Shown one piece after another: positions 1 through 38,280 of a DNA stretch of 38,280 nucleotides. Position 1 is the stretch's first letter, and each line of letters begins with the position of its first letter. Position numbers and translations under genes: made by a program. The stretch is from Gemmatimonadota bacterium (GTDB lineage Bacteria > Gemmatimonadota > Gemmatimonadetes > Longimicrobiales > Gaopeijiaceae): the NCBI GenBank assembly GCA_009841165.1, contig VXMI01000082.1, forward strand, positions 1 to 38,280, in the 5' to 3' direction. Below the pieces are notes generated by a model. That model was not told where the DNA came from and did not search any database. It saw only the letters and a program-made list of their open reading frames with translations.

Positions 1-1186
1 GATCCGCCAGCCCCCGCTCCAAACACAGCCGTCGAATCTCGGCCATGGTGTACTCGTTGCCCCAGTTCCACTCGCTCTCGAGGGCGGCGTACGCCTCGCG
101 GAACTTCCCGGATGCTCCTTCCTTGTCGCCCTCGGCCAGGAGCACGGCGCCCTCCGTTCGGGTCCGGACCGTCGGATCGAAGGCGAGCAATGCGCTCTCG
201 CCCGCCCCCTCCAGCCGGCTGCGCGCCGACTCCGCGTCACCGGCATGGGCGGCCTCGAAGTATGCCGCGGCCAGATCGATGACCGGTCGATACGGAGGGT
301 ACGCCGCGTCGCGGTGGTCCAGCAGGTACCGCATGTGCTCCCTGGCGACCTCGACATCGTCGCGGTGCAGCGCATCGGAGTGGGCAGCGAGGCGTCCCGC
401 CAGGTCCTCATGGGAGCCGTCGGCCAGTGAGGCGGCCTGCCCGACGAGATCCGGGTCCCGGTCGCGCGGGGGCACCTGCGCCAACGCGTACGCGCCTAAC
501 GCCATGACGGCCGCGTATGCATCCGCGTACGCACCGGGGCGCAGGAGCTTGAGAATCCGCTTGCCGTCGTTGACGAACGCGCCCTGATTGATTGGCAACA
601 GCGTCACGAACCCGATGCCGACCGACACAACGCCCAGGAAGAGCACGCCGGCGGCCAGCGCATCCTGCACGGGGCCCTGCGCAGCAAACGTGTCCGCGAG
701 GTCCGCGCGCGCGTAGATCGCGAACACGAGCACGCCCATCACGATGCTGGTGACCGGCCCGCCCGCGATGAAGCTCAGCATGGCCCGCCGCAGCCCCCGG
801 GTGCTTCGGGGCACACTCGACACCACCCCGCCCGCCAGCAACAGCTTTCTGTTGAGCCGCCAGCCCAGGCGCCCGTCGGGTTCGCGCTGTATGTGCACGG
901 GTCCCACGATCAGCATGCCCAGGCGCATCCCGCGCAGGCGTCCGCCGATCGCATGGCCGACCTCGTGGACAGCGAGCGCCAGGAAGCCGGCAACAACCAT
1001 GAATGCGACGAGTGCAACGATGGACGACGCCGCCCTTCCCTCGTTAGCGGCCGGGCCGGGATCCGGGTCCCCGAAGAGCGCGTTCACGCCCAGCGCCAGG
1101 CCGACTCCGAGGCCGACGGCGAGCAGGAGAGTTGCCGCGGTTCGGGTGCGGGGTCCGACTGTCGAGTTCCTCTTCGGTGTCGGCAT
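1..1186 (-). CDS. M50-family membrane metalloprotease (C-terminus beyond window)
   Basis: Integral membrane zinc protease of the site-2 protease (M50) type, expected to cut substrates within or next to the membrane. The start is an ATG at 1186 preceded by GAGGAG five bases upstream. Residues about 15-36 and 55-80 are hydrophobic. The zinc motif HEVGH lies inside the second segment (H74, E75, H78). A later LPINQGAFVNDG segment (N200 to D207) matches the second M50 motif, which supplies the third metal ligand. After two more hydrophobic segments (about 138-160 and 175-198), residues 210-395 form a soluble alanine-rich helical tail that looks TPR-like. The reading frame is still open at base 1, so the C-terminus is missing. 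M50 proteases often release membrane-bound regulators, but the substrate here is unknown. The family call is secure; the role is not. Confidence 0.88.
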   Translation of the reverse strand, partial: MPTPKRNSTVGPRTRTAATLLLAVGLGVGLALGVNALFGDPDPGPAANEGRAASSIVALVAFMVVAGFLALAVHEVGHAIGGRLRGMRLGMLIVGPVHIQREPDGRLGWRLNRKLLLAGGVVSSVPRSTRGLRRAMLSFIAGGPVTSIVMGVLVFAIYARADLADTFAAQGPVQDALAAGVLFLGVVSVGIGFVTLLPINQGAFVNDGKRILKLLRPGAYADAYAAVMALGAYALAQVPPRDRDPDLVGQAASLADGSHEDLAGRLAAHSDALHRDDVEVAREHMRYLLDHRDAAYPPYRPVIDLAAAYFEAAHAGDAESARSRLEGAGESALLAFDPTVRTRTEGAVLLAEGDKEGASGKFREAYAALESEWNWGNEYTMAEIRRLCLERGLAD

Positions 1187-1220
1187 GTGGTCTCCTCGGG
1201 GGGCGGTGGGCGGGGTGGGT

Positions 1221-1298
1221 CACCATGCGGCGCACGTCCGACACGAACAAGCCCATGGCCTTGAGCGCTTCGGTGACGCTGTCGATCCTCGCGTTTAC
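1221..1298 (-). pseudogene. Decayed fragment of a RelB/DinJ-type antitoxin
   Basis: Reading the minus strand from 1298 gives 26 residues that include ARIDS, TEALKAMGL and VSD..RMV. These match the N-terminal ribbon-helix-helix of the intact antitoxin at 30285-30542 and, less closely, the one at 1752-2033. About five codons are missing after ARIDS. The similarity stops at RMV, just before the ribosome binding region of the M50 protease gene. The fragment starts directly after the stop of the DUF433 gene. It has no start codon of its own and cannot make an antitoxin. Confidence 0.6.
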
Positions 1299-1300
1299 AA

Positions 1301-1507
1301 CTATTCGCCGAGCTCGTGATCGAGCACGGTCTCAACCTGCCAGCGGTCCACACCCTGAAACCACTCGAGAAACTGGTCGATCGATGCGCCGGCCTTGAGG
1401 TTTTCGAACAGGGCAGAGACGGGCACCCGCGTACCCTTGAATACCCACGCACCGCTCACCCGAAGCGGATGGCGTTCGATCGCGGGGCAGGTTTTCCAGT
1501 TAGCCAT
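1301..1507 (-). CDS. DUF433 family protein (antitoxin-like)
   Basis: A 68-residue protein of the DUF433 family, which is often found as the antitoxin-side partner of DUF5615 PIN-like toxins. The start is an ATG at 1507 with GAGGTGA six bases upstream. A longer frame begins at 1564, but that extension has no such site. The family pattern is visible: a short N-terminal strand, GAWVFKGTRVPVSALFENL in the middle, then a helix with FLEWFQGV and a C-terminal VETVLDHEL helix. No DUF5615 gene follows. Downstream there is only a decayed RelB fragment and then the M50 gene, so this may be an orphan antitoxin or a leftover of a lost pair. Confidence 0.75.
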   Translation of the reverse strand: MANWKTCPAIERHPLRVSGAWVFKGTRVPVSALFENLKAGASIDQFLEWFQGVDRWQVETVLDHELGE

Positions 1508-1692
1508 GTGGTCACCTCGTGTTCCGATCTCGCGTGGTTCGTGCTGCGCAACCGAGCCGCACAAAGTAATCTGTGGCCCTCAGGACGCGATCACAATCAG
1601 GGGAAACAGTGGCAGCCCGGGGCGACGTGTACCGATCACGCACTTTCCGTTCTGAGGTTCGGGGCTGACCGGGTCATGCGGGATTGGTCCAC

Positions 1693-1721
1693 TTGACTCG
1701 TTCACACCGAAATGATACGTT
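1693..1721 (+). promoter_or_regulatory. Possible promoter of the DinJ/YafQ-like pair
   Basis: TTGACT at 1693-1698 is a good -35 box. A weak -10 candidate, TACGTT, follows at 1716-1721 after 17 bases. The small dyad TTGC-ATC-GCAA at 1720-1730 overlaps the expected transcription start and could be an operator for an autoregulating antitoxin. The AGGAG for the GTG start at 1752 follows at 1739. The -10 match is poor, so this is tentative. Confidence 0.3.
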
Positions 1722-1751
1722 GCATCGCAATTGAGATACAGGAGTTTCCGA

Positions 1752-2033
1752 GTGAAGACACAGAGTTCGATGGTGCATGTCCGGATGGACACCGAGATGA
1801 AACGGAAGGCGACGGAAGCGCTTGCCGCGATGGGCCTGACGGCTTCCGAGGCCGTGCGCCTCCTGTTTCATCGCATTGCCGTCGACCAGGCATTCCCGCT
1901 CGAACTGAAGGTTCCAAACGCGGAAACGCGAGCCGCCATGGCCGAGATCGACGAGATGGTCAACACGCGCGCGGCGCGATTCGCGAGCGCGGACGAGCTG
2001 TTTGCGGATCTTGAAGAAGCCGCCGACCGGTAG
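1752..2033 (+). CDS. RelB/DinJ-type antitoxin
   Basis: Antitoxin of a type II toxin-antitoxin pair, expected to bind and neutralise the YafQ-like toxin encoded next to it and to repress its own operon. The N-terminal ribbon-helix-helix is visible: a VHVRMDTEMKRKATEAL strand-helix, then AAMGLTASEAVRLLFHRIA. The tail F.SADELFADLEE is the toxin-binding part typical of DinJ proteins. I chose the GTG at 1752 because AGGAG lies at 1739-1743, eight bases upstream; an ATG at 1770 is the alternative. The gene overlaps the toxin gene by about 30 bases, which fits translational coupling. Confidence 0.85.
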   Translation: MKTQSSMVHVRMDTEMKRKATEALAAMGLTASEAVRLLFHRIAVDQAFPLELKVPNAETRAAMAEIDEMVNTRAARFASADELFADLEEAADR

Positions 2034-2337
2034 GCGGGCCGAGCCGCCACGCCGGGTCGACTACTCCCGGAGGTTCCTCAAGGACTGGAAGCGTCTCTCG
2101 CGTTCCGGCCGATACGACATGCGTCGGCTGAAGGCGGTCATGCTCCTTCTCATCGCCGACGATGCCCCACTCGGTCCTGAATGGCGGGATCACGCCCTCA
2201 AAGGCTCATGGGCGAGCTACCGGGAATGTCACGTCGGCGGCGACTTCCTCCTCATCTACCGCATCGACGATACAGACGGGCCGACCGGCTCTGTCTACTT
2301 TGCCCGGGCTGGCACACATGCCCAGCTGTTCGAATGA
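2002..2337 (+). CDS. YafQ-family ribosome-dependent mRNA interferase toxin
   Basis: Toxin partner of the preceding antitoxin. YafQ toxins cut mRNA in the ribosomal A site. The match to the family is clear: SRRFLKDWKRL near the N-terminus, then HALKGSWASYRECHVGGDFLLIYRI and the C-terminal R.GTHAQLF. The histidines, aspartate and final Phe that correspond to the catalytic residues of E. coli YafQ are present; the Trp after the Asp is a Phe here. Starts at TTG 2002 or TTG 2011 are possible and neither has a convincing ribosome binding site, as expected if translation is coupled to the overlapping antitoxin gene. The pair looks intact and functional. Confidence 0.85.
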   Translation: MRILKKPPTGRRAEPPRRVDYSRRFLKDWKRLSRSGRYDMRRLKAVMLLLIADDAPLGPEWRDHALKGSWASYRECHVGGDFLLIYRIDDTDGPTGSVYFARAGTHAQLFE

Positions 2338-2447
2338 CAGGTGGCACAACGGCTTTTCTGGAACGCCGGTGACGCCTCGTAGCCGCACGCAGTAGCGAAG
2401 ACCGGGCCGTGCCTGCAAGGGTGCGTCCCGGAGGCCGGGCTCCACGA

Positions 2448-2903
2448 CTATTCGGGGCTGTAGGGCAGCGATGAATGATGAAGATTGATCTTCAAATCGC
2501 CGTCTATGAGCACGTAGCCAAAGCTGTATTCGACCTTGGTCTCGCTGCCGTCCGGGCCCGTAAAGTAATAGTTGCCCATTGCCATTGCGGCGGCGTCGTT
2601 GGTGTAGATGCCGATGTTCTCCCACCGAACGTTGGCCCAGCCCGAGATTGCGAACCCTTTGTCCTCCGTTCCGTCCCGCCCGATGAAGTAGCTTAGAGCT
2701 CCTTCAAATGTGTCACGGAACTGGGTTTCCGCCGCCAGGGTCGGCTTGAACATGACCCTGGTCGCGCCATATGCATAAAGATCATTGATGTGTTTCGTCG
2801 CACGGGCGGTGTAGTCGCCGCCATCGGCGTGAGTTTGGGCAATCGCGACAATACCCTCGCCCCAGGCTTGTTGTGCATCAATGACAGCCTGTTCTGAGAT
2901 GAT
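2448..2903 (-). CDS. NTF2-like protein (CaMKII association-domain/SnoaL type), no normal start codon
   Basis: A protein of about 151 residues in the NTF2-like family that resembles the CaMKII association domain. Relatives are sometimes mislabelled phosphoribosyl-AMP cyclohydrolase. Family landmarks are the N-terminal AVIDAQQAWGEGIVAI, then HINDLYAYG, LFKPTLA-like MFKPTLAAE, EGALSYFIG, KGFAI, GNYYFTGPDG, KVEYSFGY and the C-terminal NLHHSSLPYSP. The first in-frame ATG is at 2753, which would remove the first 50 conserved residues. Going upstream to the in-frame stop there is no ATG, GTG or TTG. The likely start is an ATC at 2903 or 2900, placed after a GAGGAC that could serve as the ribosome binding site. 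Either a rare AUC start is used or the start codon has mutated. Function unknown. Confidence 0.7.
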   Translation of the reverse strand: MISEQAVIDAQQAWGEGIVAIAQTHADGGDYTARATKHINDLYAYGATRVMFKPTLAAETQFRDTFEGALSYFIGRDGTEDKGFAISGWANVRWENIGIYTNDAAAMAMGNYYFTGPDGSETKVEYSFGYVLIDGDLKINLHHSSLPYSPE

Positions 2904-3088
2904 GGTGTCCTCACTTTCGTGGAGTAGACGAGATCGTGGGCTCGGGCAGACTATAGCAATCGTTTCCTATCCCGGCAATATCTGCGCTGCCGCGACAGGC
3001 CGAATCGTCGCCCACTGCGCGAGGCCGCCCATGGAGCGCAGGAAATGGGTGGGCTACCTTTGAGAAACACACCTGCGAAAGGTCAGCC

Positions 3089-3523
3089 ATGAAGCCCCAG
3101 GACTTTTCCCACCACGTCAGGCATCCTCCCTTCCTGACGGTCTGGGGCCCCTTCATCCTGGGCCTCCTGGTCTCAGCCTACTTCGTGGCGCGGACCATCT
3201 TCGGTTTCTCGTGGGACAATCTGGCGCTTGCAATTCTTGCGCTCCTGGTCGCATTCGTCGTCCCGCAGTCGCGCCGCCATGCGTTTCCCGTGCAGGACAG
3301 AGTGATCAGGCTTGAGGAGCGGCTGAGGCTGAAGGAGTTGCTTCCGGACGTGCCCGCGGCCCGAATCGACGGCATCCCTACCGACCAGCTCATTGCGCTT
3401 CGCTTCGCGTCGGACGGCGAGGTGGAGGAACTGGTCCAGCGCATCTTCTCCGGCGAACTCGTCAGTCGGCGGGAGATCAAGCGGGCCGTGCGCGAGTGGA
3501 GACCGGACCACGAGCGGGTGTAG
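3089..3523 (+). CDS. DUF6526 family membrane protein
   Basis: A 144-residue protein with two hydrophobic segments (about residues 18-37 and 43-60) separated by a short loop, followed by a soluble tail. The tail contains QDRVIRLEERLRL, QLIALRFASDGE and, at the end, S.REIKRAVREWRPDHERV, which I recognise as the DUF6526 signature. The family has no established role. The gene stands alone and is convergent with the sterol reductase gene, 42 bases away. The ATG at 3089 is preceded by AAAGG about eight bases upstream. Confidence 0.82.
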   Translation: MKPQDFSHHVRHPPFLTVWGPFILGLLVSAYFVARTIFGFSWDNLALAILALLVAFVVPQSRRHAFPVQDRVIRLEERLRLKELLPDVPAARIDGIPTDQLIALRFASDGEVEELVQRIFSGELVSRREIKRAVREWRPDHERV

Positions 3524-3565
3524 GCACCTTGGAACCATCCCACCCAGCGCGATGCAGTCCCCCCG

Positions 3566-4897
3566 TCAGTAGACCCTCGGGATGAAGAGGTACGGCACCT
3601 CCTCGACGTAGCGATCCCAGTCGGCTCCGTATTTCCGCTTGCAGCGCTCGATGTCGCGGCGCGCGCGATGAAGGATCATGATCACGAAGAAGACCAGGTA
3701 GAAATAGGGCAGGAAGTATTCGAAGCCGCAGATCAGTCCCCATGACAGCGCCATGAGGGCGTCGGCCGTGTAGTTGGGCTTGCGAGCGTAGCGCCACCAT
3801 CCGTCGATGAGAAGCTTGGAACCGGCGGCGGTGTCGAGGTGGCGGGGGTTCTCGAGAGTGCGCCAGGGCAACTGCGGGAACGTCCTGCGCTTCACGTACG
3901 AGCCGTTGAGCTGCATGCGAAAGTAGATTCGCTGGCTGTTGGACGTGTCCCAGACGTAGTAGGCTCCGCAAAGGAGGGCGAAGCAGAACACGGTGTAGGG
4001 CAGGGAGTGTTCGAAGGGTGGCCGCGACGCGATGTACATGGAGTTGAAGCTGTAGACAAAGGGCACGCCCGCGAGGTTCCAGAAGATCAACATCCATCCC
4101 CACTTCTCGCGGAAGAAGTCCCACGTCGTCGGAATGCCCTCCTCACCTTTCATGCAGGCGTTGGCGTAGAGGAAATGGGCGACGATCATGAAGATCATGG
4201 GACCGCTGACCCGGCCATGGGCGGCGTACTGGTGCGCTGCGCAGCTCGCCGTCAGCAGAAAGAGCGTGAGCCAGGACACGCGAATCTCCGCCCACATCTT
4301 CAGGTCCAGCTCCCCGATGCGCGGGTTGAGCCGTGCCCCCATGAAGAAGTCGTGGAGGATGTTCGACGACGACCGCTCGGCATTGCCCGAGAGCCTCGCG
4401 CCGACGTACACGGCGACGGCGATCGCGTTCGCGGTGACCATGGCCGCGATCATGAACGAGCCGAACTGCTCGTAGATCGTCTGCAATGGGAAGATGCCCG
4501 AGAAGTGCAGCCCCGCGACGCCGACGAGGGTCAGCCACCAGGCGCTGATTCCATTGCAGCGGTAGACCAGTCGCTCGCCTCCGCGCGACGGGATCGGCAA
4601 ACCCTTGACCTTCAATCCCGGAAGAAAGGCCGACAGCAATCCCTGCACGACGAGAAACGTCCAGTAGATCGCGAACGTGCGCCAGGACGGCGTTGCGTGC
4701 GCAACGACCTGCTCCCAGACCCGCCCCACGAACGACCCCATGTCGGACAACCCGGCCGGGTAGAAGACGGCGCCGTCATGGAAGCGCCAGGCCAGCCACA
4801 GGTAGAGCATCAAGGCGTGCGACACCGTGATGATGAGGCCCGCCCCGAGCGCGCCTCCGAACTCGCGCGCCGCGTCGTCGCCCCTGCGCGCCGTCAT
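3566..4897 (-). CDS. ERG4/ERG24-family sterol reductase
   Basis: Polytopic membrane reductase of the family that includes yeast ERG24 (delta-14), ERG4 (delta-24(28)) and 7-dehydrocholesterol reductase; these use NADPH to saturate a sterol double bond. Both classical family signatures are present: LHDFFMGARLNPR at about residues 181-193, and ILHR..RD...C..KYG.DW close to the C-terminus, followed by VPYLFIPRVY. GWWRYARKPNY precedes signature 2, as in known members. About eight to ten membrane segments can be seen. The start is the ATG at 4897 (443 residues); the frame is open further upstream but those residues look non-coding and the site has no clear Shine-Dalgarno. No other sterol gene is nearby, so the substrate is uncertain. 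Confidence 0.85.
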   Translation of the reverse strand: MTARRGDDAAREFGGALGAGLIITVSHALMLYLWLAWRFHDGAVFYPAGLSDMGSFVGRVWEQVVAHATPSWRTFAIYWTFLVVQGLLSAFLPGLKVKGLPIPSRGGERLVYRCNGISAWWLTLVGVAGLHFSGIFPLQTIYEQFGSFMIAAMVTANAIAVAVYVGARLSGNAERSSSNILHDFFMGARLNPRIGELDLKMWAEIRVSWLTLFLLTASCAAHQYAAHGRVSGPMIFMIVAHFLYANACMKGEEGIPTTWDFFREKWGWMLIFWNLAGVPFVYSFNSMYIASRPPFEHSLPYTVFCFALLCGAYYVWDTSNSQRIYFRMQLNGSYVKRRTFPQLPWRTLENPRHLDTAAGSKLLIDGWWRYARKPNYTADALMALSWGLICGFEYFLPYFYLVFFVIMILHRARRDIERCKRKYGADWDRYVEEVPYLFIPRVY

Positions 4898-5119
4898 CGG
4901 CTGGTTGCCGTGGCCGCCGCCGCCCTCATCGGGACAGTCGGTCCCGGTCCTGGAGGTCGTCAGGATTGATTGGCATCGAATAGACTCGGTTGATCGGGTT
5001 CGGCGGTAGTCCCGGACAGGCCAGGTTCGTCGTCGGTGCAGGATCGGCAACCCTGACGTTGGGCTGACCCCTCCAAGAGCACAACGACCGAACCGATTCC
5101 CGGCCGACCCTTGACGCGC

Positions 5120-5490
5120 CCCGGCGCGCGAGAACCGGCCCGGCGAATTCGTCGACGCGACCGGGTTGATGCTGGATCCGCAGGGATGCATCTGGGCGGC
5201 GGATCCACGTGGCGCGCGTATGTCGGTGTTCGATCCGGTCGATGGGTTCCTGGAGTCCTTTCGCTACCAATACATGGTTCGCGGGTTTATCTGGACGGGC
5301 ATCATGACCGATCGCGGCCACATCCTGAAGCCCTCGATGTCGCGCGAGGACTTTCGACCGATGCTGCGGATCTACGATTCCACGATGACGCAGATCGATT
5401 CAATCTTCTCCGCGGAAGAAGACGAGGGCGGACGAGCTGGACGTGCCCTACGTCGTCCGCGCGAGGATTGTGCCGGTGGAGTGAAATCGG
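5120..5490 (+). pseudogene. Remnant of a six-bladed beta-propeller protein gene
   Basis: The forward frame from about 5120 reads RPGEFVDATGLMLDPQG, then IWAADPRGARMSVFDPVDG and a stretch to MLRIYDSTMTQIDS. This is one or two propeller blades, starting at the GPGEF-type motif that also occurs in the two complete propeller proteins of this window. No start codon, signal peptide or earlier blade precedes it. Near 5430 the plausible frame shifts to one reading DELDVPYVVRARIVPVE, which then stops at about 5490. The gene is truncated on both sides and frameshifted, so I treat it as dead. Confidence 0.55.
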
Positions 5491-5581
5491 GTTTGGCGCC
5501 ACGACTCTGTGCATGCGCGGTTCCGACGTGAACCTCGGGTCAAGCACGCGCGGTTCAGCGGCTCGGTGAAGCTGGAGAATC

Positions 5582-5701
5582 TCATTCCAGCAGGCGAGCA
5601 ACATGCGATTGAACCATGTCCCAGGCGACGACCTCTCCATTGACCAGTATGAAGGGGGTTCGGTCAACCCCAGAGTAGATCAACCGTAGTCGGGATGACA
5701 T
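5582..5701 (-). other. Short open frame downstream of a propeller gene (possible gene end)
   Basis: Immediately after the stop of the propeller gene, the next minus-strand frame reads about 50 residues to a stop at 5582. The part after the ATG at 5701 includes LRLIYSGVDRTPFILVNGE and ends with SHVARLLE. The composition looks like real protein rather than an out-of-frame shadow, but there is no ribosome binding site and no family that I recognise. It could be the C-terminal scrap of a lost gene or a small coupled gene. Confidence 0.22.
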
Positions 5702-5734
5702 GAGATCGGCTCGATACGAAACGCCGGCCCTTTG

Positions 5735-6928
5735 TCAGTTCGCCGGAAGCAGGCGGTGAACCTGCACCACATCGCTGCCCAGTTCGGTCGTGGTCCGAAT
5801 CACCACGTGCTCTGCCAGGACGGCCATGAGTAGATGTCCGACCGGTAGCGTGATTCTATCGACGAACCCACCCTCTCTATCCACGACATCCCAGACCTGT
5901 CCTCGCGACTCGTCGCTCAACGACGTTTGCCGTTTCACCCAAACCGCTCCGTTCGGCGCGCCGAGCAGTTCCAGCACCAAGGGTTGATGAGGAGGGAAGT
6001 CGACCGTCTGGCGCGCTACCCTACGCAGGGGCTCAAAAGGCCGCCTCCCCCTGAATTCCGTGGGAATGCCGGTGCGAAACCACCACTCCCTGTCCCCCGC
6101 AGTAATCTCGAAGCGATCCTCGATCGGGAGCACAATGGATGTCGTCTGTGTCCCATCCAATCCGACGATCTGCAGTTCTTCGCCGTGGGCCGGCCAATAC
6201 ACGAGTTGTCCCGAAACCACGGTCCATCTGGGGTATGGCGAGAAAGGTGGCCGGAGCGTTAGACCAGGTGCCCCCGGTGCTTCCAGCCGAAGTTCTTCCG
6301 GAGGGTCGTCGAACGACAGCACGGTACCTGCTACGCCCTCGACAGTCCAGGCGACGAGCGCGTTGGCATCGCCCATCGGAGCATAGGCTCGGATGACCAT
6401 AGTATCCCCGCTGGCATGCTCCAAGCGGTTGGCATACGGCAATCCCAGACCGGTCACCGGGGTTGTCAGCTGCAAGCGTCCGGTGAGGTCAAAAACCGAC
6501 ACTCGCCGCTGCGTGGTGTCGAGAGCATACACCTGCCCTCCCACCAAGACTACGTCGGCGGACGACCTGAACTCTCCAGGCCCTTCACCTGCTTCCCCCC
6601 AGCTTCGGATGTGATCACCACGGGAGAGAGAAAACTGGTGCAGCACTGGATCCGATTCAGTCAACACCACCAGCAGCGAATCGTGCGCGTCCAACGCAAT
6701 CACGCCGTTCCAGAGCATTGCATCGCCGCCCAATCGATGGATCGGTTGCGTATCTACACGCAACTGGGCCCTGGCAGCGGAGGGAACCGCTGCCAGGGTT
6801 ACCAGCGTCGCGCACCCGAGTCCGGCAGCTATCCGGCACAGGGTTTGCGCTGCCGGCCGCAGAGCGACGGCCGAGGCGGGCTGCACTTTCTCGAATTCCG
6901 CGACGTTTGCCTTTGTCTTCCAGGGCAC
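5735..6928 (-). CDS. Secreted six-bladed beta-propeller protein
   Basis: A protein of up to 397 residues with a signal peptide: a basic start, a hydrophobic core at about residues 33-49 and an AxA site in PSAARAQ. The mature part has repeated NHL-like blades; the clearest is W.E.GEGPGEF followed by ALDTTQRRVSVFDLTG. The C-terminal blades contain VWVKRQ and VWDVVDREG. Propellers of this type usually bind ligands or proteins at the cell surface; no activity can be assigned. The GTG at 6928 has AGGAG twelve bases upstream, so the real start may be a little further in. The gene lies 105 bases behind an ECF sigma gene on the same strand and may be read with it. Confidence 0.8.
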   Translation of the reverse strand: MPWKTKANVAEFEKVQPASAVALRPAAQTLCRIAAGLGCATLVTLAAVPSAARAQLRVDTQPIHRLGGDAMLWNGVIALDAHDSLLVVLTESDPVLHQFSLSRGDHIRSWGEAGEGPGEFRSSADVVLVGGQVYALDTTQRRVSVFDLTGRLQLTTPVTGLGLPYANRLEHASGDTMVIRAYAPMGDANALVAWTVEGVAGTVLSFDDPPEELRLEAPGAPGLTLRPPFSPYPRWTVVSGQLVYWPAHGEELQIVGLDGTQTTSIVLPIEDRFEITAGDREWWFRTGIPTEFRGRRPFEPLRRVARQTVDFPPHQPLVLELLGAPNGAVWVKRQTSLSDESRGQVWDVVDREGGFVDRITLPVGHLLMAVLAEHVVIRTTTELGSDVVQVHRLLPAN

Positions 6929-7033
6929 GTTGGCTCGGGACTCCTGTGGAGGGATCGGATCGGCAACTCGGGACGACCAGAGATACCTATGCTACTATCC
7001 TCTAGAATCCCTGAAGGTGCATTGGAGGGGGGA

Positions 7034-7555
7034 TCAGTTTCCGCCATCCCATTCTATCAGCAACCTGCGCACAGCCTTCATTCCGCGTAGCCTGTGCATG
7101 GCGCGGTCGAGCGCCGCTCGAGCCGCGCGAACGCTCATCCCGAGCGCCGCCGCCGTGTCCGCTGCACTCCGTCCCTCCAAGAGGCGCAGAACCACCACGT
7201 CTCTTTCACGGTCAGGCAGGCGCGCGAGTGCCTCACTCAGAATACGCCGCTGGAGTTGTAAGCTCAGTACCTCTTCCGGATCCGGTACGTGATCGGCGGT
7301 CTGACTGCCGTGTTTGAGTAACGCCGCTGCCGCTTCGACCCGCTTGCGCTTACGCCACGCTTTCCTGGCAACATTCTTGCTGACCGTGATAGCCCAGGCA
7401 GCAAACGAGCCATCCCGGCGGAAACTGTCCAGGCGGTTGAGGATACGTATCCAGCATTCCTGCAAGATGTCGTTCACATCGTCGTCGTCCAGGGCGTATG
7501 GCCGAATCGCGACTTGAATCCGCGGGCTAAGATCGCGCACAAGCTGATCCAGCAA
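7034..7555 (-). CDS. ECF-type RNA polymerase sigma factor
   Basis: A sigma-70 family protein of about 173 residues with the two ECF regions. Region 2 runs from DDDDVNDILQECWIRIL to FAAWAITVSKNVARKAWRKRKR. Region 4 runs from ALARLPDRERDVVVLRLLEG to the helix-turn-helix AADTAAALGMSVRAARAALDRAMHRLR. There is no ATG or GTG before the conserved part. The best start is TTG 7555, with an in-frame stop at 7571-7573 just upstream. The start region carries a perfect dyad (7570-7586). No zinc-finger anti-sigma gene is adjacent. The neighbours are a propeller gene downstream and a divergent LptF/LptG-like membrane protein gene upstream, a pairing echoed at 18566-20462. Confidence 0.82.
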   Translation of the reverse strand: MLDQLVRDLSPRIQVAIRPYALDDDDVNDILQECWIRILNRLDSFRRDGSFAAWAITVSKNVARKAWRKRKRVEAAAALLKHGSQTADHVPDPEEVLSLQLQRRILSEALARLPDRERDVVVLRLLEGRSAADTAAALGMSVRAARAALDRAMHRLRGMKAVRRLLIEWDGGN

Positions 7556-7569
7556 CTCTGGGTCGCGCG

Positions 7570-7622
7570 CTTAGAGACGCTCTAAGTCAATGGGTTCCGC
7601 GATCGGTCAACTCTCTCAACTC
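7570..7622. promoter_or_regulatory. Dyad and direct repeats between divergent sigma and membrane-protein genes
   Basis: A perfect inverted repeat with 7-base arms (CTTAGAG/CTCTAAG) and a 3-base spacer lies at 7570-7586, starting 15 bases upstream of the sigma gene start. Further out, the direct repeat TCAACTC occurs at 7607-7613 and 7616-7622, nine bases apart. On the minus strand this second element contains TTGACC, a possible -35 box. The 130-base region separates divergent genes, so these are candidate operator sites; the dyad could instead be a hairpin in the sigma mRNA leader. Confidence 0.4.
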
Positions 7623-7735
7623 AAGGCGTAGAGATTGGACGGACGGAAGATAGTGTAAGCGTCTCGGCGACACTCTGCCCGAAGGCCGTGCGAGCCGCCC
7701 TTGCCCCCCCTTGGATTCTGGAGCACCTTCTCAAG

Positions 7736-8917
7736 ATGCGGAAACTGCGCCGCTTCGAGTCGCTCACCCAGAGAACCGGGCCAGCGGGTCTTATCCGACC
7801 GACTGCGGCTTGGGCTCTGGGTTTGTTTGCCCTGTTCGGACTGTATGCTTCCGTCCATTTTCTGGCGCTGGCGGAGCGTCACTCTCCCGTCGAGGCGATC
7901 ATCATGCTGTCGGGGCAGATGACGATTGTCCTGGCCTTCCTCATCCCGCCGGCTGTTTTCGCGGCAGCCCTGGATAACTTTGATCCGTTCGGAACGGCAC
8001 TTGACGCTCATGGCTACCGTGGATGGGCGCACTTGGCGCTGGTGGGATTGGGAGCCTATCTGTTCTCGGCGTTCGGGCCGAGTATCAGTATCAATCTCGC
8101 GGAGTCGGTGCGCGGCGAACCCCTGGATACGGTTGGCGTGACGACCGCTCCCGTACTTCAGGTCGCCCGCACGCTGCTGCCGGTGGCGATCGGAGGGTTT
8201 GCTGTAGTCGCCGGGGTGGCAGGTGGGTTGGTAGGCAACTATATGAGGGAGTTCGCGCCCAGCAGACTCCACCCTTTGCGGTGGCTCGCGTGCTTAACAC
8301 TCATAGCCTCATTCTGGTTCCCCTTTCTGATCACGACGAACTTGATCCGCAGCGGATTCTCGGGCCTGTGGATCCTGTGGGGCCCCCTGGCTGTGCCTGT
8401 TGTCCTGACGGTTGCCGTAGCGCTTTGGCGTGGGCACAGGCCGGTGGCGTTTCACTCTTCCCGGCACGAGATAGGGGATTCCGGCACGAACTCCGTGGAT
8501 CGCATTGTCGCCGATGTAGTTGCGGAAGATGGGCATGATGTGTCAGAGGTTGGGACATCGGCCTACACCGAAACGGAGGCTCGAATGGCGGTTTTCGCGC
8601 GCCATGTTCGTCGCTTGCTCGCGCCGACATCGACCATCTCGGAACATCGTGTGCAGGAGATCGTCAAGGTCTTGGGCGACGTGGCCCCGGGCCCCGAGCC
8701 AGCCGGTGCTACCCAAGGTCTCGGCCGCAGAAGGCTCGCCGCGTTCGGGGATTTCGGTTCCGCCTGGGTTTGCCTCTCCGCAGGCCTCGTCATCGTAGGA
8801 CCCCTCGGGGGCATTCCAACCAGCATCGTATCGGCGACGGTGGTTGGCTTCATCGGAGCGATGGTGGTTAGCCTCCCTGGGCAGCCGGGCATCGCATCGG
8901 AGCCTGCGGCTACTTGA
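7736..8917 (+). CDS. Polytopic membrane protein, LptF/LptG-like topology
   Basis: A membrane protein of about 393 residues. Membrane segments come in two groups: three near the N-terminus (ALGLFALFGLYASV, IVLAFLIPPAVFAAAL and LALVGLGAYLFSAFG) and three after a soluble loop (PVAIGGFAVVAGVAGGLVG, LACLTLIASFWFPFLI and ILWGPLAVPVVLTVAVAL). This resembles LptF/LptG permeases, and the last hairpin carries IRSGFSGLW, which matches IMRSGVLGAW at the same place in the protein at 18566-19420. A C-terminal extension adds a soluble helix region and one more membrane hairpin. I chose ATG 7736; a GTG at 7688 is also possible. The gene overlaps the next one by four bases. I do not claim an LPS export role; the link to sigma genes suggests signalling or envelope stress. 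Confidence 0.55.
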   Translation: MRKLRRFESLTQRTGPAGLIRPTAAWALGLFALFGLYASVHFLALAERHSPVEAIIMLSGQMTIVLAFLIPPAVFAAALDNFDPFGTALDAHGYRGWAHLALVGLGAYLFSAFGPSISINLAESVRGEPLDTVGVTTAPVLQVARTLLPVAIGGFAVVAGVAGGLVGNYMREFAPSRLHPLRWLACLTLIASFWFPFLITTNLIRSGFSGLWILWGPLAVPVVLTVAVALWRGHRPVAFHSSRHEIGDSGTNSVDRIVADVVAEDGHDVSEVGTSAYTETEARMAVFARHVRRLLAPTSTISEHRVQEIVKVLGDVAPGPEPAGATQGLGRRRLAAFGDFGSAWVCLSAGLVIVGPLGGIPTSIVSATVVGFIGAMVVSLPGQPGIASEPAAT

Positions 8918-9762
8918 GCGTCAGGGCGCCGCAACCCCTGCTCGCGCTGCACGCGAGCTCCTCGCTGCAGATGCGACTCCGGTCCATTCACCGCACAGGG
9001 CGCGCGTTTCGATTGGTTGGGCCGGTACGTCTTGCATCGAGTTGGGAGGAACTCGGTGACCTGGTGGCACGACACCCGGGCTCGCCAGCCTTCGTGGATC
9101 CCGGTTTCGCGCTGAGCCGCAGTCCATTCGCACCTCACCGCAATGCGGATGACATCGGCGGTTGGCGTGCCGTACCGCTTGTCTGGTACGCCAACCTTGA
9201 GCCGAGTGAGGAACGCCGTTTGGCCGCACTCGGCACCTTCGTTGACGGCCTGCGGCCAGGTTTCGGCGACACTCATCCCGGCGCCGTCGACGCGGCGATC
9301 CTTAGAAGCATCGACGCAAACAGGAACCTGCAGCTGCTGGAGCGCCTCGCGCAATGCGCCAATCCATGGGTTCGCACCGCTTTTGAACTCGCCCTCAAAC
9401 TGAGCGTAGCGCCATGCTCCGTTCGGCGAATGGCCGCGGGTCTATGCCTTTCGGAAAGGACGCTCCAACGCAAGTGCGCGGCCATCGGCGTACCATCCCC
9501 GAGGACATTGATGACCCTCGCTCGGATATTCTGCTTTGAGCGGCTCCTTCATTGGAGCAGACAACCCGCGGGCGTCATCGCACAGGCACTGGAGTTCTCG
9601 GCCCGTTCGAATTACAGACGAACGGTCAGGGGTATCATGGGAGAGCCGCCATCGGGTGTTCGCGAGCGAGGTGGCACTGAGTGGGTTGCGCAGACGATTG
9701 TCAACCTACTCAAGCGCTGCCCGAGCGACCCAGCGAGCCGGGGACGGAACGTCTACGCATGA
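8914..9762 (+). CDS. AraC-type helix-turn-helix transcription regulator
   Basis: A 282-residue protein with an uncharacterised N-terminal half and an AraC-like DNA-binding domain at about residues 165-255. The two helix-turn-helix units are visible: SVRRMAAGLCLSERTLQRKC, and then VIAQALEFSARSNYRRTVRGIMGEPPS. The N-terminal half has no cupin pattern and could be a degenerate receiver-like or effector domain. Its TTG start at 8914 overlaps the stop of the membrane-protein gene, so the two are probably translated together. It may report on the state of that membrane protein or regulate this operon. Confidence 0.75.
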   Translation: MSVRAPQPLLALHASSSLQMRLRSIHRTGRAFRLVGPVRLASSWEELGDLVARHPGSPAFVDPGFALSRSPFAPHRNADDIGGWRAVPLVWYANLEPSEERRLAALGTFVDGLRPGFGDTHPGAVDAAILRSIDANRNLQLLERLAQCANPWVRTAFELALKLSVAPCSVRRMAAGLCLSERTLQRKCAAIGVPSPRTLMTLARIFCFERLLHWSRQPAGVIAQALEFSARSNYRRTVRGIMGEPPSGVRERGGTEWVAQTIVNLLKRCPSDPASRGRNVYA

Positions 9763-10091
9763 TGTTGGTGACGCCCGTCACCCTGGGGTTGACCGGTTCG
9801 ATGTTCGGCGGTGCCCAGTGGCTGGCCCTGGGAAAGAGCCCGCGGTTCGGCGCGTCATGGGTCGGGACCTCGGGTCTCGGCTCCGGTGTCGGCATGACCG
9901 TCGGCATCGTGCTGGTCGAGACGCTCGGTCAGGCGTTAGCCGCGACGCCCGTGGCCCGGCGGTGGGTGCTCCGGTGCGTCGCCGGATTCGGCGCAGGACT
10001 GCCCGCCGGCACCTGTCACGCCGCCGAGCAGAAACTCCCCGGTGCTGAGCCTACCGACCACGCAACCGTCACCCGCAGCGCCATCCGGTAG
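9759..10091 (+). CDS. Small membrane protein of unknown function
   Basis: A 110-residue protein with hydrophobic stretches at about residues 3-22, 38-58 and 70-85 and a polar tail. The N-terminal GLTGSMFGGAQWLALGKSPRFGASWV pattern, split by a charged turn, resembles the repeated unit of larger bacterial membrane proteins with a GAxxGAAQWLxLR motif. Only one unit is present, so this may be a shortened member. The start ATG at 9759 overlaps the AraC gene stop in an ATGA, so it is the third gene of the operon beginning at 7736. Confidence 0.5.
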   Translation: MMLVTPVTLGLTGSMFGGAQWLALGKSPRFGASWVGTSGLGSGVGMTVGIVLVETLGQALAATPVARRWVLRCVAGFGAGLPAGTCHAAEQKLPGAEPTDHATVTRSAIR

Positions 10092-10131
10092 CAGTTCTCA
10101 AGGTCCGCAACCCGGTGTCCGCCGAATCGCG

Positions 10132-10830
10132 TCAGTTGCCAGGCGCCGGATTCATCTGGTACACGGTCTCTCCATCTCGCCGGATCAGCAGTCCTTGAAA
10201 CGACTCCTCGAGACCGGTCCAATCATGTCCCGCGGGCGCGCTGCCAAGGAAGATCCCGTCCGCCGGAGTTCCCACTAAAACGCCGCGTGGGCCGTCATCG
10301 TCCAGGATCAACACAAGACCCTCTTCGATGCGTTCCGTGTCGAGGCCCAAGCTGACAACATGGCGGTCGTCGACAGGCTTCAGGCCGTACCCCATCCGCT
10401 CGAATCCTTCGGGGTCGTTGATCACCATGCCCGTGCTCGGCACGATCCGCTTGCCGATGTTCGGATCGGGCACCGGATCCCCGACGACGAGGCGATCGAA
10501 TCCGTCCTCGCTGAGGATCAGCATCCCGTTGGTCTCGTGGATGTAGTCCTGGTAGTAGCCCATGTAGGCGTCGGGAAAGCGGGGTGCCCATAGGTCCCGC
10601 ACCCGGGTCTCATCCGTGCGAACGCGGTTGGCCGCCTCGGGGACCGGGGCTCCGATGAGGATTCTCTCTCGCCCGGCCGCGTCCTCGATGATCAGCCCGC
10701 GTGCTCTCAGCACACCGCCCGCAGCCGTCCCGCTTCTGACGAACAGCACGGCCAGTGCGACAGTCATCAAGGCTGCGTAGAGTTGGAGCCAACGAACTGT
10801 ACGGGTCAGTTTCGCGGTAGTCATACTCAC
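10132..10830 (-). CDS. Membrane-anchored protein of unknown function
   Basis: A 232-residue protein with one N-terminal hydrophobic segment (about residues 15-33) acting as anchor or uncleaved signal, followed by a soluble exported domain. The domain contains repeated short strands of the form G.IIEDAAGRERILIGAP, MLILSEDGFDRLVVGDP, MVINDPEGFERMGYG and LVLILDDDGPRGVLVGTP. These look like five or six beta units, each reading hydrophobic strand, [ED]D..G...., hydrophobic strand. I recognise the layout from uncharacterised bacterial proteins but no named family. GTG 10830 is the best start, because GAGGAG lies six bases upstream; ATG 10824 is the alternative. Confidence 0.65.
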   Translation of the reverse strand: MSMTTAKLTRTVRWLQLYAALMTVALAVLFVRSGTAAGGVLRARGLIIEDAAGRERILIGAPVPEAANRVRTDETRVRDLWAPRFPDAYMGYYQDYIHETNGMLILSEDGFDRLVVGDPVPDPNIGKRIVPSTGMVINDPEGFERMGYGLKPVDDRHVVSLGLDTERIEEGLVLILDDDGPRGVLVGTPADGIFLGSAPAGHDWTGLEESFQGLLIRRDGETVYQMNPAPGN

Positions 10831-10983
10831 TGAGTGCTCCTCGAGAATGGTGCTCTCGTGCAGGGGTCGGGGTCTCGACTGCTCACGGAATAAGACACCG
10901 TGCGAGGCGGAATGGATGCATGCTGATTCCGATGGAGTGGACGCCCCCTCCCGGCGGCGCATGCCGATCAGTGATTCCATTCC

Positions 10984-11310
10984 ATGCCGATCACAGATTC
11001 CGGCATGGTAGAGCCGCCGATGGCGATCCTGAGCCACGCCCGAGACCGGTCGAGCCTGTTGGAAGTGCGAGCCAACGCGTTTGCGGCCTCATTCCTAATG
11101 CCCGCCGACCGCGTGCGCAGCTACGTCAACGCCCTGTCCAAGGGGCTGGGAAGCCGGACCAGAGCGGACACGTTCGATGGAGAGGTGTCGACGCGCGTCG
11201 AAGGAAGGAAGGCTGCCGATACACAGAACATCGAACTACATGATGTCGTGAGAATGGCCGACCATTTCGGAGTCAGTTGCGGTGCGCACCAAACCTCCGG
11301 CCCGCGGTGA
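10984..11310 (+). pseudogene. Truncated ImmA/IrrE-family metallopeptidase remnant
   Basis: The frame contains EVRANAFAASFLMPADRVR, the conserved post-catalytic segment of ImmA/IrrE (M78-like) peptidases, then LHDVVRMADHFGVS, the usual helix near the C-terminus. The intact relative at 32635-33342 has VQANRFAASLLIPASGLR at the same place. The HExxH zinc motif and everything before it are missing, and the normal C-terminal RL.NL-type end is cut off. No XRE partner gene is next to it. It cannot be an active protease. Confidence 0.6.
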
Positions 11311-11371
11311 GAGTCACGGGGGACATTCGACGGCTGAGTTCAGAGGCAATTGAGGCGCTCGCCCCCAACCT

Positions 11372-11503
11372 CTAAGGGTGATTGCGAGGCGTTTCGCGGA
11401 GCAGTCGCCTCATCTCATCTCTGAGTGCTCGAAGCTCAGCGGGTGGGTCCGCATGACCGTGGGCGATGAGCAGATCCAGTATCTCGCTGTGGCGATACAC
11501 CAA
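11372..11503 (-). CDS. Small protein gene downstream of propeller lipoprotein
   Basis: Seventeen bases after the propeller lipoprotein stop, a frame starting at TTG 11503 (or GTG 11500) codes for about 43 residues ending at 11372. It reads as one amphipathic, highly charged helix: YRHSEILDLLIAHGHA, PPAELRALRDEMRRLLRE. The frame is open further upstream into the propeller stop region. The amino-acid make-up is that of a real coiled-coil-forming helix rather than a shadow. There is no family match that I know. It would be the third gene of the peptide-propeller operon. Confidence 0.4.
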   Translation of the reverse strand: MVYRHSEILDLLIAHGHADPPAELRALRDEMRRLLRETPRNHP

Positions 11504-11519
11504 ATCCGCAAACAGTTTC

Positions 11520-12734
11520 TCATTTCACAAGCCCATCGGCATCTGTTGGCCTCAGCTGAATTGTGTTCATCGCCGCGCTATCCAATCTGTAGATCTGAAT
11601 GTATGGCACTCCGAGGTCGTCCCGACCTGCACCGATGATCCGATCATCTCGTATAGCGTATGGCCGAAATCCCGACGGCAGTCGTACCGAAGCCCAATGC
11701 TCCCCGGTCGAATCAAATGCTGCCCACTCCAGGATCGCTCGGTCGATCTTCCGAATCCCGACCCAGATTCGTTCGTTGTTGTCTACGAACATCCCCGTGA
11801 TCGGAGGCCATGTGTACGGCGCACCCTCCCGCAGCACACCGGCGAAGTTTCGTAGGCGACGTTCCGCCGCTCGCAGCTCTTGTCTTGTCACAGGAAGAGG
11901 CGCGGTGTCATACTCAAATGCCTTCTGGATTCGATCCCGGACATTAACAACAGTGATTTCGAGGGCCAGAGATGTTGCATACACGACCCGGTCACCGTCG
12001 AGTACATCAGTGAACGATCTTCGACCAAATGGATGACCCGCCACGCTGACAGCTTGACCGCGTGAGTTTCCTCGCCGCCGTACTAGTGCTTCATTGGAAG
12101 GAAAGGAGAATAAGGAATCGGCCATGGCCACCTCGTCGTTCCACGACAGGTGTCGCAGTACGTCCACGCGCAACGAATCCTCATTTCGGCCATCCGCATA
12201 GTACGCGCGCGACGTCCGTCCAACATAGTCGCCCCGTCCCGGCAGCCTCTGCATGTTCGAGAAACTGATCCCTGTGGTGCGGAAATCCTGCGTGTACGCA
12301 GCATGCGAGGAATCACCTGGCGCGAACACAGTAATGCGATCCACCGTGGCATCATAGACCAGCAGACTATCGTCCGGCAGTATCTGAAGTGACCATACAT
12401 TCTGGAATTCACCGGGTCCCTCGCCCCTCTTTCCGATCATGCGGTCGTATGCCAGACTCGGTGACAGGACTATCACGCTGGCCGTTTGACCATCGGCGAC
12501 ATATACACGTCCACGGGAATCGATTGCCATGTCACTTATGTACGACAAGAGCGTGTCGGTGCTGGATGTCAACGCCAACGTCGTCGCCAGTATTGGGCCA
12601 CGAGCCCACGAACGTGCGTCGCCGATGTTGGTTTCCTCGCCTTGAGGATCGGCGCCACAAGCGACTAGGGTCGCGAACAACAAAGGGACGATCGGAAGGC
12701 GAAGGCTCGTCGCTAGTCTGAATCGCGTCATCAT
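11520..12734 (-). CDS. Six-bladed beta-propeller lipoprotein
   Basis: A 404-residue lipoprotein: two adjacent ATG starts (12734, 12731) follow GGAAG at good spacing, and a hydrophobic signal ends in the lipobox LVAC (Cys about residue 26). The mature protein is a propeller with recognisable blades: SYISDMAIDSRGRVYVADG, GKRGEGPGEF followed by LQILPDDSLLVYDA and ITVF, and late blades with MFVDNNERIWVGIRK and RDDLGVPYIQIYRL. It should be anchored in a membrane and act outside the cytoplasm. The gene directly upstream encodes a short cysteine-rich exported peptide, and a small helical protein may follow. This layout resembles the Bacteroidetes pairing of such propellers with NVEALA-type peptides. 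Confidence 0.82.
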   Translation of the reverse strand: MMTRFRLATSLRLPIVPLLFATLVACGADPQGEETNIGDARSWARGPILATTLALTSSTDTLLSYISDMAIDSRGRVYVADGQTASVIVLSPSLAYDRMIGKRGEGPGEFQNVWSLQILPDDSLLVYDATVDRITVFAPGDSSHAAYTQDFRTTGISFSNMQRLPGRGDYVGRTSRAYYADGRNEDSLRVDVLRHLSWNDEVAMADSLFSFPSNEALVRRRGNSRGQAVSVAGHPFGRRSFTDVLDGDRVVYATSLALEITVVNVRDRIQKAFEYDTAPLPVTRQELRAAERRLRNFAGVLREGAPYTWPPITGMFVDNNERIWVGIRKIDRAILEWAAFDSTGEHWASVRLPSGFRPYAIRDDRIIGAGRDDLGVPYIQIYRLDSAAMNTIQLRPTDADGLVK

Positions 12735-12785
12735 GTCAGCTTCCAGTATTGGGTCTTGGTGAGTGGTGTCATGTGGAGTGTTCCA

Positions 12786-13010
12786 TTAGTTTATGGTATC
12801 CCAGAAGTAGCAATAGAACTGACTGCCGTTGCACGCAGCGCATCCGTGGACAAGTACAATACATCTCTTGCCGCAACAGACAGAGTCGAAGTCTTCGTTC
12901 TCGCAACAAGTCTGCTCGTCCGCTTGCTGCGCTGGAAGTGGATGGGACAACGTCCAGCCTCCAACAAAGACAACCAAGGCGGCGATGATTGCTACTCTGG
13001 CTCGGGACAT
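12786..13010 (-). CDS. Short exported cysteine-rich peptide
   Basis: A 74-residue protein starting at ATG 13010, with AGGAGA nine bases upstream. Residues 6-20 are a hydrophobic segment (VAIIAALVVFVGGWT) followed by a possible AxA-like cut near LPAQQA (residues 25-30). The remaining 44 residues hold eight cysteines at 35, 36, 45, 46, 50, 57, 60 and 67, with several aromatic residues at the end. The even number suggests four disulfides or a modified peptide. The gene ends 51 bases before the propeller lipoprotein gene on the same strand. I recognise no exact family. By layout it resembles NVEALA-type exported peptides that accompany six-bladed propeller lipoproteins in Bacteroidetes, but the NVEALA motif itself is absent. 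Confidence 0.7.
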   Translation of the reverse strand: MSRARVAIIAALVVFVGGWTLSHPLPAQQADEQTCCENEDFDSVCCGKRCIVLVHGCAACNGSQFYCYFWDTIN

Positions 13011-13149
13011 GTGGGACAATCTCCTAGTTTTGGGAAGACACGCAAGCGTCCGGTTTCTCGTCTGGTCGGCGCGAGTCTGGACGATGGACGGCAGGCGTCG
13101 GATCGCGCAAGTGCTCGAGGCATCCACGGACCGGCCTCGACCCACCCCC

Positions 13150-15525
13150 CTATTCCACCTCACCCCCAAGCCGCACCCACGCATCCGCACGCGCGCCGTA
13201 CTCCGCGATCCCCTCTCGATCGCCTGCCTGCTCCGCATGCTTGAGCAGCGCCAGGTACACCCAGGAGTAGTAGTGGGGGATGCCGATCGTCGACCTGTCC
13301 TTCCACACCGGCCAATCCGGCAGGCCGCTCCGGTGTACGAACACGTCGTCGGCCAGTGTCCGCGTGCGCTCGACATCGACCCAGGGGCCCACCCGTATCG
13401 AATGCGGGTCGACGGCCCGGTTCGCCATGACGCCGGAGTCGGCCAGCTCGGCGGGATCGCCCGGCCACAACCGGAATGCCAGGCCTTGTCGAATCACGTA
13501 TGGGCGCACGCCGAGTTCGTACGGCGCGGTGCCGCTTGACGCGAAGTAGATGGGCCGGTCGCCAATCGAGTTCCGGATCGCCCAGAGCCCGAATACCTGC
13601 CAGGGAGCGAGTCCCCGCTGCCCTGTGATGACCCCCGAGATCGGACCCAGCGGGACGGCCTGAACGCTGTCGATCGGCACGAATTGCGCAGCCGTCTGTT
13701 CGATGGCCTGGTCGGTGAACCGCGACTCGTCGAGGATCGAGCGGGTCGGCACCCGGATCGCCTCGCGCAGGAGGATCGGGATCTTGCCGAGCGCCTCCGC
13801 CTCGGCCGGATCGTGCGTGTACATGCTGTCGGTGTTCTCGGCGGTATAGGGACGCTGGCAAAGGATGCGGGTCGGGTCTTCGTCGGGGTCCTCGCCGGGC
13901 TCACAGGGCCTCGTGAGGTCCCGGAGCTGCTGGACGTACCAGGGGATGTTGAAGTACGAGGTCACCGCCACGGTCACGTCCCGCCGGATTCCCTCCACCT
14001 CCTGCAGGTACCAGAGCGGGAACGTGTCGTTGTCGCCAACGGTGAAGATCAGGCCGTACGGCTCGACGCTCATGAGCAGGTTGTAGGCCCAGTCGCGCGC
14101 CGAGTGATCCCCGGCCCTGCTGGCCCAGTTGAAGTTGAGGACCAGGGGGATCAGGGCCAGCCCCAGCACGGGGGCGCAGAACATCAGCGACCGCCCGGAC
14201 TTTCGCCGAACCCGGTCCCACAGGCCCACGATCCCGATCCCGGCCAGGAGCCCCCACACCGAGAAGCCGATCATGAAGAAGTAGTCCCGCTCGCGCGCCT
14301 CGGTGAGGTCGCTGAGCGTCCGCGCGCCGGCTTCCCGCATGGCGCGCTGCAGGGCGTCGCCTTCGGGCAGCGGCATGGAGAAGCCGGGCTTGAAGTTCAT
14401 GTAGAAGACGAGGGCCACCGAGAGCACGGCGAAGAGCGTCGCCATGTAGGCCCAGCCCGCGCGGTCCCGCCGGTAATACTGCATCGCGCCGAAGATGCCC
14501 AGGGCGATGAAGAGCACCGTGAAGGGTGCCCGGAGCCGTCCGAAGAGGACGTCGTCCGAAGAGAGGCCGCGGGACCACTGCCAGTCGAAGTACTGCATCC
14601 AGTTCGTGTACTGTTCCGGAATGGATGCCTGCCGAACCGTGAGGTACCGTTCGGGATACTGCTCGCGCTTGATCGCGGCGGAGAGCTCCTCGCACCCGGC
14701 ATTCCCATAGGTAACGGCGCTGGCGAGCGCCGCCCCGACGTTCTCGCAGTTCGGCTCGGCCTGGTTGATCACGGGCCCCAGCCCGGAACGGACCGGCAGG
14801 AAGAGGTGAATGCTGAGCCCGAGCGCGACCGCGGGAATGCCGAACAGGTAGATGCGGTAGTTCAGCAGCGTGGAGGGGCGCACCAGGAAGAAGAAGACCG
14901 CCAGCGCCGGCGCCGCCAGGAAGGCCATCAGGTGGTTGCCGACCGACAGCGCCAGGATGAACGCCATCAGGATGAGGAGGTTGCCTTCCCTGCCGCGCCC
15001 GAGACGCTCCCGCCAGCGGAATGCCAGCCAGGAGAGGAGCGCAACGGTGAAGAGGGAAACCGTGTAGACCTTCTCGTTGACGTTCGACTGGTTCCAGACC
15101 GTAAACGCGGTCGCGCTGACCAGGACGGCAGCGGCCGCGCCGACGAGGCGGAAGCGCCGGTCGGTGGAGAAGTGCCCGAGGATGTGATGGACCACCAGGA
15201 ACCACATCCCGTGCGCCAGTGAACTCATCAGCACCGAGAAGAGGTTGATGCGGACCGCGCTCGAGAGCCCGAACGGGGACAGAAGGATCTCCCAGGTTCG
15301 GGCCATGACTACGAAGAGGGGATTCCCGGGGGGATGGGGGATGCCCAGGATGTGGGCGGTCGCGATGTATTCGCTGGCGTCCCAGAAGGCCGTGCCCGGC
15401 GAGAGCGTCACGGTGTAGAGGATCCCGATCGCGAACGCGGCCACTCCCGCCCAGAGGTACGGCGGACCGTCTTCGGATCCGGTGTTGTTCGCGTGATGGC
15501 GCTGGAGAGTGGCTTTCGGGTTCAT
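13150..15525 (-). CDS. DUF2723 (TMEM260-like) membrane glycosyltransferase-family protein
   Basis: A 791-residue polytopic protein of the DUF2723 family, related to GT117 and eukaryotic TMEM260 O-mannosyltransferase. The start is ATG 15525 with CCGGAG six bases upstream. The family hallmark sits in the first periplasmic loop: FWDASEYIATAHILGI followed by PHPPGNPLF, with the acidic D.SE that is probably catalytic in this GT-C fold. About ten membrane segments span residues 25-470. They are followed by a large soluble C-terminal part that begins with a conserved VGDNDTFPLWYLQ and ends in a TPR-like helix region (YLALLKHAEQAGDREGIAEYG). It probably transfers a lipid-linked sugar to exported proteins. 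The stop is 139 bases before the Cys-rich peptide gene. Confidence 0.85.
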   Translation of the reverse strand: MNPKATLQRHHANNTGSEDGPPYLWAGVAAFAIGILYTVTLSPGTAFWDASEYIATAHILGIPHPPGNPLFVVMARTWEILLSPFGLSSAVRINLFSVLMSSLAHGMWFLVVHHILGHFSTDRRFRLVGAAAAVLVSATAFTVWNQSNVNEKVYTVSLFTVALLSWLAFRWRERLGRGREGNLLILMAFILALSVGNHLMAFLAAPALAVFFFLVRPSTLLNYRIYLFGIPAVALGLSIHLFLPVRSGLGPVINQAEPNCENVGAALASAVTYGNAGCEELSAAIKREQYPERYLTVRQASIPEQYTNWMQYFDWQWSRGLSSDDVLFGRLRAPFTVLFIALGIFGAMQYYRRDRAGWAYMATLFAVLSVALVFYMNFKPGFSMPLPEGDALQRAMREAGARTLSDLTEARERDYFFMIGFSVWGLLAGIGIVGLWDRVRRKSGRSLMFCAPVLGLALIPLVLNFNWASRAGDHSARDWAYNLLMSVEPYGLIFTVGDNDTFPLWYLQEVEGIRRDVTVAVTSYFNIPWYVQQLRDLTRPCEPGEDPDEDPTRILCQRPYTAENTDSMYTHDPAEAEALGKIPILLREAIRVPTRSILDESRFTDQAIEQTAAQFVPIDSVQAVPLGPISGVITGQRGLAPWQVFGLWAIRNSIGDRPIYFASSGTAPYELGVRPYVIRQGLAFRLWPGDPAELADSGVMANRAVDPHSIRVGPWVDVERTRTLADDVFVHRSGLPDWPVWKDRSTIGIPHYYSWVYLALLKHAEQAGDREGIAEYGARADAWVRLGGEVE

Positions 15526-15710
15526 TTGTGCTCCGGAGTCATCGATTTCTGTCGCCCTGCTGGGCCGCAAGCCTCGTCAGCGGCAGAGAGGGGGTTTGCG
15601 ACTTCGATCCCGGGCGGGTTGAAGTGGTTGCTGATCGGACGATTCGCCCGCCGCGGATGACACCGAAGCCCGCTATGTCGGTAACGGCGAGGTTGCTGCT
15701 TTGGTCAGAC

Positions 15711-18026
15711 TCAGAAGAGCGAGTCTGCCCGCCAGTGGAGTTGCCACCCGGCGGTGATCGAGCCGAGTCCGTCGATGCCCGGGTTTGAAGTCAGACCTCG
15801 CGCCACATCGATGCGAACGAGCCCGTCAACGAGTACCAGGCCGACTCCGGCCGAATAGAGGTCCACGCTGCGAACTGTCGCCCAGTCCGCGAAGACCGCA
15901 ACACGGAAAAACCGTGTGGATCGCAGGAGTTCCGCTCTGCCGCGCCAAAACGATCGACCCGTAAGCCCATCCTCAGGATAGCCCCGGAGCCGGTCGCCGC
16001 TTCCGCCAAGGGACCACAATTCGTATTCCGCTGGATCACCCCAGATGCGCGCGGTCCCGGCCTCCAACGCGGCGGACCACTTCGAGCCCAGGGGGACGGC
16101 CAGTGCGCCGGTGACCGAGGCGCTGACGTTGGAATTGTCACCGGTGGAGCCGCGGATCACGATTTCGCCTCCACCGGCAACCGACCGGTCCGAAAGGCCT
16201 CCCCACCACGGCGTGAGGCGTGCGGACGCGCCGATTTGGGCCGCTCCATGACCGGTGCTGGCGACGCTGTTCCGTTCAGCGAAGAGCCGTAGCGAACCCC
16301 AGTTGCGTTTGCCCCTCCTGGGGAGAAACCGGATAGCAACGCCGTCGGTCTCCCTGTAGCGAGTGGCATGAATCACCACTGGATTGCCGGAGACCGATCG
16401 TCCGCGTCGCGCGGTATGGAACGGGTAGACGTTTCGGTATAGGGAAGCCATCAGCCTGATCTGCGGCCGATCATGCTGCAATGTGAAGCTGAAGTCGGGA
16501 TCGCCGTACGCGGTTCTAATCCGCATGGCTCCCACTGCCCTGCCCCACCCCAGGTCCCACCACATCCGCGTTCCGACCGACAGTCCCTCCGTCGAGTTGT
16601 ACCGCAGCAATCTGAGCGTCCGGAAGGGCGCCTCAACGTGACAGGGACACGCTGCAGTTTCGGGCTCGTCGCCGCCCTCGCCGAACCCGATAGCTGCCAA
16701 CATCGACCCGATTTCCTCAACGGCATGATCGTCCACGCCGCCAATGCTGGCGTCCCATATTGCCGGGGGCAAATGGTCGCTGGTGGCCAGTGCTTCCTTG
16801 TCGCGGGGTAGGATCACGACGATCCCTCGGTGATTGGTCGAATCGGCTTCGCCACTGATGCTGTCTCCGTCCTCGCTCCAGCGCTCGACGGCGTCGATCG
16901 CGGTCTCCGGAGTGTCGGCGGTTGCCTCCGCCCCCCTTTCGCGAATGTCTTCAATACTGAAGACCCACTCGTAGGAAATCGGCTCCACAACCTGCGGAGC
17001 ATCCTGCTCGCCGACGTCGTCGACCACGCCGAGATACCCTTGCCATCTTACGGTCCGGGGCAACCAATGCCGCAGATCCCACAGCGCGTAGTCAGCGACG
17101 ACCGTCGTTATGTCCAGTTCCCAGCGGGGCAGCAGGCTGTTGACCGCTTCGCTTACGAATCCGCCAAGGCGACCGGGCTTCTGCGAAGTCACCGAGTCCC
17201 ACGCCATCAGGCCATCTCCGAGTTCAACGGCCAGACCCAAAAACGGTCCGTCACCACCTCTCAACTGGACACCCACTTCGGAATCGAGCCTCTTGGCCAG
17301 CCGGTAGGCGACGCGAACCAGCCCAAACGACTCGGGCTCAATCCACATGACCGCCGCAACCAGCTGGATACCCCGGTATCGTGGAATGGCCGTGACCTCC
17401 ACCGCCTGGATGAAGCGCCCGTCGGGCAAAGCGACCGAAATGGTGTCTCCTGAGCGGAATTGGTAGAAGCGCTCCGAATCCAGGTCCAGTGGACTTCGCA
17501 CGCGGGCGGCCACCGAGTCGGCGCCCAGGACGGAAAAACCGAAGGTGAAGGGGTCCCGAAGCGGATCGGCGGCCTGCCGAAACCCCACTTGCCACGACGG
17601 ATTGGCGGACAGGAAGCCGAAGCTCTCGAAGCGGGATCCCAGGAAACGCACGACTTCTGGCTCATCGCGGGACCACCTGATCCGCGCTGTGGACTCACCC
17701 CGACCCAGGCGACGGTCTCGCCGACCGATGGACAGGCTCAAGCCCATCCGTTCACGGACGAGGGCCGTATAGGAATCGATCGCCAACAGCGCCGTGTCAC
17801 GAGCTGCTTTCGTCCCCAGGACCAATCTGCGGGCTTCCTCGTCGAGGTAGGCGTCCTGCGTGGGATCGGTGGAGAAGCCGTCGTGGGACTGGCCGCCGGC
17901 CGCGAAAGGCCCGCCGAAGATCCCAGGGAGCGCGAAAACCGCCAGAAACCATCTGGTCCCCGGCGTGTTTTGCCGAGTAGCCCACAATGGAACACCCGCT
18001 TTATTCCTCAGTATTCGAAACCCCAC
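15711..18026 (-). CDS. Omp85-superfamily outer-membrane surface antigen
   Basis: A 771-residue outer-membrane protein. The C-terminal third has the features of the bacterial surface antigen (D15/BamA-type) barrel: the motif SLGGSGDRLRGYPEDG, then repeated amphipathic strands such as RGRAELLRSTRFFRVAVFAD, and a final aromatic residue (DSLF). The N-terminal two thirds have a signal-like stretch (WFLAVFALPGIFGG) and strand-rich domains, including SVALPDGRFIQAVEVTAIPRY, rather than recognisable POTRA repeats. An acidic linker lies near the middle (about residues 375-430). The start is GTG 18026 with GGAGG directly upstream at short spacing. It may insert or export a specific partner, possibly a nearby lipoprotein. 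Confidence 0.72.
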   Translation of the reverse strand: MGFRILRNKAGVPLWATRQNTPGTRWFLAVFALPGIFGGPFAAGGQSHDGFSTDPTQDAYLDEEARRLVLGTKAARDTALLAIDSYTALVRERMGLSLSIGRRDRRLGRGESTARIRWSRDEPEVVRFLGSRFESFGFLSANPSWQVGFRQAADPLRDPFTFGFSVLGADSVAARVRSPLDLDSERFYQFRSGDTISVALPDGRFIQAVEVTAIPRYRGIQLVAAVMWIEPESFGLVRVAYRLAKRLDSEVGVQLRGGDGPFLGLAVELGDGLMAWDSVTSQKPGRLGGFVSEAVNSLLPRWELDITTVVADYALWDLRHWLPRTVRWQGYLGVVDDVGEQDAPQVVEPISYEWVFSIEDIRERGAEATADTPETAIDAVERWSEDGDSISGEADSTNHRGIVVILPRDKEALATSDHLPPAIWDASIGGVDDHAVEEIGSMLAAIGFGEGGDEPETAACPCHVEAPFRTLRLLRYNSTEGLSVGTRMWWDLGWGRAVGAMRIRTAYGDPDFSFTLQHDRPQIRLMASLYRNVYPFHTARRGRSVSGNPVVIHATRYRETDGVAIRFLPRRGKRNWGSLRLFAERNSVASTGHGAAQIGASARLTPWWGGLSDRSVAGGGEIVIRGSTGDNSNVSASVTGALAVPLGSKWSAALEAGTARIWGDPAEYELWSLGGSGDRLRGYPEDGLTGRSFWRGRAELLRSTRFFRVAVFADWATVRSVDLYSAGVGLVLVDGLVRIDVARGLTSNPGIDGLGSITAGWQLHWRADSLF

Positions 18027-18113
18027 GTTCCTCCATGACCCTGGCCCCCGGTCGACGACTAAACCGCTCGTCCGCCGCGACCGGGGGCTTTTGGTCTGTT
18101 GCCGACCGGAGAA

Positions 18114-18251
18114 CTACACCAGAAGGTCCGGCATTTGGTCGCAGGGACCCTCCCAGGTCACGCCGCCGTCTTCCACGATCCGACACAACTCTTGCCCTCC
18201 CATCGTCACATCGACGTAGACATAAACGGCTACAGCGGTCAGCACCAACAC
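18114..18251 (-). CDS. Small single-pass exported peptide (start unclear)
   Basis: In the 540-base gap before the membrane-protein operon, one minus-strand frame reads KSWFLVLVLTAVAVYVYVDV, a clean membrane segment, then a short tail with two cysteines (ELCRIVEDGG, EGPCDQMPDLLV) to a stop at 18114. No ATG occurs in the frame, which is open back to 18287. GTG 18251 would start inside the hydrophobic stretch. An ATG at 18336 lies in another frame and reads MANRVGGDIPHVRLNLTQRL, a fitting N-terminus that a one-base frameshift near 18270 would join to the membrane segment. So this is either a broken gene or one with a non-standard start. Nothing else is seen in this gap. Confidence 0.35.
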   Translation of the reverse strand: MLVLTAVAVYVYVDVTMGGQELCRIVEDGGVTWEGPCDQMPDLLV

Positions 18252-18565
18252 CAGGAACCAGCTCTTCGACGCGCCGCAGTCGTTGCGTCAGGTTCAGTCG
18301 CACGTGTGGAATGTCTCCACCGACTCTGTTGGCCATGAGGTGTCTGTGCTCCAAGTGATCCAGGGCCGAATCCCGGGTCCGTTGCCCGAGGGCTCTGTTG
18401 GCGCATGCGAGCGCCGCCCGCTCCGCTGACGGCGTGCGCTCTTGCTGTCGGGGCGATGGTCCGGAAGCGTACTGTTGCTATGGCTGCTGTTGGCTCTTTC
18501 CGGATTGCGATAGGGACAGCGACTGTCGGTAGGGATGATCACCGGAGGCGGCTCTCCAGAGGGGC

Positions 18566-19420
18566 ATGAAGGGGACGATGGCGCAAACACGTCGCGGACA
18601 AGCAGCCTGGATGGGCGCGGTCGCGAGAGCGATGTGGCCCTGGTGTGTGCTCTTCATCGTCGGGAAGCCGCTGTTGGAACTGCGGCAGCCTCCGTATGAG
18701 TGGTCCGCAAGCTCCCTGCGGTGGGCGTGGGGTGTTACGGAAGACGCCGCGCTCGCTCTCCCGTTCCTGATCTTCGCGGGCGGCGTAGCACTGGTTGGGG
18801 TGTTGGGACACTCCCGTCGCCTCGTACGAACGGCGGTGGCTGTCGGTATCTCAGTGGGTGCGGTTTCGTACGCCTTGGGCGCCTGGGTGGCACCGGAAGT
18901 ACACAGTCGTTTCCTGGCCGCCCTGGACCCCGAGACCGTGGATTTGCAACGGTTCGGGCCAAGAACCCCAACCGGCATCCTGGAGAATCTGCGGTTCGTG
19001 GAGGCAGACCCTCCCGTGGAGTACACCCTGAGTGTAAGTGCTCCCCAGCGGTTCCCCCCGAACGTGCTCCGTTGGGAGCTACATCGCCCCCCCGCCATCG
19101 CGGCATTCGCCGTCGTCAACGTATTCCTGGGTGTGCTGGCCGCAATACTGACCCTCGATTTCAGTCGTCGGGCGCAGCGGAACGCTCGCCTGGCAATCGG
19201 CGTGTTCGGTGGAATCGCTTTCTTCGCATGTCTCGCGGCAGCATCTCCCGTGGAGCCATTCGTGCGCGATGGCATCATGCGATCGGGTGTCCTCGGTGCC
19301 TGGGCGCCGCTCGTCTTCCCGCTCGTGCAGGCGTTCGTGCTCGTGTACCTGGTGCGCCGGCGAGAGCGCCGCCGACACCAAACACGGCCGGGCTGGTCCA
19401 TCCGGGGATCACGGATGTGA
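18566..19420 (+). CDS. Polytopic membrane protein, LptF/LptG-like topology, sigma-operon leader
   Basis: A 284-residue protein with six membrane segments in two groups of three: about residues 20-38, 55-77, 84-105, then 177-198, 211-232 and 245-265. The middle is a periplasmic-type loop (PRTPTGILENLRF). After segment 5, IMRSGVLGAWAPLVFPL matches NLIRSGFSGLW and the following segment of the protein at 7736-8917. This two-times-three arrangement with a central exported loop is that of LptF/LptG permeases, but the protein is shorter and no ATP-binding partner is nearby. It lies 30 bases upstream of an ECF sigma gene in the same orientation. GAGGGG precedes ATG 18566 closely; ATG 18578 is possible. 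Confidence 0.55.
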   Translation: MKGTMAQTRRGQAAWMGAVARAMWPWCVLFIVGKPLLELRQPPYEWSASSLRWAWGVTEDAALALPFLIFAGGVALVGVLGHSRRLVRTAVAVGISVGAVSYALGAWVAPEVHSRFLAALDPETVDLQRFGPRTPTGILENLRFVEADPPVEYTLSVSAPQRFPPNVLRWELHRPPAIAAFAVVNVFLGVLAAILTLDFSRRAQRNARLAIGVFGGIAFFACLAAASPVEPFVRDGIMRSGVLGAWAPLVFPLVQAFVLVYLVRRRERRRHQTRPGWSIRGSRM

Positions 19421-19450
19421 GTCCGGCAACTGAGCAGTCCGTGGGCTTCG

Positions 19451-19999
19451 ATGAGTGAATCGACCGGGCCGGATTTCGACAACGCTCGGGCACTGATGCA
19501 GCGCTTTGGACCCCTCGTCGAAACAGTCGCCGAGCGATATGCCGAAGATGGTGACGAGCAGGATGATCTATACCAGGAGATCTGGATCCGCATCCTGGAC
19601 CGAATAGACCAGTACGAAGGCCGAGGCGCGCTGGGTGGATGGATCCAGAGGCTGGCACATCGCTTCGCCAGGAACTGGTGGAACGCGCGCAAGGCCCACG
19701 AGAAGCGGCTGGCACGATATGAAGCGGAGACGCTGCCGATGGACCTTGCTGAGTCTCTGATCAGTAACCCGGAGAAACTGCTGGACTTCAATGAGTTCCT
19801 CCACGGCATCGGCCACGTCTTCGCCCACCTCCCGGAACGACAGTCAGACGTGATGATCTTGATGTACCTGCATGGGCACAGTATTCCTGAGGTGGCCGAG
19901 ATCCTGAAGTCCAAGGAAGCGACGATCCGATCTCATCATCGGCACGCCAGAGAGAGCCTTCGGAGGATGCTGGGAGATGGAAATGAAGACTTGCCCTGA
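19451..19999 (+). CDS. ECF-type RNA polymerase sigma factor
   Basis: A 182-residue sigma-70 family protein. Region 2 includes GDEQDDLYQEIWIRILDRI and, after a glycine turn, WIQRLAHRFARNWWNARK. Region 4 includes VFAHLPERQSDVMILMYLHG and the recognition helix-turn-helix IPEVAEILKSKEATIRSHHRHARESLRRML. The C-terminus overlaps the next gene, a zinc-finger anti-sigma, by 17 bases. This is the classic sigma/anti-sigma arrangement, in which the sigma is held at the membrane until a signal arrives. The membrane protein upstream may be the sensor or a target. Confidence 0.88.
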   Translation: MSESTGPDFDNARALMQRFGPLVETVAERYAEDGDEQDDLYQEIWIRILDRIDQYEGRGALGGWIQRLAHRFARNWWNARKAHEKRLARYEAETLPMDLAESLISNPEKLLDFNEFLHGIGHVFAHLPERQSDVMILMYLHGHSIPEVAEILKSKEATIRSHHRHARESLRRMLGDGNEDLP

Positions 20000-20462
20000 C
20001 CACGCGGCGCTTGGCCGCATAGGCGCACATGATGCCGACCCGGAGTTGGTCGAGCACCTGAAGACCTGTCCGTCGTGCTGGCTCGACTGGCAGATTCAGC
20101 ATGGCCTGCGCCACGTGTTGGACCCCCAGATACCGGTTCGGGCCGATCTGAACGAGCGGGTGATCGCCAGGATGGCCCTGAGAGCAGCGCAACTGGAGAA
20201 GACTCTGCGGTGGCAGGATCTCGCGGTGTCTGCGGTGCTCGTCCTGGTTGCGACGGGCGTCTTCTTTCTGGCGACCGGTACTGCGGGCTCGGTAGTGTCT
20301 GTGACTACGGCGCTCTACGCGATCGCGGGAGGCATCGCGGCTGCGCTGTATGTGAAGCGAGAGGACCGTAGCGAACGCGCGGCGGCACTAGCTGCGGCGG
20401 GAGTGCTGATTCCGGACGTGGCCGCACCTCTCGCTCGTGGACAACGAGATGGAGTGCAATGA
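19983..20462 (+). CDS. Zinc-finger anti-sigma factor, membrane anchored
   Basis: A 159-residue protein. The N-terminal part has the anti-sigma zinc motif EHLKTCPSCW (His, then Cys-x2-Cys) and an earlier CPDH, typical of ZAS domains that wrap around ECF sigma factors. Two hydrophobic segments at about residues 80-100 and 105-125 anchor it in the membrane, and a short tail follows. I chose ATG 19983, since GGAG lies six bases upstream; ATG 19977 would be too close to it. It overlaps the sigma gene and should regulate that protein directly. Confidence 0.85.
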   Translation: MKTCPDHAALGRIGAHDADPELVEHLKTCPSCWLDWQIQHGLRHVLDPQIPVRADLNERVIARMALRAAQLEKTLRWQDLAVSAVLVLVATGVFFLATGTAGSVVSVTTALYAIAGGIAAALYVKREDRSERAAALAAAGVLIPDVAAPLARGQRDGVQ

Positions 20463-20503
20463 GCCGGCCGCAAGCCGTCGCGAGTGCGCTCGTGCTGCAG
20501 GGG
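20459..20503 (+). pseudogene. Scar: 5' end of a lipoprotein gene
   Basis: The ATGA overlapping the anti-sigma stop begins a frame MSRPQAVASALVL. It matches the first 14 codons of the lipoprotein gene at 27882 (MSRSQTVTSALVV) at both the protein and the base level. After that the similarity ends and the frame runs antisense into the kinase gene, so no lipobox or protease domain follows. This is a leftover of a gene that once was the last member of the sigma operon. Confidence 0.5.
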
Positions 20504-20535
20504 CGGGTCAATCATGAGCTTCTTTTTCAATGCAG

Positions 20536-22887
20536 TCATGGTGCGGGCATGCGGTATCCGATCCCGCGCTCGTTCAGGATCCAGGCCGCTCGGGATCCGT
20601 CCTCGCCGAGCTTGCGCCGGAGCGTCTGCACGACGGCGTGCACAAGCCTCGGGTTGACGTGGCCCGGGTGCCTGCTCCACGCCTGCCGGAGCAGCGCACG
20701 ATAGGTCGAGACCCGTCCCGCGTTCCTCGACAGCACCCGCAGCACCTCGTACTCGGTGGCCGTCAACTTGACGGCGTGGCCGGCCACGGTCACGCGGCGC
20801 GCATCGTAGTCGATGGACAGGGCCTCCAGTTCGAACCGCGCGGGCTCGGCGCGGTTCCGCAGGGCCGCCCGGACCCTTGCCGTGAGCTCCGTCGGGGAGA
20901 AGGGCTTGACGATGTAGTCGGCAGCTCCCGCCTCGAGCGCGCTGGCGATCGTCTCGTCGCGCCCGTAGGCGGAGATGAAGACGACCGGCAGATCGGCCAG
21001 CTCGGGAACCTGCTCCATCAGCTTGATGCCGTCCGTCCCGGGCAGCATCAGGTCAAGCAAGACGAGCTGGGGCTTCTCGGCGCGGATCAGGCCGGACAGC
21101 TCCCGGTGATCGCCCGTCGACAACGTGGCGTAGCCAGCTGCACGCAGCACGTCGCGGACGTAGCGGAGCACCTCGGGCTCGTCGTCCACCACGAGGATCG
21201 TCGCCGCCTCCCGCCGCGGAGCGAACGCTGCCCCACGGCTCCGGGCCGATGGGGCTGCGGCCGGGGTTGGCGGCGTCTCTTCAGCCACCGGGACCGTGAA
21301 GGTGAAACGGGCGCCCCGGCCCGGCCCGGCGCTCTCGGCCCGGATGCGTCCGCCGTGGGCCTCGATGAGCCCCTTGCAGATCGCCAGACCGAGGCCGCTG
21401 CCGAGTCCATGGGTACCGTCATCGCCGACGGTGTGTTTTCTGAACAGGTGCGGGAGCTGCTCCGGCGCAATGCCCCGGCCCTCGTCGGAGACCGAAATCG
21501 CCACGTGGGCTCCGTCGCGCCGGGCGGCGACCCGGATGGGCGACGACTCGGCGGAGTGCCGGGCAGCGTTCGAGAAGAGGTTGCTGAGGACCTGGACGAC
21601 GCGTTCCCGGTCGGCCATCACGCGCGGCAGGTCGGCGGGCAGGTCGGCGGCGATCGCGTGCCGGCCGCCGCCGCTCACGAAACTCGTCCTCGCAGAGTCC
21701 ACCAGGGCCGGCACGTCCGAGGGTTCGAGCGCGACCGACAGCGTACCCGTCGCGATCCGCCCTGCGTCCAGCAGGTCACGGATCAGGCCGGCCATCCGGG
21801 CCGCTTGCTCGTCGATGATGCGGAAGAACTGCATCATCTCGGCCCGGGCGAATCCAGGTTCGGCGGAGAGCACCGCGCCCGTAGAGCCCTGGATCGACGT
21901 GAGCGGCGTGCGCAACTCGTGACTCACGATCGCGAGGAACTCCGTGCGCATCCGCTCCAGCTCCTCAAACGGCGCCAGGTCCTGCATCGTGACAACGACC
22001 GACTCGACCTCACCGTCCGGCGCATGAATCGGCGTCGAGTTGATCAGCGTCCTCACGCTCCGGCCATCGGGCACTGAGAGCTCGATCTCTTCGGCGCGCA
22101 CCGTCTCGGCGCGTCGCAGTTGCCCCTCCAGCGGGAACTCCGTCAGGGCGACCTCGCTACCGTCGGCACGCCGGCAGGTGAAGAGCTCGACCAACTCCTC
22201 CACGGGGCGGTCGGCAACCCGCAGGCCTTCGACAATCCGTTCCGCCTCGCGGTTCAGCGACACGACACGGCCGGTCCCGGCGTCCAGAACCACCACGCCG
22301 ACCGGCGACGTGGAGACCAGGGCCTCCAGCCTGTCCCGCACCCGCCGTTCGTCCCGGAAGGCGCGCGCGTTGGCGATCGCCGTCCCCGCTTGCGACGCAA
22401 ACAGGGGGAGCACTTTCTCGTCTCCGTCCGTGAAGTCCCCGCCGCGCTGCTTGTCGGCGACGAACAGGTAGCCGACGCGCTGGCCGCCGCAATCAATCGG
22501 CGCGCCCAGCGCGTTGCCGTAGGGCAGCACGCCCGGGCCGAACCCGTGGCGGCGGAGGTGTTCGGGCGCGTCGTCGAACCTCAGCGGGCCGGGAAGCCGC
22601 GTCAGATGCTCGAACAGCCGCGGGCCGTCGGCCCAGTCCTGCAACTGCCGGTACTCGGCCGCGGTCATGCCGGAGCCGACGAAGCGCCGGGGCCGGCCGG
22701 CCTCGTCGACGGTCGTGATCAGGCCGTACCGCGCACCGGTCAGTGAGCGGGCGCTATCGACGACCTCCTGCAGCACGGCGTCGGGATCCAGACTCGCGCT
22801 GATGCGCACGGCGGCGCGGCTCAACTCGGAGACTCGCCGTTCCAGTGCCTCGATTCTCTCCCGCAACGACGCTGAATCTTCGGTCAC
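20536..22887 (-). CDS. Soluble hybrid histidine kinase fused to an OmpR-type response regulator
   Basis: A 783-residue single-chain signalling protein. Domains in order: a coiled coil (5-25), GAF (about 25-178), PAS-like (185-300), HisKA with the H-box VSHELRTPLTS (phospho-His H323), HATPase_c (425-535; N440 in NLFSNAARHS, then SDEGRGI and GSGLGLAICKGLIEAHGG), an alanine/proline linker (535-562), receiver (563-675; D568, D569, phospho-acceptor D612 in LLDLMLPGTDG, K661), and a winged-helix OmpR/PhoB-type DNA-binding domain (685-783; LTATEYEVLRVLSRNAG and TLRRKLG). There is no membrane segment. All catalytic residues are present. Kinase and DNA-binding output share one protein, so it could sense through GAF/PAS and regulate genes without a separate partner. 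It converges with the anti-sigma gene. Confidence 0.92.
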   Translation of the reverse strand: MTEDSASLRERIEALERRVSELSRAAVRISASLDPDAVLQEVVDSARSLTGARYGLITTVDEAGRPRRFVGSGMTAAEYRQLQDWADGPRLFEHLTRLPGPLRFDDAPEHLRRHGFGPGVLPYGNALGAPIDCGGQRVGYLFVADKQRGGDFTDGDEKVLPLFASQAGTAIANARAFRDERRVRDRLEALVSTSPVGVVVLDAGTGRVVSLNREAERIVEGLRVADRPVEELVELFTCRRADGSEVALTEFPLEGQLRRAETVRAEEIELSVPDGRSVRTLINSTPIHAPDGEVESVVVTMQDLAPFEELERMRTEFLAIVSHELRTPLTSIQGSTGAVLSAEPGFARAEMMQFFRIIDEQAARMAGLIRDLLDAGRIATGTLSVALEPSDVPALVDSARTSFVSGGGRHAIAADLPADLPRVMADRERVVQVLSNLFSNAARHSAESSPIRVAARRDGAHVAISVSDEGRGIAPEQLPHLFRKHTVGDDGTHGLGSGLGLAICKGLIEAHGGRIRAESAGPGRGARFTFTVPVAEETPPTPAAAPSARSRGAAFAPRREAATILVVDDEPEVLRYVRDVLRAAGYATLSTGDHRELSGLIRAEKPQLVLLDLMLPGTDGIKLMEQVPELADLPVVFISAYGRDETIASALEAGAADYIVKPFSPTELTARVRAALRNRAEPARFELEALSIDYDARRVTVAGHAVKLTATEYEVLRVLSRNAGRVSTYRALLRQAWSRHPGHVNPRLVHAVVQTLRRKLGEDGSRAAWILNERGIGYRMPAP

Positions 22888-23056
22888 CGCTCATCGCTCT
22901 CTCGGGCTCCGCGCACGCTGGCGGGGGTCCGTGCGGAGGTCATCGGCAAAAACCTGCCGAAATGGGTCAACTTCTCGATCACAAATCGGAATCCAGATTG
23001 TATGATATGTGGTTTCACCGTAGATGCCAGATCGGTCCTTTGTCCAGTCGGGTTAA

Positions 23057-23170
23057 CGCCTTTCTGACGCCAACTTCCTGAACTGGCTGCGCCGCCTGCC
23101 GAGCGGGCCATTCCTCTCAGCGGGGAGCATTCCCGTGATAGCCTATCTCGCGCAGGCGGTGCAGTCGCGG
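23057..23170 (+). pseudogene. Scar of an LRR-metalloprotease paralogue fused to the next gene's start
   Basis: From 23057 the frame, with no start codon, reads SDANFLNWLRRLPSGP and then IPVIAYLAQAVQSR, in phase with the large lipoprotein gene. This matches the end of an LRR module plus the beginning of the C-terminal domain of that same protein (VFLDWLGGLAN, SVAYVTQAVQS at about residues 1000-1025). It stops abruptly and the lipoprotein signal peptide follows. It is the remnant of an upstream paralogue, partly absorbed into the N-terminus of the present gene. Confidence 0.6.
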
Positions 23171-32002: not shown

Positions 32003-32308
32003 TCAGCCCCGAACCAGGCAACTCCACGACGTGTGGTCGCCCTTGTGCCGGTTGTTCTGCCACTGAAGGGGCTGAAGATTCGACAGCTCGTCTCCACCCC
32101 CTATTGCGACCGGCAGCACATGGTCCACCTCCCAGCCGTGCTGGGAGCTTGTGTTTCCGTGCAGGTCGCGTCGCATCACCGCGCCGCATACGTCCCTTCG
32201 CCACTGGCGCGCGTCGTAATCCGGGATCGGCACGCCCTTTTGCCAGACTGCCTCCACGGTTGCCGGCGAAAAGCTGTGGCCGCGTCGGTTGGTGTTGCGG
32301 TATCTCAT
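32003..32308 (-). CDS. HNH endonuclease
   Basis: A 101-residue single-domain nuclease. The HNH motif is EVDHVLPVAIGGGDELSNLQPL followed by QNNRHKGD: H63 as general base after D62, N77, and N86/H88 in the final helix. C41 (VCGAVM) precedes it but the usual second zinc cysteine is absent. ATG 32308 is used; AGGAG lies about twelve bases upstream. It is the first gene of the four-gene operon, with 46 bases to the GIY-YIG-like gene, and a good promoter lies about 110 bases upstream. It would cut or nick DNA. Confidence 0.83.
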   Translation of the reverse strand: MRYRNTNRRGHSFSPATVEAVWQKGVPIPDYDARQWRRDVCGAVMRRDLHGNTSSQHGWEVDHVLPVAIGGGDELSNLQPLQWQNNRHKGDHTSWSCLVRG

Positions 32309-32417
32309 CGTTGCGGGAGCTCCTGTCCTCGCGGGAATCTTCGTCCCGTTTGCTGTGAATCTCAGCTACGAACTCTGACACTCGCAGGAATCGGCGGCGG
32401 TGTCAATGGTTCAGTAA

Positions 32418-32445
32418 ACGATAGCAGTTATCCACCGCAAGTCAA
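32418..32445 (-). promoter_or_regulatory. Promoter candidate for the nuclease-protease operon
   Basis: On the minus strand TTGACT (32445-32440) is followed after 16 bases by TATCGT (32423-32418). This is the best -35/-10 pair in the 326-base gap between the ImmA/IrrE-family gene and the HNH gene, and it points toward the HNH start at 32308. Nothing else is recognisable in that gap (32309-32634). Confidence 0.4.
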
Positions 32446-32634
32446 GGACAGCCTCGGAGCTGAGGTATCGGAGGCACGTGGCGTCGGTCGAATCCTGCCG
32501 CTACAGGACCAAGGGCGCTCGGTCAGTGTCGACAAGCCGACCGCCAGGACGATCGACCTACGCAGAGAGCCCGGTCGCGAGTATCGGGCGCATTTGAATG
32601 CGTCGCGCCGGGCCGCTGGCAGCTGGCCGATCCG

Positions 32635-33342
32635 TCACAGGAGAGTGGGCTGGTCGGTGACGTACCCCGCCGATTCCAGAGCTATTGCCATCGCGTGGCC
32701 AGATACCTCGAAGCAATCGCACAGGGACGTACCGATGCTCCGCGTCGTTCGCCGGGCCAGATCGGTCGCCGTGGTGTGAACGCTATCCGCAGGGTTCGTT
32801 GCGACCGGCGGTTGTCCGAAGCGGCGAGCGAACTCCTGCCGGAGACCCGATGCGGGAATCAGCAAGGAAGCGGCGAAACGGTTGGCCTGGACCTCTTCCG
32901 GCGGCGAGACGGACGCCGTGGCGAAGACGTTGCGGTGCAGGCTGATCATGCGATCCTGCGCGTCCGCCGGGCCGAACAGTCCGTGTGACGCGCCAGCGTC
33001 CGACTGAAGGTAAAGCGGCCGGTGCAGCACCCAATGCCCGATCTCATGGGAAACCGTGAACCGGTATCTCCCCTTTCGTCGTCCCCTGCTGTGTGGATCC
33101 TTGAGGCTAGCGCAGATCTCAATCCGATTTCGAAAAGGCCACATCTGCCCCAGGATGCGATCACCGTCCTTTCGCCCGAGGACGCGCTCGTCGTCGAAAG
33201 CGAGCTGCTCCTCCTCGGCGAGCACGTCAAACAATATGGTCTCGAGGTCCACAGGGACGGGGATTTCGGCGCCGAACGCGCGCGTCAGCAGACCCTCGGC
33301 GGCCCGCACGATGTCCTTGGGTGGCAGGTAGGGGTACTTCAC
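32635..33342 (-). CDS. ImmA/IrrE-family metallopeptidase
   Basis: A 235-residue zinc peptidase with RFTVSHEIGHWVLH (H99, E100, H103) and the following conserved segment EVQANRFAASLLIPASGLR. The N-terminal 60 residues carry the family's usual helix-strand lead (IVRAAEGLL, PVDLETILFDVL). Such proteins pair with XRE regulators and cleave them, as ImmA does with ImmR in ICEBs1, or act as toxin-like partners. The start is GTG 33342, overlapping the XRE gene stop in a GTGA. A decayed relative lies at 10984-11310. Confidence 0.87.
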   Translation of the reverse strand: MKYPYLPPKDIVRAAEGLLTRAFGAEIPVPVDLETILFDVLAEEEQLAFDDERVLGRKDGDRILGQMWPFRNRIEICASLKDPHSRGRRKGRYRFTVSHEIGHWVLHRPLYLQSDAGASHGLFGPADAQDRMISLHRNVFATASVSPPEEVQANRFAASLLIPASGLRQEFARRFGQPPVATNPADSVHTTATDLARRTTRSIGTSLCDCFEVSGHAMAIALESAGYVTDQPTLL

Positions 33343-33668
33343 CCATCACCCTCCAACTCCTTAAGCAACCGCTTCTTTCGAGAGTCCGGAAGCTCGTGAA
33401 CCCGCCTGTATAGCGCCACGTCCAGGCCGGACTCCGGGTAAGCCGCTTCCGGCATCCGGCCCGCTAGTCCCAGCAACTCGTCAACATCCAGCGAGAGTTC
33501 CTTCGCCAAGGCCACGAGCGTGGCTTCGCTTACCCTGGGAGCGGGTTTGCTGTTCTCGAGAACCGAAATGAAGGCCGGCGATTTCCGCACCCGCCTGGCT
33601 AGGGCGCGGAGACTGATCCCCATGTCCTTCCTAGCGGTCGATATCCGGTTACCGAGGCTTGACCCCAT
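33339..33668 (-). CDS. XRE-family transcription regulator
   Basis: A 109-residue protein with a cro/C1-type helix-turn-helix at residues 7-65 (ISTARKDMGISLRALARRV, SPAFISVLENSKPAPRVSE) and a short C-terminal helix region. ATG 33668 follows GAGGAGG at five-base spacing. It overlaps the peptidase gene by four bases. Expected role: repress this operon and be the target of the peptidase. The pair resembles phage- and ICE-type control switches as well as toxin-antitoxin modules. Confidence 0.87.
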   Translation of the reverse strand: MGSSLGNRISTARKDMGISLRALARRVRKSPAFISVLENSKPAPRVSEATLVALAKELSLDVDELLGLAGRMPEAAYPESGLDVALYRRVHELPDSRKKRLLKELEGDG

Positions 33669-33852
33669 AGTGCCCTCCTCACGCTACGCTGCGTCACCTG
33701 TCTCTCGAACGGTAGACGCTCCGCTGATTCCCCCGCAACCTTGGAACCCGTGGGGAGGTCATCTCAAGGTCCGCCACTCCTCTCACCTCGGACACGCTTC
33801 CTCCCGATGCCCCGAGGCCGTGTAGCTACTCCTCCTCGCTACTGGCGCGCTA

Positions 33853-34635
33853 CTACTCATCCAGGCCCGCTGTGTGTTCTCGATGCCACCGCAGGTATTC
33901 GATTCCGGGTCCGTGATCCGGCGAAGCAGGACGCGACAGCACGGTTCCGTCGAGCTCATCAATCGCATCGGATTTGAGTCTGGCCCGGTTCAGACGAAGC
34001 CGACCGTCTGCGGCCACTGCGAAGAGGCCCGCGTCGAACAGTGCGTGATCGTTCCGACAAAGCAAGATACCGTTTGCCGGGTCGAGCCGCTCCTTGTGGT
34101 TGCAGGCAGACCAACGCTTGATGTGAGCCGCATCAAGTGCCTCCACAATAGGAAGCGCGCACACCGCACATCGTGATCGATAGGTCTTGAGCATGGCTTT
34201 CCGGAAGAGGTCCTGTGCAGATCCTCTATCCCTTACGCGTGAGTAGACTTCCCCGGGATCCGCGGTAGACAGGAGTTCGGTGGCCAACTCTTCGATTCGA
34301 GCGCCTGTCGCAGCGTAGAGAAAGGGATTAGACCGGCTTGCCCACGGGTAGTTGAAGACTCGCTCACACCCTTCATCAAATCGCTCCCATTCCCAAGCCG
34401 TAAACCCCTTCCCGGGCCTCCCTGTTCCGTTCACTACCAGGATCGAGAGGGGCGGAAGCTTCTCGCGGATGCAGTATCGATGGATCGGGCCCAAGGCGAA
34501 TCCCACCGCCCTATGATGGATTCCGAGTGGTTGCCCGATCTCTTTGTAACGCAGGCGCCTGCGCTCTCCGGCAGCGCGTGTGAGCTCGTTCCAGGCAAGA
34601 TATGCCCGTTCCTCGTGGTTGGGCCTATCGTTCAA
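33853..34635 (-). CDS. HNH endonuclease with N-terminal MGMT-like winged-helix domain
   Basis: A 260-residue protein. The TTG start at 34635 has GGAGG seven bases upstream. Residues 10-90 form a domain with RYKEIGQPLGIHHRAVGFALGPI and REKLPPLSILVVNG, resembling the DNA-binding half of alkyltransferase-like proteins; the PCHR active-site motif is absent. Residues 150-210 are an HNH domain with zinc cysteines (C156, C159), AAH (H171), N188 in PANGILL and CRNDHALFD (C193, H197). This combination is a known layout for stand-alone restriction-like HNH proteins. It may read modified or damaged DNA. No methyltransferase lies beside it. Confidence 0.82.
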   Translation of the reverse strand: MNDRPNHEERAYLAWNELTRAAGERRRLRYKEIGQPLGIHHRAVGFALGPIHRYCIREKLPPLSILVVNGTGRPGKGFTAWEWERFDEGCERVFNYPWASRSNPFLYAATGARIEELATELLSTADPGEVYSRVRDRGSAQDLFRKAMLKTYRSRCAVCALPIVEALDAAHIKRWSACNHKERLDPANGILLCRNDHALFDAGLFAVAADGRLRLNRARLKSDAIDELDGTVLSRPASPDHGPGIEYLRWHREHTAGLDE

Positions 34636-34791
34636 TTCCGGGCCTCCGCCGAACGTGTGGTTGTCGAGTAGCCTGTGGCGACATCAAGTCTCCGAGGAAA
34701 CTAAGGCGAGTTCGCGTCTCGACTCTACAGAACTCTAGATCCCGAGGCCTTCAGCAGCATCCTGCTGAGTCCGACGGATGCCGTCCACTGA

Positions 34792-35532
34792 TTCCGATTC
34801 GTTGCGTTCGAATTCAAGCGCGAGAAGCTCACGAGGGGCCACCGTCGCCCAGGTGCTGGACTACTGTACCTACCTGGAGACCCTGCCGGACTCGGAAATC
34901 GGAACCCTTCCGACCCAGCGATCCGCCAAGGACGGCGTCGAGCGCATGGGGGACTTCGAGGAGTGGTACGGAAGCCAGAGGGGAGAGTCTCTCAGGCCCG
35001 TCAGGATGGTCCCGGTCGGCCTCGGCCTCGATGCGATCCCCCACCGAATGGTGTCCCAACTGGCGGACAGGGCCATCGATATCCTCCTGGTGACCTTCCA
35101 TGGCTACGTTCACGACCACGAGATGCTGTTGGCCAGGCAGGTACGGGCTGCGGACGATACCCGCACGTCGTCTGCGGGTCCGCCAACCTCGTCCGACCTG
35201 AATCGGAAGGCCACCGAGCACGGAGTCGCGGCGATCTGGCAGGATGCACGAGAATCACTGGACCACAGTGTTCGGACGTACTACACGAAATCCGGCATCA
35301 CCTGCCTGCAGCGGACGACCACCCTGCCCGATGGCGTGCGTGTCCGCGGGTCGCACTGCGTAACGATCGGCGAGGCCGGGGAAATCCGGATCACGTTCTA
35401 TCCCGGCGGCCGTCGACCTGGGCTACGAGGAGTTCGAGCAGCTCAGGGGTGCGATTCCATTCGAGGGCGGGAAGCCCCCGAACGCGCTTGGGACGCGATG
35501 GGCAATGAATCAGTGGTATTGCCGGTGGGAGG
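34792..35532 (+). pseudogene. Frameshifted, N-terminally truncated nuclease-like gene
   Basis: Three frames read in turn give one coherent protein: FVAFEFKREKLTR, then after a shift at the GGGG run (34835-34838) ATVAQVLDYCTYLETLPD and VPVGLGLDAIPHRMVSQLADRAIDILLVTFHGY, then after a second shift at the CCC run (35402-35404) AVDLGYEEFEQLRGAIPFEGG to NQWYCRWEG. The EFKRE with the following AQ.LDY resembles the E-x-K end of NucS/PD-(D/E)XK nucleases. The N-terminal part with the catalytic Asp is missing. Both shifts are single extra bases in homopolymers. The family call is moderately sure; that the gene is broken as it stands is clear. Confidence 0.6.
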
Positions 35533-35633
35533 GGGGGAGACGAGGGCGGCGATGGCGGTTGCGGCCGGGGTGGCCGCGCCGAACTGCAGCGAGTGGGAAT
35601 CGGCGCGAGGGGAGGTTGACCCGGGTCACGCGG
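35518..35633. repeat. Intergenic repeat, copy B
   Basis: About 116 bases that align with copy A (30624-30741) over their full length. It lies at the decayed end of the nuclease pseudogene. The final block reads GAGGTTGACCCGGGTCACGCGG. Its inverted repeat, TGACC-CG..GGTCA, sits in the same place as the one in copy A but with a different stem sequence, which suggests that the pairing rather than the bases is kept. Confidence 0.5.
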
Positions 35634-35782
35634 TGGTGGGGTCGTCGCGGAGGGCGGTCGCTGTGCGGCACGACGGGGCATCCCGGCGGAAAGCGCGCCG
35701 GGCCCACAGTATCAAGCCGCACTTCCCTGTGACTGCATGTTGGTCGTCCACTACCCAACTTCATAGACCGCCAGGATACCCC

Positions 35783-35899
35783 ATGAAGCATCCCAAGTTC
35801 AACGCGAAGAAGACGCATTCGGTTACCGTTAAGCTTGCCCGTTCGCTTCGGCGACTCGGATACCGGATCGGACTTCCCGAGAAGGAGGTCAGGCGTTAG
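35783..35899 (+). CDS. Small basic protein, uncertain
   Basis: A 38-residue frame starting at ATG 35783 after AGGAT. It is strongly basic (KFNAKKTHSVTVKLARSLRRLG, ending EKEVRR). It lies 41 bases upstream of the DUF5131 gene in the same direction. It could be a leader or small regulator of that operon, or chance. I recognise no family. Confidence 0.25.
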   Translation: MKHPKFNAKKTHSVTVKLARSLRRLGYRIGLPEKEVRR

Positions 35900-35940
35900 A
35901 TTGAGTATTCGGTGTCTTTTCGGTCCTACTAGGAGACTCG

Positions 35941-36711
35941 ATGTCGACACGTACTGGAATCGAATGGACAGATGCGACTTGGAATCCGGTTACTGGATGC
36001 ACCCGCGTCTCCAAGGGATGTGAGAACTGCTATGCGGCTACGCTAGCCCACAGACTGCTCCGTACCCAGTACCTCGCCCGCTTGCCGGTTGTGGATTCCG
36101 ACATCACGCGGGCAGATCCCTTCGCGGTCCGAGTCTGGCCAGAGCGGCTCGCACAGCCCGAGAAGTGGCGCGACCCGAGAATGATCTTCGTCAACAGCAT
36201 GAGCGATCTGTTTCACTCCCATGTCCCGACCGACTACGGGCGACGCGTCTTCGCTACCATGCTTCGGGCGAACTGGCACACCTATCAGATACTCACCAAG
36301 CGTCCCGCACGCGCGCTTCGCTTCTGGACAGACAACCGGGATCTCTTTGATGGCGGACCAATACCAGCGCACATTTGGCTCGGCGCCTCGGTCGAAGACC
36401 AGTCCGTGGCGTATCGTGTTCGCCACCTGCGACGTGTTCCCGCCACCGTTCGCTTCCTTTCCTGTGAGCCCCTCATCGGTCCACTGCGACTTGACCTGAC
36501 GGGGATCCACTGGCTGATAGCTGGTGGAGAGAGCGGGCCAGTCAGGCGACCCATGAAATCCGAGTGGGCCATTGAACTTCGCAATCAGTGCCAAGCCGCC
36601 GAGGTCCCGTTCTTCTTCAAGCAGTGGGGTGGGCGCACACCGAAGGCGGGTGGCAGAGAGCTTGAGGGCAGGTTGTGGGATGACATGCCCAAGGTGGTGA
36701 CTGCTCGATGA
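35941..36711 (+). CDS. DUF5131 (phage Gp37/Gp68-type) three-Cys-motif protein
   Basis: A 256-residue protein of the DUF5131 family. It opens with GIEWTDATWNPVTGC and carries the three cysteines C20, C27 and C30 in a Cys-x6-Cys-x2-Cys-Tyr-Ala motif, like an iron-sulfur binding site of radical-SAM type. Other family landmarks are MIFVNSMSDLFH, YQILTKRP, IWLGASVEDQ, FLSCEPLIGPL, WLIAGGESG and the C-terminal PFFFKQWGG. ATG 35941 follows AGGAG. It overlaps the TcmP gene in an ATGA, the standard partner arrangement. The substrate is unknown; nucleic acid or nucleotide chemistry is likely. Confidence 0.9.
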   Translation: MSTRTGIEWTDATWNPVTGCTRVSKGCENCYAATLAHRLLRTQYLARLPVVDSDITRADPFAVRVWPERLAQPEKWRDPRMIFVNSMSDLFHSHVPTDYGRRVFATMLRANWHTYQILTKRPARALRFWTDNRDLFDGGPIPAHIWLGASVEDQSVAYRVRHLRRVPATVRFLSCEPLIGPLRLDLTGIHWLIAGGESGPVRRPMKSEWAIELRNQCQAAEVPFFFKQWGGRTPKAGGRELEGRLWDDMPKVVTAR

Positions 36712-37580
36712 ACGAAAACTCCGACCGCAACCCCATATTGGAGTTCGAAGACGATGGACTCCATACACCGTCTATCAAGGAGCACTCTCTACGAAAAATC
36801 AGGTTGCACAACTATTATGTGACCCTCTTTAGCACAGCCATGAAGAACAAGTGGCCTCAGCGAGCGTATCTGGGTTTGTACTCGGGAGCAGGCCGGGCAC
36901 GCGTGACCGAGACCGGGAAGATCGTGGCCACAACAGCCGTCTCGGCGCTCGCTGTAGCGGACCCTTTCACCAAGTACATCTTCGTCGACAACAACCGCGA
37001 ATGCATCGCGGCGCTGAAGGCCCGCGCTAGTGCTCTAGACAAGGGTCTTGACGTGAGCTTCATTAAGAAGGATGTCTCGACAGCGGTTCCTGCAATCACC
37101 AAAGCGATGCCGTCGTTCAGCAAGAACCGGGGCCTGCTATCGTTTTGTTTCGTGGACCCGTTCTCCGCTGAGCTGGACTTCTCGGTCTTCAAGGAGCTCG
37201 GTAGCCAATACAAGATGGATTTCCTTGTACTGCTGATGCTCGGTCGCGACGTCAGGACGAATTTTCGCCGCTATCTGGAAGACGAGAACGATACGCGCAT
37301 CGCCAAACTCATTGATGACGAGAACTGGCGGGAGGAATGGGCGGATCGCGGATATCAGGCCAGAAATGTAGTTCGGTTCATGCTCGATAAGTTCAACCAA
37401 GCGATGGAGCGAGTCGGGTATAGTGCCGTTAGGCCTGATGATGCCCATCCGATTCGGTTGCTCGAGAAGAACAAGAACGTCCTGCTCTACTACCTGGTGC
37501 TGTACAGCAAGCATCCTTTGGGACGAGCCTTCTGGGATGCTACCCGCCGCGGGACTGACGAACAGTTATCACTACTATGA
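36708..37580 (+). CDS. tcmP: Three-Cys-motif partner protein TcmP
   Basis: A 290-residue protein of the TcmP family, found together with DUF5131 proteins. The N-terminal part has S-adenosylmethionine-binding-like features: YLGLYSGAGRARV (about 54-66) as motif I, IFVDNN at 91-96 as a second strand, and FCFVDPFS at 147-153 in the place of the DPPY-type catalytic motif. It may be a nucleic-acid methyltransferase, or may use the same fold to bind its partner. Further on are FLVLLMLGRDVRTNF and a helical C-terminus. Its start overlaps the DUF5131 stop. It ends 142 bases before a convergent HNH gene. Confidence 0.85.
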   Translation: MNENSDRNPILEFEDDGLHTPSIKEHSLRKIRLHNYYVTLFSTAMKNKWPQRAYLGLYSGAGRARVTETGKIVATTAVSALAVADPFTKYIFVDNNRECIAALKARASALDKGLDVSFIKKDVSTAVPAITKAMPSFSKNRGLLSFCFVDPFSAELDFSVFKELGSQYKMDFLVLLMLGRDVRTNFRRYLEDENDTRIAKLIDDENWREEWADRGYQARNVVRFMLDKFNQAMERVGYSAVRPDDAHPIRLLEKNKNVLLYYLVLYSKHPLGRAFWDATRRGTDEQLSLL

Positions 37581-37722
37581 TTCGAGTCAGCCCGTCAGTG
37601 GCCCGGACGTTTCACCAGAAGCCCATTTCATCCCAGCAGCGGCGAAGGGAGTTCATGGACCCGCGGCCGTAGAAGTACTGAAGGATCTGCTCTCGGATTC
37701 TGTCGTTGGGATTCACCTCACC

Positions 37723-38280
37723 TCACCCCCGGAACCGATTCTCATTGTGCCATTCCAAGTGCTCTCGCCCCGGGCGATGCTCGGAGCTCCTGGGAACCCA
37801 CAGCTCCGTTCCACCCAGGTCGTAGTAGTACTCGCCGTCGTCGAAGTCCGTGTGGATGTGGCCGCTTACCTCAAGCTCGTAGTCTGGTGTGACCGTCACG
37901 TAGCCGGCATCGAACAGCTTGTGGATGTCGGAGCGCAGCAGTAGTCCGTTCCTGACGTAGTGCTTTGGCTCTTCCTTGAAGGGCCGAATGTGAGCCGCCT
38001 CGAGCGCCGGAAGCGCCTTCTCGCGTGTTACGGCGCACTGCCTCCCGTACACGTCGGCGACGACCGTCCGGAAGATCCCCTGCCCTACCCGGGGCCTCAC
38101 GGGCACCGGGTCGCCGTAGCCACCGGGGAGATCGAGCCAGCTGTCCGGCTTGGGCTCCGAGACGATGGTTCCGCGCAGGCGATTAGACACCTGCGCCCAC
38201 AGCGTCCGGCCGATCTCCGCTCGCAGTCCGTATTCCAGCCATGCCGACCACCGATTCCGCCAAGCCGATCGCAGATTCCA
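37723..38280 (-). CDS. HNH endonuclease (N-terminus beyond window)
   Basis: The frame is open to the right edge of the window, so the N-terminus is missing; a GTG at 38190 lies inside the coding part. The C-terminal 150 residues are a well-known HNH type: PVPVRPRVGQGIFRTVV, YGRQCAVTREKALPALEAAH, RNGLLLRSDIHKLFDAGYV and a final EHLEWHNENRF. The catalytic His (AAH), Asn (RNG) and the later DIHKLFD are present. The upstream visible part (WLEYGLRAEIGRTLW) is helical and unassigned. Third HNH gene within 6.3 kb. Confidence 0.83.
   Translation of the reverse strand, partial: WNLRSAWRNRWSAWLEYGLRAEIGRTLWAQVSNRLRGTIVSEPKPDSWLDLPGGYGDPVPVRPRVGQGIFRTVVADVYGRQCAVTREKALPALEAAHIRPFKEEPKHYVRNGLLLRSDIHKLFDAGYVTVTPDYELEVSGHIHTDFDDGEYYYDLGGTELWVPRSSEHRPGREHLEWHNENRFRG

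Follow-up and report, generated by a model that had tools for sequence, protein, structure and literature searches.

Our analysis identified an unnamed family of exported cysteine-rich peptides in Gemmatimonadota, which lies outside the annotation libraries searched (Pfam, NCBIfam, and PADLOC). In most relatives the unit contains, in addition to the peptide and a propeller lipoprotein, a third gene for a DsbA-like thiol oxidoreductase, which replaces the propeller or is fused to it in some cases, and which had been overlooked earlier. The family, its gene layout, its enrichment next to these partners, the co-inheritance with the propeller and the fusions were established directly from the sequences. 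We assign a probability of about 0.5 to the reading that these loci encode an oxidatively folded, exported peptide with a cognate propeller partner, most likely acting outward in competition or signalling.

Peptide and propeller genes of the window

The window, the whole stretch of 38,280 nucleotides that was analysed, carries on its minus strand a gene for a 74-aa peptide with eight cysteine residues (P0001, positions 12786–13010), recognised from its ORF, its signal-peptide-like N-terminus and the family alignments. ORF calling and signal-peptide detection were heuristic. In the ORF translation, a Sec-type leader of about residues 1–30 precedes a core with the pattern CC-x8-CC-G-x2-C-x6-C-x2-C-x6-C, and a Shine-Dalgarno sequence, AGGAG (13021–13025, minus strand), is located 10 nt before the ATG. 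P0001 scored an E-value of 8.6e-23 against the family profile in the search of its own genome, and had no match in Pfam, NCBIfam, or PADLOC; the family profile found no match among the PDB sequences. The AF2 model of the peptide was uninformative (pLDDT 52).

A 404-aa lipoprotein (P0002, 11520–12734, minus strand) starts 51 nt downstream of the peptide gene. It is a member of DUF5128 (PF17170) by score (25.6 bits; curated cut-off 22.9), and its lipobox, LVA-C26, contains a cysteine that is invariant across 15 homologues. A low-confidence AF2 model (pLDDT 53, pTM 0.55) matched the six-bladed NHL propeller of Brat in Foldseek (E 5e-9), with BF0058 of Bacteroides fragilis (PDB 4raa) among the best fold matches, and at the sequence level P0002 matched NHL/Pizza6. 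P0002 thus resembles the DUF5128 propellers and BF0058 by profile score and fold, and differs from DUF5128 propellers generally in belonging to a Gemmatimonadota sub-clade associated with CC-CCG peptides. The pairing described in the initial annotation, an exported 74-residue peptide with eight cysteines directly upstream of a six-bladed propeller lipoprotein, is therefore upheld by the ORF, the signal-like N-terminus, the AGGAG sequence, the PF17170 match, and the 51-nt spacing.

The same annotation had suggested that a 43-residue helical protein may come after the propeller. This ORF (11372–11503, minus strand) begins with TTG, lacks a visible Shine-Dalgarno sequence and has no homologue in any of the fetched loci, and a DsbA-like gene occupies its place in related loci. 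It is probably not a gene, and we rejected it as a third member of the unit. Among the scanned window neighbours there was no Pfam match to the radical SAM, YcaO, or lanthipeptide synthetase enzymes of a RiPP-type locus, and no immunity or export gene was identified within the window. Elsewhere in the window, a second DUF5128 propeller adjoins an ECF sigma factor gene and has no Cys peptide (5735–6928 and 7034–7555), and a protein of the ERG4/ERG24 sterol reductase family, here in a bacterium, is encoded at 3566–5191 (E 6.6e-129).

The window copy looks like an accessory insertion. The gene flanking the pair, for a TMEM260-like glycosyltransferase (13150–15570, minus strand; PF11028, E 2e-39), lies outside the module, marks the insertion point and was present in all 23 of the 23 genus members searched. 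Homology to genomes G002 (96% identical there), G004, and G012 ends at about position 13160, at the end of this gene, indicating that the peptide-propeller pair is accessory. The GC content is 52% for the peptide gene and 57% for the propeller gene, as against 64% for the whole window. We also considered a local DsbA remnant, but neither a DsbA gene nor a remnant was found between 9000 and 13400; folding of the window peptide would thus depend on a DsbA encoded elsewhere.

A family with conserved leaders and hypervariable cores

BLAST searches against relatives detected homologues of P0001 with E-values down to 4.5e-9, and the profile derived from them recovered members in the genus, family, order, and class (about 15 other Gemmatimonadota loci). 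With a threshold of E<=0.001, the class-level profile search yielded matches in 18 of 295 genomes, including a few spurious ones at the weak end, and the phylum-level search matched 18 of 395 genomes, with every match within the class. Only part of the candidates was scored in each genome, so the absence of the peptide from a genome is soft evidence. No peptide relatives were found in viral contigs or plasmids, and a search of genome contigs with one peptide gave a single match, on the same contig as that of the genus relative G022.

Six cysteine residues (CC...CC...C...C) are invariant in the 17 aligned family members, with the spacing CC-x(n)-CCG-x2-C-x(n)-C, and two further cysteines follow in several of them. 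The leader is of the type M-K/N-R-x2-LN-x-LA-x4-L-x-GG (LNLLA...GG); P0001 shows the family's cysteine pattern and the leader's GGW, but lacks the LN. Mean identity in the family alignment was 42% for the leader columns versus 17% for the non-Cys columns of the mature part. Peptide genes are often repeated in tandem, with three copies each in G022, G090, and G289 and two each in G033, G063, G079, and G084; in the G022 copies the leaders are 89–92% identical and the cores 42–65%.

The tandem-copy leaders are near-identical even at synonymous sites (pS 0.10–0.17) and the cores are diverged (pS 0.38–0.70; L050, positions 1485–1938 and 3360–3572), as if the leaders had been homogenised or shuffled. 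Positive selection was not seen in the tandem copies, pN/pS being below 1 in most pairs of these short and partly saturated sequences. The unnamed family with a signal-plus-cysteines pattern that had been proposed is supported by the family alignment, the partner-like placement beside the propeller, and the correspondence between peptide type and propeller type described below.

Gene neighbourhoods and the DsbA-like partner

The peptides were collected by peptide similarity alone, and since genomic context was not used in finding them, the neighbourhoods constitute an independent test. At essentially every intact peptide locus, the next genes on the same strand encode a propeller and/or a DsbA-like oxidoreductase with a membrane anchor. 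The order peptide(s)-propeller-DsbA was found in G044, G022, G033/G106, G020, G079, G084, and G275; peptide and propeller alone in the window, in G063 (at a contig end) and, more weakly, in G257; and peptide and DsbA in G090, G289, G317, G059, G063, and G073. The one clear exception was G006, in which the peptide is disrupted. The genome from which the window was taken contains a second and complete module (G000:C221), with a 90-aa peptide of 10 cysteines, a propeller, and a DsbA. In G022 and G007, a single fusion protein of 596–599 aa combines DsbA and propeller, and a Cys-peptide ORF lies directly upstream.

The DsbA-like neighbours are membrane-anchored, belong to Thioredoxin_4/DSBA by score, carry the motif DFQCPFC, and are closest to solved DsbA/BdbD oxidases. 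A thioredoxin-fold neighbour, a high cysteine content and CC pairs might also be expected if the peptide buffered thiol redox state or metals in the envelope instead of being held together by structural disulfides. However, the number of cysteines ranges from 4 to 11 between modules, their spacing is variable too, no metal motif is conserved and the neighbour resembles oxidases most closely, so that we regard such a buffer as very unlikely.

Other genes and peptide types were observed in these neighbourhoods. In two peptide modules of G073, the gene after DsbA encodes a small PDZ-domain protein (L161:4265–4717 and L170:5148–5648). A separate family of 10-Cys peptides, with the leader [IV]IR[AS]LGVLAI-x-LMA, precedes its own propeller and DsbA at five loci (L220, L223, L225, L238, and L239). 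A second peptide type, CCRG-x-G-x-EAYCC-x2-CCW...C...C, was found at L057:4392–4607 (in the window's own genome, G000:C103), L055:9024–9203, L074:1462–1662, and L049:5928–6146, and is followed in three of these four loci by an unnamed membrane protein of ~267 aa. The L057 locus also encodes an ECF sigma factor and a putative anti-sigma factor, with a divergent TlpA-like redoxin and a propeller nearby.

Enrichment and co-inheritance

As a control, we selected 37 loci solely by the presence of this DsbA type. Upstream of DsbA and on its strand, these loci contained 23 short ORFs for exported products with >=5 Cys, whereas the opposite strand had none; the density was 0.44 per kb versus 0.021 elsewhere (about 21-fold). 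A peptide was present at 21 of the 37 loci, including G000:C221, and a propeller at 19. When all loci were pooled, ORFs with >=6 Cys were 39-fold enriched, in a set that includes loci chosen for the peptide.

The reverse search gave a different picture. Only 5 of 27 close homologues of the window propeller have such a peptide. The rule that every propeller of this kind has a peptide was therefore rejected; the other 22 homologues indicate that the link is one-way, with the peptide implying a partner and not the reverse, and that the propellers also serve other functions or bind other ligands. For the proposal that related propellers share an upstream peptide, the outcome is mixed: the peptide does have homologues, but most close propeller homologues lack one upstream. 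These peptide-less propellers, together with the abundance of DUF5128-like propellers in the window's own genome (at least 43 loci in 4.27 Mb), could suggest that a peptide lands beside a propeller by chance. The upstream enrichment with no counterpart on the opposite strand, the co-inheritance and the repetition of the layout in several genera make such a chance neighbourhood extremely improbable.

In a quick propeller tree, the CC-CCG-linked propellers fell in one clade (24 rows, SH-aLRT 88), many members of which are peptide-less, among them the sisters of the window propeller. We prefer a scenario in which the peptide may have been present ancestrally, with later losses, although the tree counts changes and leaves their direction unproven. 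Across 16 modules, peptide similarity was correlated with propeller distance (Spearman rho -0.68; 0 of 5000 permutations). Shared species ancestry inflates this correlation, but in genomes with two modules each peptide type stays with its propeller type, which argues against ancestry as the whole cause.

Comparison with known systems

According to the initial annotation, NVEALA-type short exported peptides of Bacteroidetes adjoin DUF5128-like six-bladed propellers. The parallel drawn with them holds only as an analogy of layout: both groups are short exported peptides with many variants, here encoded directly upstream of a six-bladed propeller and in Bacteroidetes said to be next to one. However, the NVEALA profile itself (PF14055) matched neither P0001 nor the 17 family members; no protein of the 59 relatives exceeded its cut-off, which was passed in one of 14 control genomes. 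We therefore rejected NVEALA membership; the Gemmatimonadota peptides differ in their cysteine pattern (CC..CCG..C..C), their leader, and their DsbA partner. In the literature library searched, neither NVEALA nor DUF5128 was the subject of a paper.

In methylamine dehydrogenase, a disulfide-rich small subunit is combined with a propeller large subunit, and a thioredoxin-like maturase (MauD/MauE) is involved. The modules described here likewise comprise a small partner that is presumably rich in disulfides, a propeller as the large partner, and a thioredoxin-like enzyme. The peptide might accordingly belong to an envelope enzyme as its small subunit, structural or catalytic, with the propeller as the large subunit and DsbA as a subunit-specific maturase, and the co-inheritance of peptide and propeller types, the presence of DsbA in the unit and the DsbA-propeller fusions would fit this arrangement. 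However, a subunit would be expected to have a conserved core, yet the non-Cys core is hypervariable; the alignment of family A lacks any conserved Trp in the mature part, and hence the Trp pair required for a TTQ-like cofactor. The propeller is a six-bladed lipoprotein, several modules have no propeller, and neither tandem copies nor frequent loss would be usual for a subunit. An enzyme subunit thus appears unlikely.

The sublancin (glycocin) operon, sunA-sunT-bdbA-sunS-bdbB, has its own thiol oxidoreductase, BdbB (PMC6391423), and so shares with our modules a short secreted peptide and a dedicated thiol-disulfide oxidoreductase. It differs in having a leader removed by SunT rather than a Sec signal, and a glycosyltransferase; a propeller lipoprotein partner is found here instead. 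The peptide may be a bacteriocin-type toxin and the propeller lipoprotein its immunity or sequestering protein. The conserved leader with hypervariable cores, the tandem copies, the accessory occurrence, the matching of peptide type to propeller type and the dedicated oxidoreductase would all be consistent with such a toxin. Propeller-less modules (G090, G289, G317, G059, and G073) and the many close propellers without a peptide are not readily accommodated, and we consider an immunity-paired toxin improbable.

Small disulfide-bonded peptides have also been described as exported by Sec, then processed by DsbA and passed on by MacB (PMC5985334). This Sec-DsbA-MacAB-TolC route has in common with our loci an exported Cys peptide, a DsbA-type enzyme and, by raw count, in three propeller-less modules, a MacB-like ADOP permease (TIGR03434) directly after DsbA (L056:1–1890, L165:7083–9566, and L167:2751–5216). 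However, neither MacA nor TolC was seen, and the window locus has no ADOP permease.

Proposed mechanism and implications

Our preferred reading remains that of an exported, oxidatively folded peptide with a cognate propeller. The window pair would be the central part of a larger unit, which most relatives encode as three genes, for the exported Cys-rich peptide, the propeller lipoprotein and the membrane-anchored DsbA. The peptide would be exported by Sec and its conserved leader then removed, after which the DsbA-type enzyme would join its cysteines into disulfides in the periplasm. Most relatives have the gene for this enzyme in the immediate neighbourhood, and the window peptide would be served in trans, for example by that of G000:C221. 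As the cognate partner, the propeller lipoprotein would bind the folded peptide and either hold it at the envelope or present it there, and we infer that the propeller may act as a receptor or carrier, with the peptide probably located at the surface or secreted. Hypervariable cores on fixed cysteines, tandem copies, and gain and loss among close relatives suggest that the peptide most likely acts outward. Its role, which may be antagonism, signalling or that of an enzyme subunit, is the least certain step of this mechanism.

More tentatively, and at odds we would put clearly below even, the modules may represent an undescribed envelope system across the sampled Gemmatimonadota class. Its disulfide peptides would diversify behind a shared leader, each being oxidised by its own membrane DsbA and recognised by a cognate propeller (sometimes fused to DsbA), and the system would serve as a weapon against other bacteria or for recognition among them. 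The family suggests that this phylum, which is mostly uncultured, harbours a class of natural disulfide peptides absent from Pfam, NCBIfam, and PADLOC. Lipoproteins with DUF5128-type propellers have greatly expanded in number in these genomes, and the subset associated with a Cys peptide and a disulfide enzyme offers a direct, testable hypothesis as to their ligand.

Follow-up and report, generated by a model that had tools for sequence, protein, structure and literature searches.

A near-obligate DUF5131-TcmP gene pair in mobile settings, predicted to join a radical SAM enzyme to a methyltransferase

The closest known system to the gene pair analysed here is the PADLOC candidate PDC-M41 (also PDC-M30), and its second component is the subject of an NCBIfam family named TcmP, the three-Cys-motif partner. 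Both proteins of our pair match the PDC-M41 components, the TcmP protein partially, and their genes are adjacent, so pairs of this kind are already known and their defence function has the standing of a candidate. Our literature searches found no paper that names PDC-M41, nor any account of an activity, a modified base or resistance to phage for the pair; term searches in the text of two papers gave no mention of TcmP in PMC13381803 and none of PDC in PMC9252829. What is new here are the fold assignments and the population evidence.

The window, by which we mean the whole stretch of DNA analysed, is one entire contig of 38,280 bases, and its relevant features are collected in Table 1. A first-pass annotation made from the letters alone had proposed a three-Cys, radical-SAM-like DUF5131 protein with a methyltransferase-like TcmP partner, lying in a nuclease island. 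The pair itself is real by simple profile matching as follows: the DUF5131 protein matches PF07505 over residues 5-250 with 310.1 bits (cut-off 28.9) and PDC-M41B with E 1.3e-93 in PADLOC, its partner matches TIGR04474 with 119.6 bits (cut-off 53) and, over residues 63-212, PDC-M41A with E 6.6e-14, and the two genes share an ATGA overlap on the plus strand. The obligate look of the pair and its defence-gene setting bear out part of the first-pass reading, and PADLOC lists both proteins as PDC-M41.

Table 1. Features of the window that bear on the DUF5131-TcmP pair
Feature	Position	Strand	Basis
DUF5131 (phage Gp37/Gp68 family), 256 aa	35941..36711	+	PF07505, PDC-M41B, predicted model
TcmP (three-Cys-motif partner), 290 aa, class I methyltransferase by prediction	36708..37580	+	TIGR04474, PDC-M41A, predicted model
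HNH_2 endonuclease, neighbour, not counted into the pair	37723..38280	-	PF13391, 50.2 bits
Second HNH_2 endonuclease, neighbour, not counted into the pair	33853..34635	-	PF13391, 45.5 bits
Small HNH	32003..32308	-	Profile match
Open frame 5' of the pair	34778..35899	+	34841-35180 resembles PDC-S11, remainder looks frame-broken
CapH/CapP-like regulator and IrrE-type protease pair, adjoining an HNH_2 gene	32635-33668		PADLOC, E 2e-10 and 4e-16

The genes to the left of the pair (the PDC-S11-like frame, HNH_2, the CapH/CapP-like genes and the small HNH) form a defence-gene neighbourhood. The PDC-S11 match in the open frame immediately upstream covers only residues 22-134 of 373 (E 4.2e-9 in PADLOC), and within 34778-35570 the PDC-S11-like first part is seemingly continued in another frame; this stretch is likely a decayed defence gene. 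The "small basic ORF" that had been marked at 35783-35899 is the tail of this longer frame; it shows no conservation and has no relative among the loci compared (best E 0.88 once copies of the window are set aside), and we rejected it. The HNH gene convergent on the pair was correctly recognized and lacks its 5' part, because it runs off the right edge of the contig, which stops at base 38280. The other two flanking HNH genes are equally real; both lie outside the 35783-38280 stretch in which the flanking nucleases had been placed. Farther to the left, a trypsin-like protease at 30989-31735 is similar to the protease part of the RT-Protease and PDC-M35A models, and a 1429-residue protein at 23354-27643 contains a Big_2 domain and many leucine-rich repeats.

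The pairing of DUF5131 with TcmP is near-obligate. In the family to which the window belongs TcmP is present in 23 of 121 genomes, and it directly follows DUF5131 in 23 of 24 loci (one of these TcmP genes is cut by a contig end); in the 24th, in genome G047, DUF5131 is followed by pieces of TcmP in two frames. Among 80 loci from named genomes of many phyla, 68 have TcmP within 500 bp of DUF5131, and in these it lies downstream on the same strand (43), converges on DUF5131 (18), lies upstream (4), diverges (1) or is fused to it (2), both fusion proteins carrying both sets of motifs. The remaining 12 have no TcmP within 500 bp, and two of the 12 end less than 200 bp from the gene. Divergence in one protein tracks divergence in the other (Mantel r 0.39 over 82 pairs, with 0 of 2000 permutations as high), at a mean identity over these pairs of 56% for DUF5131 versus 22% for TcmP.

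What kind of enzyme might DUF5131 be? Its C20, C27 and C30, the three cysteines noted at first pass, and a GGESG at residues 195-199 are invariant in 53 of 53 sequences, and its predicted model (pLDDT 89.9) has a radical SAM barrel to which the three cysteines would add a putative [4Fe-4S] cluster site. In fold comparison of this model radical SAM entries occupy the first 19 rows, of which the top six are spore photoproduct lyase (Z 12.5-12.7, 193-195 residues aligned at ~2.9 Å; Foldseek E from 2.4e-3), and the next radical SAM fold is that of viperin-like enzymes at Z 10.7. Spore photoproduct lyase is thus the nearest solved fold, yet it is only ~12% identical, and DUF5131 is the shorter protein; a sequence search of the PDB with DUF5131 gave chance matches only, so that the likeness is one of fold alone. 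The classical radical SAM cysteine spacing is C-x3-C-x2-C, and that of DUF5131 is C-x6-C-x2-C. A second radical SAM family, TIGR04471 (Radical SAM mobile pair protein A), matches DUF5131 with 55 bits, far below its 355-bit cut-off, and copies on Bacteroides plasmids were found by tblastn at 26%; from its name we take the partner of TIGR04471 to be another pair protein and not TcmP. From the predicted model we propose, as a new assignment, that DUF5131 is a radical SAM enzyme whose barrel is most like that of spore photoproduct lyase.

The predicted model of TcmP (pLDDT 90.4) has a class I methyltransferase fold, whose best matches are RlmJ and Trm1, tied at Z 14.9, with many such enzymes at 12-13. 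RlmJ, the 23S rRNA m6A2030 methyltransferase, is also weakly detected from the TcmP sequence (E 0.04), and hhalign gave 92% for TcmP with RlmJ versus 1% for the control RsmJ. The catalytic-type residues are strongly conserved: G60 and D150 are kept in 82 of 82 TcmPs, K30 in 81 (with one gap), and Glu or Asp at position 94, which aligns with RlmJ E118, in 81. D150 aligns with the catalytic D164 of RlmJ, whose D164A and K18A mutants are inactive according to PMC3814359. K30 lies in the matching first helix, and several TcmPs read KH there as in RlmJ K18-H19; its equation with K18 is only a guess, because the sequence alignment puts it five residues off. The window protein reads SGAG and VDPF as the first-pass annotation had claimed. 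Motif IV in the family is DPF[GS], with P151 in 69 of 82, versus DPPY in RlmJ, and the RlmJ-like DPP[YFW] pattern is not found, so the methylated base and atom cannot be named and we do not file TcmP as an m6A enzyme; TcmP also lacks a long stretch that RlmJ has between motif I and GSP. The subfamily of the window differs from the usual TIGR04474 protein by DPFS in place of DPFG and by Gly in place of the acid before motif I (residue 56, bases 36873-36875; Gly in 8 of the 82 TcmPs, an acid, Asp or Glu, in 73 and Arg in one). By prediction TcmP resembles an RNA adenine methyltransferase, RlmJ, an assignment that is also new here, and both folds together with the motifs agree with the first-pass suggestion that nucleic-acid modification is the likely chemistry.

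That suggestion was joined to a second one, that the HNH nucleases may be restriction partners of the pair, in which case a base mark set by the pair would protect DNA and HNH would cut unmarked DNA. We counted HNH_2 genes within 5 kb of the pair. Of 29 HNH_2 places in the 23 family genomes (91.7 Mb), four are near a pair; the window accounts for two of them, and G019 and G002 for one each. HNH_2 is thus near 3 of 24 pairs in the family (2 of 23 if the window is left out). The latter value is above the genome-wide rate (2 observed versus 0.085 expected, P 0.003), a mild excess such as the sharing of defence hot spots would produce by itself. A second HNH profile, PF01844, shows no excess: of its 138 places in the same genomes (140 were used in the estimate) two are near pairs, one of these being the pair of the window. 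In other genomes none of 50 pairs has HNH_2 beside it, although 45 HNH_2 places were found there; the 50 were taken from the 68 named loci in which TcmP adjoins DUF5131, and same-contig status was judged by coordinates, with the eight numerically possible places read. An HNH pattern scan missed the HNH of L036 and was thus too strict to serve as a test. In two other family genomes a relative of the window-end HNH (89% and 75% identical to it) lies two genes upstream of DUF5131, which favours a restriction partnership, but five of the seven close relatives of this HNH (47-78%) lie away from any pair, and in the window the HNH is on the opposite strand and differs in GC content (64.3% versus 57.3% for the pair). 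HNH_2 is thus not a regular neighbour, and random neighbours in other genomes, which the first-pass annotation had named as the outcome that would refute it, were largely what we found. On these counts we rejected HNH as partner of the pair; restriction-modification with HNH is largely refuted as a general rule and highly improbable as an explanation, and the HNH genes beside the window pair are mostly a local coincidence. Both HNH_2 proteins of the window match NF045808 (PT-DNA-restricting HNH) below its cut-off of 180 (62 and 56 bits) and in the C-terminal part only, one of them being cut by the contig end. In two genera the same gene order, HNH_2, a 217-residue gene and DUF5131-TcmP, is seen (L038 6240-8765 and L036 6027-8651), with a TcmP of a different subtype from that of the window.

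The pair travels as mobile cargo: in all 22 family loci that have 3 kb or more of flank its GC content is lower than that of the flanks (mean difference 5.3 points), and its neighbours vary from one locus to the next. Three family loci (L045-L047) occupy one shared site among seemingly housekeeping genes, and L030, L032 and L039 share a second site beside an acyl-CoA dehydrogenase, which L056, a locus without TcmP, appears to occupy as well. An integrase lies next to the pair in L048 and on a plasmid of P. aeruginosa; in Gordonia phage Pytheas the pair is in the lysogeny region, with integrase/IrrE-like genes on one side and the immunity repressor on the other. The range of DUF5131 and TcmP takes in Gemmatimonadota, Actinomycetota, cyanobacteria, phages and one archaeal MAG, DUF5131 with matches in 160 phage and 402 plasmid records; a phage search with the window TcmP gave no matches, and one with the Pytheas TcmP gave 4 records. 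On pSymA (L140, 6992-12593) a second TcmP lies next to the phage-defence gene hna, and DUF5131 with a first TcmP is convergent to these two. The second TcmP is presumably SMa2243, a TcmP that PMC12445080 lists in one putative transcription unit with hna; no hna was found near the other loci searched. In a PADLOC scan, 259 families (not genes) were matched among 145 neighbours of the pair, five of 150 having been omitted for size, versus 122 among 139 control genes from regions hand-chosen on contigs known from other matches. The random-gene control set also contained defence matches, including a Gabija pair, which makes this neighbourhood test weak. In the family searches we made no further use of the rows for control genomes.

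DUF5131 is also found without its partner. Of 80 viral contigs that carry it, 42 have an adjacent TcmP and 38 do not (five of the 38 near a contig edge); taken with the 12 of 80 named loci above, this means that DUF5131 has a role alone somewhere, including in phages. In a tree built by a quick method, in which few branches are starred, Pytheas DUF5131 groups with Actinomycetota pairs, that of PhiCh1 stands apart on a long branch, and four phages without TcmP, which have DUF5131 in an early/replication cluster, form a separate group (85%, not starred). The neighbours of such lone phage genes are RecT, SSB, replication initiators or DNA methylases. The cysteine motif is kept in all 34 lone copies read. 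The phage loci L135-L139 have DUF5131 alone, in early/replication regions, and in two of them a tiny DNA-binding or HTH gene immediately precedes it.

How can these observations be accommodated? Our best explanation, to which we give a probability of roughly 0.45, is that the pair is a mobile, nuclease-free module of two enzymes that acts on nucleic acid, probably in defence. DUF5131 and TcmP would act as one complex, in which TcmP, the fast-diverging part, would bind a base and methylate or present it and DUF5131, the constant part, would perform a radical step on the same base, and the outcome would hinder phage growth in the absence of a dedicated nuclease. This explanation builds on the near-obligate pairing, the fusions, the joint divergence, the predicted folds, the conserved catalytic-type residues, the low GC content and the mobile settings. 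The defence role is drawn from the PADLOC listing, the genomic settings and the second TcmP beside hna on pSymA. Against this explanation are the L045-L047 site, the Gly before motif I in the window subfamily, the existence of DUF5131 without TcmP, the weakness of the neighbourhood test, the offset of K30 and the finding of hna at only one of the loci searched.

The pair might instead mend or mature nucleic acid for its element or host as maintenance cargo, a role that would suit both the nearest fold, a base-lesion repair enzyme, and the replication neighbourhoods of lone phage DUF5131; the listing as a defence candidate, the Pytheas lysogeny setting and the fast divergence of the partner argue against such a role, and we consider it unlikely. 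That divergence, set against the constancy of DUF5131, would be in keeping with an abortive or toxin-antitoxin-like arrangement in which TcmP harms host RNA on infection, DUF5131 restrains it or reverses its mark, and a lone phage DUF5131 is an antidote; the resemblance of TcmP to RNA methyltransferases and the retention of the cysteine motif in lone phage copies point the same way, but gene order is free (18 of 80 loci are convergent), so co-expression is not enforced, and this arrangement seems distinctly unlikely. The seemingly broken upstream frame and the split TcmP of G047 could mean that the pair is cargo that lies idle or decays among other relics of genes, which we judge very unlikely, since both window genes are full length, DUF5131 keeps all of its invariant residues and TcmP keeps G60, D150 and K30. 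Returning to the nuclease-free module, a more specific form of it can be drawn, in which a complex of the methyltransferase and the spore photoproduct lyase-like radical enzyme gives the bases of invading nucleic acid an unusual modification and the DUF5131 of phage replication clusters is a separate lineage, acting in counter-defence or modifying bases on the phage's own behalf; taken as a whole we regard this form as a rather doubtful proposition.

The predicted folds turn a pair of unknown function into a testable chemistry, that of a SAM-using methyltransferase and a SAM-cleaving radical enzyme acting on a nucleic-acid base. If this is true, the combination of methyltransferase and radical SAM enzyme would be unusual among defence candidates.
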